The notes under the pieces are model-generated. The model worked only from the letters and a program-made list of their open reading frames with translations. It was not told where the DNA came from and searched no databases. Made by a program: the position numbers and the translations under genes. Positions 1 to 64,000 of a DNA stretch of 64,000 bases are shown here, one piece after another (position 1 is the first letter of the stretch; each line of letters opens with the position of its first letter). The DNA comes from a virus: positions 29,011-93,010 of IMG/VR virus record IMGVR_UViG_3300046665_000361. One strand, given 5' to 3'.

Positions 1-1
1 A

Positions 2-1063
2 GGTAGCGATATCGTCCCTCTGCCGTACAACGTCGAGTACTACTACCTGCCTGAAGTGTTCCAACACAGCGCCGGCCGCGAGTACGTTGAAGGTTGGGAG
101 AACTCTCCTCAGGTGTCTTCTCCAGGTTTGGTCAATCTCGGCGCCTACGAGTTTTCGGAGATCGAATCTCTGGCCAAGTTGACTGACGACGGTGGCTTCA
201 ACGATCTGCTGGCAGAACTGCTGGCTGATGACGATAGCGCTGGTTACAAGGCTATCTACGAAGTCCTGTCGGGCCGTACTGACGTCAACAACATCGACGT
301 CAACTTCACCCTGCCACTGGCCATCGTTGTGCGTAACATCGAAGTGCCTAAGCAAGGCGTCACGATGAATGCTGAGCAATACGGCATGAACCGTAGCCTG
401 GTCGCTAACGTCGCTGCCAAGCGCGCCCTGAAGACCATCATCCAGAACTCCCATTCGACCAACACCATGGCTCTGTACCGCGGTGCTGAACGCGCTACCA
501 ACGGCGTGATCAAGGTCAATGGCGATGTCTACAGCGAAATGCTGGATCGTGGCCTGACCATCGAAGCACTGATCGGTAACGAAATCGTCGGCCGTAAGTT
601 CTACGGTAAGGAATTGCTCGAAGTCACCAACATCGAGTTCCTGACCGAAGCCTACGAGCGTGATCGTGCTGTGCGTCAACGTGCCCATGTGGCTGACCTG
701 CAACGTCGTTCCCGTCAGGCGATTCAATCGACCCTGCGCGATGACCTGAACCAGATCGCCACTGCCGGTAACTTCGTTATCGAAACCGACAGCCAAGAGA
801 AGGCCTGGAGCCGTCTGCGTTCGTTCATGGATTCGCTCTTCAAGAACGAGTTCGCGAACTACGAGCCGACTTCCGTCATTGCGGCTGCCGTCTGTTACGT
901 CTGGTACTCGCACACCGATGCGGCGCGTTTCATCGACATCCTGTTCGATGTCGAAAGCCGTAACAAGGGCATGGACAAGAAAGAGCTGGCCACTCTGGCC
1001 ACTCTGCAATATCTCTGCTCGTGGGTGCTGAGTCAGCTGACCTGCTCCAAACCAGACGCTTAA
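2..1063 (+). CDS. Conserved hypothetical protein, 5' end outside the window
   Basis: The reading frame is open from base 2 with no stop, so the gene begins upstream and only the last 353 codons are visible. A GTG at 56 is in frame but has no Shine-Dalgarno sequence and the codons before it look coding, so it is not the start. The visible protein is soluble and mostly helical, with an Arg-rich helical stretch around AHVADLQRRSRQ and a Cys-containing C-terminus. It is followed after 15 bp by the next gene on the same strand and lies two genes ahead of the prohead protease, so a head or virion role is possible. I do not recognise a family. Confidence 0.8.
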   Translation, partial: GSDIVPLPYNVEYYYLPEVFQHSAGREYVEGWENSPQVSSPGLVNLGAYEFSEIESLAKLTDDGGFNDLLAELLADDDSAGYKAIYEVLSGRTDVNNIDVNFTLPLAIVVRNIEVPKQGVTMNAEQYGMNRSLVANVAAKRALKTIIQNSHSTNTMALYRGAERATNGVIKVNGDVYSEMLDRGLTIEALIGNEIVGRKFYGKELLEVTNIEFLTEAYERDRAVRQRAHVADLQRRSRQAIQSTLRDDLNQIATAGNFVIETDSQEKAWSRLRSFMDSLFKNEFANYEPTSVIAAAVCYVWYSHTDAARFIDILFDVESRNKGMDKKELATLATLQYLCSWVLSQLTCSKPDA

Positions 1064-1078
1064 TCATCGAGGTGGCTC

Positions 1079-1801
1079 ATGCAGTCGAGTATTTTCAAAC
1101 GCGACAAGGCACGGGTCAATCGAGCATTCAAGAAGGCTGGTGATTCATTGATCGCTTTGGAGCCGCTTCGGATTCATATCCCGGAACGGTTCCTTGAGCG
1201 TGATCTTGCTGTGATCGAGGATGTCTCGTACATCCTTGGTTGCTATGCAATCATTACTGAGGACAACTATTACGCACCTACACTCGTCCCAGCCATGCTC
1301 AAGACTGAGTTCGATCGCATTGGTCGTACTGTAATCAACGATGTTGGTTATGTCGAGTTGGCTTTCGATAAGGGTTCGAAGATCGTTGCTTCAACCAACC
1401 CCGTAGTGCTGGATAACCTGCCCCACCGTATTTATACCGAGTTCCACGGTAAAGGTCGCATTCCGTGGTATTACGACAAAGATGACCTGCCCTTCGTCTT
1501 TGCACAATCGCCGAAATACAATGGTGTGACATTAGGCGCCGATCCTGCCATCTGGGAATACGTTTCTGCTTCCCTGTGTCGAGATCCGGATGATCCTACT
1601 CGTTACTTCCGTCAAATTCCAAACTCCAAGGCTATTTCGAAAACCAAGGAACCTTACTTCGTGGCTTTACGTAACGTAAGCTTCGGTAGTACGAACGTGA
1701 CATCCAAGTTGGGTGGATCGTACGCTGACCCAGGTTTGACCAGTGCGCTGGCTAACCCGTCTGAAAGGCCTGAACGTTTCGAATCGGTATTGAGGGCATA
1801 A
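1079..1801 (+). CDS. Hypothetical protein, 240 aa
   Basis: ATG start preceded by GAGGTGG at the right distance. The protein is basic and polar at both ends and shows no membrane segment or known motif. It sits 15 bp after the preceding gene and 11 bp before the prohead protease, so the three are probably co-transcribed. A head-assembly or virion role is inferred only from this position. Confidence 0.82.
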   Translation: MQSSIFKRDKARVNRAFKKAGDSLIALEPLRIHIPERFLERDLAVIEDVSYILGCYAIITEDNYYAPTLVPAMLKTEFDRIGRTVINDVGYVELAFDKGSKIVASTNPVVLDNLPHRIYTEFHGKGRIPWYYDKDDLPFVFAQSPKYNGVTLGADPAIWEYVSASLCRDPDDPTRYFRQIPNSKAISKTKEPYFVALRNVSFGSTNVTSKLGGSYADPGLTSALANPSERPERFESVLRA

Positions 1802-1812
1802 AGGACATCATC

Positions 1813-2607
1813 ATGGCTAGTGCCGCTATTGCCACCTCTCCCTCCATGTCGTACGGTAACATTGCGTTACCTTCCAGCGGCAAACAGGGTATCTTGAAAA
1901 AGCTTGACTCCGGCTATGTCGAAATCATTCTCGGCGCGTTTGGAACCTTTGGAAATGGCGACTGGCTGTACGACACCGCTTCAGCGATGAAGGTGTTCAA
2001 CAGCGATCCCGATTTCCGTCGGATGCTCGAAGCTGGGCGTCTGAAAAGTGAGTGGGGTCATCCAGTTCGTCCACCTGGCCTTACTGATGCTGAGTGGTTC
2101 ATTCGGATCTGTACGATCTACGAGCCAAACGTTTCCTCGCACATCCGCCGGGTGACTCCGTCGTTCGACACCATCGTTGATGCTAAGGGCCGTAAGGTCG
2201 TTGCTATCATCGGTGAAGTGAAAGGGTCTGGTCCACATTCTCGTGAATTCAACGAGTCTCTGGAGAACCCTCACGAAGACGTGAACTACTCCATCCGTTG
2301 CTTTGCCGAGAAGAACTTCTCCAACTCGACGAAGTACATGAAGAAGATCGTCAACTGGGACAGCGTAACTGACCCCGGCGTGCCGATTGCCAACAAATAC
2401 GCCACACCGAGCATGGAATCTCGTTTCCAAGTGGCGCGGATGTTGGATGAAGCCGAGTTCGATCTGGACCGTATTCGTGAAGGTCTGATCACTCCGTCTA
2501 ACGACGAGAGCTTCGAATCTTCTGCAAAACCTGCTCGCGCTATTTTCCAATCGCTCTACGAGAGCACCACCACTCGCATTGCGATGCCAGCTGCTCTTGC
2601 CTGGTAA
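1813..2607 (+). CDS. Prohead protease, T4 gp21-like
   Basis: A candidate for the serine protease that cleaves scaffold and inner-head proteins during capsid maturation; phiKZ gp175 is the known relative in this phage group. The family pattern is visible in order: a GHP motif with His83 (SEWGHPVRP), a conserved VSSHIRRV segment at about 107-114, a beta-rich block with VVAIIGEVKG, and NYSIRCF with Ser160 where family members have a (V/F)SSRG-like nucleophile segment. The 264 aa length fits. ATG follows AAGGA. It lies directly before a large inner-head-type protein, a likely substrate. The call rests on motif layout; a structure-based profile comparison with gp21 would settle it. Confidence 0.65.
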   Translation: MASAAIATSPSMSYGNIALPSSGKQGILKKLDSGYVEIILGAFGTFGNGDWLYDTASAMKVFNSDPDFRRMLEAGRLKSEWGHPVRPPGLTDAEWFIRICTIYEPNVSSHIRRVTPSFDTIVDAKGRKVVAIIGEVKGSGPHSREFNESLENPHEDVNYSIRCFAEKNFSNSTKYMKKIVNWDSVTDPGVPIANKYATPSMESRFQVARMLDEAEFDLDRIREGLITPSNDESFESSAKPARAIFQSLYESTTTRIAMPAALAW

Positions 2608-2631
2608 CCGCTAACGCCAAGGAATGTTTCC

Positions 2632-4047
2632 ATGTTCAATAACGATTTGCTGAACTACGCCACCGAATCTGGCGTTGTAGAAGAAGAGCAGGTTAGCGGT
2701 CAGAACGACGCGCTGGTCGATGTGTTGGTAAACGAAGCTGCCTCGTCGCCTTCTGAAACCGTTACTTCGGTAATGGATCAGGCTGAATCGACTGCTGAAG
2801 TGGCCGAACAGCTGGAAGACCTGGCTGATCGTGCTGAAGCTGTGGCTGAGAAGGCCCAGGAAGCTGCTCAGGGCACCGGCGTCGTACCTGCCGATGTGGT
2901 GGTAGCCACTGAGAGCATGCACCGCGAATACGCGACTGTGATGCGTGCTTACAAATTGGTCATGCCTGCAACCAGTTTCGAAGCGGCTGGTAGTGACTAC
3001 GAACGTCTGCGCGGTATTGCTACCGATGCTCGCCGTACTGCCAACCTCGCTCGCGGTAGCCGTGATGCGATGCTCGACTACAGCGAAGAAGGTGCGCTGC
3101 TGTCCTTCATTCGTCGTGATGCTTCGAAGCTCGATACCGCTCGTCAAGCCCTGGGCACAGCGGGCAGTAATCTTCAGCGCCATATCGACAACGTTCGTGA
3201 AAAACCGGTCGGCATCAAGAACATGGCGTTTGCCCGGTTCATGACTCGCGAAGGTCAGCCGGTGAAAGATCTTCCTCGAGCTTTGACCGAAGAAGCTACT
3301 TATCTCGGTAAAGTGCACGATGCGGCGCAGGCCGGTGCTGTAGCGCTGGGCGCAATGGCTGATCAGCTGGCTGGCGGTGCTCCAGTTACCACGTTGATCA
3401 ACCGCGCCAATATTTTTGGCGCGCTGAGTCAGCTCGAAACGAACCAAGGTCAGCTGATGGGTAACTTCAGCTTCCGGATCAATAGTGGCAACAACACCAT
3501 GCCTGGTGTCAGCGCTCCAAAGTTCTCCCGAGTCAGCGAGAACAAAGTCAATGGTAAAGACATTGTCTGGGGCATTATCGGTGCGTACGGCGGCGCTTTC
3601 CTCGGTTATAACGCTGGTGCGCTGGTTGTACTCGGCGGTGTTATGGCCGGGATTGCGGTGCCATTGTCGCTGATTACTGCTGCCACAATCGGCGGCACGG
3701 CGGCGCTTAGTAAAGCGACTTACAACAGCTCCGCTGACCACACCGAAGTTAAATCTCAGGCTGGCGTCAAAGATCTCCAAACGAGTATCAATCTCGTACT
3801 GGGCTTCCGTCGTTACCTGGATTACAAAGTCGACTCCGATACCATCCAGGCCAAGATCAAAGCTGCGCGCGGTGCCGGCAAGAGTTTGGCTGGGGAAGAT
3901 CGTAAGCTGCACAACTCGGCATGCGACGAGATGGAAACGAGTCTCTCTCGTCTTGTCAGGTTGGCAGAGTTGGTGTACGAACAAGCGTTCTATGACACCA
4001 CCATGCTGGCTGCTCTGGTCGATGGTCTGGTTAACCGGTCGCATTGA
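2632..4047 (+). CDS. Probable inner-head or ejected protein with glycine-zipper hydrophobic region
   Basis: 471 aa, ATG after AAGGA. The N-terminal 90 residues are acidic and Ala/Glu-rich and look like a coiled coil or propeptide, the kind of segment a prohead protease removes. Residues about 311-359 form an unusual long hydrophobic, Gly-rich stretch (WGIIGAYGGAFLGYNAGA and onward) with repeated GxxxG spacing, which could insert in a membrane. The rest is helical. Placement immediately after the protease gene suggests a head-internal protein delivered with the DNA, but I cannot match it to a named phiKZ protein. A 13-bp hairpin follows the stop codon. Confidence 0.75.
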   Translation: MFNNDLLNYATESGVVEEEQVSGQNDALVDVLVNEAASSPSETVTSVMDQAESTAEVAEQLEDLADRAEAVAEKAQEAAQGTGVVPADVVVATESMHREYATVMRAYKLVMPATSFEAAGSDYERLRGIATDARRTANLARGSRDAMLDYSEEGALLSFIRRDASKLDTARQALGTAGSNLQRHIDNVREKPVGIKNMAFARFMTREGQPVKDLPRALTEEATYLGKVHDAAQAGAVALGAMADQLAGGAPVTTLINRANIFGALSQLETNQGQLMGNFSFRINSGNNTMPGVSAPKFSRVSENKVNGKDIVWGIIGAYGGAFLGYNAGALVVLGGVMAGIAVPLSLITAATIGGTAALSKATYNSSADHTEVKSQAGVKDLQTSINLVLGFRRYLDYKVDSDTIQAKIKAARGAGKSLAGEDRKLHNSACDEMETSLSRLVRLAELVYEQAFYDTTMLAALVDGLVNRSH

Positions 4048-4053
4048 TAATAC

Positions 4054-4083
4054 CCACCTACTGGCCGCAAGGCCAGTAGGTGG
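4054..4083 (+). terminator. Hairpin after the inner-head gene
   Basis: Perfect 13-bp stem CCACCTACTGGCC with a GCAA tetraloop, directly after the stop at 4047. No T-run follows, so it may end transcription weakly or stabilise the 3' end. Confidence 0.6.
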
Positions 4084-4114
4084 TCTATGTCGTAAATATT
4101 CGTAATCAAAAAAG

Positions 4115-4129
4115 TTACAGTCATACATT
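4115..4129 (+). promoter_or_regulatory. Candidate phage promoter, CATACATT box
   Basis: TTACAGTCATACATT lies in an AT-rich gap 43 bp before the ATG of the gene at 4172. It is one of eight copies of a (C/T)ACATTA-like box found before first genes of transcription units in the window. Confidence 0.4.
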
Positions 4130-4171
4130 GTTGGCATGAATACAAACAACATATCGACCGAGGAGGTCACC

Positions 4172-4456
4172 ATGCAAACTCTTATCACTCGTCCAACCAT
4201 CGCTGACGTTACTAACCTCAACGACATGGTCGCTTACCTGTGCCTCGAAATCAAGAGCGCTAAGGATAAGCAAGAAGCGCTGTTCAAGAAAGCTCTGGTT
4301 ACTCAGTGCTTCTACAAGCGTACCGAACTGCTGGCTATGATCGATAACCTGAATGTCCAGGAAACCGATCTGACCAAGCACATGCATTCCGTGCACTACC
4401 AAGCACTGGAAGTAATGGGCGACGACGACTTCGTTGTCGCTCTGTTGGCTGCTTAA
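4172..4456 (+). CDS. Hypothetical protein, 94 aa
   Basis: The start at 4172 is chosen over an in-frame ATG at 4136 because a strong GAGGAGG lies just ahead of it. The product is small, helical and acidic at the C-terminus with no recognised domain. It is first in a unit behind a candidate promoter and shares an almost identical leader (AGGAGGTCAC) with the next gene. Codon choice is strongly biased to the abundant-tRNA type, which suggests high expression. Confidence 0.82.
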   Translation: MQTLITRPTIADVTNLNDMVAYLCLEIKSAKDKQEALFKKALVTQCFYKRTELLAMIDNLNVQETDLTKHMHSVHYQALEVMGDDDFVVALLAA

Positions 4457-4487
4457 TCAATCTCGACCAACGACCTAGGAGGTCACT

Positions 4488-4949
4488 ATGAACCGCACTA
4501 CTCATTCTCTGTTCATCGAAATGTTCGACGCTATCACTGTTGAACTCCCTTACAATCATGACACCATGCCGAACGAAACCAATTACTTCAACGGCCTGGT
4601 GGATCTGGACCTCGGCCTGGAAGTCGGTGAGCGCTTCAAGATCAAAACTGCTCCCGGCAATGACCGCAAGATCATTGGCGTCGTTACCCCAGTCGGTAAT
4701 CTGGTGTTCTTTGAACGCTTCACCAACGGCGAATCCGGTGTCGTGATCATCCAGCCGAGTGACAATCTGCGCGGTATCGCATCTACCGGTTCGTCTACTG
4801 TCGAACAGCTGGATTCACTGATGGGCGGTGTCGGTAATTACAACAACATCGGCAAGACCCTGAAGCGCATTATCACCATCTACAATAAACGTGAGAGTGC
4901 TGCCGAAGAGCTGCCTAACGGCCCGGATACTTTCCGCGCCAGCGAGTAA
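4488..4949 (+). CDS. Hypothetical protein, 153 aa
   Basis: ATG preceded by AGGAGGTCACT. The sequence alternates hydrophobic and polar residues, predicting a mainly beta fold (for example GVVTPVGNLVFFERF and GVVIIQPSD), followed by a polar C-terminal tail. There is no transmembrane segment or known motif. It is 31 bp downstream of the 94-aa gene and probably in its operon. Function is unknown. Confidence 0.82.
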   Translation: MNRTTHSLFIEMFDAITVELPYNHDTMPNETNYFNGLVDLDLGLEVGERFKIKTAPGNDRKIIGVVTPVGNLVFFERFTNGESGVVIIQPSDNLRGIASTGSSTVEQLDSLMGGVGNYNNIGKTLKRIITIYNKRESAAEELPNGPDTFRASE

Positions 4950-4972
4950 GCTTCAAACAAACAAATTTCAAT

Positions 4973-4980
4973 CACACATA
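4973..4980 (+). promoter_or_regulatory. Candidate promoter, CACACATA box
   Basis: CACACATA in an AT-rich gap about 55 bp before the ATG at 5034; a variant of the ACACATTA box seen elsewhere. Confidence 0.3.
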
Positions 4981-5033
4981 GTCTACTTGAATACACAACC
5001 GTGTTCGACTAATTACATTCTGGAGTATTACGC

Positions 5034-5273
5034 ATGTCCGGTGAAGTCCTGGTAACTGTTGCTAAAGCTGGTAGCCTGCTGAGCAAAGCCAAAGCCCTCG
5101 CATCCGCCCATCCTGTTGCAGCCGGTGCTGTAGCCGCTCTGGGTCTCACTGCTGTCGTTGCCGGCAGCTGGTGGGGTGCCAAGAAAGCCTTCGGCGATAA
5201 GCCCGCCGCAGCGCCTGCTGCTAAACCTGCGGAACCTGTGAAACCGGCCGAGCCTGCTCAGCCAGCGTCTTAA
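5034..5273 (+). CDS. Small single-pass membrane protein with Pro/Ala/Glu tail
   Basis: 79 aa, ATG after TGGAG. Residues about 24-48 are hydrophobic (HPVAAGAVAALGLTAVVAGS then a WW pair) and form one probable transmembrane helix. It is followed by a Lys-containing stretch and a repetitive tail of PAAKPAEPVKPAEP type. The layout resembles a small inner-membrane anchor whose extended tail reaches across the periplasm or into the cytoplasm, but no function can be assigned. It stands between a candidate promoter and a T-run terminator, so it is probably transcribed alone. Confidence 0.82.
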   Translation: MSGEVLVTVAKAGSLLSKAKALASAHPVAAGAVAALGLTAVVAGSWWGAKKAFGDKPAAAPAAKPAEPVKPAEPAQPAS

Positions 5274-5286
5274 CAGACACAAGGAT

Positions 5287-5327
5287 CAGCTGGGCGCAAG
5301 CCCAGCTGTATCCATTTCTTTTTTTAT
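5287..5327 (+). terminator. Intrinsic terminator
   Basis: 9-bp stem CAGCTGGGC with a GCAA loop at 5287-5308, followed by a T-rich tract beginning near 5313. Confidence 0.8.
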
Positions 5328-5336
5328 TCAAAAGGT

Positions 5337-5354
5337 TTTACAGTCACACATTAC
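5337..5354 (+). promoter_or_regulatory. Candidate promoter, CACACATTAC box
   Basis: TTTTACAGTCACACATTAC follows the preceding terminator and lies about 108 bp before the start at 5462. It closely matches the box at 4115 over 15 positions. Confidence 0.4.
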
Positions 5355-5461
5355 AATGGTGACATAGCGTCTCACCTAGAGTCAGTTGAGTAAATACTTA
5401 CACAGCTAGGCTCTCATGTGAAAGAATTGTTCACCCACCCACGATGTAAGGAATGCCTTTC

Positions 5462-5920
5462 ATGGCCAAAGAAATCTCCCCCGAGACCAAAAGCTTCGCT
5501 GACGATCTGGAAGCTGACGGTACTGTCAACTCCGATACCGGTCATAGCGAAACCCCGAACTTCAAGACCATCGCCGAGAAGCACCTGCCGGCTGGCCTGA
5601 CTTTTGAACTGCTCGAAGCTGCTCACGACTTCACCATCACTGCCGGCGTTGCTAACACCCTGGCGGCGGGTAACCTGCTGAAGAAAGCCATGGTTGCTAA
5701 CTCCGGCCTGGAAAGCGGCACGCTGAAAAACAACCTGGGCTTTGCTGCACTGGAAACCAGTTACACCCGTCGCAAAAGCGGCAAGGTCGGTGAGAAGGAA
5801 TGGACCCGCTACGGCGTGGCCAAAACCGACATCGTCATGGGCACCGGTCGCAAGAAGGCTCAGCTGAACGCCGTCTACACGCACCTGTCCGAAGAAGCCG
5901 AGTCCGTCTTCAGCAACTAA
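5462..5920 (+). CDS. Hypothetical protein, 152 aa, probably abundant
   Basis: The ATG at 5462 is preferred to one at 5453 because TAAGGA ends nine bases before it, whereas it would abut the earlier codon. The product starts with about 35 polar, acidic residues, then a compact helical part, then a basic C-terminal half (TSYTRRKSGKVGEKEWTRYG). The charge pattern would suit nucleic-acid binding, but there is no recognisable fold. Codon use is strongly biased, suggesting a major protein. It has its own promoter candidate and is followed by two hairpins. Confidence 0.82.
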   Translation: MAKEISPETKSFADDLEADGTVNSDTGHSETPNFKTIAEKHLPAGLTFELLEAAHDFTITAGVANTLAAGNLLKKAMVANSGLESGTLKNNLGFAALETSYTRRKSGKVGEKEWTRYGVAKTDIVMGTGRKKAQLNAVYTHLSEEAESVFSN

Positions 5921-5930
5921 TGCCTGGCGC

Positions 5931-6000
5931 CTGTCGAGGGTGGGCCGATCTCTCGACAGTAGTCGACATCATACAGCGGGGCCTCGTGCTCCGCTGTATG
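5931..6000 (+). terminator. Two tandem hairpins after the 152-aa gene
   Basis: An 8-bp hairpin CTGTCGAG/CTCGACAG at 5931-5959 is followed by CATACAGCGG/CCGCTGTATG at 5970-6000, then CTCTATCTTTATTTTG. The second belongs to the family with the shared CATACAG/CTGTATG outer stem. Confidence 0.65.
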
Positions 6001-6031
6001 CTCTATCTTTATTTTGTATTAGGGGTAAATC

Positions 6032-6442
6032 ATGGTAGGCAAGAAAGCAAAAGACTTTGACCGTAAGACTCCCGTTCCTCAATCTCCGCGCCGAGCGGTC
6101 GAGTTGGTTACCATCCACGGTAATGGGGAAACTCTCGCCGCTCTCGAGAAGAACATCTTCGACTCCATCGGCATCCGTGTGGTCATTCGCATGGGTTCGA
6201 CGCTCGAAGTGTTCTCTGACATCGAGAAGTACTTGTCCGATACATTGTCTCTTAATCACAACGTCGGTGAGTTCAGGGCGCTGCTAAGGGCTATGCTCAA
6301 AACGACTATGCACATCGGTAAGCGGGGTCAGGTTCTGAGCAACCATGATATCGTCATGGGAGATATCGTAGTGATTCGTCCTGATGGGCGAGAAGCTACC
6401 GGACAGATGCTGCTCAAGAACGCAGTCTGGGAGAAGAAGTAA
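6032..6442 (+). CDS. Hypothetical protein, 136 aa
   Basis: ATG after AGGGG. It has a basic N-terminus (MVGKKAKDFDRKT), then an alpha/beta body and a C-terminal part rich in beta residues. No motif is recognised. It overlaps the following gene by one base (TAATG), which points to translational coupling. Confidence 0.8.
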   Translation: MVGKKAKDFDRKTPVPQSPRRAVELVTIHGNGETLAALEKNIFDSIGIRVVIRMGSTLEVFSDIEKYLSDTLSLNHNVGEFRALLRAMLKTTMHIGKRGQVLSNHDIVMGDIVVIRPDGREATGQMLLKNAVWEKK

Positions 6443-7209
6443 TGTCGCGTTCGTGGTTTACGATGATCGATGAGGAAGTGGCATCACTTCATCGATTCAA
6501 GATGGTCATACACCCAGTCGGTGAAGTGATCGTCGCCGACGACAATGTGGTCAAACGCCGTACTGGTTCGTTCGGACACTACGAGGTTACTGTCTTTGAT
6601 CGCGGCGATCAATTTTCCTCTACTGAATTTACGGTAGAGGATAAGTCCAATCTTCTACCTCATCTTCTAGGTGGCCGGGGTGTCAAAGAACTCGTGGCGG
6701 CTGCTGCGGACGATCGGATAAAGACACAGACCCTCATTGACTTTATCGGTGTAGGTCCTCTGGCATTGAGCTTGGGTGTGTTAGGTGCCAGGGTGGAGTA
6801 TTGGGATGATGAAAGTCCCGCCACGTCAATCACCAACGTCTACGATGCTGACGAATGTTGTTGGACCTATGTAGATGGTTTACTGCTTGGTAAGATCCTC
6901 AACCAGTGCTTGTGCGGTATGCCTTGGGAGACATTCATCTTCGTCTTCCATTCCATTGAGCATTTAGGTATGCCATTGCCAGAAAACCCCATGCGCGATC
7001 TTGATAAATCAGACCGTTGGAAGAACCGCATGGCCGCAGTTGCTAAATACGGCGATGGTCCGCTGTACTACATCTGGCACTCTCTTGAACACTACGAGTT
7101 GCTAGAACACGGTAGTTCGGCTCCAGGCCACTTAACGGGTAAAGGCGAACATTTCCTCGAATTGATGAAATACGCCATTCTTGAAGAAATGAAATCGAGG
7201 GATGATTGA
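6442..7209 (+). CDS. Hypothetical protein, 255 aa
   Basis: Starts in the TAATG overlap with the preceding gene. The N-terminal half is beta-rich; the second half contains a Cys-rich hydrophobic segment (CLCGMPWETFIFVF) and many His and Trp residues. It has no recognised catalytic motif. The next gene begins two bases after its stop, so the 6032-8292 set is probably one operon. Confidence 0.8.
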   Translation: MSRSWFTMIDEEVASLHRFKMVIHPVGEVIVADDNVVKRRTGSFGHYEVTVFDRGDQFSSTEFTVEDKSNLLPHLLGGRGVKELVAAAADDRIKTQTLIDFIGVGPLALSLGVLGARVEYWDDESPATSITNVYDADECCWTYVDGLLLGKILNQCLCGMPWETFIFVFHSIEHLGMPLPENPMRDLDKSDRWKNRMAAVAKYGDGPLYYIWHSLEHYELLEHGSSAPGHLTGKGEHFLELMKYAILEEMKSRDD

Positions 7210-7210
7210 A

Positions 7211-7726
7211 ATGACAAAGATACTTGTTCATCACGGCCAGATGTTTATCGATAAGACCTGTTCCAAACTAGCCACACTGGCCGATGAAGAACATCGGGAA
7301 GCGTTCAAGATGAACAGCGCAACGATTTCGCTGCGCCCACCATCTAATCTGTGGGTGGCTAACAATGCCGGTGAGTTTGGGTATTTCGAGCTGGCAAATC
7401 CTGCGTATGGCTACAAGATCCATGTCGTCCTGGTATTCGGTAACGGGAATGCACATTTTCGAATACTGGGTCCTGGAACATTTGATCGGGAGATGTTTGC
7501 GGCATTTGATGCGGCTCCGGTAATGAACACTGATCAGGAGTTTGCCATACTCCGGGACCAGATCCGGTCTGAAGATAAATCATCCATCGTGCTGCAATTA
7601 GGTAGCCATGAAGAGCTTGAACTGGTCACCAACAAGGCGGCGCTCTTTCTCTACAAGTTAGTCCATTACTTCGATCTAATCATCGATGATAGTGAGCTTG
7701 TAGAGATCGCCAACGCGATCATCTAA
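7211..7726 (+). CDS. Tandem paralog A, hypothetical protein, 171 aa
   Basis: The start at 7211 (MTKIL) is chosen over the ATG at 7202 because it aligns with the downstream paralog (MTKLL) and has GAGG nine bases upstream. The two proteins share an N-terminal block ending in DEEHR and a C-terminal block of the form KAA-F-YxLxxxFxLIxDxxxLxxIA. The middle, beta-rich part has diverged. Function is unknown. Confidence 0.82.
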   Translation: MTKILVHHGQMFIDKTCSKLATLADEEHREAFKMNSATISLRPPSNLWVANNAGEFGYFELANPAYGYKIHVVLVFGNGNAHFRILGPGTFDREMFAAFDAAPVMNTDQEFAILRDQIRSEDKSSIVLQLGSHEELELVTNKAALFLYKLVHYFDLIIDDSELVEIANAII

Positions 7727-7785
7727 AGACAGGTTCGAAACGACGACGAGTCAAGAAATTGGTTACCTAATCGAGGAGCATTGAG

Positions 7786-8292
7786 ATGACAAAGCTTTTG
7801 GCTACGCGAGGCTACAGCCTCATGGAAAATACGATCGATAAGTTGATGATTCTCGTCGACGAAGAGCATCGTAACGAAGTGATCGACAACGATCATTCTA
7901 TTTCGCTGTCCACTCAAACCGATCTCGGGAAGCCTTCGATCCTGTTCGATATCGATGATGGCAAAGGCGGGCGACATCTCTTAATCTTACTGACAGCAGT
8001 AAAGGGTGACGCCGTACTCTGCGTTACTCCCGGTAACGGATTTTTAGCTAAACGCGATATCCTGAGCGACATTGCCGAAGACACGCTTATCGGTACTGAC
8101 AAACCGTTCACCCTACCCGGTAGTGAAATCCATGGCGCATTCGCCAGGACTAAGAATCTGCGACTAGGTCCTTGGGAAGAGGTCGATCTCGTGTCTAGCA
8201 AGGCTGCATTCTTCATCTATCAATTAGCAACTGAGTTTGAGCTGATCGTTGACGAAGAAGATCTCGAAAGTATCGCTGACCACGATATCTGA
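7786..8292 (+). CDS. Tandem paralog B, hypothetical protein, 168 aa
   Basis: ATG after GAGGAG. It is homologous to the gene just upstream, with the same length, the same DEEHR block near residue 29 and the same C-terminal block (SSKAAFFIYQLATEFELI), but little identity in the middle. It is last in its unit and followed by a strong T-run terminator. The pair most likely arose by local duplication. Confidence 0.82.
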   Translation: MTKLLATRGYSLMENTIDKLMILVDEEHRNEVIDNDHSISLSTQTDLGKPSILFDIDDGKGGRHLLILLTAVKGDAVLCVTPGNGFLAKRDILSDIAEDTLIGTDKPFTLPGSEIHGAFARTKNLRLGPWEEVDLVSSKAAFFIYQLATEFELIVDEEDLESIADHDI

Positions 8293-8294
8293 AG

Positions 8295-8336
8295 ACAGGA
8301 GAGGCGTAAGCCTCTCCTGTACTCTTCTTTTTTTTT
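8295..8336 (+). terminator. Intrinsic terminator
   Basis: 11-bp stem ACAGGAGAGGC with a GTAA loop at 8295-8320, followed by a nine-T run. Confidence 0.88.
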
Positions 8337-8487
8337 GTGTTTGTATTGAGCCATCAGGCATAACCATCATCACAACCTCCTGTAACGCTATCCTGGACGT
8401 TACCAGACATTAACTGCATGACGAGTAGGTATGTGATATATCGCAGCTCAGGGAGCTTCTCAGATAGATGCGGCATAAAGGGTGGAA

Positions 8488-8519
8488 CATCGGACACCAT
8501 CCGAAGACAGTGTCCGATG
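8488..8519 (-). terminator. Hairpin downstream of the tail tube gene
   Basis: 10-bp perfect stem CATCGGACAC/GTGTCCGATG with a 12-nt loop, just beyond the stop codon of the minus-strand tube gene. No good T-run follows. The 236-bp gap 8293-8528 otherwise holds no gene that I can see. Confidence 0.5.
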
Positions 8520-8528
8520 CGCCGCGAG

Positions 8529-9389
8529 TTACGGAGAGACCAGAGTACGTTTGACCGTATTGATCTGCTCGTAATAACCCGTTGGAATGGTGGTGACGTT
8601 GGAGTCGGCCGCCGTGAGGAAGTTGGCTTGGTACATTGGGTCGAGACCGGTTACCCGAACTGCGTCCATGAAACCTTGAGCCAGTTTCTCAACAGCGTAG
8701 CCGGTCTTCTGCCAGCCAGTCCAGTTCAGGTTGTAAGTGAGAGTCTCACCTTCCTGAGTGGTCTGACGGTTACCGGTGTTTTCACCGATGTCCTGGTACG
8801 GCCAGAAGTTGGTGATCAGCCAGGCGCGTTGCACCTTACGGAAAGTCTTATCAGGCTCGAAAGCGATGATAGTGCCGCCGTATACGTCAGCCAGTTGGTC
8901 GGTGAAGTTATCGCTGACGCCAGACAGAAGCGCGTGGCCGCTATCAGGGTCCATGATCAGATAACGAGTCAGGTCCTGCAAGAAGCGCAGTACTGGCATG
9001 TTATCTTTCTCAACGACCGTCGAACTGATCTGCGAGCGTGCACGGGATACACGACTTGGCGTTTGGAACATCTCGCCAGCGCTACCCAGTGCAGTTTCCT
9101 GGACGGCGACGTTGAGGGTCTGGTTGAAGCCAGTCCACGTCTGCATCCAGTTTTCGATCAAGTTCTTGTAGGCCGCGATGTAAGCCGATGCGTTAGGCAT
9201 CAGCGTCAGGCCAGACGGCACTTGCAGTACTTTGATGATCAACGGCTTACGGATATAATCCGTGGCCGAAGGGTAGTACTGCATGTCAGTCAGGTAACCC
9301 TGCTGACCTTGCACCGCCAGGCTGAGCACGTCCAGTTGCGCGCGCTCAGCGTAGCCCTTGTTGGTGAGTGTACCGGAGTAACGAGCCAT
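8529..9389 (-). CDS. Tail tube protein
   Basis: 286 aa. It forms the inner tube of the contractile tail through which DNA passes. The call rests on gene order and size: it lies directly after the sheath gene, as phiKZ gp30 follows gp29, and the length matches. The sequence is beta-rich with a Gly/Asn-rich C-terminus and codon use typical of a major virion protein. Its ATG overlaps the sheath stop by one base (TAATG on the minus strand), so the two are translationally coupled. Confidence 0.8.
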   Translation of the reverse strand: MARYSGTLTNKGYAERAQLDVLSLAVQGQQGYLTDMQYYPSATDYIRKPLIIKVLQVPSGLTLMPNASAYIAAYKNLIENWMQTWTGFNQTLNVAVQETALGSAGEMFQTPSRVSRARSQISSTVVEKDNMPVLRFLQDLTRYLIMDPDSGHALLSGVSDNFTDQLADVYGGTIIAFEPDKTFRKVQRAWLITNFWPYQDIGENTGNRQTTQEGETLTYNLNWTGWQKTGYAVEKLAQGFMDAVRVTGLDPMYQANFLTAADSNVTTIPTGYYEQINTVKRTLVSP

Positions 9390-11467
9390 TATGCAGCCTC
9401 CACCGTGGATTCATTGCGGCGACGCTGTGCAACGATAGCCAGGTTCTGAACGGTACGGATGTTGTCACCGGCGAACTCGATATCGAGGTGCCACGGGAAG
9501 CCCAGTGCATCATCGAGTGCTGTCATGTACGCTTTCGGCGTGATATCCACGCGGTCGTCGTACTTGCCAGTTGTGCGAGCAATCACCTTATCCCGCACCA
9601 TGTCCAGGAACACTGGATCTGGCAGCTGATCATCGCCGGACATTTCACGCCAGGTGATGTGGCCGATACGAGTCAGGTTGCACGCGATCACTGCGATCAT
9701 GTACGAATGGAAGATCGAGGTCTGATCTTCGTGAATGGTTTGCAGACCAGCCCAGAACTGGCGGCTCATGTCGAAGAACTCAGCGTAGTTAAGGCCATTG
9801 CCCCAATCCACGTTGCGCACTTCAGGATCACGAGTTACCACGTTGTGGTCGCGGTAGCGAGTGATGACGGTCTGTTCGCCGCGGCTGAAGCTTTGACGGT
9901 TCAGCATCTCGCCATTTTCAGCGCCCAGGTACTGAGTAGCCTTGATCGACAGATATTCCAGGAACGGTACGATACCGTCGTAGTCATCATTGATCAGGTA
10001 ACCCGCGTTCGCCATCAAGAAGAAGCGAACTGGACGAGTACCGAACTCAGCCGATTCCTGGGTAGCACGGAACGCAGAGCGCAGCGCCACAGCAATCGAG
10101 GAGTCTTCAGACGGCGTGTTCAGCGGTTTCAACACGTCTTGGGTACAGGCGTGAACCAGTACGTCAGGACGGATGTTGACGAAGGCTGCGAACTTCAGCT
10201 TGGTAGTGAGCGGGAAGCCCGAGTCCCAGACCGAGTCGTACGGCATGCGAGCGATGTCCTTGAACGGAACCTCGGAGTTGCTGAGGTCGCCCAGGAGCGT
10301 ATCAACGGCGGTGTTGTAAGCCGCTGGGCTGATATCGCCATCAGCGCCACCAACCATGTACAGGTTGGACAGTTCGCTGAGCAGGATGCCGCCTTGGCTT
10401 GGACCTTCGATCACGACGGTGTTGTACGGATTACCATTGATGTCAACCCCGGTCAGGAAGTTGAACTGATGGATATCCGCAAACTCGCTACCGGTGAAGG
10501 CAGTTTCGGCCGCGGTCAGTTTGGTCAGCAGGTCAGTGATGTTCTGGTCGTAGGTTGCGACCTTCTCGATCGGACCATAACCAGTGAACGCCTGAGGATC
10601 AACTGATTCGTACGCAGGGCGCAGGATCTTGCCGATATAGAACTGCTGTTCGGTATCGAGGTTGATGGTGTTCTGCTTGAACGTAAAGTCCACGTAGCCG
10701 GCGCCTTGCAGCGTGCGGGTAACGGTGGCAGTGCTTTTGACACTGGCGCGTTCAACAACCTGGAGACGGTAAATACGAGCACCGATTTCATCCTGGACAT
10801 CTTCATCAGCAGGATCGGTGGTCTTGGTGGTCGGCGCCGTCAGACGGAAGCCGATGTTGTTACCGCGAGAACCGTCGAAGCGACCCATGCCATCAGTGAT
10901 CGGAATCAGAGTCGATTCAGCACCGTCGATGCTGGAGACCAGTTGGCCGGTACGGATGGATGCATTACCGAACTCGGCAGTGCCGTCTTCAGCAGTAGTC
11001 ACTGCAATCCAGCGATGCTGGATACGGAAACCTGGAGTGGTATCGCCGGTCGGAATCCGCGCGCCGTTTGCATCGAGCTTCAGACTGTTGTCTGGATTAC
11101 GCTCGAACAAAGGAACGTTATCAGCAACCAGGTCCGTAGCGAGACGGAAGGAGGCTTGCTTGGCGCCGAGTGCCTTCAGACGCAGAAACAGGTTCTTGCC
11201 GCCCGCGGTGTAATGCGAACGAATGAACTGGCTCTGGTGGTTGAAGAAAGGCGATTTTGGGTTGACGATGTCCGCGCCGTACAGAAGCGTAAGGCCCGCC
11301 AGGTTCACGTAGTTGCCTTTCGAGTATTCTCCCCAGGGGGCGAAACTCATGTGCAGCGGAAGACGGATCGGCAGCGACTCGACCGGCATGGTCAAATTCG
11401 CGGCGGTCTCATCTTTGAAACCTCGGAATTCGTTCCGTGGTAGAGAGCTGTAAGTACTTACAGGCAT
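9389..11467 (-). CDS. Contractile tail sheath protein
   Basis: 692 aa, close to phiKZ gp29. It polymerises round the tube and contracts at infection. The protein carries an N-terminal segment typical of sheaths, a long variable beta-rich middle with many surface loops, and a conserved C-terminal domain where the last 170 residues (RFFLMANAGYLIND onward, with TRYRDHNVVTRDPEVRN) would form the core handshake. Start ATG follows GGGAG. It is transcribed divergently from the 299-aa gene at 11617, and the 149-bp gap contains AT-rich sequence that must hold promoters for both. Strong codon bias fits very high late expression. Confidence 0.85.
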   Translation of the reverse strand: MPVSTYSSLPRNEFRGFKDETAANLTMPVESLPIRLPLHMSFAPWGEYSKGNYVNLAGLTLLYGADIVNPKSPFFNHQSQFIRSHYTAGGKNLFLRLKALGAKQASFRLATDLVADNVPLFERNPDNSLKLDANGARIPTGDTTPGFRIQHRWIAVTTAEDGTAEFGNASIRTGQLVSSIDGAESTLIPITDGMGRFDGSRGNNIGFRLTAPTTKTTDPADEDVQDEIGARIYRLQVVERASVKSTATVTRTLQGAGYVDFTFKQNTINLDTEQQFYIGKILRPAYESVDPQAFTGYGPIEKVATYDQNITDLLTKLTAAETAFTGSEFADIHQFNFLTGVDINGNPYNTVVIEGPSQGGILLSELSNLYMVGGADGDISPAAYNTAVDTLLGDLSNSEVPFKDIARMPYDSVWDSGFPLTTKLKFAAFVNIRPDVLVHACTQDVLKPLNTPSEDSSIAVALRSAFRATQESAEFGTRPVRFFLMANAGYLINDDYDGIVPFLEYLSIKATQYLGAENGEMLNRQSFSRGEQTVITRYRDHNVVTRDPEVRNVDWGNGLNYAEFFDMSRQFWAGLQTIHEDQTSIFHSYMIAVIACNLTRIGHITWREMSGDDQLPDPVFLDMVRDKVIARTTGKYDDRVDITPKAYMTALDDALGFPWHLDIEFAGDNIRTVQNLAIVAQRRRNESTVEAA

Positions 11468-11616
11468 GGTGTGCTCCCAGGAGAGTTCTGCGCAGAACTT
11501 TAAGGAATGGTATGTTTGGTCAACTTCGGCGCGGACGCTGTTGTCGACATACTATTTTTTGTTCCTAATACGCATTATTTGTAACTATTTACATATAGAA
11601 AATCAGGAGTTGCGAG

Positions 11617-12516
11617 ATGTTCGACACCCCATATCAGACGACTGCCGCTTCTCGCTACGATTTATCGAAAACTATCGTCGCGGTTCGGAAATTGGAAATC
11701 AATGAAGAACTGATCCCAGCCGTCGGAAGTCTTAGTGGCGTTAAGTTTGTACCACCGGGGGAGGAAACGATTCTTCCTTTCCAGCAGCCCCTTACAACCG
11801 TGGAGATTCCTACACTCGAATCGACCGTGGTGATCGATGGCCGTTCATTGTTGCGCAGTAACGGCAAGCCCGTTCGAGATGATGCGTACAACCACGCCGT
11901 GATGATCGGTGATCTAACCGTACTCTGGTTGCAGAATAAGGATCTCTGGCGCAAGGACTTGCTCGACATCGGCGAGTTCCCAGCCAAAGTATTTGTACGG
12001 TGGATGTCCCAAGCCCTTACTACACGTCTGACATTGGATGCTGTACAGGTGGCGTTGGTTCGTTCATTGCTTTTTATTTACTACATCCAACTGTTCAATC
12101 CTCTCTCGGAACATGCAACCGATGAGGACCGTGACCGTCTACTGACGCGTGCTGCCAGATACATCGTCGGCGTTGATTCTGAAACGCTCAGCGGCATCGT
12201 CGGCAAGGTGCCGGTGTTGAATAACCTGGCCGATCTGGTCAAGTGGATCAAGGAACGGTTGGACAGTCCCCGGACTGAAAAGCTCACCGTAGGTCTTATC
12301 TTCGACGCCATCGGCTTCAGCTACGGTCAGACCTATAAAGAGTCTGTCTGCGTGGCGCTAGAGTATCCGCCTGTCTTTGTAGCGCTGGTCTACAAGACGT
12401 GCCTTGAGCGCAGCTACACTCGATCAGGTCTTGGGCGTGTCATCGAAACCGTTGTGTCTCGCGGTAACGACAAGGACTACGTGAAGTCTCTGGAAAATCT
12501 TCTTCGGGCGAGGTAA
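11617..12516 (+). CDS. Conserved virion-cluster protein, 299 aa
   Basis: ATG after AGGAG. The N-terminal 70 residues are extended and Pro-rich; the remainder is helical with no motif I recognise. It is first of a four-gene run ending in terminase and stands where phiKZ gp28 is placed between terminase (gp25) and sheath (gp29). A tail or neck role is inferred from that alone. Confidence 0.78.
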   Translation: MFDTPYQTTAASRYDLSKTIVAVRKLEINEELIPAVGSLSGVKFVPPGEETILPFQQPLTTVEIPTLESTVVIDGRSLLRSNGKPVRDDAYNHAVMIGDLTVLWLQNKDLWRKDLLDIGEFPAKVFVRWMSQALTTRLTLDAVQVALVRSLLFIYYIQLFNPLSEHATDEDRDRLLTRAARYIVGVDSETLSGIVGKVPVLNNLADLVKWIKERLDSPRTEKLTVGLIFDAIGFSYGQTYKESVCVALEYPPVFVALVYKTCLERSYTRSGLGRVIETVVSRGNDKDYVKSLENLLRAR

Positions 12517-12519
12517 TCT

Positions 12520-15147
12520 GTGAATATCACTGACGATTTCCTGATCAACGACGCGTACAAGACAGTGTGGTGTTCGCCGAGTCAGGATCGGCAGCATCGT
12601 GTAGGCCCTGCTCGGATGAGTGGTCGCTCTGGAGCGCTTGGCGATATCAAGATCGGCATGCGTAAATGGAATCTGCCCACCATTGGCGACTATTACCACG
12701 TCTTCATGATTGGCGATCTGCCCCCTGTATTGGTGGGTATGAACACAGTCAAGGATAAGTGGATCTCCGCCAGAGCACATGCGGTCGCGACGTCGCTACT
12801 GATCGACATCTACACGGATAGCGGATTGCACTTCCCGCTGTTCCAAAGTTACTTCCTGTACACCCACAACGGTGCACTGGTCATTGCCATCAAACGTAAT
12901 GACAAGATCGCAAACCTTTCCACTACCCAGCCGTATATCCGCTGGAGAAGCAACGCTTACTTCGATGGCTTTGATGCTGTCCCTACTAACGCAGGGATCG
13001 AGGTTGAAGGTATTGTTCCTAATACCGAAGCGGACTTCTATCGGTTTCAAGCCAAGTGGCGTACAGCGCAGGGTAATCAAGGCTACACGTTTGCTTTCGT
13101 GAACGGGCGACGTGTAAAGAGTCTGAACCTTACGACTCTGAAGCTTGGCGATACCATCGAATACGTGCGCGATGCTTCGGTTAAGGAAGTGCTCGAGATC
13201 TACACCAAAGATCTCAAAGCATTCGACAGTATCCTTGACCATCAAGCAAAGTATTTTCTGCCGCGGCCCGGTCTTGGCGTCACCATCGACTACTGGGATG
13301 ATATCGACGTCTATCTGCTGAACTACTCGATGGCTCAGCGGTACACCGGTTACTACTACCACTTCAACCGCGATGATTCGATTCGGATGGTGACTCACCG
13401 TGACTATTCGATCCCTATCGCTTACCTGATGGGGTACGTGGAACGAAGTCCCGATGGGTGGTACTGGAACCAAGATCTGCGGATTGAGCTGATTATCCGC
13501 CATGGCGGTTGGAATGATCGTGCTCTGCATGATGAGCATCACCGTATCAAGGAGTTGTTCAAACTCCCTGAGCCGCTGCGTATCAAGGCAATGCTCGGTC
13601 CTGACACTACGCCTATCTGGCGTGCTGAAGAACTCGAGAACAGCGCTTACACACAACTGATGCGTACTGAATTCGGTGACGTGACCAGACAGATGGTGGA
13701 AGATGCCTACGGGTATAACGCCATTAGCCGGCTGGTAGGTGACACGCCGATCAAGATCGAAGATGGTCAGAAGTGGGCACGGTTCCCAGTTAGTCTGCGG
13801 CGCCTATCGACTGTCTACGAGTACAACAAATCAGGTCTGTTGCTCGGCTGGTACTACCACGACTATTCTGTCGAGTATCCAGTGCGTAATGAGCTGACCA
13901 AGTATCTCGAAGCGTTTATCGGTACTGGCGATGTTGATCTTTCCACCGTATACGATCAGATGACCACGACTCTTGAACCGGGCGTTGACTATCGGTTCTA
14001 CATCAGCGATATCGCCAATGGGGTGGCCAAGAACAACTGGCGCGACTGCACTGGCGAAACAGCTACCTACACGGTGACTAACGGTGTAGCGACCTGGAAC
14101 GTGGATCTCAAGAAGAAACACGTCGCTGTCAAGAACACGAAAGACTTCCTTGCCAAAACGATCGTGCTCAACTACTACGATGACCTCTTGACTTTCACTG
14201 TCAATGTCGACGAAGTATCGTCAGGCAACATCTTGACGAATGACATCATGGCGATTCCGCCTGGGCAGGTTGATATCTGGTTGAACGGGTTCTCGCTGGT
14301 GAAGGATATCGACTACTTCATCAATTGGCCTCAGATCGGTATCATCAACAAAGCGTTCCTCGTTGATGGCGCCAGCCAAACGGTGACGTTCCGTGGCCGT
14401 GGTTTCTGTACTCGCGACATGAAACTTGAGACGGTGAAGGACTTTGGTTTCGTTAAGTACGGTCAGCTTAGCCACAACAGCCGATTCAACGTTCGAGACG
14501 ACAAGGTGATTCGCATCACCGTGGGTGGTCAGTTGTACACTCGCGATGAGCTCGGCTTTACCGAAGATGGTACGACGATCGTCATGCCTGGTGTTGAGAA
14601 TGGGGCGCCTTACTCGATCACTGATCCGATCATTCCGATTGCGATGGTGACGAACACCGACACCTACACGTTGCGAGACAAGTCTGAGGCAGTGGACGCT
14701 GAGGTGGAAGATTACCTCACCATGGATCTGCCAGAGCCTATCCCGACAGTACCGGACGCCATCCCTACACTGTACAAGGTCTTCAGTCCGTTTACGGCCA
14801 AGTTGATCTACGACATGTTGGGCGGCTATCTACTGATGGATGAGTTCGAAGGCGATTACTCGCTGGACGACGTGAAGAAGAAGCTGGTTGGGTATGAATG
14901 GATTCTGGCTTTCGATCCAGTGATCCAGGGCTATGACAAGGATTACGTCATCGTCCATCCTCATCCAGAGTCGGGCGCTATCATGCTCAACGTCTACCAG
15001 TTCCGGTTCCTTACTCGAGCGGTAGAGGTGTTCCTCAACGGCGAAGTCAACATCAGCCGTCACACGCTGATTGTCGAGCCTGGATTCGAGCACTACACCT
15101 ACGATCATCCACATCCTCATCGCACATGGGCTGAGGTAGGTCAATAA
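12520..15147 (+). CDS. Large conserved virion protein, 875 aa
   Basis: GTG start with GCGAGG upstream and only three bases after the preceding stop. The protein is rich in Tyr, Asp and Trp and almost wholly beta, a composition typical of tail-tip or baseplate structural proteins. Near residues 560-620 and 680-720 are repeated beta patterns of the kind VDIWLNGFSLVKDIDYFI and TVGGQLYTRDELGF, followed by a similar block near the end (VEVFLNGEVN), suggesting repeated small beta modules. Position corresponds to phiKZ gp27. Exact role is not known to me. Confidence 0.8.
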   Translation: MNITDDFLINDAYKTVWCSPSQDRQHRVGPARMSGRSGALGDIKIGMRKWNLPTIGDYYHVFMIGDLPPVLVGMNTVKDKWISARAHAVATSLLIDIYTDSGLHFPLFQSYFLYTHNGALVIAIKRNDKIANLSTTQPYIRWRSNAYFDGFDAVPTNAGIEVEGIVPNTEADFYRFQAKWRTAQGNQGYTFAFVNGRRVKSLNLTTLKLGDTIEYVRDASVKEVLEIYTKDLKAFDSILDHQAKYFLPRPGLGVTIDYWDDIDVYLLNYSMAQRYTGYYYHFNRDDSIRMVTHRDYSIPIAYLMGYVERSPDGWYWNQDLRIELIIRHGGWNDRALHDEHHRIKELFKLPEPLRIKAMLGPDTTPIWRAEELENSAYTQLMRTEFGDVTRQMVEDAYGYNAISRLVGDTPIKIEDGQKWARFPVSLRRLSTVYEYNKSGLLLGWYYHDYSVEYPVRNELTKYLEAFIGTGDVDLSTVYDQMTTTLEPGVDYRFYISDIANGVAKNNWRDCTGETATYTVTNGVATWNVDLKKKHVAVKNTKDFLAKTIVLNYYDDLLTFTVNVDEVSSGNILTNDIMAIPPGQVDIWLNGFSLVKDIDYFINWPQIGIINKAFLVDGASQTVTFRGRGFCTRDMKLETVKDFGFVKYGQLSHNSRFNVRDDKVIRITVGGQLYTRDELGFTEDGTTIVMPGVENGAPYSITDPIIPIAMVTNTDTYTLRDKSEAVDAEVEDYLTMDLPEPIPTVPDAIPTLYKVFSPFTAKLIYDMLGGYLLMDEFEGDYSLDDVKKKLVGYEWILAFDPVIQGYDKDYVIVHPHPESGAIMLNVYQFRFLTRAVEVFLNGEVNISRHTLIVEPGFEHYTYDHPHPHRTWAEVGQ

Positions 15148-15152
15148 TCAAC

Positions 15153-15170
15153 GGGGAGGGCGACCTCCCC
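15153..15170 (+). terminator. Hairpin between virion genes
   Basis: 7-bp GC-rich stem GGGGAGG/CCTCCCC with a GCGA loop, followed by TTTAG. It could attenuate transcription inside the cluster. Confidence 0.5.
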
Positions 15171-15188
15171 TTTAGAGAGTCTGAAGCC

Positions 15189-16904
15189 ATGGCTGTGACT
15201 ATTATCCCTCTACCGGGCGGCGGTCGGGTAGTCTACGAGTTGGATCGTCTCAACAGCTCGTTCAATTTGGCAAACCTGTACATGTATCGTCTGATCGATG
15301 ACAGCAGCGATGTCATCAAGGGTGATGGTGACTTCGTTCCTAACGTGGACGATGTCATCTACGATTTCAAATTGGGCTGGTTCCGGGTAGGTCACGTTGA
15401 CCTGACCTCGTATACCGTTGACCTCGTCTTCTGGGAGCCGCCTAAGAACGACTCTGACGTCGGTGTGGACGACGTACTACTCGGTGTAGGTCCAGGCTAC
15501 AGTAGCGAGAGCTGGCGCGTCCTGCTGGATACTCGTGTCTTCCCTCACCGTCTTGATATCGACATGAAGTTCTTCATGTACGGAGTCGAGGCCAAAGAGG
15601 TGCGCATCTTCCGAGGCGTGAACACGACTGATACTGGCGAAGTCATCAGTGCGTACTACTCGCAAGGTGAATACGTCAGTGATGCGATTCCTCTGGACTT
15701 CGCAGGTCAGCACATCCTGTACAACAAGGCTATCAAAGCGCCTGCCCAAGGTTATACGACCAAGGAAGGATTGCTCGATGGTCAGATCGTAACGGTGGTG
15801 ACTTACAGCAACTCTGGTGCTCCGACGAGCTATGCCAAGATGCTGATCATGAACACCAACCTGACTCGTCACGCCAACGATTCCATGAAGCGTGTCAAGT
15901 CGATCGAAGTGATCAGTCCGTATCTGTCGAAGACCGAGCCGAACACGCTGGAAGTTCCTGTCGATTCGACCATGGAAACTCTGGTCATGCGGGCGAAGGT
16001 CACTTACGCAGACGGCAGTTCTCGCACCATGGATATCGTCGACGAAGACGCCAACGGCAAGTTCAAGCTGTTGGGTCTGAAATGGTGGTCTCCAAGTCAA
16101 ACAGGTCGTCCTCAAGGTCTCAAACTCGTTTACGAGCTCTCTGAGTCCGAAGAGTATTCCTACCTGCAAGGCGAGACAGTCAATGGTAAGGTCATCACCA
16201 GCTACCGCATCATCGGCATCCCTGTCGATCCAGCGCGCAGCCTGAAAGTCTACGCCTTCCCAGTGTGGCTCAACAGCATGCAGGGCTATGGTCTGGAATA
16301 CTGGCTGTACGATCTCGATCGTCAAGTTGCTCGCAGCATCCCTAAAGGTGCTGTTGCTTTGGCTGAGAACAGTCCTCCGTTCGATGGTCTGGAATTCACC
16401 TCCGTTCAGCATCTGCGCATCGGGGTTACTCTCAAGGCAGTCGATGTCGAATACGGCGAAGACGTCCACACTCAGCAGATCCAAGTGGCCTTGCTGCGTG
16501 ATGGTGGCCTGAACATGGCGAACTGGAAAGTCAAGTTCTCCGGTGCTCAGGAAGTCTGGTTCGGTAACGGCACCAACGCGATTGTACATGCATTGACTGG
16601 CGGGATCTCTACAGTCAACGTTAGCCAAGAGCTGACGGACTATAGCGTCTGGCTAAAACAACTGTACTACAGCATCGACCCTCTGTACGATCCACAGACA
16701 GAACTGGCGGGCCTGGAACCTACGCACTTCATCATCACGACGAAGACGCGGGCGTTCAAAGTCCCTATCACCTCATGGCGTCAGGACATCAACTTTGTCA
16801 CTGACCTCGGCGAAGGTGAAACGCTTTATCTGAAGTGGGTCAAGGAGACAGCTTCCGGCGACCTGCAACTGGGTATCTCCGGTCTCCCTCAGCACAGCGT
16901 GTAA
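15189..16904 (+). CDS. Conserved virion-cluster protein, 571 aa
   Basis: ATG after GAGAG. Like its upstream neighbour it is beta-rich and acidic, with many short strands and no membrane segment or enzyme motif. It lies between the 875-aa gene and terminase in the position of phiKZ gp26. A structural role in the tail or baseplate is likely from composition and context, not from a recognised domain. A UUCG hairpin follows the stop. Confidence 0.78.
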   Translation: MAVTIIPLPGGGRVVYELDRLNSSFNLANLYMYRLIDDSSDVIKGDGDFVPNVDDVIYDFKLGWFRVGHVDLTSYTVDLVFWEPPKNDSDVGVDDVLLGVGPGYSSESWRVLLDTRVFPHRLDIDMKFFMYGVEAKEVRIFRGVNTTDTGEVISAYYSQGEYVSDAIPLDFAGQHILYNKAIKAPAQGYTTKEGLLDGQIVTVVTYSNSGAPTSYAKMLIMNTNLTRHANDSMKRVKSIEVISPYLSKTEPNTLEVPVDSTMETLVMRAKVTYADGSSRTMDIVDEDANGKFKLLGLKWWSPSQTGRPQGLKLVYELSESEEYSYLQGETVNGKVITSYRIIGIPVDPARSLKVYAFPVWLNSMQGYGLEYWLYDLDRQVARSIPKGAVALAENSPPFDGLEFTSVQHLRIGVTLKAVDVEYGEDVHTQQIQVALLRDGGLNMANWKVKFSGAQEVWFGNGTNAIVHALTGGISTVNVSQELTDYSVWLKQLYYSIDPLYDPQTELAGLEPTHFIITTKTRAFKVPITSWRQDINFVTDLGEGETLYLKWVKETASGDLQLGISGLPQHSV

Positions 16905-16917
16905 TGCGGTGACGACT

Positions 16918-16939
16918 CTGGGTAGGTTCGCCTGCCCAG
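16918..16939 (+). terminator. UUCG hairpin upstream of terminase
   Basis: 9-bp stem with one G-T pair, CTGGGTAGG/CCTGCCCAG, capped by TTCG. No T-run follows. Confidence 0.55.
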
Positions 16940-16968
16940 CAGTCTATGCCGTTACCTAAGGACACCAC

Positions 16969-19140
16969 ATGGCTATTCTTTATCTTGAAGACTGGGATCG
17001 CTATCCGACCGCTATTGCTGACTTCGACTCACCGAATCGAAGTTGGGTGACGATGGCACTGAAGTATGAGTTGATGGGTATCAAGAACTGGTACTTCATG
17101 CTTGCACTTCAGAACAAAGCGCTGGTGGGAGTTGATCCATATTCCAAATATTTGACCGATGATCAGAAACAACTGATCTTGATGGAGTGCTACAGTAACC
17201 CGTGGTATTTGTTTCGAGAAGTAATCCGTATTCCGGACGGTGATAACAAAATCATGCTGGAGGCTAACCGGGGTAACATTGCCCTGTTCTGGTGTGTGCT
17301 CAATTCCTTTATTACGTATTTGCAACAGATCCGTCAGACCGGTAAGTCGCTGAACACCCGTATCTTGGTGGTGGCGTTCCACGTCTTCTTGACCAAAGGT
17401 GCGCAACACATCCTCTTCACCAAGGGTGACTTGCGTCGAGATGAGATCAAGTATTACAAGAAGTATCGTAAGTCGCTCCCTGAGTGGATGTGGCACATGG
17501 AGCACGGTGATACGGATAACCAGCTCGAATTCACCACCATGATGAATGGTAACTTCACCTACTCGTACGTTCCTCAGGGCAGTCCTGATGACGCGACAGG
17601 TGTAGGTCGGGGTAAGACGCCTGACTTCATCAACGTGGACGAACCGCCATTCTTGGCGAACGCTGACATTTCCATCCCTGCATTGATGGCATCGACTACC
17701 AACTCCTTCGACAAAGCCCGTAAGTACAAGAAGTTCCATGCGATCTTGTACACGACTACGGCCGGTGACTTGTCTACCGATTCCGGTAAATACGTCTACG
17801 AGAAGATCAAGAAGAAGGCGATGTACTTCAGCGAGATCTTGTTCGATGCGAGGAACCGTGCTGAAGCTGTTGACATCATCATGGCCAATAGCAAGTGCGA
17901 AGACAAGTCGGCGCCATATGTCGATATCTCGTTTAGCCACTTGCAACTTGGTTACGACGATGAATGGCTCCGAGGTAAAATGGCAGTAGCCAACGGTACG
18001 ATCGATCAGATGCGTCGAGACTTCTTGGGACAATGGACGTTCGGTAGTTCCCACAACCCTCTGAACGAGAAGTTGTTGAAGCGTATTCGGGATGCGGTAA
18101 ATAACCATCCGTATAACGACAAAGACGATCTCAGACAGTATGTTGTCAAGTATCATCTACCGATGGATGAAGTCAAACGCAGATCGTCTATTCTTGGTCT
18201 CGATACCTCGGAGGCGATCGGCCGAGATGCAATTACAGGCGTGATGATCGATGTGCAGACAGCTGAGGTCTTGGCAACGTTCATGATTGGGGAAGGCTAC
18301 ATCACCCACTTCTCGCAATGGTTCGCCAACTTCATCGAGAAACATCCGAACATGACGGTGATTGCTGAAGCCAAATCTACATGGCGGTCAATCTGTGATG
18401 ACTTGCTCATCGAGCTGCCTAAGCGCGGTATCGATGCCGGTCGTCGTTTGTACAACCGTGTGGTTGATGATGCTGAAGGTACTGAAGCTGAACAAAGGAC
18501 ATACCGCGAGTACAAATCCGGTGCTCCGTCTGAACGTAAGTACTTCCCTTTCCGCCGCCTGTTTGGTTTCCCAACCAGTGGCCCGTTGCGTGAACTGCTG
18601 TACGGGAAGATCTTCAAAGAAGCGACGCGTGAGAACCCGACGCTTATCAGAGACAGTAATCTCATTGATGAACTCTCAGGTCTGGTGAAAACCCGTGATG
18701 AGCGTATTGACCACAAATCGTCAGGGCACGATGACCACGTTATTTCGTGGCTGTTGGCTCAGTGGTTCCTGCGTCAGGGTCGTAACCTTGAGCATTACGG
18801 CATCGACCGCCGCAGTGTTCTTAGTCGCGTCAAAACTGCTGCTATCGAGGAAACTCCTAAACAGCGGATCGCTATGATGAAGCAACAGCGGCTTGAGATC
18901 CAAGTCACTCAGTTGCGTGATCGTCTGTCGTCTGTACAGAGCAGCATCGAACGCAAATATCTGGAATCGAAGATCAAGTCGATCGAATCGGAACTGGATA
19001 TCGATGATGTATCGGATATCGGCTCTGTCGATAACCGTTCTGAGGCAGCGCGAGAAAGTCGGAGAGCTTCCCGCCAGTCTCCAACCAACTCGTACACCAA
19101 CTATCGGTTTGCTCCGTTCAAGTATCGCAAAGCGGCATAA
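16969..19140 (+). CDS. terL: Terminase large subunit
   Basis: 723 aa DNA-packaging motor with ATPase and nuclease domains; phiKZ gp25 is the counterpart. The ATPase shows an adapted Walker A RQTGKS at about 122-127 and a Walker B ending in DE (FINVDEPPF) at about 220. The nuclease domain has three acidic clusters: GLDTSE near 410, AEAKSTW near 466, and GHDDHVISW near 585. The C-terminal 120 residues are a charged coiled coil (LEIQVTQLRDRLSSVQ). ATG follows AAGGA. It ends in a bidirectional hairpin shared with the opposing gene. No small subunit is visible beside it. Confidence 0.92.
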   Translation: MAILYLEDWDRYPTAIADFDSPNRSWVTMALKYELMGIKNWYFMLALQNKALVGVDPYSKYLTDDQKQLILMECYSNPWYLFREVIRIPDGDNKIMLEANRGNIALFWCVLNSFITYLQQIRQTGKSLNTRILVVAFHVFLTKGAQHILFTKGDLRRDEIKYYKKYRKSLPEWMWHMEHGDTDNQLEFTTMMNGNFTYSYVPQGSPDDATGVGRGKTPDFINVDEPPFLANADISIPALMASTTNSFDKARKYKKFHAILYTTTAGDLSTDSGKYVYEKIKKKAMYFSEILFDARNRAEAVDIIMANSKCEDKSAPYVDISFSHLQLGYDDEWLRGKMAVANGTIDQMRRDFLGQWTFGSSHNPLNEKLLKRIRDAVNNHPYNDKDDLRQYVVKYHLPMDEVKRRSSILGLDTSEAIGRDAITGVMIDVQTAEVLATFMIGEGYITHFSQWFANFIEKHPNMTVIAEAKSTWRSICDDLLIELPKRGIDAGRRLYNRVVDDAEGTEAEQRTYREYKSGAPSERKYFPFRRLFGFPTSGPLRELLYGKIFKEATRENPTLIRDSNLIDELSGLVKTRDERIDHKSSGHDDHVISWLLAQWFLRQGRNLEHYGIDRRSVLSRVKTAAIEETPKQRIAMMKQQRLEIQVTQLRDRLSSVQSSIERKYLESKIKSIESELDIDDVSDIGSVDNRSEAARESRRASRQSPTNSYTNYRFAPFKYRKAA

Positions 19141-19144
19141 GCGA

Positions 19145-19174
19145 CATACAGCGGGGCGAAAGCCCCGCTGTATG
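19145..19174. terminator. Bidirectional hairpin between terL and the opposing gene
   Basis: Perfect 13-bp stem CATACAGCGGGGC with a GAAA loop, lying between two convergent stop codons. It is the cleanest member of the CATACAG/CTGTATG hairpin family and lacks a T-run. Confidence 0.7.
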
Positions 19175-19177
19175 CTG

Positions 19178-20419
19178 TCAGACTGCGCCTACTCGATTAC
19201 CGCCGCGGTAATGCTGCATCGTAAACGCTCTGAGTAGAACGTAAAGCAATACAGCGTTTCGGATAGCTGGGATCAGGACCTTGTTCTTTGACCGTACCGC
19301 TACTACTGCGATCTCTTCAGTGAGTTCCCTCATCTCAAGGATCATTTCGTTGCTGGTTCGGCTGGCCTGGTACAACGACTTCATCTTCCGAAGCAATCCA
19401 GGGATGTCGCTTGACGATGCCATGGTGCTTGGATTACGGCTGATGTAATCGAAAGCATGCTGGATGACAAGCTCGCAGATGCGCTGTACGCGCTTGTCGG
19501 CCTTAGGCGAGGCGTTGTTACTCATGTACGCCAAAGTCTTCACCAGCGCGCTCTTAGGCAGTGTGTTGATCGTTCTGAGGATAACGTTGACCAGTTCGGG
19601 AACAATGAAGTTGTTCTGGTCGTAAATGATCTCCAGAATGTAGCGCATGTACGTACTGACCATGCGAGATCTGTCGCGCAGTTTGAGTTCACCGTCGAGT
19701 TCGATGGTTGCGCTATTGTTCCTGATCTGCATCTCAGGAGAGTTCTGCACCACGGTAAACATGTCACGAATGTTCTTGACGATGTCCTTGATGCGCCCCT
19801 GGGTATCGTTGGCTATCTTGTCGATATCGTGGTCGAAGGTGATCAGGTGTTTATACCAGAGCGTACCTTTACCTACGATATCTTCAGCGCGGTTCTTGAG
19901 CAGATCGCCCCAGTTACCGTGGATCTTGAGGCCAAACCGTTTTGTCAGCGCCGCGTAGGTGGCCTGAGCCACAATCGGATCGGCAGCATAGTGGAACATG
20001 TTGGCCAAAATGGAGGTGATGTACTTGTACTGGAGGACCAACGCTACTGCAAATGCCCCATCGTGCTTGGCCTGATCGTTGAGTTTGTCAGACGTCAGAA
20101 ACTTATGGATCATCCAGAGGCAGGCAAGGTTCATTGTGTCGCTGGATACGTGACGATGCGTCACCACTTCCGGCAGCGCATGGAGATCATCCTCGAGAGC
20201 ATCCTCATCGACGTCCATGATCTCTTCAAACCAGCGGTTGCGGTCTTCGTCTTTAAAACGTACAGCGTCCACTCCTAACAAGTTACCGCCAAAGAAAGAG
20301 ATATGGGCTTCGTTCTTATTGACGAACTTCTGTTCATACGTCTGGACCTTACGGAGCAATACCTGGTCAAATACCAGGTGCTCGCAATGGTGTCCGAACA
20401 CCTCTTTGATATTCTTCAT
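19178..20419 (-). CDS. Conserved hypothetical protein, 413 aa
   Basis: Mostly helical with two hydrophobic stretches, one at about 145-160 and one close to the C-terminus (IRNAVLLYVLLRAF), which may contact a membrane. A His-rich N-terminal part and a VFGHHCEHLVFDQ segment stand out. Start ATG has only a weak Shine-Dalgarno. It is the sole minus-strand gene between terL and the small plus-strand genes, and such isolated minus genes in this window tend to be virion genes. Confidence 0.78.
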   Translation of the reverse strand: MKNIKEVFGHHCEHLVFDQVLLRKVQTYEQKFVNKNEAHISFFGGNLLGVDAVRFKDEDRNRWFEEIMDVDEDALEDDLHALPEVVTHRHVSSDTMNLACLWMIHKFLTSDKLNDQAKHDGAFAVALVLQYKYITSILANMFHYAADPIVAQATYAALTKRFGLKIHGNWGDLLKNRAEDIVGKGTLWYKHLITFDHDIDKIANDTQGRIKDIVKNIRDMFTVVQNSPEMQIRNNSATIELDGELKLRDRSRMVSTYMRYILEIIYDQNNFIVPELVNVILRTINTLPKSALVKTLAYMSNNASPKADKRVQRICELVIQHAFDYISRNPSTMASSSDIPGLLRKMKSLYQASRTSNEMILEMRELTEEIAVVAVRSKNKVLIPAIRNAVLLYVLLRAFTMQHYRGGNRVGAV

Positions 20420-20472
20420 GTAGAATCTGCCGTATGGTGCGCCTAAGTCATATCAATCGAATCTTTTAAGAT

Positions 20473-20480
20473 CGTACATT
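20473..20480 (+). promoter_or_regulatory. Candidate promoter, CGTACATT box
   Basis: CGTACATT in the 100-bp divergent gap, 40 bp before the start at 20520; a variant of the ACACATTA box. Confidence 0.3.
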
Positions 20481-20519
20481 CTATCTATGACACAACGTTA
20501 TCCTGGGGAGGAAAACATC

Positions 20520-20720
20520 ATGGGCAATGCAACTGCTAACGAAAGTCAAGTAGGGTATATCCATCATTTGCACCATGCGGATGACTTGGATTGTGACAAT
20601 GATTCGTGTCGATCCAAAGCAACAGTCCGGCTTACTGAAAAATCAGGACTCGGTGTTAGCTACGGCTATTACTGCAAAGCCTGCCTACCGGATATTCCAA
20701 TGCCTGCAAAGGCGTCATAA
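20520..20720 (+). CDS. Small zinc-ribbon-like protein, 66 aa
   Basis: The start at 20520 is supported by GGGGAGGA just upstream; an in-frame ATG at 20487 has none. Two Cys pairs, CDNDSC and CKAC, are 30 residues apart and could bind one zinc ion. His residues cluster before the first pair (YIHHLHHADD). This is the first of two such tiny Cys-pair proteins in the window. A regulatory or host-takeover role is possible but unproven. Confidence 0.78.
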   Translation: MGNATANESQVGYIHHLHHADDLDCDNDSCRSKATVRLTEKSGLGVSYGYYCKACLPDIPMPAKAS

Positions 20721-20725
20721 CCAAG

Positions 20726-20744
20726 ACGGGACTCTCGGGTCCCG
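20726..20744 (+). terminator. Hairpin after the zinc-ribbon gene
   Basis: 7-bp stem ACGGGAC/GTCCCGC-like with a TCTCGG loop, no T-run. It lies between the stop and the next Shine-Dalgarno. Confidence 0.4.
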
Positions 20745-20774
20745 CCTCTATGCTGTAACCATTAGGAGAAGTAG

Positions 20775-21614
20775 ATGTCTCTGCAAGTAGCGCGTTCTCG
20801 TAGTCTGGAACCACTGTATGTGCATCAAGCTTTTGCTGTACTCTTTCCTGAACATAAAGTGCCTACTTATCCAGAAGTTGATATCGACCCAGTTCTGCTG
20901 GCCGAAGTCTTCGCTGAGGAAGAAGTGCGTTTCCAGAAGGGTGTTATTCCAGTGATGGGGCAAAACATGCAAACTGAAACAAAGAAAGCAAGTCTGGACG
21001 AGCTGGTGGAACTCGGTCTGTTGACCGCCAATCCGCTGCTGCCATTCGGCGAACCAGCTCCACCAGTCGATATGTCTGTAAATGCTGCGGTATTCAGCAT
21101 GACTGTCGACGGTGTATCTCCGGCGCGGATTGCTAAAACACCAATGCCTGAGTTAGGCAATATTCCCACAAGCCTGTACTTCCTTGGCTGGCGTGCGCCT
21201 AAACCGATGACTGAACCCCAGGTCTTTCATCGGCTGCCCGCTGAGCTGAAGGATGCTATCACCCCAAACTCCGAATACCACGAAGAGTTTGAGCGGCGGT
21301 CCTACGACATCTCTGTTGAACAGGCTGCTGCAAACCGTGCTGTTGATCGCCGTATCTTTGATCACGCTACACGCGAGTGGCTGGCAATGATCAATGAGAT
21401 GGATGCAGTCAATGTTGAGCTTGAGGTCATGTCAGGCAATGGCATCAAGATGGCCAGCAATATCGGCGGTATCCTTTACGTCGAAGGTCTGATGAATGCG
21501 GTGGCCAACGAGCTTGAGCGGCTCGGTTACCGCGTGTCTTACGAAGTCGATACAAACACTCTGCTGCTCGATCTGAAGAGCGGTACGTTCCACTGGGGTG
21601 TGCAGGGCGAATAA
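20775..21614 (+). CDS. Hypothetical protein, 279 aa
   Basis: ATG after AGGAG. The N-terminal third is acidic and Pro-rich, followed by a helical part. The C-terminal 90 residues look like a small alpha/beta domain (NGIKMASNIGGILYVEGL, then a strand-rich end). No motif is recognised. It begins a run of three plus-strand genes. Confidence 0.8.
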   Translation: MSLQVARSRSLEPLYVHQAFAVLFPEHKVPTYPEVDIDPVLLAEVFAEEEVRFQKGVIPVMGQNMQTETKKASLDELVELGLLTANPLLPFGEPAPPVDMSVNAAVFSMTVDGVSPARIAKTPMPELGNIPTSLYFLGWRAPKPMTEPQVFHRLPAELKDAITPNSEYHEEFERRSYDISVEQAAANRAVDRRIFDHATREWLAMINEMDAVNVELEVMSGNGIKMASNIGGILYVEGLMNAVANELERLGYRVSYEVDTNTLLLDLKSGTFHWGVQGE

Positions 21615-21616
21615 TT

Positions 21617-21646
21617 GCATAGCGGGGCGTGAGCCCCGCTGTATGC
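21617..21646 (+). terminator. Hairpin, CATACAG-family variant
   Basis: 8-bp stem AGCGGGGC with a GTGA loop, enclosed by GCAT and ATGC arms with a short bulge. No T-run. Confidence 0.55.
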
Positions 21647-21670
21647 GTTCTAATAAGTAAGGAGTAGTAC

Positions 21671-22036
21671 ATGAGCAAGACAAGAATGCTGTTTCCTCGT
21701 AACCTGACCGAAGATCGTGTCAGAACACCTGATCAATTGCTGGCTCGTATTCATGAGCAGTTGAATCCTGAGGAGATGAAGCGTTTCAAACTCTTCGCTG
21801 GTTATTTCCACCGTGATCGTTTCTACGTACCCGAGATCGTCGCAGAACGATGGGTAGAAGAAGCTCACAGCGCCATCCCTACTCTTTCCCCCGGTGACCT
21901 GCGTTATGTCGTGTCTGTGCTCAACGGATACGTCAGCTGGCGTCAGATGCACGCTCGTCGCTGTACTTCCAACATGATGCTTACCAAGATGGGCAAAACT
22001 GTTCGGGCAAAGGCTCCAACTGAAGAAACTGCCTGA
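21671..22036 (+). CDS. Hypothetical protein, 121 aa
   Basis: ATG after AAGGAG. Basic and helical, with an FKLFAGYFHRDRFYVPEIV segment in the middle and an Arg-rich motif HARRCTSNMM near the end. It might bind nucleic acid, but nothing diagnostic is present. Confidence 0.8.
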   Translation: MSKTRMLFPRNLTEDRVRTPDQLLARIHEQLNPEEMKRFKLFAGYFHRDRFYVPEIVAERWVEEAHSAIPTLSPGDLRYVVSVLNGYVSWRQMHARRCTSNMMLTKMGKTVRAKAPTEETA

Positions 22037-22057
22037 TACCTACATTGAGGAGTCCGT

Positions 22058-22495
22058 ATGAACGCCGAAGAGTTGCACCAATACACTACCCATTGCCATG
22101 ACTTGGTGTGTGACTTCAGCGCCGATGGTTGCGTACTCGGTGACAAGATTGCCACCCTTCTGGAATATGCTGCCACTCATTCAGCATTTACCTTGATCGT
22201 TGCAATCATCGCAGTTATCGATCAGAGCAAGCACCAGTCGGCATTTGAAGACAAGGGTGATGAGGGCCAGTACATCCATCTTCCTAATGGGAAGAAGTTC
22301 TGGCGGGAAGTCAACACCGATATCGATCCTGAAGCTCCTGAAGACGAACGGTGGTTGTATTACAGTTCTGGCTTTAGCCGTCCTGGCAGCTCCTATCTCT
22401 GCGATGATATCGTTCGAGAACTGGATAGTCTGGTTAATGATTGTGATATCAATCTAAACTTACCCGCATTCTGGGACTACGGTCACGAAGAGTGA
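22058..22495 (+). CDS. Hypothetical protein, 145 aa
   Basis: ATG after GAGGAG. Strongly acidic, with an N-terminal helical half containing a hydrophobic stretch (FTLIVAIIAVIDQS) and a Trp/Tyr-rich acidic second half. No recognised domain. It closes the 20775-22495 unit and is followed by a UUCG terminator. Confidence 0.8.
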   Translation: MNAEELHQYTTHCHDLVCDFSADGCVLGDKIATLLEYAATHSAFTLIVAIIAVIDQSKHQSAFEDKGDEGQYIHLPNGKKFWREVNTDIDPEAPEDERWLYYSSGFSRPGSSYLCDDIVRELDSLVNDCDINLNLPAFWDYGHEE

Positions 22496-22502
22496 CGGTA
22501 CT

Positions 22503-22543
22503 GGACAGTCCTTCGGGGCTGTCCTTTCACCTTTTTTCTTTTG
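22503..22543 (+). terminator. Intrinsic terminator with UUCG loop
   Basis: 9-bp stem with one G-T pair, GGACAGTCC/GGGCTGTCC, TTCG loop at 22503-22524, followed by a T-rich tract. Confidence 0.82.
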
Positions 22544-22544
22544 T

Positions 22545-22958
22545 TCGTAAATGAGTACGATCTATTCCCTTATTGTATGTTCCACTCTGTTTCCATCTTG
22601 AGAAAGGGGAAGAAGGGGTGGAGTTTGTGAAACAAACTCCGGGGTAGTTGGGGATAGAGTAAGATACAATCCGAAAGAAACGAGTGTAACGATGATTCTG
22701 AGGATTAACTATTGGCGACGTTAGTCGCCTAGAGATGTAAAATTTCACAGAAATGACAAATGATACCTTAATATCAAATATACCTAAAATAATCAATAGA
22801 TATCAAGGGAATAATCCCCTAATAACAGGATAGGCTTTTAGGGCCTATCCTGGCTGTATACTCCCTATGCTGCTAGCAGCATCCAATGGGAGTCCTGTTT
22901 ATAACTGTTATATATCTACTTCACGGTAAATGATCTGACCTAATTGACTTGGAGATCC
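22545..22958 (+). ncRNA. Structured AT-rich non-coding stretch, possible RNA gene(s)
   Basis: No convincing coding frame lies between 22496 and 22961. Instead there are four clear hairpins: a 9-bp perfect stem GGAGTTTGT with GAA loop at 22620-22640; GGCGAC/GTCGCC with GTTA loop at 22714-22729; a 10-bp stem CAGGATAGGC/GCCTATCCTG at 22826-22852; and ACTCCC/GGGAGT enclosing a TGCTGCTAGCAGCA palindrome at 22860-22893. No tRNA cloverleaf could be drawn. Strand is unknown; plus is given because both neighbours are on it. It could be one or more phage ncRNAs, a long leader, or a replication-linked site. Confidence 0.4.
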
Positions 22959-22961
22959 AAA

Positions 22962-23456
22962 ATGTCTACCGAAGATAACGATAGCGCAAAGATCAAGGAG
23001 CTCGCTGAGAGCTCACCGCACAGCGCCATGGAGCCCGATGCTAAGCCCGTTGGTAGTGTGATGATCGAACTACCGTATAACCAACCCTTCGATACTGAAG
23101 TGGTCGGGCTGGTATCCAGCCTGGAATCCAGAGGGTGGACAGTACTCCATCGCTGGAAGAGCCTCCTGTCTACTGAAGACAGTAGCGACGGTATGCTGAC
23201 AGGCAAACCTGTCATTGACAACAGTCAGGCTGTCAACAACGTGATCAACGGCGTAAGCCTACCTCTGATCGATGAGACCTCGACCTACAAGGTCGTTCGC
23301 ATCATCCGTCCTGAGGATCGACTGGAAGGTGGTGATTCGGGTATCTTCTACCTGATGAACGGTAATGGGGATGTGAAGGAATACCTCGAGAACGAGGGGT
23401 TCCTGATCATGGACGATGAGCAGAAGCTGCACCATGCTCTCGTACAAGGGACATAA
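22962..23456 (+). CDS. Hypothetical protein, 164 aa
   Basis: ATG at 22962 with TGGAG upstream; a TTG 18 bp earlier is in frame but less likely. The first 30 residues are acidic and disordered, followed by an alpha/beta part with SLESRGWTVLHRW. A DxGDSGIFYLMNGNG-like turn-rich segment lies at about residue 125. Function is unknown. Confidence 0.8.
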   Translation: MSTEDNDSAKIKELAESSPHSAMEPDAKPVGSVMIELPYNQPFDTEVVGLVSSLESRGWTVLHRWKSLLSTEDSSDGMLTGKPVIDNSQAVNNVINGVSLPLIDETSTYKVVRIIRPEDRLEGGDSGIFYLMNGNGDVKEYLENEGFLIMDDEQKLHHALVQGT

Positions 23457-23460
23457 AGAC

Positions 23461-23481
23461 CGACCGGGGCAAGCCCGATCG
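23461..23481. terminator. Imperfect hairpin between convergent genes
   Basis: CGACCGGG/CCCGATCG with one mismatch and a short GCAAG loop, between convergent stops at 23456 and 23521. Confidence 0.35.
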
Positions 23482-23520
23482 ATCCAATGATTCTTTGGTA
23501 ATACATTACCCTCATGAAAG

Positions 23521-24354
23521 TCAGTACCTTGGCTTAGCACCCAGGTTGAGTTTCAAGATCTTGCGATACTGTTCTGTATTGTTCATGGTGGTGATCTTCT
23601 TCCACCGCGTCGTCAGAAAGTCCCAGTACAACTGGCCAGCATCTGCATACGAATCGACAATCTCACGAATCCGACCCAACGTCGAACCACCCCTGATTTG
23701 ACCTTCGTCAAGTTCGATGATCAGGATGTTGTAGATGTAGGCCTTACAGGCGAGCGCTACCATTTCAGCAAACTTGTGGTAGTACGCCGGTTTCAGGTCA
23801 TTGAAGTTGGGTTCGTGAGTCAACGTACACCGGATAGCGGCATTGCCGACAATCTGAGTGATATCGTTGACCAGGATAGTATTGACACCTACCAGCTGTA
23901 CGTAGGACGTACCCATCTGGGTAGTGCCTGCTGTAGCACGTAGAATGTCACGACCAACCTGTAGCATCTGAGAGCCACGCGAATCGTAACCCGTAGTCTG
24001 ACCGGAATATCCAGGTTGCATGCCGTAGATGAGCTCATGGACGGTTACAATGCGTCTTCCGCCCAGCTCGTCACGGTTGAACCGATAAACGATGTTCCAT
24101 TGGTCTACATATTCCCGTGCGGCCATCGCTAGTGGCAGAAACATCTCAGTACCGCCACACAGGTTGGCATCGATCGCAACACGTCCTTCGACTACCAGCT
24201 GACGAATCTGGTGATCGATTGAGGTGGAGGTCACGTTGTCAAAATAGCGGTCTTGCCTTGTAGGGTCGTAGCGCTTTGGAAGGAAGGCTTGTTTCAGAAT
24301 ATCAATGGGGATATCCGCTTTACATTTGAGAATAGCAACAGAAATCGGGTCCAT
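23521..24354 (-). CDS. Conserved hypothetical protein, 277 aa
   Basis: Start placed at the ATG at 24354 (MDPISVAIL), which has AGGGTGG upstream, and not at an earlier in-frame codon at 24405. The protein is mixed alpha/beta with no signal peptide and ends in a basic LNLGAKPRY. It is divergent from phuZ with a 70-bp gap and may share regulatory sequence with it. I cannot name a family; a virion role is plausible because isolated minus-strand genes here are mostly structural. Confidence 0.75.
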   Translation of the reverse strand: MDPISVAILKCKADIPIDILKQAFLPKRYDPTRQDRYFDNVTSTSIDHQIRQLVVEGRVAIDANLCGGTEMFLPLAMAAREYVDQWNIVYRFNRDELGGRRIVTVHELIYGMQPGYSGQTTGYDSRGSQMLQVGRDILRATAGTTQMGTSYVQLVGVNTILVNDITQIVGNAAIRCTLTHEPNFNDLKPAYYHKFAEMVALACKAYIYNILIIELDEGQIRGGSTLGRIREIVDSYADAGQLYWDFLTTRWKKITTMNNTEQYRKILKLNLGAKPRY

Positions 24355-24424
24355 GGGTCTAACCACCCTGCAATTTAGATGAATCATACCACTGTGAATA
24401 TTCACGTAAACCAGGAGTCACACC

Positions 24425-25408
24425 TTGAACGATCTCATTACTGCAAAAGCAAGCACCATCCGTTTCTGGAATTTCGGTGGTACTGCCATTAACTTGGCGC
24501 GCAGCTATCGTCACGATCAACCTGCCAATCCAATCCAGCAGGCAGAAGAGCTGTTCACTTACGTGGATACCAGCTTCTCCAACCTGGCAGGGGCTGCTGA
24601 TGACGACCTGTTCGTGATCAACGGCGGTAAGGGTCTTGGCAAGGATCAGAAGAAAGGTATCGAGATCTTCAAGAAAGAACTGCCAAACATCATGGCCAAG
24701 AACAAGCCTGGCGTGATCAACGTAGTTGTTCTTGGCATCTCCGGCGGTACTGGTTCGACTGGCGGCCGGATGTGCATCGAGAAACTGCTCGAGGCCGGTG
24801 AGGATGTGTTTGCTATTCTGATCTCGTCTCACGATTCCGACCGCAGCACGGCCAACGCCATCGGTTGTGTTATCAATCTGGAAAAGGCCGTCAAGCGTAC
24901 TGGCCGCCCGCTCGTGGCTTATTACTACGAGAACGACCGTACGCTCTCGCTGCCGAAGAACAACACTGCTCCGCTGTTCGTCATGCGTCTGCTGAGCATC
25001 CTGGCCAGCGGCAAGAACCTGCATCTGGACATCAGCGATGTCAGCAACCTCATCAACTACAACCGGGTTACCAAGTACGATCCCGCACTGTCGTTGCTGG
25101 AAGTGTACGCCGGTGAAGAGATGTTGTTGAAGAACAGCAAGAACCTCATCGGCTTTGCGGCGCTTCTGAAGTCGAAAGAAGAAGTCATGCCGCAGGTCAA
25201 GGCCGCTTACGATACTGTAGGTTACCTGCCTGAAGAAGGCCGTGTGTTTGACAACTCGTTCTACTACACGGTCAGCACCACTGGCTTTGGCAAGATTCTC
25301 GAGAAACTGCGTGGCGATCTCGAGGAATACACCCGAGGCAATCAAGGCTCGGAAACAGTCGCTACGCTGTTGACTGGCGAAGAGGATGAGGAAGATACCG
25401 TCCTGTAA
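24425..25408 (+). CDS. phuZ: Phage tubulin/FtsZ-like protein PhuZ
   Basis: 327 aa GTPase that assembles into the filaments that centre the phage nucleus and move capsids (phiKZ gp39 family). The tubulin G-box appears as GGTGSTGG at about 107-114. An N-terminal T1-like loop NFGGTAINLA at about 16-25 also fits. The C-terminus is acidic (GEEDEEDTVL), as required for lateral contacts in known PhuZ filaments. The start is TTG, supported by AGGAG seven bases upstream and the absence of a nearby ATG, so translation may be kept modest. It is followed by a hairpin. Confidence 0.92.
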   Translation: MNDLITAKASTIRFWNFGGTAINLARSYRHDQPANPIQQAEELFTYVDTSFSNLAGAADDDLFVINGGKGLGKDQKKGIEIFKKELPNIMAKNKPGVINVVVLGISGGTGSTGGRMCIEKLLEAGEDVFAILISSHDSDRSTANAIGCVINLEKAVKRTGRPLVAYYYENDRTLSLPKNNTAPLFVMRLLSILASGKNLHLDISDVSNLINYNRVTKYDPALSLLEVYAGEEMLLKNSKNLIGFAALLKSKEEVMPQVKAAYDTVGYLPEEGRVFDNSFYYTVSTTGFGKILEKLRGDLEEYTRGNQGSETVATLLTGEEDEEDTVL

Positions 25409-25422
25409 TCCTCAATAACGTG

Positions 25423-25444
25423 CAGGCGGGGGAAACCTCGCCTG
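25423..25444 (+). terminator. Hairpin after phuZ
   Basis: 9-bp stem with one G-T pair, CAGGCGGGG/CCTCGCCTG, GAAA loop, followed by TATGCCC. A partial member of the CTGTATG hairpin family; no T-run. Confidence 0.6.
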
Positions 25445-25485
25445 TATGCCCTTAACTGAAATACCTACACCGTTGGAGAAACACC

Positions 25486-25704
25486 ATGAGCTTCTGTATG
25501 ATGTTCGCATGTAGTCAGTGCGACAACCTGGATTCTATCCGGGCTACCGAACAGGATGGCGGTAATGATTACCGTTGTCACCGCTGTATCAAAGGTTACT
25601 GGCACATGTACTTCGCTGAGGAGAAGTACGACCCGTACGAGCACGAAGTCATCAACCGACCCAATACTGAATACAAGGGATGGGGCGCTCCGTCATTCGG
25701 ATAG
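25486..25704 (+). CDS. Small zinc-ribbon-like protein, 72 aa
   Basis: ATG after GGAG. Two CxxC pairs, CSQC near residue 9 and CHRC near residue 31, are spaced as in a rubredoxin-like zinc ribbon. The C-terminal half is acidic and aromatic. It follows phuZ after one hairpin. Function is unknown. Confidence 0.8.
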   Translation: MSFCMMFACSQCDNLDSIRATEQDGGNDYRCHRCIKGYWHMYFAEEKYDPYEHEVINRPNTEYKGWGAPSFG

Positions 25705-25831
25705 ACGGTAGATTACATTAGGCGCAGTTCGATATTGGGAGGAGTTGTTTCCTCCCATGATGCCTGCTTCTTTTTGTGAAATACATCTTTACTAAGTCTA
25801 CCAATCATGTACTTACGTCAGGAGGTGTTCC

Positions 25832-26188
25832 ATGAGTGAGCCTTACGTGATCGTCGATATTTCAGATACATTGAAGTCTCTGAACAGTCGCGGTGAAGAG
25901 ATCGACCTGGCCGTTATGGAATCGTGGTACGCCAGAATCTATAGCAAGCATCATTGCCTGCAAGCTATCGGCTGTCGTGATTTCAAAGGTAAGGAACTGG
26001 GTTTGATGAGTGAGCGCCTGCGATTGACCATCCTCGCCAAACGGCTGGGTATCGATCCTGCTGCGGACTTACCACCACCTTGTCGTATCTGGCAACAGGA
26101 AGGCGTGTGGTTCCTGATCAAAGATCGTTCTATGTTGATGGGGACAGGCCGTGGAATTGAAAAATGCTGGAGACAGCTGTATCCTTGA
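25832..26188 (+). CDS. Hypothetical protein, 118 aa
   Basis: ATG after AGGAGG, a strong ribosome binding site. The product is a compact alpha/beta protein with a Pro-rich turn (LPPPCRIW). It heads a closely packed run of small genes to 29861. A loose promoter-like AT-rich segment lies between 25770 and 25815. No domain recognised. Confidence 0.8.
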   Translation: MSEPYVIVDISDTLKSLNSRGEEIDLAVMESWYARIYSKHHCLQAIGCRDFKGKELGLMSERLRLTILAKRLGIDPAADLPPPCRIWQQEGVWFLIKDRSMLMGTGRGIEKCWRQLYP

Positions 26189-26600
26189 TTTTTCAGAGAT
26201 AGCTGGATATGTGTTTGGGTCGATGGTTCGGTATGATGACACGTTGAATCGCAACGATCGGCGGCGGATTACAAAGATCATCGAAGACATGATCAATGAT
26301 TACATCGATCGTAATCTGATCTGGGCACGGTACAACATCAGCCGAGATCTGGAGTCGGACGTAAAACGGTTCTGGCCCATTATCAAACCTCATCCGAATC
26401 CAAAGCCTGTGATGGCTGAACTTAATGACATGATTGCTGACCTGTTCGCAGATGTCCTTGAGATACCTACCTGGAGGTTGGTTTATCTGCAATTCTACGG
26501 TACTTCTGTAGAAGTAGAGCTCGGCGAAGATTTCAGAATCAAAGACTGGATGGAAAAGTTCGGGGCGGACTTCAACTCCAAACCACCGTCTATCATCTAA
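26151..26600 (+). CDS. Hypothetical protein, 149 aa
   Basis: GTG start overlaps the end of the preceding gene by 38 bases with a GGGGACAGG sequence upstream; a later ATG at 26223 would shorten it by 24 residues. The body is helical and acidic, and a strand pair YGTSVEVELGE lies near the end. It has the size and general layout of the five small genes that follow. Confidence 0.68.
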   Translation: MELKNAGDSCILDFSEIAGYVFGSMVRYDDTLNRNDRRRITKIIEDMINDYIDRNLIWARYNISRDLESDVKRFWPIIKPHPNPKPVMAELNDMIADLFADVLEIPTWRLVYLQFYGTSVEVELGEDFRIKDWMEKFGADFNSKPPSII

Positions 26601-26625
26601 TCCCTCTAGCTTAACAAGGTGCATC

Positions 26626-27201
26626 ATGAGTAAGAAAGAATCGGCTACCCCGGCCATCAGCGATTTGGTAAAGATCCGGGATGGTGAATACAGCTTCATG
26701 TTCAACAAACTGCGGATGTTCGTGAGTGCGATCCCTGACGGCCAGCAAGGGTCTGTCACGGTCGACGGCGAAACCGAAAACAACCGGAAGTACTTCATCG
26801 TTGACATTACAGGCCTCGGTCTGGAAAGCGTCGAATCCGAAGTCAACGCAGCTCAGGGCGCGGTACTCGAAGCTGTTCTGAAGAGCGAGTTCTACGACAA
26901 CGGCGATGACCTTCAGGTTCTGTGTGGGTACATCAGCAAGGCTGTGCCGGTACACCGTATCGAAGATGCAGCCGCGATCATCGACCGTTGGTTCACCGAG
27001 AAGCGCGATCAGATCCATGAGCTGTTCGACTTCATCACCGATCTGCGTCCTGCGGCCATTACCGGCTGTGAAGTGGTAAATCGTTACGCGCTGTTGGAAT
27101 TCTCTGAAAGTCTGATTGAACAGCCAGAAGACTTCGGCGCTGTGGATCTCACCGATCTCGATGATGAGCCAGAAGACGAAGTTGAGGAGGAAGGTGAATA
27201 A
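26626..27201 (+). CDS. Hypothetical acidic-tailed protein, 191 aa
   Basis: ATG after AAGGTG. A mixed alpha/beta domain of about 165 residues is followed by a very acidic tail (DEPEDEVEEEGE) that could mimic DNA or bind a basic partner. Codon use is more biased than in its neighbours, suggesting higher expression. The next gene starts three bases after its stop. Confidence 0.82.
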   Translation: MSKKESATPAISDLVKIRDGEYSFMFNKLRMFVSAIPDGQQGSVTVDGETENNRKYFIVDITGLGLESVESEVNAAQGAVLEAVLKSEFYDNGDDLQVLCGYISKAVPVHRIEDAAAIIDRWFTEKRDQIHELFDFITDLRPAAITGCEVVNRYALLEFSESLIEQPEDFGAVDLTDLDDEPEDEVEEEGE

Positions 27202-27203
27202 CC

Positions 27204-27620
27204 ATGGCAGGCTTCCTGTCAAATCCGGGTAAAATTATCATCGAAGTAGACCGCGAATCGATGGCGGCTTTGCGCTCAATGGCGGAGAGTATCCGTTTCA
27301 CTGAGCGCGAAGATTTCATTGAGAAAGTGTGCAGTATCCTGTTGTTGTCCTGGGTACTGTTCGGAGTAGTGGACGAAGTGACGGTAGATGCTTTCGAGCG
27401 GATTGTAGGTACGGTCACTATCCGACCCGGCCAGGCGCAGGACAAACTGTGGGGAGAGTTCCTGCTACTGCGTAAAGTCTTCATGAGCAGACATGGCGAT
27501 CAGGATCTGATCCGACGTTCTCTGGAAGAGCTGATAGGTCATTACGATCTAAGGGTCTTCCCGGAAGAAATGTTTCGGGTACAGTTGTCTCCCCAAGGTT
27601 CAACCATGATGGTGTCGTAA
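27204..27620 (+). CDS. Hypothetical protein, 138 aa
   Basis: ATG after GAGGAAGG inside the preceding coding end. An N-terminal strand (KIIIEVDRE), helices, a Leu-rich hydrophobic stretch (CSILLLSWVLFGVV) and a C-terminal strand (FRVQLSP). It overlaps the next gene by one base (TAATG). Confidence 0.78.
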   Translation: MAGFLSNPGKIIIEVDRESMAALRSMAESIRFTEREDFIEKVCSILLLSWVLFGVVDEVTVDAFERIVGTVTIRPGQAQDKLWGEFLLLRKVFMSRHGDQDLIRRSLEELIGHYDLRVFPEEMFRVQLSPQGSTMMVS

Positions 27621-28039
27621 TGGAAGAAGCTGATTTTATTTACGAGATCGATAAAAGCGCTATCAACGATCTGGTACGGATAGCCAATATCCTGTTGGAA
27701 GAGACTGACGCGTTCAGGGACAAGCCTTACAAGTACGTACTGGCCCATGTGTTGGAAGCAGTCCTCCTCGACTGGGCCTTCATGGATAACACCATGATCG
27801 AAGACTTGTTCCTTGAGATCGATTGTATCAGCGACGGCATGCTCCGTACTCTGTGCAAAAAGATCATGGACCAGTTGGTACAGTGCACGTCCGAGGTCTA
27901 CCCGACACTCAACAACACCAAACTTACAATCATTCAGGAGTACCACAACACGGAGATCGACTTCCTACCCGATGACCGTTTCTTCAACCAAACTGTGCTG
28001 AACGAAAAGCACGGCTTCTTCAAAATAACCTTGAATTGA
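27620..28039 (+). CDS. Hypothetical protein, 139 aa
   Basis: Starts in the TAATG overlap with the upstream gene, so translation is probably coupled. It is acidic and helical with a final strand (FFKITLN), the same general plan as the genes on either side. No motif recognised. Confidence 0.78.
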   Translation: MEEADFIYEIDKSAINDLVRIANILLEETDAFRDKPYKYVLAHVLEAVLLDWAFMDNTMIEDLFLEIDCISDGMLRTLCKKIMDQLVQCTSEVYPTLNNTKLTIIQEYHNTEIDFLPDDRFFNQTVLNEKHGFFKITLN

Positions 28040-28048
28040 TGGTGTCCG

Positions 28049-28366
28049 ATGCATGATACTGAATCATTTCTATTCTCCATGACTCGTGTCCGCAGCGTCT
28101 CTGAGGACGCTGTTGAGTTTATGCTGTCCGAGTGTGTGACAGCCCTCATCAACGAAGACCTTGGCCGTATCGGCGAGGCTATCCGCATCCTCATGTACGA
28201 GTACAATGTACGTGAAGAAGACATCGATGCTCTGACAGGCTCGTGCCTCGACAGCATCTCCAACTACGGTATCCATCTGGAGGCCATTCGCCGGAGACTG
28301 TCAGTCAAGGATGTACATTGCCTGGTTAAGAATTCCTACGTCCGACTTACAGTACAGTGGAGATAA
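28049..28366 (+). CDS. Hypothetical protein, 105 aa
   Basis: ATG after GATGGTG. Helical, with a final strand (YVRLTVQWR). Four bases separate its stop from the GTG of the next gene. Function is unknown. Confidence 0.75.
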   Translation: MHDTESFLFSMTRVRSVSEDAVEFMLSECVTALINEDLGRIGEAIRILMYEYNVREEDIDALTGSCLDSISNYGIHLEAIRRRLSVKDVHCLVKNSYVRLTVQWR

Positions 28367-28369
28367 TAC

Positions 28370-28723
28370 GTGACTGCTACTACCCAAACCCTTATCCTGT
28401 ACGACGAACGTTTGAACCGATTCATCAACACCATTGATCTGGATGAAACTATCAAGACTCTGGGTAGCATCATTGAAGAATTCCGCGATCGGTTTCCAAT
28501 TGCTGATTACAACCTCGTATGGCCTCCAGAGAAACTGGTGATCCCCATGGGGCGGGAAGACTCTTCGTTGAAGGTATTATATCGGGTATTGCATGAATTG
28601 CTGGACTTGAGCGGCTGGCCAGTGACTATTCTGCAACGGATGACGGTATCGAACCATGAGCCAAGAAAAACGACTGTGCTACAGTTATCACCCAAAATCC
28701 AAAGACTCGTCAGACTCAACTAA
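28370..28723 (+). CDS. Hypothetical protein, 117 aa
   Basis: GTG start with GGAG upstream. An N-terminal strand (TLILYDERL), helices, then a strand (TTVLQL). Its last 68 bases overlap the next gene, an unusually long overlap for this phage. Confidence 0.7.
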   Translation: MTATTQTLILYDERLNRFINTIDLDETIKTLGSIIEEFRDRFPIADYNLVWPPEKLVIPMGREDSSLKVLYRVLHELLDLSGWPVTILQRMTVSNHEPRKTTVLQLSPKIQRLVRLN

Positions 28724-29099
28724 GAAAAGCGCCGCAGAAAGTGTCATCATCGACATTACTGCCGCTGTTCGAAAGTTCATGAATGCTGTAGATAGTCAAG
28801 TAGACAATCTGGGGTATGACGTTAGAGGCATCATTCTCGAGTACTCGGCGTATCGAGATGGTGTTGGGGATGAGATAGACTCCACCCCATTGGCGTTTCA
28901 ATTCTACCGGAATATGTTGGTGGAGGATGAACAGGATGCCAGAACCATTGCCGAGCTTGCTGTAAAGATACTATACCCAAGAATTACCAGTCAAATCAGA
29001 GAGTTAGGTTATATCGCAGGTGCAATTACCCACGTTAGTTACAAGAATGTCCGACGAACTAACAGCCTCCACTGTCAGGTGGTCATGATGGTGGTGTAA
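28656..29099 (+). CDS. Hypothetical protein, 147 aa
   Basis: ATG inside the preceding gene, with only a weak ACGG upstream. The first 28 residues are polar and Lys/Ser-rich, and a later in-frame start would remove the overlap but no good one is visible. The C-terminus is strand-like (CQVVMMVV). Lower base bias than its neighbours. Confidence 0.68.
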   Translation: MSQEKRLCYSYHPKSKDSSDSTKKSAAESVIIDITAAVRKFMNAVDSQVDNLGYDVRGIILEYSAYRDGVGDEIDSTPLAFQFYRNMLVEDEQDARTIAELAVKILYPRITSQIRELGYIAGAITHVSYKNVRRTNSLHCQVVMMVV

Positions 29100-29117
29100 C
29101 ATCCGCTGGAGTATTAC

Positions 29118-29450
29118 ATGGTGAGATATCAGCAAATCGGGTATTCTCCCGAGTTATACCAAGTTATAGAACAAGTAGCATTCGCCCGTTATCCTCACGA
29201 GATGTATCGTGATGATCATCCAGCCTTTCAAGCCAAAGCCGATCGGGAACGCGAAGACTTTCGTAAGAACCTGATCGCTGGCCTGATCGGTAAAGATGAT
29301 CAGAATGACGGCCCAGGCCTTGCAGGTGAATATCTGGAAGTGCTGTATGAAGCCATCGATGATGATGATCTGAGAGCCTTGATCGAATTCGGCACGCTGG
29401 ATGAGCTGCATTTCGATCAGCATGGCTACTATCTGGCAATCATCGAGTAA
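29118..29450 (+). CDS. Hypothetical protein, 110 aa
   Basis: ATG after TGGAG. Acidic and helical with Tyr- and His-rich ends. It lies 18 bp after the previous gene and 15 bp before the next. No domain recognised. Confidence 0.77.
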   Translation: MVRYQQIGYSPELYQVIEQVAFARYPHEMYRDDHPAFQAKADREREDFRKNLIAGLIGKDDQNDGPGLAGEYLEVLYEAIDDDDLRALIEFGTLDELHFDQHGYYLAIIE

Positions 29451-29465
29451 TAGGAGACACGGCTA

Positions 29466-29861
29466 ATGCTGCTCAATTCCGACAGCCTGGACAAGACGAT
29501 CAGCTTCGAGAGTGTTGCTGGCGAGAAGTTCAACAACCTCAAGTTTACAGAAATCTTCAGCGCCTCGACTGTAATGTCGTTCAAGTTCGATGCGCCTGCC
29601 AAGCACACTCAGTACTTCCCCTACCTGACGGATGGAACACCGGATAGCTATACGGCGTACAAGTACGCCAAGTTCCTGTATCCCGATGGTACGGTGTTGT
29701 ACATGGGCATGCCTTGGGTACGTGCGGATTCGATTGTAGAGAACGATTCTCCCACACGAATTATCACTCTGCCTCCTACCGTCACGAACGATCAGTTCGA
29801 GACCATCAAGTCGTTTCTCACGACCCTCAACATCGATGACTACATGGTCTCGGTGCAGTAA
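29466..29861 (+). CDS. Hypothetical protein, 131 aa
   Basis: ATG after AGGAG. Beta-rich with many aromatic residues (AKHTQYFPYLTDGTPDSYTA region) and a small helical C-terminal part. Codon use is biased. It ends the run of small genes and is followed by a strong terminator. Confidence 0.8.
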   Translation: MLLNSDSLDKTISFESVAGEKFNNLKFTEIFSASTVMSFKFDAPAKHTQYFPYLTDGTPDSYTAYKYAKFLYPDGTVLYMGMPWVRADSIVENDSPTRIITLPPTVTNDQFETIKSFLTTLNIDDYMVSVQ

Positions 29862-29871
29862 GGTCGCCCCG

Positions 29872-29911
29872 CCCCCGCTTCGGCGGGGGTGAGATCGACT
29901 TCTTTTTTTTT
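29872..29911 (+). terminator. Intrinsic terminator with UUCG loop
   Basis: 7-bp CCCCCGC/GCGGGGG stem with TTCG at 29872-29889, extended by GGTCG/CGAC-like arms, then a T-run of about nine. Confidence 0.9.
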
Positions 29912-29960
29912 GTTACTAAAGTCACCAATGGTACGATAGTTAACTGATGGGACATAGCGC

Positions 29961-32087
29961 ATGACCGCTGAAAACCCTTTTCTGTGGGAACGTGACGAAT
30001 ACGGACGAGACATCGATATCCGTAAAGGTTACATCCAGCAGACTGCTAAATACATTTCGACCAACACAGGTAAGCCATTTGAGGAGTGCGTGAAGTTTGT
30101 ACTCGGTAAAATGAAAGCCAACCCTGAGTTGTTCAAAGACCCGCGTATGCTGCAACTTGTCAAGAAACGTCCTGGCGAGCGGGTAAAGGATGAGACTACA
30201 TTCCTGGGCTATATCGAGGAGATTCGTACCTCTGGCCGGATTGTCTCCCCATCGCTGGTGATTTACGAACGTCCCGAAGTCCTGAAGTCCGTTACTGCCG
30301 AGTGGCAGGAAGATAACATTGCCGCTCGTAAGAAGTCTAAACGAGCCATGCTCGACTTCCAGCAGATCGGCGAGGCTTTGAAAGCTACACTGGCTGACTA
30401 CGACCAGAACGCCCGTAAGATCCGAATCAACTCGGTATCGGGTATGCGCGGTTTTGAAGGTAACCCCCTCTTCTTGGCCACCGGTCACTCGAGCCTTACC
30501 TCTCTGTGCCGCGCTGCTGCCGGGTACGGTAACGCTACTGTAGAACGGTTCCTGATGGGGTCGAGGCATTACCACACTCCAGAGATTGCCAAAGCTAACC
30601 TCATGGCAATGCTGACCATCGAAGACAGCGCCAAGATCGCCAAGATCATGGACAAGTACCAGTTGATCTATCCGTCAGTAAATGACGTGATGGAGATGGT
30701 GCATCGGTCTAGCTCTCTGTACTGGAAGGTGCCTGCTGAGTCAGCACAGATCCTGAACACCGTCAAAGGGTTTACCCCCTTAGAACGGGCAGTAGTTTGC
30801 TATTCCGGCGACATGTTTCACTTGGCTAAGCTAAACCCGCTAGTCATCAAGAAACTGTTTAATGACCTGATGGCGGTAGATACCTCAGACTGTCCAGAGG
30901 TAGACACCTCTGAGTATCTGAAGAACTTCGGTGCTACAGAAATTGCGTATGTAAACTGCTTGTCGGCAGACATCATGCGTGGTACAACGCACAAGAAAGT
31001 GGTGGTAGAGGACCAGAGCGGTTGGGCTCAGATTGGTAAGACCGCATTCAAAGTCCGCAAGGGCCTGAACGATTGGTCAGACTTCATCTCAGCACTATTT
31101 GCCCCAACTCACTTGCCGCCTACCGTTGCCAACCTGAAAGCTATTCAGCGCAGGGCGTGCCTGGCAGCAGATACCGACTCTTCTATCTTTACTTGCGAGT
31201 ACTGGGTCGAATGGTTCACCGGCAGCCTCAAACGCAGCCCAGAGGCCGACAAGGTCTGGTATCTGACTACCTACATGGCGTGTCAGTGTATTGCGCACTC
31301 ATTGGCGATGCTGTCTGCAAACATCGGCGTTAGTAAGTCGATGTTGTTTGACCTTGCCATGAAGAACGAATACAGCTTCCCGGTATTTGCACTGACCAAC
31401 TTGGCTAAGCATTACTTCGCCAGTAAATCGGTTCAGGAAGGTAACGTCTATCCTGAGAACAAGCATGAGATCAAAGGTGTTGAGTTGCGGGGGTCTACTG
31501 CGACTAAGAAGGTACTCGACGCTACTGAGGAGATGATGCTCTACATCCTCAATGCAGCCGAGAATGGTGAGAAGATCTCAGCCTACGACTTGATGAAGGT
31601 CGTTGCACAATTCGAGATCGAGACTATCCAGTCCATCAAGAAGGGCGAGTACACTTATCTTCGTTCAGCGCAGATCAAGCCCGATAGTAACAAGATGCCG
31701 TACTACGAGTTGTGGCAAGATGTATTTGCCCCTAAATACGGCGACAGTATCGAACCACCTATTCCGTGCGTCAAGGTAACCACTGAGCTGACCAACAAAA
31801 CGCTGATGCGTGAGTGGCTCATGAACATGGAAGATAAGGCTCTGGCAGAGCGTATGGCAGCATGGCTCGATAAGTACAACCGTAAGGACCTGAAGACTAT
31901 CTATCTCCCACGAGAAGCAATCAAAGGTCATGGTCTACCTATTGAGATTCAGGACGCTGCAAACGTTCGCAAGCTCGCCTACCAAATCAACTCCGGATTC
32001 TACCGAATCCTGGAATCAACCGGCCTCTACATTGTCGATCGTAATAACTATCGATTGGTGTATGACTTCTTGGGGATGACGGCATGA
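29961..32087 (+). CDS. Family B DNA polymerase, C-terminal (palm-thumb) half
   Basis: 708 aa. Motif B is visible as RKIRINSVSG (Asn157-Ser158), followed by GNP and a helix as in T4 gp43. Motif C is AADTDSS, with the two catalytic aspartates near 404 and 406. A KxY-like segment LAKHYFA (481-487) and KGVELRG (505-511) match the region after motif C in T4-like enzymes. Motif A (DxxSLYPS) and the exonuclease DxE are absent, so the N-terminal half must be encoded elsewhere if the enzyme is active. Motif B to C spacing is about 245 residues, far longer than the roughly 60 in T4, implying an insertion. Its stop overlaps the next ATG by four bases. Confidence 0.85.
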   Translation: MTAENPFLWERDEYGRDIDIRKGYIQQTAKYISTNTGKPFEECVKFVLGKMKANPELFKDPRMLQLVKKRPGERVKDETTFLGYIEEIRTSGRIVSPSLVIYERPEVLKSVTAEWQEDNIAARKKSKRAMLDFQQIGEALKATLADYDQNARKIRINSVSGMRGFEGNPLFLATGHSSLTSLCRAAAGYGNATVERFLMGSRHYHTPEIAKANLMAMLTIEDSAKIAKIMDKYQLIYPSVNDVMEMVHRSSSLYWKVPAESAQILNTVKGFTPLERAVVCYSGDMFHLAKLNPLVIKKLFNDLMAVDTSDCPEVDTSEYLKNFGATEIAYVNCLSADIMRGTTHKKVVVEDQSGWAQIGKTAFKVRKGLNDWSDFISALFAPTHLPPTVANLKAIQRRACLAADTDSSIFTCEYWVEWFTGSLKRSPEADKVWYLTTYMACQCIAHSLAMLSANIGVSKSMLFDLAMKNEYSFPVFALTNLAKHYFASKSVQEGNVYPENKHEIKGVELRGSTATKKVLDATEEMMLYILNAAENGEKISAYDLMKVVAQFEIETIQSIKKGEYTYLRSAQIKPDSNKMPYYELWQDVFAPKYGDSIEPPIPCVKVTTELTNKTLMREWLMNMEDKALAERMAAWLDKYNRKDLKTIYLPREAIKGHGLPIEIQDAANVRKLAYQINSGFYRILESTGLYIVDRNNYRLVYDFLGMTA

Positions 32088-32437
32088 ATGGCAGACCTGC
32101 TAATGTCCAGTACTCTACGGACTATTTTAACAACTTCTTGTCGCCGCTAAAGCCGCAGTGCGAAGTCGTTAAGTATCGCGTGAGTTATAAATGCCTGAAT
32201 CCACCAGGCGCCTATTTGAACTCTGATGGGTTCTACGATCAGAATCCTGTCCGTCGTGTTCGTCCAAGGTTGATGGAAGCCCCAACGGGGTTCTATACGG
32301 TCTACGACGAAAGTAAGGTGGCCGCAGTTTTCGCCAGTTTGATGGCGGCAAATCCTTTCACTACGTTTAACCCTAACTTTTCGATACTGGCACCAGATGA
32401 CGTTAAGTCGAACCCGATGCCAAGGAACTTCCCATGA
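32084..32437 (+). CDS. Hypothetical protein, 117 aa
   Basis: ATGA overlap with the polymerase stop, and GGGGATGACGG upstream, so it is translated with the polymerase. Pro-, Asn- and Phe-rich with little predicted structure. It could be a small polymerase partner, but only position supports this. Confidence 0.75.
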   Translation: MNGRPANVQYSTDYFNNFLSPLKPQCEVVKYRVSYKCLNPPGAYLNSDGFYDQNPVRRVRPRLMEAPTGFYTVYDESKVAAVFASLMAANPFTTFNPNFSILAPDDVKSNPMPRNFP

Positions 32438-32661
32438 CCAGCAATGTGATTGCAGTATGCGTAACCTACAGACTCTCGGGTGACGATAATCGACAACGCC
32501 AAGTTCGTTTCCCAGTACCGCTCGAAAAGACCGAGCACGAAGTACTTACCGAAGCTCTGCGCGACGTCCTTCACCTGGGACCAGTGTGGTTGGAACGTGT
32601 AGAGTTCATCTCGGATGTTGTTCCAGGGACCGACATTACTACCGCCACGATCGGAGACTAG
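32434..32661 (+). CDS. Hypothetical protein, 75 aa
   Basis: ATGA overlap with the previous gene; AAGGAA upstream. A short strand-rich protein ending TATIGD. Function is unknown. Confidence 0.75.
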   Translation: MTSNVIAVCVTYRLSGDDNRQRQVRFPVPLEKTEHEVLTEALRDVLHLGPVWLERVEFISDVVPGTDITTATIGD

Positions 32662-32662
32662 C

Positions 32663-33106
32663 ATGACTGATAAACGAACATACATCGATGTAACGTACAT
32701 CGATGCTAAAAAGCATGAATTCAAACTACGTTACCTGGCTGCGGTGCTTTCACCAACCGATACTCGCGAAGCCAGGCTAGAAACGTACGATGAAGTAATG
32801 GTCAGGGTCAACGCAGACATTCGTAGCTCATCCTGGATGAGCACCATCACGGGGATGTCTTCTGGAATTTGTCCCCTGAACTTCTATTCTGAAGAAATGG
32901 AAGAATACGTGTGCTATCGAGCGCATGTGGTGTTTGAAACCAAACCAGACTTCTTTTTCAAGAATGGTCCCACTGAGTTCCTCGGCGATAAGGATGAGTC
33001 GCTCGGTAGCCTTCTGGCACGAGTAGCTGATGCCATTAAAGACAAACCTACAGCTGTAGAACTGATCACATCCAGAGTTCGCGTCTTAGCCAAGATCCCG
33101 AGCTAG
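32663..33106 (+). CDS. Hypothetical protein, 147 aa
   Basis: The ATG at 32663, one base after the preceding stop and with GGAG upstream, is preferred to an in-frame start at 32615 inside the previous gene. Alpha/beta with a Ser/Met-rich loop in the middle (SSSWMSTITGMSSG). Last gene of the polymerase unit. Confidence 0.78.
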   Translation: MTDKRTYIDVTYIDAKKHEFKLRYLAAVLSPTDTREARLETYDEVMVRVNADIRSSSWMSTITGMSSGICPLNFYSEEMEEYVCYRAHVVFETKPDFFFKNGPTEFLGDKDESLGSLLARVADAIKDKPTAVELITSRVRVLAKIPS

Positions 33107-33117
33107 CCAATGCGGCA

Positions 33118-33147
33118 TACAGGCAGGCGGTCACCCGCCTGCCTGTA
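33118..33147. terminator. Bidirectional hairpin between convergent genes
   Basis: 13-bp stem TACAGGCAGGCGG with a TCAC loop, between the convergent stops at 33106 and 33150. Belongs to the CTGTATG hairpin family by its outer sequence. Confidence 0.7.
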
Positions 33148-33149
33148 CT

Positions 33150-34232
33150 TTATGCTGCGGGTAGAGCTTGTGTGACCATCCGATCAAATCGCTCTGTCAA
33201 AAACACACTCTCGGCAGTGGTGAGGCCTGACGACAGAAGTTTGCTCTCCTTGATCTCAATCATAGTCCGTTTGACGTGGATGATCTCACTGACCAGCTTA
33301 TCGTACCCGGTGATCTTGCCGAACTGGAGCACGACCGCCATCGGATCGACCTTCTGAGAGATCAATGCCCAGATGACCTGAGAAGTAGGTGTCATACTCG
33401 ACAACGACACGCTGTTCAGATAGCTACTCCCGTAGACGACCGGTATGCTGTCCAAGATCTGTCCTGAAGTAAGACGAGGAATGGATACCTTATCGTAAAC
33501 TTCATTGACAATATCATCAGCGTGTTTGTTAGTCGGTGTCTGAGCGAACGGGAGATTGGTTTTGACCTCCACTGGTTTACGGATACCTAACCGTACCATG
33601 AGCTTATTGAAGATCACCACATTCAGGTGGCTACGCATCATGTTTGGCAATACGATTGTGGTCAGGTAGTTCTCCATCAACTTACCTGGGTTGGCCGTCT
33701 GCCACATCTTCCACTGACCTGCCAGCAAGGGGATGTCAATAGAGATGATAGCGAGGTCATGGCCAGTCATGGTGACCGAGTTCTTTACAGCAGGTTCAAA
33801 CACCGTCATGTCGGTAACGGGGTGTGTCACCACCTCCACAGGCGCCAATGTCTGCCAGCCGGACCACAGGTCCATTGGAGAGTGCTTTGGGTTCCTGGTA
33901 TAGATGATGATCTCCGGACATTCTGGATAGAACAATCCTTCGGTAAACATCCCGCCTGCATTATAGCTGGTGGTAATCCCAAGACTCGAGCAGATTGACC
34001 TAGCTGCTACATCGACATCCCTCATGTAACTGAAGAGATCGCCGGTGAACTTAACAGTCAGGCTGCTCAGGATCTTCATCAACAGATGGGCACTGTCGAG
34101 ACGTCCTGGTGCTTGGCGTCTGGTGTCTACGTACTTCTGGAAGTTCTCATCAACCCTTCCAGTAAGATACGCCATTCGAGCGTATTGAAACGGTGACTTG
34201 CTGAAACTGGTCGGGTTGAGGATATCGTACAT
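33150..34232 (-). CDS. Conserved hypothetical protein, 360 aa
   Basis: A helical N-terminus, a beta-rich middle (PECPEIIIYTRNPKH, then VEVVTHPVTDMTVF) and a basic helical C-terminus. No membrane segment or enzyme motif. It stands alone on the minus strand ahead of the chimallin-like gene, divergent across a 460-bp gap. A virion role is likely from strand and isolation only. Confidence 0.76.
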   Translation of the reverse strand: MYDILNPTSFSKSPFQYARMAYLTGRVDENFQKYVDTRRQAPGRLDSAHLLMKILSSLTVKFTGDLFSYMRDVDVAARSICSSLGITTSYNAGGMFTEGLFYPECPEIIIYTRNPKHSPMDLWSGWQTLAPVEVVTHPVTDMTVFEPAVKNSVTMTGHDLAIISIDIPLLAGQWKMWQTANPGKLMENYLTTIVLPNMMRSHLNVVIFNKLMVRLGIRKPVEVKTNLPFAQTPTNKHADDIVNEVYDKVSIPRLTSGQILDSIPVVYGSSYLNSVSLSSMTPTSQVIWALISQKVDPMAVVLQFGKITGYDKLVSEIIHVKRTMIEIKESKLLSSGLTTAESVFLTERFDRMVTQALPAA

Positions 34233-34383
34233 GCGGTAGAGTCCTTCGATAATTCGTAAAAAGTTACACAGTGTATACTACTATATGTAGATACTACACG
34301 GGGCCGTGCGGTCTCGGCTAAGGTCTATAATGCATCTGTTCGCTGATCTTCCCATTTCATTAGTGAAATGAAAGAAAATAGGG

Positions 34384-34394
34384 CGATACATTAT
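34384..34394 (+). promoter_or_regulatory. Candidate promoter, GATACATTATC box
   Basis: GATACATTATC in the long leader, about 300 bp before the chimallin-like gene; a match to the ACACATTA box. Confidence 0.35.
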
Positions 34395-34440
34395 CGTTGT
34401 GCATATGCATGACGCAATGTAGTTGTAGGTAGTGGAAAAG

Positions 34441-34459
34441 ATTACACTGACACATTACC
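34441..34459 (+). promoter_or_regulatory. Candidate promoter, CACATTAC box
   Basis: ATTACACTGACACATTACC, closely like the boxes at 4115 and 5337, about 236 bp before the ATG at 34695. With the box at 34384 it gives a tandem promoter arrangement for a gene expected to be very highly expressed early. Confidence 0.4.
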
Positions 34460-34666
34460 TGCTTGAACCCTAAGCAAGGAGATGGACCTTGATCCGTAAA
34501 ACTTAACCGCAGCACCGTCTATAATGACCGATGTGAGTGTGTCTCGGTCACCCACCACCCACATACCCGGTGGTACGCTGGGAAGTTCAAGCCCTAAGTC
34601 CACGACGGTGGGCGATACCGGAAGTCCTGACTGCGATAAGGACAAAAGTACAAACATTATTCGCAT
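34442..34666 (-). CDS. Possible small protein antisense to the chimallin leader, 74 aa
   Basis: An open frame on the minus strand with an ATG at 34666 (MRIMFVLLSL) and protein-like composition: a hydrophobic N-terminus, a Pro-rich linker, then alternating strands (GMWVVGDRDTLTSVIIDGAA). There is no good Shine-Dalgarno sequence, and the frame overlaps the box at 34441. It may be a chance open frame; it would be the only gene in this 460-bp gap. Confidence 0.3.
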   Translation of the reverse strand: MRIMFVLLSLSQSGLPVSPTVVDLGLELPSVPPGMWVVGDRDTLTSVIIDGAAVKFYGSRSISLLRVQAGNVSV

Positions 34667-34694
34667 CTTTGTGCAGCACAATTAGGAGTAGTAG

Positions 34695-36740
34695 ATGAGT
34701 AACAATGACGACGATTTCGTAACGAACGACGCTCCTGGCGACAGTTCGTCCTCGCAGCGCGATGACTCTCGCCGTGAAGAACGTACTCGCGAGTCCCGTG
34801 ATTCCCGCGACGAGCGCGATAACGATCGCGATCGCGATGAACGTTCCAGCCGCCGTAGCCGCGATGATCGCGACGAAGACGACAAAGACGGTCCTCGTAA
34901 ATTCACCATTGCTGACCTCGGCCGTTCCGTATCCGTGCGCCCCACCGCCGGTGGTCTGTCTGACGCTGCACTGCAAGCGCTACAAACCCAGTTCGACAAG
35001 AACAAGGCGTTCGACAAGCCTTCCGTTCCGGATGCGATCAAGCGTAACAAGTTCCAACTGATCCCATTCGATGGTTCCCTGGCCCGTTCCAGCCTGTCGT
35101 CGCTGTTGATGACCCTCCCGGTCGTCGTCGCCGACAAACAACTGATCCTGGTCTACATCCTGACTGTCGACAGCATCGACGGCCCGATGACTCGTCAGCA
35201 AACCGACCGTGGTGACACGTTCGATGCGATCATCCTGCCGCAAGACCAGCTGGCCACCAAGTACTACAAGGACGCTGTTCGCGAACAAGTCCAAGGCGTA
35301 CTGAAGGGCGCCAAGCCGGTCATCATCGGTAGTCAGACCATCCTGGCTTCCACGCTGTCCAACATCCGCTCCGATGACACCAACCCGACGGTCGAGAAGA
35401 TCTTCGACAACGCGATCGACGCCCTGTGCGGCTATCGTGAAAACGTCATCGACAAGCAAGCCGGTACTCGTGATGCAACCCATCGCCTGAACCCGAAGAT
35501 GATGGCTCGTGGTTCCCGTCTGGAAGCTACCTGGGCAACCGACGGCCGTCCAGGCGTCGACAGCTCTGGTCTGCCGATCCGTTCCGACGTCTGCGCAACG
35601 CTGTACTACAGCGAATCCAGCCGTGATGATGATGAGCGTTACGACCGTACTCCGATTGGCGAACTCCGCGCCGGTCTGGACCTGGTGTACACCGGCCGTA
35701 CTCGCAGTGACAAAGATGGTGGCTTCAACAGCCGTCGCCGTCGCGACAACGATGATGCTGATCCGTTCTTCCAACCGGTACTGAACATCACCTCCCTGGT
35801 GTCGTTCCTGCCGTTCTCCCTGGAAAACGCTCAGCTGCTGATCGCACAGATCGCGCCGCAGACCAACGAATACCGTTGGGCTACTCCGCTGCGCCCTCGT
35901 GCTGCAATCGCCAGTACCGTTGGCAGTACCATGCCGACCATCAGCCACATCGAGAATCTGATGCTCCTGCATCCGACCGATCCGTGCGTGGCTGACGACA
36001 TCACGGCCAACATGCCTGACGAAGAACTCGCGGACTACCTCGAGATGACCGTCAAGGAAACCCTGGCGATCGGTATGACGATTCCGTCGACCAGCGAACG
36101 GGCATGGGTACTGTCGATCTTCGAGAAGATCGCCACATCCGAAAGTCGTGATGAGCAGGACCGTCTGATCAAGACGCTGTACGACAGCGCCGACGTGTTG
36201 ACCGGCAATCGTTTCCGCCGCGCTCTGCGCGACATCGCTGGTAACGTCGACGTAGTTCCGGTGAAAACCACTGGTACTCGTCAGTTCATCGGCACCTGGG
36301 TCGACGACAAAGGCAACGTACGTTCGTTGAGCGAATGGAACACTCTGGCAATGCTGACCGCCCTGGGCGAACGCGGCATCGACAAAGTGCGCGACTTCCA
36401 GTACACGTTCATCGACGATCGTCGCAGCCTGGAATGGAACCTGGCCGAGCGCTACCGCCTGATGCTGCCAACCGTGCCGGGTATCCACCTGGTCGATACT
36501 GCCGAGATGCTGGTACTGAACCCCGACTACGTCGAGGCTCTGTCGGTAGCTCTGGAAGAATCGGGCATGGCGTCGCAGCAAACCATGCAGGACGGTATCT
36601 CGCAACGTCGCGACACCGGCAACACTCGCTACGGCGACTTCGCGACCAAAGATATCGGTCGTGAGCGCAGCCGTGGTCGTGACCGCGATCGTCGCGGTGG
36701 CCGTGGTGGCAGCGTGTTCGACCGCGATCTCGAGTACTGA
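34695..36740 (+). CDS. chmA: Probable phage nuclear shell protein (chimallin) with RD/RS-rich tails
   Basis: 681 aa, ATG after TAGGAG. The identification is by context: in phiKZ the shell protein gp54 directly precedes the RNAP beta-prime gene gp55, and here the next gene is that RNAP subunit. The size is near known chimallins. Codon bias is extreme and the leader long, fitting one of the most abundant early proteins. Residues 13-68 are an Arg/Asp/Ser repeat tract (RDDRDEDDKD type) and residues 653-681 are Arg/Gly/Asp-rich; known chimallins have flexible end segments that link subunits in the shell, but I do not recall RD tracts in them. Residues about 310-360 also hold an RD-rich loop. A major structural protein of another kind is the main alternative. 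Confidence 0.6.
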   Translation: MSNNDDDFVTNDAPGDSSSSQRDDSRREERTRESRDSRDERDNDRDRDERSSRRSRDDRDEDDKDGPRKFTIADLGRSVSVRPTAGGLSDAALQALQTQFDKNKAFDKPSVPDAIKRNKFQLIPFDGSLARSSLSSLLMTLPVVVADKQLILVYILTVDSIDGPMTRQQTDRGDTFDAIILPQDQLATKYYKDAVREQVQGVLKGAKPVIIGSQTILASTLSNIRSDDTNPTVEKIFDNAIDALCGYRENVIDKQAGTRDATHRLNPKMMARGSRLEATWATDGRPGVDSSGLPIRSDVCATLYYSESSRDDDERYDRTPIGELRAGLDLVYTGRTRSDKDGGFNSRRRRDNDDADPFFQPVLNITSLVSFLPFSLENAQLLIAQIAPQTNEYRWATPLRPRAAIASTVGSTMPTISHIENLMLLHPTDPCVADDITANMPDEELADYLEMTVKETLAIGMTIPSTSERAWVLSIFEKIATSESRDEQDRLIKTLYDSADVLTGNRFRRALRDIAGNVDVVPVKTTGTRQFIGTWVDDKGNVRSLSEWNTLAMLTALGERGIDKVRDFQYTFIDDRRSLEWNLAERYRLMLPTVPGIHLVDTAEMLVLNPDYVEALSVALEESGMASQQTMQDGISQRRDTGNTRYGDFATKDIGRERSRGRDRDRRGGRGGSVFDRDLEY

Positions 36741-36765
36741 GTTCGATGGTGAGTTAAATTGAGTG

Positions 36766-36806
36766 GAGGCGGGGTAATTCCCGCCTCTTCTTTCTTTTTT
36801 CTTTAT
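36766..36806 (+). terminator. Intrinsic terminator after the chimallin-like gene
   Basis: 8-bp stem GAGGCGGG/CCCGCCTC with a six-base loop at 36766-36787, followed by a long T/C tract. It may let only part of the transcription reach the RNAP gene. Confidence 0.85.
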
Positions 36807-36819
36807 CTTCGGAGGACGT

Positions 36820-38319
36820 ATGAGCGACTATGAGTTAATCACGTACGATATCCACGAACCAAGACCACGGTACAAGGGTCGTAAGGGTATCTATCCGATT
36901 ATCGAGGACTACGATCTGTTGTTCAAGCATCTGGATGTTAAACCAGTGCTGGCCAACGATATCGATCTGGAGACTCCTCAAGGTAAAGCCCGGTTCAATG
37001 AACTGGTCTTCTCCAGACACTCGGGTGACGTGTTCTCGAACGTACCGGCCTGTATCTGTCGAAAGACAACTGGCGGTAGTCGAGTCAAGGAAATCTGTGT
37101 CCATTGCGGCTTTGCAGTATTGCCGATCACCGAACAACCGATCGAGCCGATTGTCTGGGTGAAAGCCCCGGATGGTATTCCGGCATTCATGAATCTTACG
37201 GTCTATCGTGTACTGCGCTTGCGGTTCATGAAGTCTGGGTTCAGTACGATCGACTATTTACTCGACCCGAAGTATCAGCCTCCCAAGACTGATAGCAAGG
37301 AAGAGGCAATCGTCAAATTCCTGGTGCCAACGCGCGGGATGACCTACTTTCATGATAACTTCGATGAGATCATGGAGAAGCTGTCTGCGTCGAGACACTT
37401 CCTCACGGCTGCGAAAGGAGCCAGTACAAAACGCTTCCTAGATATCCACCGGCACATCGTCTTCTGTCAGTACCTTCCCTTCCCGTCCAAGATCGGCTTC
37501 ATCATCGAAGACGTCGGGGAAACTCAGTACGTAGATCCAAAGATGGCCCCGGCGTTGTCCGCACTGATCAACTTGGCTAACGTAACGTCTGCCAAGAAAA
37601 TCAGCCGGATGAACCTTGAAGTTCGTGTAGCACGCTCGCACTTGAAACTGCTGCAATACTACTCGAGCACCGAGAAAACCAAGATCTTCGATAAGAAGGG
37701 CGTTCTCCGGAAGTTGGCTTATGGGATGAGTCCTCACTTTACGTTCCGTACGGTGATTACCTCTAACCACAAACCACATGACCACGAGACCTTGGAACTG
37801 CCTTGGGGTGCGTCGGTACTGACGTTCAAGTTACACATTGCCGCTAAGCTTCGGGCAATGAAGAAGTTCACGCCAAACGAGATCCTCTCGCTGATCTACG
37901 ACAACACGTTGCGGACTCACTCGACTATCGAGAAGATCTTTGACGAGCTGATTGCAGAATCACCGGGTGGTCGTGGAATCCCGTGCACCTTTACTCGGTT
38001 CCCATCGCTGAAGCGTGGCTCCACCCAGTTCTTCTACATCTCCCACATCAAGCGTGATCCAACCCAGCTGTCTACCTCGATCAGTGTTCTGACGCTCAAA
38101 GCGCCCAACGCCGACTTCGACGGCGACTACATGTCTGGCCAGCTGGCCCTGGATAACGTTACTGCACGAGCTTTGTCACGAATGGCCCCGTATACCGGGT
38201 TCATGGACTTCAAAGCAGCATTCCGTGTTAGTGACCACGCAGCAATCCCTGCTCCGGTTCTGTCGACGATTAATAACCGTCTGGCCGAAGGGGATGCACT
38301 GTCTGTACCAATGGGGTAA
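36820..38319 (+). CDS. Non-virion RNA polymerase, beta-prime N-terminal subunit
   Basis: 499 aa, ATG after CGGAGG. The catalytic magnesium loop is intact as NADFDGDYMSGQ at about 429-440, with all three aspartates. A zinc-binding pattern CxC then CxxC (CICRK at about 77, ICVHCG at about 94) matches the N-terminal zinc domain of beta-prime. It corresponds to phiKZ gp55 and would act in the rifampicin-resistant polymerase that transcribes middle and late genes. Its partners are at 49137 and 51333; the beta N-terminal part is not in this window. The 206-aa gene starts seven bases downstream. Confidence 0.92.
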   Translation: MSDYELITYDIHEPRPRYKGRKGIYPIIEDYDLLFKHLDVKPVLANDIDLETPQGKARFNELVFSRHSGDVFSNVPACICRKTTGGSRVKEICVHCGFAVLPITEQPIEPIVWVKAPDGIPAFMNLTVYRVLRLRFMKSGFSTIDYLLDPKYQPPKTDSKEEAIVKFLVPTRGMTYFHDNFDEIMEKLSASRHFLTAAKGASTKRFLDIHRHIVFCQYLPFPSKIGFIIEDVGETQYVDPKMAPALSALINLANVTSAKKISRMNLEVRVARSHLKLLQYYSSTEKTKIFDKKGVLRKLAYGMSPHFTFRTVITSNHKPHDHETLELPWGASVLTFKLHIAAKLRAMKKFTPNEILSLIYDNTLRTHSTIEKIFDELIAESPGGRGIPCTFTRFPSLKRGSTQFFYISHIKRDPTQLSTSISVLTLKAPNADFDGDYMSGQLALDNVTARALSRMAPYTGFMDFKAAFRVSDHAAIPAPVLSTINNRLAEGDALSVPMG

Positions 38320-38325
38320 TTAACA

Positions 38326-38946
38326 ATGGCGTATCTGATGGATACGGATGATCGCGATGTCATCCATGCTGCTACCCACGGCATGCTGTCGCGTAACGAT
38401 CTGAACTTCCTACGTGAACGCATGGGTCGTGTAATGAGCCGAGCAGGTGCCGGGGCTTCCGAGTATCTGACAAAGGCAAGTGAGCGGCTGAGCAACTTCA
38501 ATCTCGGGAAATTACGTGACAAGGTTGATGCATTCCGGGACAGGTTCGATACATCCTGGAAAGAAGATCGCATCGTCGAAATGATGGATATTGGCCAAAT
38601 GCAACAAGCCAAGCCAACAATGCGACGATATGTCATGGCTGATCCTCGGATTCAGCGACTCTTCGAATCTGGCCGTACCGACGGGTATGGTAAGTTGTAT
38701 ACAGCTGAAGAGCCAGGCTGCTACGGTCGAGACAACCAAGCCTATCGTGAGTACATGAACGGTGCCCACGACGAAGTGGATGGGGAAGATCGCTGGACTA
38801 CATACCTGGAAATCAGGGATGAGGATGGTGATGAGCCCCTGAAGTTTGAGGAGAAGGTTGCTATTCGCAACTCGATTGAAAACATCCATGCTGAGTTTGA
38901 CCGGGGTAAGCAAGATCCCCTGAGTCCCGTGAAGAAAACGCTGTAA
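38326..38946 (+). CDS. Hypothetical protein, 206 aa
   Basis: ATG seven bases after the RNAP stop, with a weak Shine-Dalgarno, probably translationally linked. Helical, charged, rich in Arg and Asp, with no cofactor motif. Position after the RNAP beta-prime gene suggests an early role, but nothing more can be seen. Confidence 0.8.
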   Translation: MAYLMDTDDRDVIHAATHGMLSRNDLNFLRERMGRVMSRAGAGASEYLTKASERLSNFNLGKLRDKVDAFRDRFDTSWKEDRIVEMMDIGQMQQAKPTMRRYVMADPRIQRLFESGRTDGYGKLYTAEEPGCYGRDNQAYREYMNGAHDEVDGEDRWTTYLEIRDEDGDEPLKFEEKVAIRNSIENIHAEFDRGKQDPLSPVKKTL

Positions 38947-38954
38947 CCCACACT

Positions 38955-38984
38955 CACTGATAGAGGCGCGAGCCTCTATCAGTG
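38955..38984 (+). terminator. Strong hairpin
   Basis: 13-bp perfect stem CACTGATAGAGGC with a GCGA loop, followed by TTTTAT. Confidence 0.75.
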
Positions 38985-39015
38985 TTTTATGAATCCATTA
39001 GGAGATAAGTTAGCT

Positions 39016-39258
39016 ATGACCCGTAGTGCCACACCTATCAAACCAGAAGAAGTGGAAGCTTGGGTAGCCGAGCAAGTCAAACGTTATACCTACCCTACAC
39101 CACAAAATGAACAAACCCCGGAACGATTGGCAACCATCCGCGTCAAGATCACCAACGATTACTTCCGTAGTGCCCCTGTAGGGCTCGTCATGATTCAATC
39201 GATCATCGATCGACTGTTGGTATGGCCAGCAACAGAACAGCGCTCCGCGAGTGCCTGA
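39016..39258 (+). CDS. Hypothetical protein, 80 aa
   Basis: The ATG at 39016 is chosen because AGGAG lies upstream; an in-frame ATG at 38989 precedes that site. The protein is helical and charged with a Pro-rich turn and no known motif. It stands alone between two terminators. Confidence 0.75.
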   Translation: MTRSATPIKPEEVEAWVAEQVKRYTYPTPQNEQTPERLATIRVKITNDYFRSAPVGLVMIQSIIDRLLVWPATEQRSASA

Positions 39259-39261
39259 ATA

Positions 39262-39304
39262 GATGCCCGGTTAACGCCGGGCGTCACCCACTTTCTTTTT
39301 TTTG
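39262..39304 (+). terminator. Intrinsic terminator
   Basis: 9-bp stem with one G-T pair, GATGCCCGG/CCGGGCGTC at 39262-39285, followed by a T-run near 39296. Confidence 0.85.
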
Positions 39305-39341
39305 TTAATATCATGTCAGCCACTCACTTCATGGTACGCTT

Positions 39342-39767
39342 ATGTCGGTCGATGTCATTACACTAGGTCCAGAAGGTAAGCTCAGCGACATCAACGCCAA
39401 GATCGACTACTTGATGTGCTGTTTCTTCTTTTCAAAGGCTAGCCAAAGCACTTTGTTTTACGGGAGTATTTCATCTCTCCCTAAGATCATTCAAGAAGCC
39501 GGATCTGATGAGATCAGGGTGCGAGAGGACCTCCAGACAGGCCTCCAGAAATACCTGGGTATCTATTTTACTCGGGCTACGGTCGATGTTCAGATTGACC
39601 CTGATGTATATCCCAGTATTAGTTTACAACTGAACCTAATAGTAAGCGACGCAGCCAGTATCGATACGGGTGGAGTGAGTGTTGGTTATTCACTACTCGT
39701 AAACGATTCTAAGCTGAAGTCGATCCTGAACATTACAGCAAGCTCCTACATCTACGGGGCTGCTTGA
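39342..39767 (+). CDS. Hypothetical protein, 141 aa
   Basis: Weak ribosome binding site before the ATG. An alpha/beta protein; the C-terminal half is strand-rich with Ser and Asp turns (PDVYPSISLQLNLIVS). It is followed at once by the 195-aa gene. No family recognised. Confidence 0.75.
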   Translation: MSVDVITLGPEGKLSDINAKIDYLMCCFFFSKASQSTLFYGSISSLPKIIQEAGSDEIRVREDLQTGLQKYLGIYFTRATVDVQIDPDVYPSISLQLNLIVSDAASIDTGGVSVGYSLLVNDSKLKSILNITASSYIYGAA

Positions 39768-39791
39768 TTCGCCACCGCCAAGGAAATATCA

Positions 39792-40379
39792 ATGACCTCC
39801 ACTGATACCGCTGCTCCTGCCCTGCCTGAAACCGCTGCTAACGTGTCTGACGATCAACTGGACACTGTTGCACCTGCCGTTACTGACACCACAGCTGACG
39901 CGCCGCAGGAAGAGCTCCGCATCATCCACATGCCGGAGACTCCTGAACATCTGCGTCTGTTCATCATCAGTACCGTAAACCAGATGCTCCAGGACCCGCG
40001 CAATGCTTCCGTGTTCGCAGCGATTGCCGTCAACGGCATGGCCGCTTCCCTGAAGAACGACCAGCAACGCCTGGAACGCGACATGCTGCGCCCGGTTCTG
40101 GTCAAGCAGTACTTCCCTAACTCCATTCGCGCCACTGTCTCGACGCCTGTGACCGAGGAAGAGCACAGCCAGCAACTGACCGTGGTCCTAGAAACTCTGT
40201 CCGCCACTGGCAACTGGGAGCCTCTCAACGCTGTCCAGCAGAAGCAGGACATCCTGATCCGTCTGGTCCTGACTCGCGTTACTGCGCCGGGCGAAGTCTG
40301 GTTCATTACCACCAGCCGCGATATCGAAGAACTGGCTAGCCAGGGCGCCGACATTCTGGCCGCCGCCAACGGCATGTAA
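39792..40379 (+). CDS. Hypothetical protein, 195 aa, probably abundant
   Basis: ATG after AAGGAA. The first 55 residues are Ala/Thr/Asp-rich and probably disordered, followed by a folded alpha/beta domain with an Arg-containing helical region (NDQQRLERDMLRPVLV). Codon use is among the most biased in the window, as for the shell and sheath genes, so the protein is likely made in large amount early. Function is unknown. A GCAA hairpin follows. Confidence 0.82.
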   Translation: MTSTDTAAPALPETAANVSDDQLDTVAPAVTDTTADAPQEELRIIHMPETPEHLRLFIISTVNQMLQDPRNASVFAAIAVNGMAASLKNDQQRLERDMLRPVLVKQYFPNSIRATVSTPVTEEEHSQQLTVVLETLSATGNWEPLNAVQQKQDILIRLVLTRVTAPGEVWFITTSRDIEELASQGADILAAANGM

Positions 40380-40392
40380 GGCTTTTCGACAC

Positions 40393-40412
40393 GGGAGAGG
40401 GCAACCTCTCCC
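40393..40412 (+). terminator. GCAA hairpin between genes
   Basis: 8-bp stem GGGAGAGG/CCTCTCCC with a GCAA loop, no T-run, just ahead of the next Shine-Dalgarno. Confidence 0.5.
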
Positions 40413-40426
40413 ACTGGAGAACGTTT

Positions 40427-41104
40427 ATGTCCGATGTACCAGAAGTTCCAAAGAAACCAGAGTTAGATCCGGGCAGTAAATACTACCAGCGGCGTATTCT
40501 TGATGGGCTGAAAAGTCTTGATGATGCAGCCGCTGATCTCCTGGTGGGTTTCGAACGCAATTACCGGAAAGTGCCAGAAGCCTACTTCGTGGCTCACCTG
40601 CTACCCATTCTCCGTAAGTGGATCATCAACAACCCACAAGACCTAGCTGAGCCTGGCCTGTGGTTCAATGTTGCGGACGGTCTACACAATCCGATTCTTG
40701 TGACTGATACCAAAGGCGAACTGTTGTTCAAGACGCCGCTGTTGTTTGTCAAGATCCCCGACCGGAACCCGATGGAGAACCATCCTCGGCTGGACTCGGT
40801 ACACCAGATGGTAGCTGTACAAGGCCAGATGTTTGATAACTCTGACCAACGCGCCGCTTACCAGATGGAGCAGGAGATCGAAGATGTCTTGATGCCGACC
40901 CCAGAACAGGCCGCCAAGACAGAAAACCTACTGCTGACTATCGAGATCTACTATCGGTATAAACTGCCGTTAGAAGAGGTTGTAGGGCGTGCTGCTCCTG
41001 AGATCAAGGAGGCACTCGACAAACGTTCCAAGGTGGTCTCCGTAGTTGAGGCGCCACAAACCTCAGGCATTGCTGACGATGAAGAATTCATCTACGACGA
41101 CTGA
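40427..41104 (+). CDS. Hypothetical protein, 225 aa
   Basis: ATG after TGGAG. Helical with Pro-rich ends and an acidic C-terminus (ADDEEFIYDD). The start of the SbcD-like gene lies inside its last 26 bases, so the two are co-translated and may act together. No motif recognised. Confidence 0.8.
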   Translation: MSDVPEVPKKPELDPGSKYYQRRILDGLKSLDDAAADLLVGFERNYRKVPEAYFVAHLLPILRKWIINNPQDLAEPGLWFNVADGLHNPILVTDTKGELLFKTPLLFVKIPDRNPMENHPRLDSVHQMVAVQGQMFDNSDQRAAYQMEQEIEDVLMPTPEQAAKTENLLLTIEIYYRYKLPLEEVVGRAAPEIKEALDKRSKVVSVVEAPQTSGIADDEEFIYDD

Positions 41105-42248
41105 TTGGCCGTTCGTTCTAAAGTTCGAAGAGTTTGTACCCAAGTTACCTGAGGCAGATGGCGCAAACGTCCTGGTAATCAGTGATGTCCACCTAGGCCA
41201 TGCTCGGGTACACACTCGAGTGATTATCGCGTATCTGGATGTCATCACATCTGAAGAGCGGTTGAAGACCATCCGGGTGATCGTAATCTCTGGAGATCTC
41301 TTCGATAAGCGCCTGACCTATGACAGTGAAGAAGCCCAGCTGATCAGCCGATGGATGGAGCGTTTATGCCGTAGATGTGGTCGACTGGGGGTTTCGATTG
41401 TGCTGCTGGAGGGAACTCCTAGCCATGATAACCGTCAGTCCCGCTGGATGGTCACTAACAACGAGATGGTAAAAGCTAACGCGGACGTCCGTTACTACGA
41501 AGACATCGCGATTGCTCCGCTGTACGAAGGCGGTCCTCTGACTTTATTCATCCAGGATGAAGTCAACCATGACGCTACCAAGACGTGGGTACGTGTCACA
41601 GAGCTCATGAACTCGCTGGGGATCGATCACGTAGACTTTGCTGTCATGCATGGCATGTTCACGTTCCAAGAGCCTGTGCGCTCTATAGCGTCCCACAGCG
41701 AAGAGCGATACGAGTCTATCGTAAAGCATCGGATCATCATTGGCCATCACCACAAACCGGCTTTCTTCGGCAAGATCAGGGTTCCGGGTTCTGTTGAACG
41801 TCTTCGTTACAATGAAGAACACGACAAAGGTCATTATCAGTTCACCTATTCGCCAACCAAAGGCGTGACTGATGAAGTGTTCCTCATCAACACTGGCGCT
41901 ACAGTCTTCAAGTCGATCGATGTGATCGGCAAGAAGTTCTTTGAGATCGAAGCGATTTTGATGGGGATGGAGGACTATCCGGACGGTAGTCATATCCGGC
42001 TAGAGATGAGTCGCAAAGACGAGACCTATACGGCAATGTCTAAGCTCAAGTCCCTCTTCCCTCACTTCGATCTATCGCCAAAACCAATCGAGGCTGAAAT
42101 GGCTACCGAGAACAGCGACCATCTCGTAGACACTCCAGTCATGACATCCATCAGACCTGACAATATCGCAAGCTTGATGTTGGCTCGTATGGCCAATGCG
42201 CCAGATGAAGTCAGAGCGCTTGCCGCCAAGATACTGTCAGCGGCGTGA
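41079..42248 (+). CDS. SbcD/Mre11-like nuclease
   Basis: 389 aa calcineurin-fold phosphoesterase of the recombination and end-processing kind (T4 gp47, SbcD). The metal-ligand motifs run in order: SDVHLGH near 34, GDLFD near 71, GTPSHDN near 112, MHG near 190 and GHHHKP near 222. The third motif is normally GNHD; here the Asn is replaced by Ser, which could affect one metal ligand. The ATG at 41079 is preferred to a TTG at 41046. The ATPase partner (SbcC/gp46) is not in this window, so it would lie elsewhere in the genome. Confidence 0.85.
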   Translation: MKNSSTTTDWPFVLKFEEFVPKLPEADGANVLVISDVHLGHARVHTRVIIAYLDVITSEERLKTIRVIVISGDLFDKRLTYDSEEAQLISRWMERLCRRCGRLGVSIVLLEGTPSHDNRQSRWMVTNNEMVKANADVRYYEDIAIAPLYEGGPLTLFIQDEVNHDATKTWVRVTELMNSLGIDHVDFAVMHGMFTFQEPVRSIASHSEERYESIVKHRIIIGHHHKPAFFGKIRVPGSVERLRYNEEHDKGHYQFTYSPTKGVTDEVFLINTGATVFKSIDVIGKKFFEIEAILMGMEDYPDGSHIRLEMSRKDETYTAMSKLKSLFPHFDLSPKPIEAEMATENSDHLVDTPVMTSIRPDNIASLMLARMANAPDEVRALAAKILSAA

Positions 42249-42262
42249 CTTAGGGGAATACC

Positions 42263-43123
42263 GTGGCTGTTGAAGACTATTCCAGAGGGCTGCTCACAGA
42301 TCGGCCCCAAGGGCAGTTCCCTCTCTCCATTGCGACCAGTTTGGCGATTGAAGGAATGTTGGGAATCATGCCCGATAAACCGCCACCTGCTGACCCTGAG
42401 ATCGATAAGACCGAACTCCTGATGGTGAACGTCAGGACGCTGCTGCGTAATCTATACGGCAGTATCCCGACGGGCGACAGGCCGATGCTCGATGAGTACA
42501 CGATTGCCGAAGCCATCAGCAACGAAATGCGGACTATCGAGTCCATCATCGCTGAGAAGTCGGATGGCCGGTGTTTCTGCCAGTTCTACTATTGCAGCTA
42601 CATTGACTCCAACCGTAAGTTCTCCAAAGGGCTGATCAAGCCACTCCGCACACCCTCTCAACAGTTCTACTGGAAGATGGAAAAGACGGTGATGGGGTTC
42701 CTGAGGGATGAGTTCAAATCGGGTCCAGGGATTAAAGAGTTTGTGACGGAGTTCGAAGATGCGAACTACTCTACGCTCATTATCACCCACTATCCTGTCG
42801 ACCTGCTACAACGGTATAGGTTCAGCTCTCTAATGCTCTTAGAATCGTTCACAGGGGCTATTAAACCGCCTCTTATGTGGAACACTAAGCTGCAAAACGG
42901 CGAGGACATCCAAAACCTCCCATTTGATCGGATGACCCTCCAGATGTTCGGGGATGGTGTCATGTTCTCCCCGATGCCGATCAAGATCAGGGAACGTGTT
43001 CTGCAAGTAGCGTTGAAGGATCGATGGACTCCTGCCAGGACCAAGGATTTCGTCATCGCGTCAATCACCAATCGGCGCGATCCAGCATTAGAAGTACTGG
43101 TCAAAGAGCTGTATCGTAACTAA
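42263..43123 (+). CDS. Conserved hypothetical protein, 286 aa
   Basis: GTG start with AGGGGA upstream, 15 bp after the SbcD-like gene. Helical N-terminal half, with a Cys/Tyr cluster (RCFCQFYYCSYID) near 105-117 and a beta-containing second half. It lies between nuclease and SSB-like genes, so a role in DNA metabolism is possible. I do not recognise the family. Confidence 0.8.
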   Translation: MAVEDYSRGLLTDRPQGQFPLSIATSLAIEGMLGIMPDKPPPADPEIDKTELLMVNVRTLLRNLYGSIPTGDRPMLDEYTIAEAISNEMRTIESIIAEKSDGRCFCQFYYCSYIDSNRKFSKGLIKPLRTPSQQFYWKMEKTVMGFLRDEFKSGPGIKEFVTEFEDANYSTLIITHYPVDLLQRYRFSSLMLLESFTGAIKPPLMWNTKLQNGEDIQNLPFDRMTLQMFGDGVMFSPMPIKIRERVLQVALKDRWTPARTKDFVIASITNRRDPALEVLVKELYRN

Positions 43124-43181
43124 TTAAACTGGGAGCTAATATAATGTCAGCTCCCGCACACCCACTGAAGGAAAAGTCATC

Positions 43182-43973
43182 ATGGCTGAGCAACAAAAGC
43201 GCAAACCGCCGCGCGAACCGGATGTATTGAGTGATAACAAACTCGCCCTGTGGGGCGCCGTCCTGCGCGAGGGTGCTCGGTCATCCCAGCTGTGGCTCGA
43301 TAAGGACGAGAACAATCCTGTCATCAACATGGACACGGGCTACAAGACCGAAGGCAAGAACGGCAAAGAAGGCTACGCCGTCAAGGTGCGTACCCCGATG
43401 GCCCCGCGCCCGTTCCGTAGTCTGATGCGTCTGATCATCAAGGTTGCTCAGTCCCGCACGCCGGTGGCGTTCGAAGTTGACAACTGGAACTTCGCCTGGA
43501 ACTTCAACCGCGAACTGGGCAAGAACGAGCGCGCAAAAGAACGTTCCGTTATCTCCCGCTTCCAGATCGAAAAGCGCGAAGACGGCGTAGTTACTTTCGG
43601 CGTTACTGCCAGAGGCGTTGATGGCGTGGTCTTCGAGTTCAAAGAAGACGAGTATCACGTAACTCGCACCAACGGCGCAGCTGTCGATGTCAACATCACT
43701 TCGCCTGAAGCGGCTATCGCCTGGGCCGAGCAGTTGCTCGAAGTTTACTCCAACGACTTCCGTGAACGCTGGAAAGAGCCAGAGTACGCGAAGAAGAAAC
43801 GTATGGAACGCATGGCCAAGTTCGCTGACCGCAGCACCGGCTCTGGTGGCGGTGGTAGTTACCAGCAGAATCGTCCTGCACAGCAAAGTAACAATAATCA
43901 GCAATCGAACTCCGGCGGCCTGCCAGCATTCGATGGTGGTGATGATGCCTTCGACGAAGACATCCCGTTTTAA
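43182..43973 (+). CDS. Single-stranded-DNA-binding-type protein with bacterial SSB tip
   Basis: 263 aa, ATG after AAGGAAAA. The C-terminus is DAFDEDIPF, nearly the DFDDDIPF tip of bacterial SSB proteins that recruits repair partners. It is preceded by a Gly/Gln/Asn-rich linker (QQNRPAQQSNNNQQSN) as in bacterial SSBs. The N-terminal 200 residues are strand-rich and basic, with several Trp and Phe residues suited to ssDNA stacking, though no standard SSB OB-fold can be recognised by eye. Codon bias is strong, expected for a stoichiometric DNA-coating protein. It sits beside SbcD-like and RNAP genes. An ssDNA-binding role is the best guess. Confidence 0.68.
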   Translation: MAEQQKRKPPREPDVLSDNKLALWGAVLREGARSSQLWLDKDENNPVINMDTGYKTEGKNGKEGYAVKVRTPMAPRPFRSLMRLIIKVAQSRTPVAFEVDNWNFAWNFNRELGKNERAKERSVISRFQIEKREDGVVTFGVTARGVDGVVFEFKEDEYHVTRTNGAAVDVNITSPEAAIAWAEQLLEVYSNDFRERWKEPEYAKKKRMERMAKFADRSTGSGGGGSYQQNRPAQQSNNNQQSNSGGLPAFDGGDDAFDEDIPF

Positions 43974-44057
43974 CTGCGAGTTAACAGATCGACGTCATTA
44001 GACGCGGATCGCCCAACTCAAGCCTATAAGGCTCAGACAGCATACACCGCTGAATAT

Positions 44058-44088
44058 CCCAATAGTGTCCGTAATGGGCGCTATTGGG
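44058..44088 (+). terminator. Hairpin after the SSB-like gene
   Basis: 8-bp stem CCCAATAG/CTATTGGG with a 15-nt loop, in the 199-bp gap before the next gene; no clear T-run. Confidence 0.45.
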
Positions 44089-44123
44089 ACTGGCTTTATG
44101 CCGCGTATCGTAACTATTTAAAG

Positions 44124-44134
44124 CAACACATTAT
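44124..44134 (+). promoter_or_regulatory. Candidate promoter, ACACATTATA box
   Basis: CAACACATTAT, 39 bp before the ATG at 44173; the spacing matches the boxes at 4115, 20473 and 49091. Confidence 0.45.
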
Positions 44135-44172
44135 AATACGGATAGACCAAACGAATCGGAGTTGATGTACCG

Positions 44173-45732
44173 ATGGAATTTAAAATTGCCTCACACACGA
44201 CACGCAGTTTCTCAACCGTGGCAGTCTGCCACAAAGATGAACCTGAGTACACTATCAGTTGCCGAGGCTATTCCAGCGCTAAACCTGGAGCCAAACGCGA
44301 TGATGGTGAACTCGAGATCTTCGAGGAAATCAATGACTTCATAGCAACGCTATCTGAAGCCAAACAGGAAAAGCTGTTCAACCTGTACGGTCGTCTGGAA
44401 TCGGCTATCGCTTCGTACGGTGATCCTACCTTAAAGGAAGATACTCGCCTGACCGATGTGCTGGACGACATCGCTGTGAAGATCTATGAGATCGTGAAGT
44501 TTGAGGATCTCCGAGCGTTTATCACGACTTATCGAAAGATCACGTTCCCAAGTGAGCTGACGGTCGGTTACGAGACAACGGACAAGATCACCCACAGCTT
44601 CAAACAGAAGACATATCTCAAAGACGAGTACATGGACCTCACCGCCGTAATCCTCGGCCTGCGGTGCATGATTCCGATCTGGGGTTCGTTTCTGCCGATC
44701 TCCAAGGTAGAGGATGGTTCCAAATGGAAGGAGTATCGGGCGTATGCGCTGCTCGACAACACCTCCATCAAAGCCACTCCGGTATTCGACCGACTGGAGA
44801 CGTACATCAAGGCCAATACCAAGGAAGAGGATTACGAACTGGCAGTGGTGTTCAACCACCTGTCCGGTGAAGAAATCCCAGCTTACCTGATGGCTCTGGC
44901 AGTTATCCGTAAGTTGTCCGTGGCGCCGCTGTCTCACGTCAATCCGTCGGATCACCTGATGAAGGTGGTCTACAACTATGTCTGTTCCCCCAAGAACAAG
45001 ACGCAGAATATCTTTGGCGATAACATCAAACGTAAGACCGACGACGAAGGCATGGCCAACGATTCGAACGGTAGCGTCTGGGATATCTTCAAGATGAAGG
45101 AATCGATCAGCACTGGCGAGCTGGTGATCTTCGAGGACTACGTCAACAACTTCATGGAAGCCGCACAGGCTATCGATGGTGATGTGGACATTGACCGACT
45201 CAAGGAATGTGTCAAGTACGCGACAGCCATCTCGAACTACGACTATAAAGACTCTCAGATCACCATTACGATCTGGGTGCTTTCTACCGTGATCGCGCCA
45301 TGCGTGGTCGAAATGTTCGATCGTAAAACACTGTTAACTGGAACCGGTATCGCACAAGCGATCCTTTGGAAATGGGGGTTTGTACAACTCGCTGCATTAT
45401 TGACCGCTGAACCAATTAAGCTTGAGAAAGGGCAGATCCACAGCGTCCCGCCTCGAGTAGATATCAACGATGAGAACATGCGTCGTCTGGATATCATCTA
45501 TCCGTATACACTGCCGGATAGTGGTAAACTTGGCATCTCGACTAACGTAGGGGTACGTGATATCGAGATCGTTGCATTGGAGTTGCTGGGCAGTAGCTGG
45601 CAGCCACGTTGCAGCGTTGCACTCGCCAGCGAGTGTGACCGGGCTGATATCCATCGTCAAATAGATCCAACGCCAGATCTGCGGGATGAACTTGCAGAGC
45701 TGTTGTGCGATCTGGACGAATTCAAACGCTGA
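44173..45732 (+). CDS. Probable fifth subunit of the non-virion RNA polymerase
   Basis: 519 aa, ATG after CGGAG. In phiKZ the non-virion enzyme has an extra subunit, gp68, of about this size, located a few genes before the beta gene gp71-73; this gene holds the matching position. The protein is mixed alpha/beta with no sequence motif I can use. The following genes match in number and strand the phiKZ gp69 and gp70 positions. The call therefore rests on order and length only. Confidence 0.5.
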   Translation: MEFKIASHTTRSFSTVAVCHKDEPEYTISCRGYSSAKPGAKRDDGELEIFEEINDFIATLSEAKQEKLFNLYGRLESAIASYGDPTLKEDTRLTDVLDDIAVKIYEIVKFEDLRAFITTYRKITFPSELTVGYETTDKITHSFKQKTYLKDEYMDLTAVILGLRCMIPIWGSFLPISKVEDGSKWKEYRAYALLDNTSIKATPVFDRLETYIKANTKEEDYELAVVFNHLSGEEIPAYLMALAVIRKLSVAPLSHVNPSDHLMKVVYNYVCSPKNKTQNIFGDNIKRKTDDEGMANDSNGSVWDIFKMKESISTGELVIFEDYVNNFMEAAQAIDGDVDIDRLKECVKYATAISNYDYKDSQITITIWVLSTVIAPCVVEMFDRKTLLTGTGIAQAILWKWGFVQLAALLTAEPIKLEKGQIHSVPPRVDINDENMRRLDIIYPYTLPDSGKLGISTNVGVRDIEIVALELLGSSWQPRCSVALASECDRADIHRQIDPTPDLRDELAELLCDLDEFKR

Positions 45733-45761
45733 TCATCACAACGAATATCCAGGAGTAGAAG

Positions 45762-47342
45762 ATGAAGATTGTTAAACTGACGATGCTGGAAAATCGCGGG
45801 ATCGCGGCGCCAGTGATTCGGTCGTACACCACCAAGCTCAAGAAAGAGCATACGGACATCTTTGCAAAAGCGACTGACCAAGGTCGCCGCATCACCGCCG
45901 ACCGTATCTCCAAAGTCACAGCCAACGTGTTCGGTCCATCTTCCCGACATAAACACGTCGCCCACATCGATGGCGGCTGGGACGAAAAGCGGATCATGTT
46001 TGCGATGGTGGTCGAAATGGCCAGCCGTTCTCGCAGCAAGACCTACAACTACATCGTCGGCTATACTGACCATTCTGGCCACAGCCTGATAGGCCGTAAG
46101 GTCAAGTTCGATCGGAAGATGCGGTTGTACTTCAACACCATCACCCAGATCCACATGATCGAATCAGAATGGCGCGGTAGTTCCATCTGGCAGCCTCGCA
46201 TGCAGCGCCATGATCAGATCCTGAACCGTACTGGTATCTCAGGCTTTGGTCGTACCGAGAACCGCGGCGACAATCGTCCAGTAACTACTCGTCCAACGGA
46301 CCTGTTCCGCCGGGGCGGTTCCGACAAGTCGTTCGGTGCAATGCTGAAGTCCGATGGCGGTACTACCAACCTGACTGGTGTATTCAGCGGTATTCTGCGA
46401 GCATCGAGCCGACTGAACAACAGTCCTACATCGATGCTGACTCGTAGTCTGCAAGCACTGGCTGGTGCAGGGGCCAATCCAAATGACGCCTACATGGGTG
46501 ATGCGGACGATGCGGAGACCCTGGAAGCGGCGCAGGATAAGGTTGAAGAAACCATTATCACCGAAGATCCACTGATGGAGCAACTGAAGAAAGAGAGCAA
46601 CATCATCTCTTCGGGCTACATCACGTTCGGTGAACTGATGGACATGAACCCAGATTTCGATGAAGATCGTCAACTGGGCTTCAACCTGTACAAGCCAGCT
46701 CGCGATGAGTTCCAGTCCAACGCAAGCTTCAACGAAGATACCAACGAGACCATTGCGGCTACCATTATCGCAAACCATCTACCGACCATCATGATCGGTT
46801 CGATGTACTCGAAGGTGGCTGACCTGGTGCTGCGTAGCAATCCTCGCCCTGGAGATCCGGTGGTAGAGAGTGCTCACCCGTATCCATTCGTGGATGGGAT
46901 GGACATCGATGCAAGCTTCCCGTACTTTGAAGATCAGATCACCCACGTCATGATCAACGAAGTTACCAACGGCGGTGTCTTTGATGTGATCGCGCACATT
47001 GATGCCAACATCGATACAGAAATAAACATCAGGATCCGCATCGACGGCGGGGAAGAAGCACGCTACACCTTCCCAGCTTACGCTGACGGTCTGTTGGCGC
47101 CAACCATGGACAACTCGCTGAAGTCTCTCGGCATCTTGTCCAAAGGCGTAATCGATCTGGCGGCTGGTTTGCACGAAGCGCGTTTGGATGCTTCGCCGAA
47201 CCACACCAAAACACCGAACATTCTGACCTCGTCAGACGTGGCCGGTGCTCGCGACGATCGGGATCGCCGTTCCAGCAGGGATGAAACTCGCAGCCGCGAC
47301 GATCGTAGCGGTAATCGTTCACGGGGTAAGTCTATCATCTAG
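45762..47342 (+). CDS. Candidate nuclear-import factor (phiKZ gp69/PicA position) with RD/RS tail
   Basis: 526 aa, ATG after AGGAG. It stands directly after the gp68-like gene; in phiKZ that position is gp69, reported as the import factor Imp1/PicA needed to bring phage proteins into the nucleus. The N-terminal 150 residues are basic and alpha/beta. A Ser/Arg/Gly-rich linker spans about 160-225, and an acidic folded second half follows. The last 31 residues are an Arg/Asp/Ser tract like those in the neighbouring gene and the shell protein. Synteny is the only support for the function. Confidence 0.5.
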   Translation: MKIVKLTMLENRGIAAPVIRSYTTKLKKEHTDIFAKATDQGRRITADRISKVTANVFGPSSRHKHVAHIDGGWDEKRIMFAMVVEMASRSRSKTYNYIVGYTDHSGHSLIGRKVKFDRKMRLYFNTITQIHMIESEWRGSSIWQPRMQRHDQILNRTGISGFGRTENRGDNRPVTTRPTDLFRRGGSDKSFGAMLKSDGGTTNLTGVFSGILRASSRLNNSPTSMLTRSLQALAGAGANPNDAYMGDADDAETLEAAQDKVEETIITEDPLMEQLKKESNIISSGYITFGELMDMNPDFDEDRQLGFNLYKPARDEFQSNASFNEDTNETIAATIIANHLPTIMIGSMYSKVADLVLRSNPRPGDPVVESAHPYPFVDGMDIDASFPYFEDQITHVMINEVTNGGVFDVIAHIDANIDTEINIRIRIDGGEEARYTFPAYADGLLAPTMDNSLKSLGILSKGVIDLAAGLHEARLDASPNHTKTPNILTSSDVAGARDDRDRRSSRDETRSRDDRSGNRSRGKSII

Positions 47343-47381
47343 ACCTGCCGTACCACTTAATAGAAAGAAAGGACCAACACC

Positions 47382-48671
47382 ATGGCTTCAAAGTTGGACA
47401 AGCTGTTGGACTTCTATCGGAAGCAGCTGCTGGATGTCAACGTCTTTGACGAAGGCGATTCCGGCATGATGTGCTATCTGAAGAAGACCAAGAAAGATAA
47501 GGTCGGTAAGATCGAACCCGTCACGTTGAACAAGACGCGTCTCGTATTGCCGATGCTCCAGTTCTGTCGTGAAGGCGACTGGTCTGACCGTACAGCGTTC
47601 CACCCGCTGGCAGAACAGATCAGCGAAGGCCCAAGTCCAGTGCTCAATGCCTTCAAGAGCTACGTACGCCTGCGCTTCAAGGTCACCATCATCGAACTCT
47701 GCAACTCCCTGGCCAAGCTGGCAGTGGAAGTGGATCGTCAGAAAGGCATGTCGGCTGAAGCTGGCAAGTACATGCTGGCCCTGGCCGAGATCGACGAGAA
47801 AGCCGTCGACATGTTGAAAACTGTCCTGGACTCATCGACCGATGCTCCGGAAAAGCAGATCATCAACTTGTTCCTGAAGAACAAGACCACCGACGGCTCG
47901 CTGCGCGCCTGTCAGGTCTCGTTCCCGATCATGGATGACGCCGACAGCGGTGACAACAGCAAGTTCTTCGGCGTAGACAAACTGCGCAAGACCAAAGACA
48001 AAGCTCTGATTGTCGCGGTCCTGGACTACGTGCTGGGCGATGCGGCGCAACGGGAAACTTACAGCTCCGGCTCTAAGAACACCAACTCTCCGTATTACCA
48101 CAGCCTGCTGCTGTCGTTCCGTAAGTTCGCCGAGCATCTGAACAAGCTGATCGATCTTCACTCTGCGAAGTGTGAAAATCTGGCGGCGTTCAGGTTCAAT
48201 CTGGACTGGACCGAAGAACTGGATAACTTCCAGGAATTCGCCAAGCAGAACGGCGTAGCTGTCCCAGCACTGCCGGGTAACACCGGCCTGGAAGAAGACA
48301 AGATCGGTGAGTTCGAAGCCTCTGGCGATGATCTCGGCGGTGCTGATCTTCCGTGGTACAAGGACGAAGACGAGAAGCGCCGTGACCGGGAATCTCGCAG
48401 TTCCCGTGATGATGATCGACGTCCAAGCGATCGAGAGGAAAGTAGCGGCAAGCGCAGCTTGTCTGAAATCCTGAACAAACGCCGTGAAGGGCGTGATGAT
48501 CGCGATGACGATCGTGATCGTAACTCTGACCGTGACCGTGACCGCAACTCCAGTCGTCGCGATGAGCGTCAACCCAACTGGAAGCGTCACAGCAGCAGCT
48601 CCCGTGATGATCGCGATCGCGATGATGACCGGGGTGGTCGTAGCCGTAGCGGCCGTCGTTCGATGTTCTGA
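47382..48671 (+). CDS. RD/RS-tailed protein, 429 aa, early cluster
   Basis: ATG after AAAGGA. Residues 1-310 form a helical domain with Lys-rich surface (CYLKKTKKDKVGKI) and no recognised family. Residues about 328-429 are a 102-residue tract dominated by Arg, Asp, Ser and Asn in RD, RS and RDD repeats. Strong codon bias in the domain and tail suggests an abundant protein. It occupies the phiKZ gp70 position between the import-factor candidate and the RNAP beta gene. A nucleic-acid or condensate-forming role is an inference from the tail. Confidence 0.78.
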   Translation: MASKLDKLLDFYRKQLLDVNVFDEGDSGMMCYLKKTKKDKVGKIEPVTLNKTRLVLPMLQFCREGDWSDRTAFHPLAEQISEGPSPVLNAFKSYVRLRFKVTIIELCNSLAKLAVEVDRQKGMSAEAGKYMLALAEIDEKAVDMLKTVLDSSTDAPEKQIINLFLKNKTTDGSLRACQVSFPIMDDADSGDNSKFFGVDKLRKTKDKALIVAVLDYVLGDAAQRETYSSGSKNTNSPYYHSLLLSFRKFAEHLNKLIDLHSAKCENLAAFRFNLDWTEELDNFQEFAKQNGVAVPALPGNTGLEEDKIGEFEASGDDLGGADLPWYKDEDEKRRDRESRSSRDDDRRPSDREESSGKRSLSEILNKRREGRDDRDDDRDRNSDRDRDRNSSRRDERQPNWKRHSSSSRDDRDRDDDRGGRSRSGRRSMF

Positions 48672-48683
48672 ACGGCATAGAGA

Positions 48684-48722
48684 GCGGGGAGGAAACTCCC
48701 CGCATTCTCTTTCTTTTCTTTG
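48684..48722. terminator. Bidirectional terminator between convergent genes
   Basis: 8-bp stem GCGGGGAG/CTCCCCGC with a GAAA loop at 48684-48703, followed by a T/C-rich tract. It separates the RD-tailed gene from the opposing small gene. Confidence 0.82.
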
Positions 48723-49064
48723 TCAGCTTGCGACCAAAGCGGTACGATAGATCTGCTTCAGACTCGCTACCAATTGGGCCTGAGGTACAAAGATCGCCTT
48801 GATGTTCTCATCGATAGCATTAATGGAAGTAATCCCGTTCATTACCTGAATCAGGTAATGGTCTTCCAGCGCTACGTTCTGTTGCAGCAAAAACTGTGTC
48901 AAATCGAAACGGTAAAGATATCCGTCCTCTGCCGGGATATCGACAATCCGGGTGCCTGGGTCGTCTCGCAGGTATTTGGCAAGGGAATAAATGAAGGTGC
49001 GGTAAGTATCTTCCGTTGTGTACGCATCAGGCTGCGCAATCAGGTAAGAGAGCATGCTGGCCAT
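48723..49064 (-). CDS. Small conserved hypothetical protein, 113 aa, minus strand
   Basis: ATG with GTGGGA upstream. Mostly helical with a central strand pair; no membrane segment. It is a single minus-strand gene inserted between the RD-tailed gene and the RNAP beta gene. Size and lone minus placement resemble small baseplate or virion genes, but nothing diagnostic is present. Confidence 0.75.
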   Translation of the reverse strand: MASMLSYLIAQPDAYTTEDTYRTFIYSLAKYLRDDPGTRIVDIPAEDGYLYRFDLTQFLLQQNVALEDHYLIQVMNGITSINAIDENIKAIFVPQAQLVASLKQIYRTALVAS

Positions 49065-49088
49065 GTAGTTTGTCCCACTTGTCTAAGA

Positions 49089-49099
49089 TCACACATTAT
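49089..49099 (+). promoter_or_regulatory. Candidate promoter, ACACATTAT box
   Basis: TCACACATTAT, about 38 bp before the ATG of the RNAP beta gene at 49137, followed by TAAGTGTAAC. Confidence 0.45.
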
Positions 49100-49136
49100 C
49101 TAAGTGTAACAGAAACCCACCTAGGAGCTCTGCTGT

Positions 49137-51305
49137 ATGAGTTCGTTTCAACTACCAGAAATGCTAACACCGCCAGAAATGGTGCCTGTTAGCGGACTCA
49201 ATCCGTATTGGCCTTATGTCGCTGGTGCGCGGCAGGTAATGTTTACTGGCAACCAGGCTCAGATGTTGGTGATCACTGGTGCTGATCGTAAACGGCAACA
49301 ATCAGGCCTTGAGCGTGAGCATGCTCGTGGCACATTCTCCCACAAGTTCCGCAATGACGTTATTGTCCGCGCGGTAATCCCAAGGTTTGCATCTGTACGT
49401 TTCGGAGAGAAGTTTGAAATCAATCCCCTCGACCTGGTAATTGTCGAAGATTGGAAAACGAATGAACTGGATGTTATCGAACTGAGCAAGTTCCACGTAA
49501 TGCACCAGCACTACGGGTTCGAGTTCAAGTTTGATGACGATGTCTATCACCGGCTGATGACCGAGAAGAACGCCCGCTTCACCGCAGGCACCATCATCGC
49601 CAACTCGCCGAACGTGACTCCCGACGGGGACTATACTTACGGCGTTGAAACAAACGTTGCTTACATTTCCGATCCGGCAGGTACTGAGGACGGTGTAAAG
49701 TATTCGACCAGCTATGCGCAGAAGATCACGTCCACCGGTTTTGAAAGCCGGGTGATGTCATTCGGTAAGCGGTTCTATCCGGTTAACATCAACGGTACGC
49801 TGGACATCTATAAGCCATTGCCTGATGTCGGTGAGTTCATCGGCAGTAACGGTCTGTTGGCTGCCAGTCGTCCGTATGATCAGAAGTACGATGCAGTCTG
49901 CATGACTCGCAACAAACTCCTGAAGCAGGTCTACGGTCTCGATCAAACCACCTGGGCTATCCCCGGCGCTCGTGTTGTGGACATCAAGGTGCTGCACAAC
50001 GATCGGGTGAAGAATCCGAAGTTGCCTGAAGAGATGACTCGTCAGTTCCGTAAGTATTACGAAGCTGATCAGCGCTTCTATTCGGAACTGATCAAGGTGT
50101 GTCTGTTCCGTAAAGGCAAGTACATGGCTGAAGATGTGAACATGACCCCCCGGTTATGGGCACTGTTGTACGAAGCCATTGCTCGTGCTGGCGAAAGTCT
50201 GGTAGATCAAGGCCTGTGGCCTCGTGAGCAGATTGACCTGCTGCGTATCGCCAAGAACTTCCGTGGCGAGAAGCTGGATGAGTGGCGTGTTGAAGTTATC
50301 TTTCAATACATCACCTCGGTCAGCGAAGGTCGGAAAGTTACTGACATCCAGGGTAGTAAGGGTGTTGGTGCTTCGGTAGTGCCTGACGAGGACATGCCGG
50401 TAGATGATTTCGGTAACCGTGCCGATGTGGTCATCTTCTCCAACTCTGCCGTAAACCGTTTGAACACTGGCCGTCAACATGAGGCTGTGGTAGGCGCTGC
50501 TGGTCGTGACGTCATCAAACGCATCCGTCGGAACTTCGGTTTGCCAGACGTGGGCTTTATCCCAGAGTCCCAGATCCGCAAGACTGTGTTGAACCAGGAT
50601 CTGAATGCGTTGGCAATGAAGAGCTTTGGCTACCTGATGGGCTTCTACCAACTGGTCTCGCCAAAACTGTTTACGCTGATGAGTCGCCCTAACGTGATCC
50701 CGGAAGGCCGCCACCTGAGTCACCTGATCAAGGTCATTCAAGACGGTGAGCATCCGTACGGTCTGTTCATCCACCTGCCGTCGAACTCTGGCGTCAAGAT
50801 GGACCACGTTATCCGGACTATCAAAGATGGTCCTTACATGCCAGAGATGAGTCCACTGACCTTCCGAGGTCTGGATGGGCGGATGAAGCGCACCAAGCGC
50901 AACGAACTCATCGGTCCGAACTACTATCTGTGTCTTGAGAAGACGGCAACTGACTGGTCGGGCATCAGTTCTTCGAAACTGGGGCCGTTCGGTACACCGT
51001 CCAAACTCACGAATGCGGATAAGTTCTCGTCACCTGGTCGTGAAACCGGCACTAAAACCACCGGTGAGTCGGAATGGCGTAACCTGGCAGCTGCAATGGG
51101 CGCATGGCCTTTGGCGCACATTGCGGATCTGAACAACAACCCGGTACATCACAAGGAAGCGTGTATCTCGATCTACACTTCGGATACTCCGACCAACCTC
51201 GAATCGGTCATCGATCGTGAGAAGTTCAAGTTGGGTAACCACAGACCGCTCCAGTGGGTCATCCACCAGCTGATCTGTTCCGGCAAGAATATCTCCAGGG
51301 CGTAA
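49137..51305 (+). CDS. Non-virion RNA polymerase, beta C-terminal subunit
   Basis: 722 aa, ATG after AGGAG. It aligns by eye with the C-terminal half of bacterial beta. Around residue 395 GRKVTDIQGSKGVGA corresponds to the GRHGNKG segment, and EDMPVDDFGNRADVV to its EDMPYDENG continuation. Near 595 NYYLCLEKTATD matches the YYMKLNHLVDD region, and near 643 GESEWRNLAAAMG matches GEMEVWALEAYGA. It corresponds to phiKZ gp71-73. There the gene is reported to be interrupted by an intron with an endonuclease; here it is continuous. It partners the beta-prime halves at 36820 and 51333. Confidence 0.92.
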   Translation: MSSFQLPEMLTPPEMVPVSGLNPYWPYVAGARQVMFTGNQAQMLVITGADRKRQQSGLEREHARGTFSHKFRNDVIVRAVIPRFASVRFGEKFEINPLDLVIVEDWKTNELDVIELSKFHVMHQHYGFEFKFDDDVYHRLMTEKNARFTAGTIIANSPNVTPDGDYTYGVETNVAYISDPAGTEDGVKYSTSYAQKITSTGFESRVMSFGKRFYPVNINGTLDIYKPLPDVGEFIGSNGLLAASRPYDQKYDAVCMTRNKLLKQVYGLDQTTWAIPGARVVDIKVLHNDRVKNPKLPEEMTRQFRKYYEADQRFYSELIKVCLFRKGKYMAEDVNMTPRLWALLYEAIARAGESLVDQGLWPREQIDLLRIAKNFRGEKLDEWRVEVIFQYITSVSEGRKVTDIQGSKGVGASVVPDEDMPVDDFGNRADVVIFSNSAVNRLNTGRQHEAVVGAAGRDVIKRIRRNFGLPDVGFIPESQIRKTVLNQDLNALAMKSFGYLMGFYQLVSPKLFTLMSRPNVIPEGRHLSHLIKVIQDGEHPYGLFIHLPSNSGVKMDHVIRTIKDGPYMPEMSPLTFRGLDGRMKRTKRNELIGPNYYLCLEKTATDWSGISSSKLGPFGTPSKLTNADKFSSPGRETGTKTTGESEWRNLAAAMGAWPLAHIADLNNNPVHHKEACISIYTSDTPTNLESVIDREKFKLGNHRPLQWVIHQLICSGKNISRA

Positions 51306-51332
51306 AGCCCTGGATGTTGGATAGGGGTAACC

Positions 51333-53315
51333 ATGCGTATACACAACCGATACCACGCAAGAGATCTATTGAAAGCTCCACGAGAGATCTGGCCCTGTCA
51401 GCCACTCGAAGAGTTTGTACTGGTATTTGACAATGGGGAAGAGCAGGTCACCAACACCTACCGGGTGGAGATCTCCAGGAAGATCTGGCATATCCACGAA
51501 CATTACCCGGAACTGCCGTTGCTGCCAGCTCACCACATTGGCGTCGGTCCTCTCAGCCAAGAGCGCATCCAGGATGTGCAATCGGCTATCATGGAAGATG
51601 TCCACATCACCTTCGGGGAAAATGGATATAACCGTGAGGAAGCCTGGCGTACGGGTTACTATTCTTCGAACAGGCTCTATAACGAGTCCATCGTCGAATA
51701 CGGGGAATACATCTGCGGCAGTAACTCGTTTGACTACCAGGAGATCTACGACTATCCGCCGGTAGCAGCTGCTCGCGAGGAGGCTATTGAAAAGGCCACC
51801 AAGCTTGCCATCGAGAAAGCGTACGATACGGTCAAACTGATCCTCGAACGCGATCCCTTCCTTGCTCGAAATCCGATCATCATGGATATCAGGGCAAAGA
51901 CGATCAAGATGGAACAGTTGTTGCAGATCATCGTGGTCCGTGGGTTCAACACCGACATCGACGGTTTCGTATATAAGCGCCCGATCCTGGGCAATTATTA
52001 CGCAGGGATTCACGATTCTGCGGAAACCATGATGGAGTCGACACTGGCTGCTAAAGCGATTATCCACACCGGTGCTCCTCTTGAGCAGACGGAATACGGT
52101 AACCGCAAGATGCAGTTCACATCGGCGCAGGTAGACCTGCTGATCATGAACGATTGCCGGTCGAATGTACTGGCACCTATCCACGTCACTAAGGCCCGGC
52201 TGAAAGGCATGGACGGTCTGAACTATGTGGACGATAAAGGTAAGCTGAAGGTCTTGCGTCGCTGGGATACCGCTCTGATCGGTGAGACGCTGAACTTCCG
52301 CCTGCCGTTCAACTGCGCGTATCGTCACCACAACTGTGTGTGCCGTACCTGTTACGGTGAACTGTCGTACAACATCCCGTATGGCGCCAACATCGGCCAT
52401 ATCGCCTCCACCATGACCCAGTCTGAGATCTCTCAGCAGGTGTTGAAGGTGAAGCACTCTGAAGCATCGGCCTCCGCCGACCCGATCACGATTGGCCAAG
52501 AAGAACGGCCGTATATCCTGCCGGGCGCTGAGAACAACATGATCCGTCTCAACCCGCGTCTTGCTACCAAGGGTATCAAACTCTTGCTGCGCGCGCAGGC
52601 TAAGGATGGGGTGATCAATGCCTCCAAGCTGCCGATCATCAAACGTGCTGATGTAAAGGAAGGGATGTCGACTCAACGGTTCAGCCAGTTCCGTGATGCA
52701 ACCTTTGAAGAACCACGCATTGAAGGTAAGCAACCATCTCGCTACCACGTATCGGTATCTCGTGGTACGCGTACGGCGTTCCTGAGTCCTGAGTTCCTGC
52801 GGTTCTTCATGAACCACAAGTTCCGGATCAAGGATGATGGCTATTATCACATCGACCTCGACGACTGGAACTTCGACAACCCAGTATTCGAACTGCCTAA
52901 CCGCCACACCAGCATGAAAGACTTTGCTGGTGAAGTGGAAGCGATGATCCGCTCTACACGGGATTCTTCGAACAAGCATCTGGGACGCATCAAGCAGCTG
53001 GTAGGCTACGATGATCCGGGAGAAGCATTGCTCGACCTGTATGAGCTGATCTCGTCTAAGGTAGGCGTACACATGACGCACGTCAGTGTCGTGATGTTGT
53101 CGATGATGGTCTCCAAGACAAGGACTGGCGACTACCGCATTCCTCCATTGGGCGAACCTACCCGGTTTGCGAAGTACGACCATGTAATGGGTGGCCGATC
53201 CATGGGCCCATTCTTCGCCTACCAAGGTGGAGGTAAGCTCCTGGAAACTCTCGAAGCGTATCTGGTCGAGAACAGACCGCCGCACCTGCTGGACCCGTCA
53301 CTCATGCCGACGTGA
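51333..53315 (+). CDS. Non-virion RNA polymerase, beta-prime C-terminal subunit
   Basis: 660 aa, ATG after AGGGG, 27 bp after the beta gene. It corresponds to phiKZ gp74. Near residue 334 NCVCRTCYG matches the zinc-site VCAHCYG of bacterial beta-prime, with the second CxxC. Directly after it GANIGHIASTMTQSEISQQ corresponds to the GEAIGVIAAQSIGEPGTQL bridge-helix/trigger region. The rest is the alpha/beta jaw. Upstream overlap in regulation with the beta gene is likely since no terminator separates them. Confidence 0.92.
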   Translation: MRIHNRYHARDLLKAPREIWPCQPLEEFVLVFDNGEEQVTNTYRVEISRKIWHIHEHYPELPLLPAHHIGVGPLSQERIQDVQSAIMEDVHITFGENGYNREEAWRTGYYSSNRLYNESIVEYGEYICGSNSFDYQEIYDYPPVAAAREEAIEKATKLAIEKAYDTVKLILERDPFLARNPIIMDIRAKTIKMEQLLQIIVVRGFNTDIDGFVYKRPILGNYYAGIHDSAETMMESTLAAKAIIHTGAPLEQTEYGNRKMQFTSAQVDLLIMNDCRSNVLAPIHVTKARLKGMDGLNYVDDKGKLKVLRRWDTALIGETLNFRLPFNCAYRHHNCVCRTCYGELSYNIPYGANIGHIASTMTQSEISQQVLKVKHSEASASADPITIGQEERPYILPGAENNMIRLNPRLATKGIKLLLRAQAKDGVINASKLPIIKRADVKEGMSTQRFSQFRDATFEEPRIEGKQPSRYHVSVSRGTRTAFLSPEFLRFFMNHKFRIKDDGYYHIDLDDWNFDNPVFELPNRHTSMKDFAGEVEAMIRSTRDSSNKHLGRIKQLVGYDDPGEALLDLYELISSKVGVHMTHVSVVMLSMMVSKTRTGDYRIPPLGEPTRFAKYDHVMGGRSMGPFFAYQGGGKLLETLEAYLVENRPPHLLDPSLMPT

Positions 53316-53323
53316 CACAAGAC

Positions 53324-53349
53324 TACAGGCGGGGTGATCCCCGCCTGTA
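53324..53349 (+). terminator. Hairpin after the RNAP operon
   Basis: 11-bp stem TACAGGCGGGG/CCCCGCCTGTA with a TGAT loop, then TGCCG; a member of the CTGTATG hairpin family without a T-run. Confidence 0.65.
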
Positions 53350-53374
53350 TGCCGTTAATTACTGGGGATTTGTA

Positions 53375-54070
53375 ATGAAAGATTTAGAACTAGCTGAACA
53401 ACAAACTCGTGAATTCATGGCAAACGAGTTCAAAGAATACCACGACCTTACGGGACTTACCGAGTTCAAACACTATCAAAGTGGCCCGCACGAACGTAAT
53501 CAGCATTATCTGGAAGTGAAAGGTAATGTCATCACACTCGGCCATATCGGTGAAAACCTGGTCCTTTACAAAGGGACGATCGACGGTAAGGAAGGAGAGA
53601 TAGATAAGACCTTCTTCCGGGATAAGCTGAATTCATTGCGCGAACGCCACTCCAGCCCTTTGCTCGCCGATACCAATCTTGAACTTAGAATCCACGGCGA
53701 TCTTCGTCGTATAGCTGCAAAGATCAATTTCAGAGCAAGAGACATTTGGAATGCGCGCTTAATTCTGACCTGTGATCACGACGCAGGCGTCACTACAGCG
53801 CCACCGGACATTGATGACGACCATCCCGCCGCATCACCGCTTCCTCCAATAGTGCTTACTCTCTATAATCCAAATAACCCTCATGTCAAAGTAAAACTGG
53901 ATTCGATCTGGACCAGGGTAGATGGTAATGAATACCATCTAACCCCTACAGAAACGTCGTTTGTAATCCACAAAATAGAAGATACTTCCGGCGCACTTAC
54001 TCCTGTCACGCAGTTGATTGTGGCGTATGACCACACGATTCGCGCCTACATTTTCTACCGGTTCAAATAA
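53375..54070 (+). CDS. Hypothetical protein, 231 aa
   Basis: The ATG at 53375, with GGGGA upstream, is preferred to an in-frame start at 53312 that would place the hairpin inside the gene. Alpha/beta with an acidic N-terminus, an Asp/Pro-rich linker (PPDIDDDHPAASPLPP) and a beta-rich C-terminal half. Lower codon bias than the RNAP genes. No domain recognised. Confidence 0.75.
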   Translation: MKDLELAEQQTREFMANEFKEYHDLTGLTEFKHYQSGPHERNQHYLEVKGNVITLGHIGENLVLYKGTIDGKEGEIDKTFFRDKLNSLRERHSSPLLADTNLELRIHGDLRRIAAKINFRARDIWNARLILTCDHDAGVTTAPPDIDDDHPAASPLPPIVLTLYNPNNPHVKVKLDSIWTRVDGNEYHLTPTETSFVIHKIEDTSGALTPVTQLIVAYDHTIRAYIFYRFK

Positions 54071-54136
54071 TAATTATCCGCCTAACGGACGACCTCGCGC
54101 TTTATTGTGTGGGAATACCGTCCGTTAGGTGTCGAT

Positions 54137-54946
54137 ATGCAAACTAAAGAGAAATGTTGGGTGTTTACCCTGACGCACCTCCCTACTGGGAATTTTTTTG
54201 TAGGTATCACAGCACACCCCAATGTCCAACAAGCCACATTCAAGAAGCTCTTGGAAAGCGGAAAGTATAACGATATCCGATTCCAGAAGCTGTTCAAATC
54301 CTGGAGTGAAATGGAGTACGGCCTAGACCAGTACCCTGACGAAGAACAGGCGAATGTAGAAATGCAAAATACCCTCTTATCATGTAAGGGGAATCCTAAG
54401 TGCTTGAATAACCCCGTGTTTCCAGCAGGCGGTTACATCATGGCAGACCACCCGCACTTCAACCAGTACATGAATCGGTTCGAAGGTATATCGTGCGTCT
54501 ACGTCTTGAAGAACAAGCGTACAGGACATTTCTACATCGGGAGCACCAAGTCTGTCTCTACCCGTACCAAGACTCACTTGCGGGAATTGAAGGAAGGTGT
54601 TCACCACTGTTACAAACTTCAGAAAGACTATCGCGGTCTCTCTGGAATTGAATTTGGTGTATTTCCAGCAGGAGAAGTCGCTGATGCCAGAAAGCTCGAG
54701 CAGAAGATGCTCGATATGTTCCATGGCAAAGACGGCTGCTTAAACTCCTCCAACTCAGCGTACAGCAATTACAATGAAGTGCCTGAAGAATGGAAGCACC
54801 GCTATTACAAAGGGTCGATGCGTGACCCCAATGTGAAGAAGCGTCCAAAACCTGCGTCGAGACCTAGCCAACCGTCTAGCGTCACTAAACCTTCGTATGC
54901 GTTCAAACAGCCGCTATTCGCAAAATCCAGGAGTGCGTTACTTTGA
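54137..54946 (+). CDS. GIY-YIG endonuclease with a duplicated, partly degenerate domain
   Basis: 269 aa; the ATG at 54137 has TAGGTG upstream and is preferred to a GTG at 54107. Two consecutive GIY-YIG-like units are visible. The second (about 120-205) reads CVYVLKNKRTGHFYIG, with an Arg-containing helix and a Glu in KLEQKML, as in active enzymes. The first (about 7-95) has the same order but FVG in place of YIG and lacks the Arg, so it is probably inactive. A basic Pro/Ser/Lys tail ends the protein. Lying between RNAP and helicase genes, it looks like a free-standing homing or mobile endonuclease. Confidence 0.8.
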   Translation: MQTKEKCWVFTLTHLPTGNFFVGITAHPNVQQATFKKLLESGKYNDIRFQKLFKSWSEMEYGLDQYPDEEQANVEMQNTLLSCKGNPKCLNNPVFPAGGYIMADHPHFNQYMNRFEGISCVYVLKNKRTGHFYIGSTKSVSTRTKTHLRELKEGVHHCYKLQKDYRGLSGIEFGVFPAGEVADARKLEQKMLDMFHGKDGCLNSSNSAYSNYNEVPEEWKHRYYKGSMRDPNVKKRPKPASRPSQPSSVTKPSYAFKQPLFAKSRSALL

Positions 54947-56463
54947 GAATCGACGTATACAGCCACTCCTACATCGTGAGTGAGCTAAATGATCGGCAGT
55001 TAAAAGCGATCATGAAATTCGCCGGTATGTTTACTGAGTATGAGTTAACGTTCGAGGGCGGTAGACGCGAACGAGTAGCCAAACGCAGCTTCGTTACAGG
55101 TAATGTTCACAGCGGTATCTTCCACTTCCACATCAACTCCAGAAGCATGTTCTTCAAGACCATGGCGTATGAACAGATTGGCGTGGAGGAGATGAAAGTT
55201 GTCAAGCATGAGTTCCAGCTTGACGACAGCTACAAGGTCACGTTCCGTCCAACCGCTCTGTTGTACCCGCCGCGTGAGGATCAGCCTGAGATCATCGCTA
55301 AGGTCCTCTCACCGGGTGCTAACAAGATCGTGACAGCCCAACCGGGGTTTGGTAAGACTCTGGTCACTATGCACTGCATGAATCAGATGCAATTGCGTAC
55401 TGCGGCGTTCATGAAGTCAAGCTATCTCGACCGATGGGAGCCTGACCTTGAAACCATGTTTGACATCAAGAAGCGAGAACTGTTGATCATCCGTGGTGGT
55501 CAGTCTCTGCGTAACTTGATGGAGATGGCGATGGATGGTGATAGCATCGGGGCGATTAACATCATCTCGATCAACACCTTCTCGCAATATCTCACCGACT
55601 GGGAAAAAGAAGGTAAGGATTGCAAATACCCGATTGCCCCAATCGACTTCTTCAAGAAGTGCAAGATCGGGTTTGGCGTACTCGATGAGGCGCACCAGAA
55701 CCCGCATCAGGTCATGCGGATGTTCAGTTTCATGGACATCTACAAGTTCTTGAGTTTGACCGCCACACCGAACTCCAGCAATACGTTCATCAATTCGATC
55801 ATGAAGATGATGTACCCACTTGCTGAAAGGATCTGCCCTGCGGTCTACAAACAGTTCATCAGGGTAACGGCCATCCGGTACGGGCTGAGTAAGCCAAAAG
55901 CTGTTCGATACAAAGGTTGGGGCGGTGCCTATAACCACGTCCAATTCGAACAGTCGCTGATGACCAAGAAGAATAAGGAACTGTTGATTTCCTATGTCCA
56001 CATGATCGACTATTACGTAGATCGTGAGTACATCTCGGTAAGAGAGCAGGGCCAGAAGGCTGTGGTGTTCTGTGCTACGGTGAATATGTGCATGCACATC
56101 GTCAAGTTCTTCAAACGCAAGTACCCTCACCTGAACACGGTGAAGTATACCAGCGAAGATGAAATGACGGTGTTCAAGGATGCTGACATCGCGGTCAGTA
56201 CAGTACTCTCCGCCGGTACGGCAGTAGACATCCCTGGGCTGAGGTATAACCTGATGACCACTGTAGTTGACTCTCAGCAGTCTAACGAACAGACCATGGG
56301 TCGTACTCGGCCATTAAAAGACTGGCCTCACATCGATCCGGTGTTCCATTACTTCGTATGTAATGACATCGAGAAGACCATCAAATACCACGAGAACAAG
56401 AAGGACTTCTTTACTGGTAAGGTCAAGAGTCACGGTAGCGAGTTTGCTCCGTGTAGAGTGTAA
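54943..56463 (+). CDS. UvsW-like superfamily 2 DNA helicase
   Basis: 506 aa, TTG start overlapping the previous stop by four bases with AGGAG upstream. Helicase motifs are complete: Walker A AQPGFGKT at about 132-139, DEAH at about 248-251, TATP at about 274, and motif VI QTMGRTRP at about 450-457. It corresponds to phiKZ gp75 and T4 UvsW-type proteins that remodel replication and recombination intermediates. The N-terminal 120 residues are a beta-rich accessory domain. A hairpin follows the stop. Confidence 0.88.
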   Translation: MRIDVYSHSYIVSELNDRQLKAIMKFAGMFTEYELTFEGGRRERVAKRSFVTGNVHSGIFHFHINSRSMFFKTMAYEQIGVEEMKVVKHEFQLDDSYKVTFRPTALLYPPREDQPEIIAKVLSPGANKIVTAQPGFGKTLVTMHCMNQMQLRTAAFMKSSYLDRWEPDLETMFDIKKRELLIIRGGQSLRNLMEMAMDGDSIGAINIISINTFSQYLTDWEKEGKDCKYPIAPIDFFKKCKIGFGVLDEAHQNPHQVMRMFSFMDIYKFLSLTATPNSSNTFINSIMKMMYPLAERICPAVYKQFIRVTAIRYGLSKPKAVRYKGWGGAYNHVQFEQSLMTKKNKELLISYVHMIDYYVDREYISVREQGQKAVVFCATVNMCMHIVKFFKRKYPHLNTVKYTSEDEMTVFKDADIAVSTVLSAGTAVDIPGLRYNLMTTVVDSQQSNEQTMGRTRPLKDWPHIDPVFHYFVCNDIEKTIKYHENKKDFFTGKVKSHGSEFAPCRV

Positions 56464-56465
56464 CG

Positions 56466-56488
56466 CAGCCGGGGGTTATCCCCGGCTG
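56466..56488 (+). terminator. Hairpin after the helicase gene
   Basis: 9-bp stem CAGCCGGGG/CCCCGGCTG with a GTTAT loop, then TATGCCC; hairpin-family member, no T-run. Confidence 0.6.
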
Positions 56489-56512
56489 TATGCCCAATGG
56501 AGATTTATCGAA

Positions 56513-56716
56513 ATGACACTACAAATGAAATCAGAATACACTATGCCATTACTTCCATTTCAAACATTAGTTGCGCAGCAGAAATCTTCGAGAGCGTATA
56601 TTCGTGAACGGAATGAACTACTAGGTATCCCACAAATACCTGAAAGCGAACTTCCCAAACTACTCGAAGATCCAAGCCAGTTGCTTGGAATAACAGGTGT
56701 CGAACTTCGACAGTGA
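56513..56716 (+). CDS. Hypothetical protein, 67 aa
   Basis: ATG at 56513 with TGGAG upstream. A short polar protein with an Arg/Glu-rich helix and several Pro-containing turns (IPQIPESELP). It lies between two hairpins. Function is unknown. Confidence 0.7.
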   Translation: MTLQMKSEYTMPLLPFQTLVAQQKSSRAYIRERNELLGIPQIPESELPKLLEDPSQLLGITGVELRQ

Positions 56717-56720
56717 ACAA

Positions 56721-56766
56721 CATACAGCCGGGGCGTGAGCCCCGGCTGTAGTAGCTTCTTTTTTTT
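56721..56766. terminator. Bidirectional terminator, CATACAG family with T-run
   Basis: 12-bp stem TACAGCCGGGGC with a GTGA loop, preceded by CA and followed by GTAGCTTCTTTTTTTTTG. It lies between convergent genes and is the family member with a proper T-run. Confidence 0.85.
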
Positions 56767-56769
56767 GTC

Positions 56770-58329
56770 TTATTCTGGAGTGTAGAAGTGGATGATGTTG
56801 CTGCGCTCTTGCTCGTTGGTGACGTAGCGCAGGATGGTGTTCAGGTTGCAGGTCCCTGGGTTGGAACGAGCATTCGGAGCACGGGTCTCGACCATCAGGG
56901 TCAGCAGGTACTCGTAAGTAGTCAGCGCCGACTTGGACAGGGAGATCATCGACCAGCCGCGGTGACGACGTTCCATCAAGAACAGGGTGTTGTAGTTGTC
57001 GTTCACGAAGTTCAGAACGATGTTCCAGCCTTCGTGGAACTCGGCCGGCTCACGGCGAATGACATCGCGCAACGTTTGCCACAGCGCTTTGTGGGCATCA
57101 CCAGCGCTCTTCTCGGTGAGATGTACCGCCGGTTTGATCATGACGGTACGAAACTCTTCCAGTTTCGATTTCAGTAGGGTGTTATTCATGTTTGCCTCAG
57201 TGGGTGATTCTTCCAGCGTATCGAGCAGACGACGAGCGCTGAAGGTGTCTTTCAGGCCGAGACGCTTGCGCAGGGCATCGACCATCTCTTCTTTCGAGTG
57301 AGGACTTCCGATCTCATCCAAGAGCGCGCTACGCAGCTCCAGGTGGGTCCAATGAGATACCGGCGCACCATCTCGCATAGAATCCTTGATCAGGACTCCG
57401 TGTTTCGTGTAGCCCGGTTTCTTGCCGGTCTTCACGTATTCGATAGCGTCTTCACGACTCCAGTTGCCCGGCAGTTTGTTACGACGATACAGCTCAGCGT
57501 AGATGTCGTCTTCATCCACGCCCTTCGGAGTCTTGATGTTACCATCGACCCAGTCGAGCAGAGAGTTGGCGGTCCATGCCTTGATGTTACGCTTGCGACG
57601 GATATCGACCGGCCATTCACCACGAGGAGTACGATGCGGTAACACCTGCTTGGTTTCAAACAGATAGAGCGAGTCGTAGTCCCAAGCTTCGAGAGCATCA
57701 TCTTCCAGAACGCCCTTCAGCTTCCGGCGCAGCTCTTCGTCGCTATAGCGAACAGCTGGAGCTTCAGGTTCAGGCTCGGCGCTATCAGCTGGCTCTTCTT
57801 CGGTGTCGTCAGTCTCGTCCTCGGGTCCAGGTACTGGAGCCTCAGGGATTTCAGGCGCAACGAATTCAGGGATCTCGATCTTGTCGATACTGGCCGGCGG
57901 CAGGTCGATGACGTTGATATCACCGCCTTCACCACCGCCTTGAGGGACTTCAGGATCGGCCTGTTCATCGACTGGAGGTTTATCTCCTTCACCGCCGTTG
58001 GTAGCGTCAGTAGCCTCTCCAGCGGTATCAACGCCGATGGCAGTGCCAGTAGGGTCGATAACCTGCTTCAAATCAGCCAGATCGGCAGGAGGGTTAGCGA
58101 TCACCTCACCTTCGATCTCCAGCTTCTCAGCATGGATGGTAACACCGCTGCCGTCAGGACCTTCTGCATGACCCTCTTTCAAGGCGGCCAGTTCTTCTTC
58201 GGTCAGAATGCTGTCGGATTCATCGGCGGTGTTTTCTTCCAGAGCGGCCACCAATTGATCTTGCAGAGAAGGAGCCTGTTCATTAACAGGAGTTTCGCTG
58301 CCAGTGTTCCGATTTCTATTCTTGCCCAT
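56770..58329 (-). CDS. Probable virion protein with acidic disordered N-terminal region, 519 aa
   Basis: ATG with TGAGG upstream. Residues about 10-190 are very acidic and Pro/Gly-rich (EDETDDTEEEPADSAEPEPE), then residues 195-519 are helical and basic-acidic mixed. Such an acidic leader followed by a folded domain is common in head-internal or scaffold-type proteins processed by a prohead protease. It shares a minus-strand unit with the virion-RNAP-like subunit. Confidence 0.78.
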   Translation of the reverse strand: MGKNRNRNTGSETPVNEQAPSLQDQLVAALEENTADESDSILTEEELAALKEGHAEGPDGSGVTIHAEKLEIEGEVIANPPADLADLKQVIDPTGTAIGVDTAGEATDATNGGEGDKPPVDEQADPEVPQGGGEGGDINVIDLPPASIDKIEIPEFVAPEIPEAPVPGPEDETDDTEEEPADSAEPEPEAPAVRYSDEELRRKLKGVLEDDALEAWDYDSLYLFETKQVLPHRTPRGEWPVDIRRKRNIKAWTANSLLDWVDGNIKTPKGVDEDDIYAELYRRNKLPGNWSREDAIEYVKTGKKPGYTKHGVLIKDSMRDGAPVSHWTHLELRSALLDEIGSPHSKEEMVDALRKRLGLKDTFSARRLLDTLEESPTEANMNNTLLKSKLEEFRTVMIKPAVHLTEKSAGDAHKALWQTLRDVIRREPAEFHEGWNIVLNFVNDNYNTLFLMERRHRGWSMISLSKSALTTYEYLLTLMVETRAPNARSNPGTCNLNTILRYVTNEQERSNIIHFYTPE

Positions 58330-58335
58330 TGTAAG

Positions 58336-59664
58336 TTACCTCAAGAAATTGTCGAGATCCAGCGGAGTGGTCCGGAGTTCCTTGGCGTGAGCCGAACCCA
58401 TCATAACCGCCATCATCTTGGAAGGGATGTCAGATACCATCGAACCTAACGAGTTAGGGAACGCGGCAAGTTTATCACCAATGCAGACTTTGCAGATATC
58501 GTTAGCACCTGCCAGACAGTACATCGGAGAGAACATCCCGTAGACTTGACCTTTGTATTGGTCAAGGTTTTCTTTCGTGACCTTCACAGCCTTACCGGCG
58601 TCGATGATAGTGCGACCGACAGCGGTATCTGCGATGGTTACGTCCAGGGTATCTTTCGTGCCGCAGAAGTCATCCACGATCCTGGAGTTTTGGAAGATAC
58701 GCCCCATGAGGTCAACGTCTTCTCCCGCAAGAGCAGTCAGAGCGCCCCGGTAGTAGGAACCTGCACGAAGCGAGTTCACCATGTCCGGATAGTGATCGAT
58801 ATCCAACCCTTCTTCAAGGGAATTGGTAATGAGTTTAGCCTGCCCCCCTTCAGAGAATCCAGACTCTGGACCGTGAATCAAGAACATGCGTTTCAGAGCA
58901 GTGTTCAAGGATTTCTTTTTGTACAGGAATCCTTCGGACGGATCGCCCTTGAGCTGCTCTTCAACATAGTTGGCGACCAACGTGTTCTGTACCTTGGCCT
59001 GAGTCACCGGGTCGTTGAGCGTTTCTTTGTTCTCATCGAGCTCTTTAGCCCGTAGCGCAGCATGGTTAGCTGGAGCTTGCAGAGACCGTTCAGTCACCGA
59101 TGGAACGAAGAACTCATACCCGGCGATATCGCCCACTGCCTTACCAAACCTCAGGTAATGCATGACGTAGATTTGTTTCGGATCTACGGCAGGACTAGTC
59201 GCCATATCGGTAGACGACAGGTTACTACCGCCAAGATAAGGATCATCGATCATTCGATCGACAATGAATTTCTCATCGGCCCCAAGATCAATTGGGTAGA
59301 CACGAAACGGCATCCTGTCCCCAACTGCGTAGACGATGATGCGGCTATTGTAGAGCAACTCACCCCAAGTCGAATCAGGGATGTCGGCGAACAAGTTCTC
59401 TACATCGCCAGCCTTCACAGGCCCAGAACTTTCGTGGTAGATGAAAGGGATCTCGTAGGGACTCACGCCCTCCAATTCCTCCCAGCCCCACTTGTCGCCG
59501 TGTTTAGCATAGACCTCTACCCGGTCCGGGGTGTGTCGTAGAGCCCACTCGATATTACCTGAACTCACTTCGTCGAGGACTACCGAGAATGCTCGCAGCA
59601 TCCAGCCCCGATGGTAATGAGCCTTGGCCTTCATCGAGTTGATGAAGTAATCGTATTTACGCAT
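58336..59664 (-). CDS. Probable virion RNA polymerase, beta-prime C-terminal subunit
   Basis: 442 aa from the ATG at 59664, which has GGTGG upstream; a GTG at 59673 is the alternative. Near residue 388 ICKVCIGD resembles the VCxxCYG zinc segment of beta-prime, and it is followed by a Leu/Gly/Ser-rich helical stretch with MGSAHAKEL, like the bridge-helix/trigger region. phiKZ packages a second RNA polymerase in the virion, whose beta-prime C half is gp80, a few genes after the helicase; this gene has the matching location and size. Its partners are not in this window. Start overlaps the upstream gene by eight bases. Confidence 0.68.
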   Translation of the reverse strand: MRKYDYFINSMKAKAHYHRGWMLRAFSVVLDEVSSGNIEWALRHTPDRVEVYAKHGDKWGWEELEGVSPYEIPFIYHESSGPVKAGDVENLFADIPDSTWGELLYNSRIIVYAVGDRMPFRVYPIDLGADEKFIVDRMIDDPYLGGSNLSSTDMATSPAVDPKQIYVMHYLRFGKAVGDIAGYEFFVPSVTERSLQAPANHAALRAKELDENKETLNDPVTQAKVQNTLVANYVEEQLKGDPSEGFLYKKKSLNTALKRMFLIHGPESGFSEGGQAKLITNSLEEGLDIDHYPDMVNSLRAGSYYRGALTALAGEDVDLMGRIFQNSRIVDDFCGTKDTLDVTIADTAVGRTIIDAGKAVKVTKENLDQYKGQVYGMFSPMYCLAGANDICKVCIGDKLAAFPNSLGSMVSDIPSKMMAVMMGSAHAKELRTTPLDLDNFLR

Positions 59665-60547
59665 CTGCGCCACCGAAGATAGGCTTGTAAGTTTCCGACA
59701 AACGAATCCTTACTTGTTCGGCTTCACGCCGCTGTTCAGGTTCGTAAAACAGATCATCGATACACCTGGAGACAGACTCCATGGCGACCTCATACCTTTC
59801 GTTAGAGATCACCGACAACGAGAAGACATCTTCTACAGCAGCCGCAATGGGCTTGTGGATGATGTTGCCGACATGAACTCCGTACAGCGATTCCGTAGAG
59901 ACACCCATGCCGGTGTTGTTTTTACCAAGCTCAGCACCGATGGTCTCACCGTTAGTACGTACCAGACGAGACAATCGTTTGAGAAGTTCCTGACCATGTG
60001 CGGGATCAATCTCCACCGTTTCATCCGCATCCGCTGTTTCTTTAAGCGAACGCAGAACGGTAGATGTGAAGTTAGGGCTGATCTCAAGGATCTCAGCGAT
60101 CCAATCAGTTTCCTCGAAGGTGCCCTGATATGACATTAACAACGCAAACGCGCTGTCTGCGTCTTCAGCAGAATTCAGTACGTCGATGAGTAGCGAAGGC
60201 GTGTCGGTAGGGTCGAAGTTACAAATCACGTCGACAGCTTCGCACAACATCACCAACGAGACTTCAGACTGCAACTCAACGCCGCAGATGTTCAACGAAC
60301 GCTCTGCTGCAACACGAAGTTCCTCATCAACACCAGGCACCACTTCTTCTGGAGAGATGTTGAGATCGTTGAGAGTAGCAAGCAAATTGTCGAGTGCATC
60401 AAAGTGCATCCGGCAACCAGCTTGTTCGAGAGCTGCGTTCAAACGAACGTACAGTTCTTCAAGTTCTGGAGAGCATCGATCGCGGACCAAGGTTCGAATA
60501 GTCCACTCCACAATGTTGTCAGGCGAACCTGTAAATAAAGGTCCCAT
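59657..60547 (-). CDS. Conserved virion-cluster protein, 296 aa
   Basis: ATG with GAGGAA upstream. Acidic and helical with many Leu, Glu and Asp residues and no motif. It is first in a minus-strand unit of three genes and overlaps the RNAP-like gene. A virion role is inferred from the unit. Confidence 0.78.
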   Translation of the reverse strand: MGPLFTGSPDNIVEWTIRTLVRDRCSPELEELYVRLNAALEQAGCRMHFDALDNLLATLNDLNISPEEVVPGVDEELRVAAERSLNICGVELQSEVSLVMLCEAVDVICNFDPTDTPSLLIDVLNSAEDADSAFALLMSYQGTFEETDWIAEILEISPNFTSTVLRSLKETADADETVEIDPAHGQELLKRLSRLVRTNGETIGAELGKNNTGMGVSTESLYGVHVGNIIHKPIAAAVEDVFSLSVISNERYEVAMESVSRCIDDLFYEPEQRREAEQVRIRLSETYKPIFGGADA

Positions 60548-60637
60548 TCGAAGTTTCCTCAGTTTTAAGTAACTAGTTAAATTTCTGACCCTATATATGG
60601 ATCAGTTCTGGCGTCATACTAGAAAGAGGTTTCTACC

Positions 60638-61108
60638 ATGCCCTCCCAAGAAAATGAAGGGTTCCGTGCAAGTGGCAGTAAAGTAGCCGATAATTGCACG
60701 GAACTCGAAAACGACACGCGTCGACAGCGCGCGCTTCTCAATAAGTCCATCAGTACCGCTTCGACTCCAATCGTTGACCTCCCTGAAACGCTCAGCAAGC
60801 TGAAACGCGAAGGTCGCCATCTGGACGCCGTAACGATCGGCAACCTCGTCAAGAATCTCGCTCGTGATGTAGATGCACTCATCAAAGAGCGTAACGACAT
60901 CGACAAGGTGTTCGACGAAATTATTACACAGCGTCCGCGTAAGTTGCGTCAGTTGTCTGATTATCATAACCGATTGATGGTTTGCGGTAGTCAGTATCTG
61001 GCGCTCAACCAGCGGGCGTTCAACACGGTCATGCGCGACTTCGATGATTATGTCGATCTCGTCGAACCGCCGCTCAGCCGACAACCAGCTTCTGCCGGGG
61101 TGATTTAA
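60638..61108 (+). CDS. Hypothetical coiled-coil protein, 156 aa
   Basis: ATG after AGAGG. Helical and highly charged, with heptad-like spacing from about 25 to 130 (LSKLKREGRHLDAV, IKERNDIDKVFDE). It ends where the GTG of the next gene begins and heads a plus-strand virion unit. Function is unknown. Confidence 0.78.
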   Translation: MPSQENEGFRASGSKVADNCTELENDTRRQRALLNKSISTASTPIVDLPETLSKLKREGRHLDAVTIGNLVKNLARDVDALIKERNDIDKVFDEIITQRPRKLRQLSDYHNRLMVCGSQYLALNQRAFNTVMRDFDDYVDLVEPPLSRQPASAGVI

Positions 61109-62926
61109 GTGAGTGACGATACAGTGGACGACCAACGTCCGTCCGAAGAAACAACGCTGCCACAACCTCTGGCACCGGCTCCTGTTGAAGCGACGTTCAA
61201 CGATGATGACGAGGTCCTTCCTGTTGAGCTCGTCGGTACTGACCCGCATCAGCATCAGGAAGTCCCGCAGGAAGTTCCGACTGAAGAGTTCGTTGCTGTT
61301 AAGGTATCTTCGCCAGTAGCTGATGACGAAGAAGCTCACTCTGAAGCGCCGGCGGACGATGCTGATGACGAAGCCGATCCTGAACCCTGGGGCGGTGAGT
61401 ACAAAGGCAACCCGAACGTCAAAGAAGATCTCAAGATCATCGAACCGTTGAGTGACGAAGAGCTCAAGAATCTGGCGAAGAACGGCAGCCTGCTGCTGTC
61501 CAACTTGTCGGTATCTGAACTCAACCTCATTCATGATGCGATCCAGGTCCAGATCAGCGCCAAACAGGCCGAACGTCAGGAGCTGGCTGAGAAGGGCATC
61601 GCCCAAGGCTATTATGCCATTGAGGCAGATTTGCCTGATGGTAGCAAGAATATCATCTTCGTTACCGAACATGAGCGGCGTGCCCTGACGATCCTCAGCG
61701 AATACGAAGCGACCCTGCGTCAATCGGCAGATGACGATCTGTTCGACGACAGCGAGTGGACCAACCGTCCTACTTACGGTGATGTTAAGGTCATCCCTGG
61801 GCGGCTGGATCACAGCAAGCATAAGGACCCGGTTCTTCGTATTCAGGGTAAGCTTGGCTTGGCTACGTCGTACAGCACCCCATTCTGGGGTAGCGGTATC
61901 CATCTGGTGATCGAAGGTGGTGCAGCGCTCGATGAGCTGAGTCTCAACGAACGTATCCTGCAAGAGAAGTCCGAGAGTGGTCGTCTGAGCTCTGGCTATA
62001 TCTACGGCGCCGGTGCTCTGTATCTGGTTCGTCCTGTCGTTGATTATGTCCTCGGTCAGGTCAAGAGTAGCACTGCCGGGGTTCAAGATCCTGACGAGCT
62101 CAAGAATCTGATGTTGATCACTGACATCGAACCGATGGCTACCGCAATGGCAGCCACGATGTATCCGGACGGTTATCTGTTGGAGCGGCCGTGCCTGACC
62201 ACCCAAGGTGGTTGCGGTAACATCGAACGCGGCAGAATCAACCTGCGCCGAATGGTGATGGTCCGCCGCTCGAAGATCACCGATGATCAAATGCAGTTCA
62301 TGACCAAACGGTCTGGCTACGTTGATCCATCGCGTATCCGTGAATACCAGAAGTCCATTCGTGCTGAAGTGAGTCGTCTGGTAGAGTTGGATGCTGGTCT
62401 GTTCTTGCGTCTGCGTGTACCGACTATTGCTGACTACGAACGTCTGGCCGATTCCTGGTTACAGACCATGGATGCGCGTGCACGTCAGGTGAGTCGTTCC
62501 GGCGGTTCCTTGGCTCAGCGCCAAGCGTACATGCTGAAGGCTCAAAACGTAGCGGTGGTAATGGCCTACGGTCACTGGATCGACGGTGTCCTCGAAAAGG
62601 ATGACGAAGATGGTCAGTTGGTCGCTACCGTGGAGCGGTACTACGGCGAGGATGCTGAAGAGCGCTTCAAGGCCGATAAGCAAATGGACCGTGTCCTTGA
62701 GTCACTTGCCAAACGTCCTGATCTGACAGACAAGATCAGTAACGCTCTGCGCAAGTTCATCTCTGACATGACGCTGTCGACACCGACGGTGCCAAAGACC
62801 ATTTGCAGTCAGTGTGGCAAACCTGTGTCCGGCGATGAAACATCGACCCACCCACACCTGGTCAATGTTAACTCACTTGAACTTTTTTTTACCCTTCTCC
62901 ACCAACGAATCCTGAGGCGAAGTTAA
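61109..62926 (+). CDS. Large virion-type protein, 605 aa as read; apparently continues by -1 frameshift
   Basis: GTG start adjoining the previous stop. The first 110 residues are acidic and Pro/Gln-rich; then a long alpha/beta body with a CSQCGKPV pair near 565. In the zero frame the protein runs past a T8 tract (62883-62890) and ends 12 codons later. In the -1 frame the coding sequence continues without a stop for 161 further codons to 63375, and the downstream frame has no ribosome binding site. The true product is therefore probably about 755 aa, made either by frameshifting or from a sequence in which the T-run has one more base. No family recognised. Confidence 0.75.
   Translation: MSDDTVDDQRPSEETTLPQPLAPAPVEATFNDDDEVLPVELVGTDPHQHQEVPQEVPTEEFVAVKVSSPVADDEEAHSEAPADDADDEADPEPWGGEYKGNPNVKEDLKIIEPLSDEELKNLAKNGSLLLSNLSVSELNLIHDAIQVQISAKQAERQELAEKGIAQGYYAIEADLPDGSKNIIFVTEHERRALTILSEYEATLRQSADDDLFDDSEWTNRPTYGDVKVIPGRLDHSKHKDPVLRIQGKLGLATSYSTPFWGSGIHLVIEGGAALDELSLNERILQEKSESGRLSSGYIYGAGALYLVRPVVDYVLGQVKSSTAGVQDPDELKNLMLITDIEPMATAMAATMYPDGYLLERPCLTTQGGCGNIERGRINLRRMVMVRRSKITDDQMQFMTKRSGYVDPSRIREYQKSIRAEVSRLVELDAGLFLRLRVPTIADYERLADSWLQTMDARARQVSRSGGSLAQRQAYMLKAQNVAVVMAYGHWIDGVLEKDDEDGQLVATVERYYGEDAEERFKADKQMDRVLESLAKRPDLTDKISNALRKFISDMTLSTPTVPKTICSQCGKPVSGDETSTHPHLVNVNSLELFFTLLHQRILRRS
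62883..62890 (+). promoter_or_regulatory. Candidate -1 frameshift site, T8 run
   Basis: CTTTTTTTTA in codon phase CTT TTT TTT A contains a T TTT TTT slippery heptamer. Slipping back one base leads directly into the open frame ending at 63375. Confidence 0.5.
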
Positions 62927-63375
62927 TTACGGACGCTGGCGTTTTCAGCCACCACACAGGCAACATGTGGTTCGGTAGAGACGTCAACCCGTATGAGCCA
63001 GGGAACCCAATCTACAATTTGATCATGAACGAAAACATCAAGGACGATTGGACTCAGAACCTCGCATTCATGGAAGCCTACGACACGGCATTCAAAATCC
63101 ATGACCACGAGAACTCTGACCATCCGTTCTCGATCATCGGCATGCACCCGGCAGAAGATGCAACCACAGGCGATAGCATATCCCACCTGATGGCTGAGTT
63201 GATCTCCTGTCGGATTCCTGAGGTGACTAACACTCCATTGTTGCAGTTGATGGAGCAGTACCCTCGCTGGCGTCTGAACAAGCTCATTGAGCAAGGGAGG
63301 AAGGCTAGGAACAAGGAAGAGAAGGCCCTCGAAGGTGTTGAGCGGTCTATCGATAATGCAATGCCAGATGCGTAG
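62890..63375 (+). CDS. C-terminal part of the preceding protein in the -1 frame, 161 codons
   Basis: The frame is open from the T-run on. It has a natural-looking N-terminal extension (YPSPPTNPEAKLITDAGVF) before the first ATG at 62965, and that ATG has no convincing Shine-Dalgarno sequence. The visible part is helical with a WFGRDVNPYEPGNPI segment and a basic coiled C-terminus. If it were a separate gene it would start at 62965 and encode 136 aa. Confidence 0.7.
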   Translation, partial: YPSPPTNPEAKLITDAGVFSHHTGNMWFGRDVNPYEPGNPIYNLIMNENIKDDWTQNLAFMEAYDTAFKIHDHENSDHPFSIIGMHPAEDATTGDSISHLMAELISCRIPEVTNTPLLQLMEQYPRWRLNKLIEQGRKARNKEEKALEGVERSIDNAMPDA

Positions 63376-63388
63376 CGTTGGGTGGAGA

Positions 63389-63424
63389 CAGCATACAGCG
63401 GGGCTTGCGCCCCGCTGTATGCTG
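63389..63424. terminator. Longest member of the CATACAG hairpin family
   Basis: 16-bp perfect stem CAGCATACAGCGGGGC with a TTGC loop, between convergent stops at 63375 and 63428; no T-run. Confidence 0.7.
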
Positions 63425-63427
63425 CAC

Positions 63428-64000
63428 TCAGTTGAAGATAGAAGCCAAGGACTTGCGTTGACGCCACAGCAGGTTCTGTTCTGCGATGGTGAACTTTTCC
63501 TTGTTGGCAACCACGTAGGCATCCAGCTTCTTCACAATACCGGCCGTGGCATTGTAGATGTTGCCGCTGACGTTGTTGCGGTTGTCAGTCAGATGACCAA
63601 GGCATTGCTCGATAGCCGTAAAGCCGCCGAGAGTCGAAGACAGCAACTTCAGGAAAGGAGTCAGCAACTTCAGGTAGACTTCTTCCAGACCTGGGTTCAA
63701 ACTACCGCCTGTGAACTCCTTGATCTTCTTCAGAGCCGGTTCAGTACGACCCTTAGCCCAACCTATCGTCTCGCTGATATCGCCAGCCCAAGGAGCGATG
63801 GTGTAGTTGGTCATCAGAGTGTTGAACTGCTGACGGTCAAGTGTCGACCGGTCATTGGTCCAGCTCTTGTACTTGCTGCGAATCACGCCAGCCTGTGCCT
63901 GGAAGTCGGTCAGGCTTGCATGGTTGACAGCGCCTGTCGGATTGTAACCGTAGTCACGAGCCAACTTCATCAGCTTGACGCTAGTCATGTCAACCAGTTT
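63428..64000 (-). CDS. Virion-type protein, 3' part (start outside the window)
   Basis: Open to the last base on the minus strand (KLVD precedes the first visible Met, which has no ribosome binding site), so the gene begins beyond 64000 and at least 190 codons are visible. The sequence is helical with a Pro/Gly turn region, many Lys and Asn residues, and a Leu-rich stretch LKLLTPFLKLLSSTLGGF. Position after the virion unit suggests a head or inner-body protein. Confidence 0.75.
   Translation of the reverse strand, partial: KLVDMTSVKLMKLARDYGYNPTGAVNHASLTDFQAQAGVIRSKYKSWTNDRSTLDRQQFNTLMTNYTIAPWAGDISETIGWAKGRTEPALKKIKEFTGGSLNPGLEEVYLKLLTPFLKLLSSTLGGFTAIEQCLGHLTDNRNNVSGNIYNATAGIVKKLDAYVVANKEKFTIAEQNLLWRQRKSLASIFN

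Follow-up and report, generated by a model that had tools for sequence, protein, structure and literature searches.

To our knowledge, tail-assembly chaperones (TACs) expressed with a -1 frameshift are near universal in long-tailed phages. In lambda the slip site is G GGA AAG and the genes lie beside the tape measure gene; such proximity is typical of a TAC gene, not defining. The T4-like gp26/gp51 TACs are reportedly the subject of work by Vladimirov and colleagues that appeared in Virology in 2022. The scheme of the frameshifted lambda chaperone gpG/gpGT has been reviewed (PMC5009743). The TACs of Vandenendeviridae have a conserved -1 shift at GTTTTT, described with reference to T4-like phages (PMC12846349), and those of phage G were identified through their frameshift and were not found in virions (PMC8570332).

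The direct homologues of the gene described here are gp077 and gp076.4 of phiKZ and their homologues (phrog_4585/8054 and phrog_12109/7580), which have the same slip site. Every annotated record that was examined lists them as two genes, for the most part without a known function. No report of frameshifting in phiKZ or jumbo phages, or of a frameshifted TAC in phiKZ-type phages, was found in the open-licence literature. The TAC gene of Vandenendeviridae/Andersonviridae (phage Adele, PMC12846349) is similar in its conserved poly-T -1 site and in the routine misannotation of its downstream part as a separate gene, but differs in that it immediately precedes the tape measure gene, in phages that are not of phiKZ type. 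Between lambda gpG/gpGT and our gene no sequence relation was shown.

The gene lies near the end of a 93-kb viral record from IMG/VR; positions below refer to the window, the 64-kb stretch that was analysed and that forms the end of this record. Judged from sequence comparison, the gene is very probably read with a programmed -1 ribosomal frameshift that yields two forms, of 605 and 755 aa. That it is so read and that the two forms are the short and long chaperone of T4 gp26/gp51 type is, taken jointly, likely. Frameshifted TACs are a known kind of mechanism; as far as the searchable literature shows, the novelty lies in the assignment to phiKZ-type phages, in the large size of the short form (476-720 aa) and in the location next to RNA-polymerase genes.

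Reading frames and slip site in the window

The preliminary description of this DNA had read the 605-aa zero frame as ending shortly after a T8 run, with the -1 frame open into a downstream frame of 136 codons. Direct reading of the sequence confirmed this (Table 1): from 62890 the -1 frame reads YPSPPTNPEAKLITDAGVFS... and is free of stops to 63375 (161 codons), and a -1 shift would yield a protein of 594 + 161 = 755 aa. The slip site contains a canonical X XXY YYZ heptamer, T TTT TTT. Most ribosomes would read CTT TTT TTT ACC ... TAA and release the 605-aa form, and a minority would slip back by one base, with tRNA-Phe on TTT TTT, and then read TAC CCT TCT ..., producing the 755-aa form with its 161-aa C-terminal domain.

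Table 1. Features of the proposed frameshift locus, in window positions.
Feature	Position	Strand	Basis or remark
Upstream 156-aa ORF, placed like phiKZ gp078	60638..61108	+	Synteny with L002-L009
Zero-frame ORF, 605 aa, GTG start; proposed short form (TAC-N)	61109..62926	+	phiKZ gp077 homologue by tblastn and phrog_4585
C-terminal zinc-ribbon-like segment (CSQC...H.H), directly before the slip site	62804..62860	+	Homologue alignments; matches the T4 gp26 C-terminus
Slip site CTT TTT TTT	62882..62890	+	T8 at 62883-62890; heptamer T TTT TTT at 62884-62890
Zero-frame tail, 11 sense codons (62891-62923) then TAA; ends the short form	62891..62926	+	
-1 frame extension, 161 codons and TAG; proposed TAC-C domain	62890..63375	+	phrog_12109, E 1.7e-13
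ATG at which a gene caller would begin a separate 136-codon gene	62965..62967	+	Weak SD
Inverted repeat, perfect, 15 bp, 4-base loop	63390..63423	.	Sequence reading; flanked by the stop of the extension and the convergent gene 63428-63988 (-)

The stop codon of the 156-aa upstream ORF directly abuts the GTG start of the 605-aa gene on the same strand; by position only (synteny), this ORF is the gp078 counterpart. The first ~115 residues of the 605-aa protein (61109-61450, + strand) are acidic, proline-rich and predicted to be disordered (pLDDT < 50), and the length of this part varies greatly among relatives.

The ATG at 62965 has a Shine-Dalgarno (SD) match of -2.5 kcal/mol, compared with -6.3 kcal/mol for the start of the 605-aa frame, and is probably not a real start. 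The earlier statement that it lacks a ribosome binding site is correct insofar as the SD is weak, but too strong insofar as a weak AGG does precede the ATG.

Five T-runs of eight or more occur in the 64-kb window. Four are terminator-like, each preceded by a strong hairpin (-19 to -28 kcal/mol), and the run at 62883-62890 is the only one of the five that is inside a gene and has no hairpin; an intrinsic terminator at this site was ruled out, as no hairpin precedes it (-3.6 kcal/mol). These four, T8-T9 runs at 8328, 29903, 39296 and 56759, each have a TTC immediately before the run and resemble intrinsic terminators built to a shared plan. The inverted repeat that follows the extension has a T-run on neither side and is possibly the end of the transcript.

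The -1 arrangement among phiKZ-type relatives

In tblastn searches, the 605-aa protein matched 118 phage records at ~24% identity (2e-34 to DT01, 3e-29 to phiKZ), and all phages among the matches listed were large phages of phiKZ type; with the DT01 homologue as query, 219 records were retrieved. Residues 45-604 match phrog_4585, the family of phiKZ gp077 (E 1.3e-62), and the extension matches phrog_12109, to which the small ORF annotated beside gp077 belongs; both families are of unknown function in PHROGs. A DNA-level search among phages found no near relative. Scans of IMG/VR with a homologue alignment and with LucasX found no relative, and a further scan with another homologue alignment returned only the already-known metagenome relative L011. 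No significant Pfam family was found for the two parts or their homologues (PF12322 was not matched), and a PDB search with the gene product by sequence and by fold gave no meaningful match.

We compared 42 homologous loci from isolates and IMG/VR contigs, including 24 representatives that are below 60% pairwise identity. All 42 have a -1 frame that stays open over the end of gp077 and ends 113-164 codons after the stop of the zero frame; beyond the slip site, the zero-frame tail of the relatives measures 8-44 codons. An in-frame TTT TTY is present at the slip site in 41 loci, and only Vibrio phage pVa-21 differs, with CTT TTT; elsewhere in the 24 homologues this in-frame motif is absent (0/12,212 codons). 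The heptamers of the representatives are TTTTTTT (14), TTTTTTC (5), GTTTTTT (2), ATTTTTT (1), ATTTTTC (1) and ACTTTTT (1), with T-runs of 5-8 and a frame relation that is always -1. At the protein level, C566 and C569 are nearly invariant in the alignment of 22 homologues, and one of its four columns without variation is F594, which is the slip site's second Phe. Recurrence of the arrangement in 42/42 loci, 24 of them below 60% identity, goes beyond chance.

A programmed shift and a missing T had been proposed side by side for this locus; the comparison strongly supports the former (42/42 loci) and disposes of the latter. The slip site is a homopolymer run in an IMG/VR record, as would suit the loss of one T through an error in sequencing or assembly, or through decay of the gene. 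However, the same frame relation is found in independent isolate genomes with other T-run lengths, and L011, at 52% identity, retains it with a T8 of its own. Relatives were also expected to be informative if they had a single fused frame; a fused ORF is present in none of them, and what they have is the same -1 relation. Because this relation is fixed in independent complete genomes despite T-runs of 5-8, a missing T is refuted, and we regard its probability as negligible.

The T8 run of the window gene could also allow transcriptional slippage, in which the phage RNA polymerase would add one U, such that the part of the mRNA with nine U's reads into the -1 frame. Yet relatives with T5, T6 and TTTTTTC sites retain the arrangement, and the conserved element is an in-frame TTT TTY, which suits tRNA re-pairing. 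Runs of T5 or T6 are too short for the slippage known for cellular RNA polymerase; as the run is only T5 or T6 in some relatives, slippage during transcription is very improbable, and we infer that the slippage is ribosomal.

The downstream ORF might instead be a separate gene, translated from its own start or by re-initiation past the zero-frame stop, the open overlap being incidental. This would agree with the two separate CDS given in all annotated records examined, and with the fair SD at a few downstream starts (YongXC32, FBKp24 and pVa21); with fair SD at 3 of 19 annotated downstream starts, some re-initiation is possible. On average, however, the SD of the downstream starts is weak (mean -2.45 kcal/mol), compared with -5.48 for gp077 and -5.80 for gp078 in the same phages (Wilcoxon p = 0.0016 and 0.0005, respectively). 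The second frame is always the -1 frame, and the 848 codons between the slip site and the annotated downstream start (19 representatives) hold no stop, which has a chance of ~2e-33 at the stop rate of 8.5% seen in the same frame within the gene, if codons are treated as independent and shared ancestry is ignored. The alignment of the extension among relatives also continues back as far as the slip site. Two self-started genes in relatives had been named as the outcome that would speak against a frameshift; the relatives are annotated in this way, but with the second SD weak on average and the -1 frame always open across the slip site, translation as two genes is highly unlikely. In addition, when closer relatives are compared in pairs, changes over the first 30 codons past the zero-frame stop are enriched at third positions of the -1 frame, a mark of protein constraint on the extension. 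Between the window and L011, the 13 codons before the ATG are too short and diverged a stretch to show constraint by itself.

For programmed -1 ribosomal frameshifting, full re-pairing of both tRNAs after the -1 step (the classical tandem slip) is possible in 19/24 representatives, and re-pairing of the second-codon tRNA alone in 24/24; the conserved feature is an in-frame TTT TTY, as tRNA re-pairing needs. With single-codon re-pairing allowed in all representatives and 5/24 without a tandem heptamer, a slip by a single tRNA may be envisaged. A downstream stimulatory structure is usual, not obligatory, in programmed -1 frameshift genes. Folding of the following 60-120 nt in relatives revealed no consistent stimulatory RNA structure (mean z of 0.15, -0.43 and -1.14 for windows ending 60, 90 and 120 nt past the site). 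The slip would thus be a low-efficiency, unstimulated one at tRNA-Phe.

Probable relation to the T4 gp26/gp51 chaperones

A lead to T4 gp26 came from automatic annotation in DT01. In hhalign, an alignment of 22 homologues matched six T4-like gp26-family proteins with E 5.7e-4 over 220 collinear columns, at a probability of only 29%; the matched region ends in the zinc ribbon and Phe-Phe, and gp26 was the best of 14 T4 proteins. The score was 35.9 versus at most 20.6 in 60 column shuffles, and control E values were 0.32 (reversed) and 0.084 (best of the 60 shuffles). The AlphaFold2 model of the 605-aa protein is confident mainly from residue 250 on; beyond its own family, Foldseek matched it to BFVD models of "baseplate hub assembly protein, bacteriophage T4-like" (E 1e-5 and 5e-5; TM 0.52-0.61 on target). 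By this comparison, the short form is a remote relative, in profile and fold, of the T4-like gp26/gp51 TACs (PF12322, phrog_150/phrog_634), which have a C-terminal CPxCG zinc ribbon followed by Phe-Phe, as here.

In S-RIM50, PG216 and Ps15, which are T4-like phages outside the T4 group, gp26 ends in a similar terminus with GAT/AGT TTT TTC, and a -1 extension of 54-62 codons follows the TTT TTC, annotated as a separate small gene. At these loci (S-RIM50, L044:1974-2872; PG216, L045:1926-2938; Ps15, L046:1482-2407) the ORF after gp26 is called gp51 or hypothetical; from its reading frame, it is probably a -1 extension and not a separate gene. T4 gp51 (T4 locus, L012:7803-9229) matches both the gp26 family and the extension family (hits to phrog_150 and phrog_634), and T4 therefore seems to have a pair of paralogous genes, one for the short chaperone form and one for the long, having apparently exchanged frameshifting for them.

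The same arrangement in every relative examined, together with the likeness to T4 tail-assembly helpers, suggests that this is probably the missing TAC of phiKZ-type jumbo phages. Given the frameshift, we infer with good confidence that the gp077-type protein is a TAC. The 605-aa form would be the TAC-N and the 755-aa form the TAC-NC of a T4 gp26/gp51-type chaperone; by analogy with lambda gpG/gpGT, many short copies would coat the tape measure and few long copies would recruit tail-tube subunits. The predicted C-terminal helices of the extension would suit a TAC-C domain. The model of the extension has low overall confidence and is confident mainly in a C-terminal helical bundle. A fold search with this model gave only weak matches, all to its own family (the best to Psa21, E 3.3e-3), and hhalign against T4-like extensions gave E 0.021 (score 16.8, compared with 14.5 for the top of 60 shuffles).

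TACs leave the mature particle. The label "virion gene" in the preliminary description is thus unsupported, as the protein resembles such chaperones. In the 201phi2-1 record, gp138 and gp139 are marked as identified by mass spectrometry and the neighbouring gp135-137 are not, which is weakly in keeping with a non-virion role.

The frameshift could be real and programmed with the protein serving another role, for example one linked to the neighbouring RNA-polymerase or head genes. In the phages that were checked, the gene has RNA-polymerase subunit genes and a head protein next to it, the protein is far larger than known TACs, the extension is not recognizably related to known TAC-C domains, and function is listed as unknown for both PHROGs families. 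Set against this are the profile and fold matches to gp26-type proteins and the presence in T4-like phages of the same slip site, at the corresponding point of the zinc-ribbon terminus, and we consider a role other than tail-assembly chaperone unlikely.

Gene neighbourhood and implications

The gene order is as in phiKZ, with an RNA-polymerase piece and head protein on one strand and the gp078-like ORF, gp077 and extension on the other; the helicase and nvRNAP genes also lie near the 605-aa gene, as in phiKZ. By the phage RNA-polymerase subunit, the nearest relatives are again of phiKZ type, with DT01 first (34%). The tape measure gene is not beside the window gene, whose neighbours are RNA-polymerase subunits, helicase and small ORFs.

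The genes of T4-like gp26/gp51 are located near tail or baseplate genes, whereas the phiKZ-type gene lies beside RNA-polymerase genes; the two types also differ in the size of the short form (208-281 aa in T4-like phages, 476-720 aa in phiKZ-type) and of the extension (about 55-65 and about 150-176 aa, respectively). As a tentative scenario, which we hold possible rather than probable, the phiKZ-type gene encodes an enlarged TAC whose long form arises at a minimal -1 site, where one tRNA-Phe alone re-pairs on T TTY and no stimulatory structure takes part; the gene would have left the tail cluster for its place near the RNA-polymerase genes.

If the chaperone reading is right, one correction would change how a conserved pair of genes is annotated in deposited genomes that may number 200 or more, provide a testable function for protein families now listed as unknown, and connect jumbo phages with the gp26/gp51 system of T4.

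Scanning the window for Rfam families and for tRNAs gave no matches. Between the nvRNAP beta' region and the helicase, the ORF at 54107-54946 (+ strand) has a GIY-YIG nuclease domain (Pfam E 1.4e-7) and is probably a homing endonuclease.
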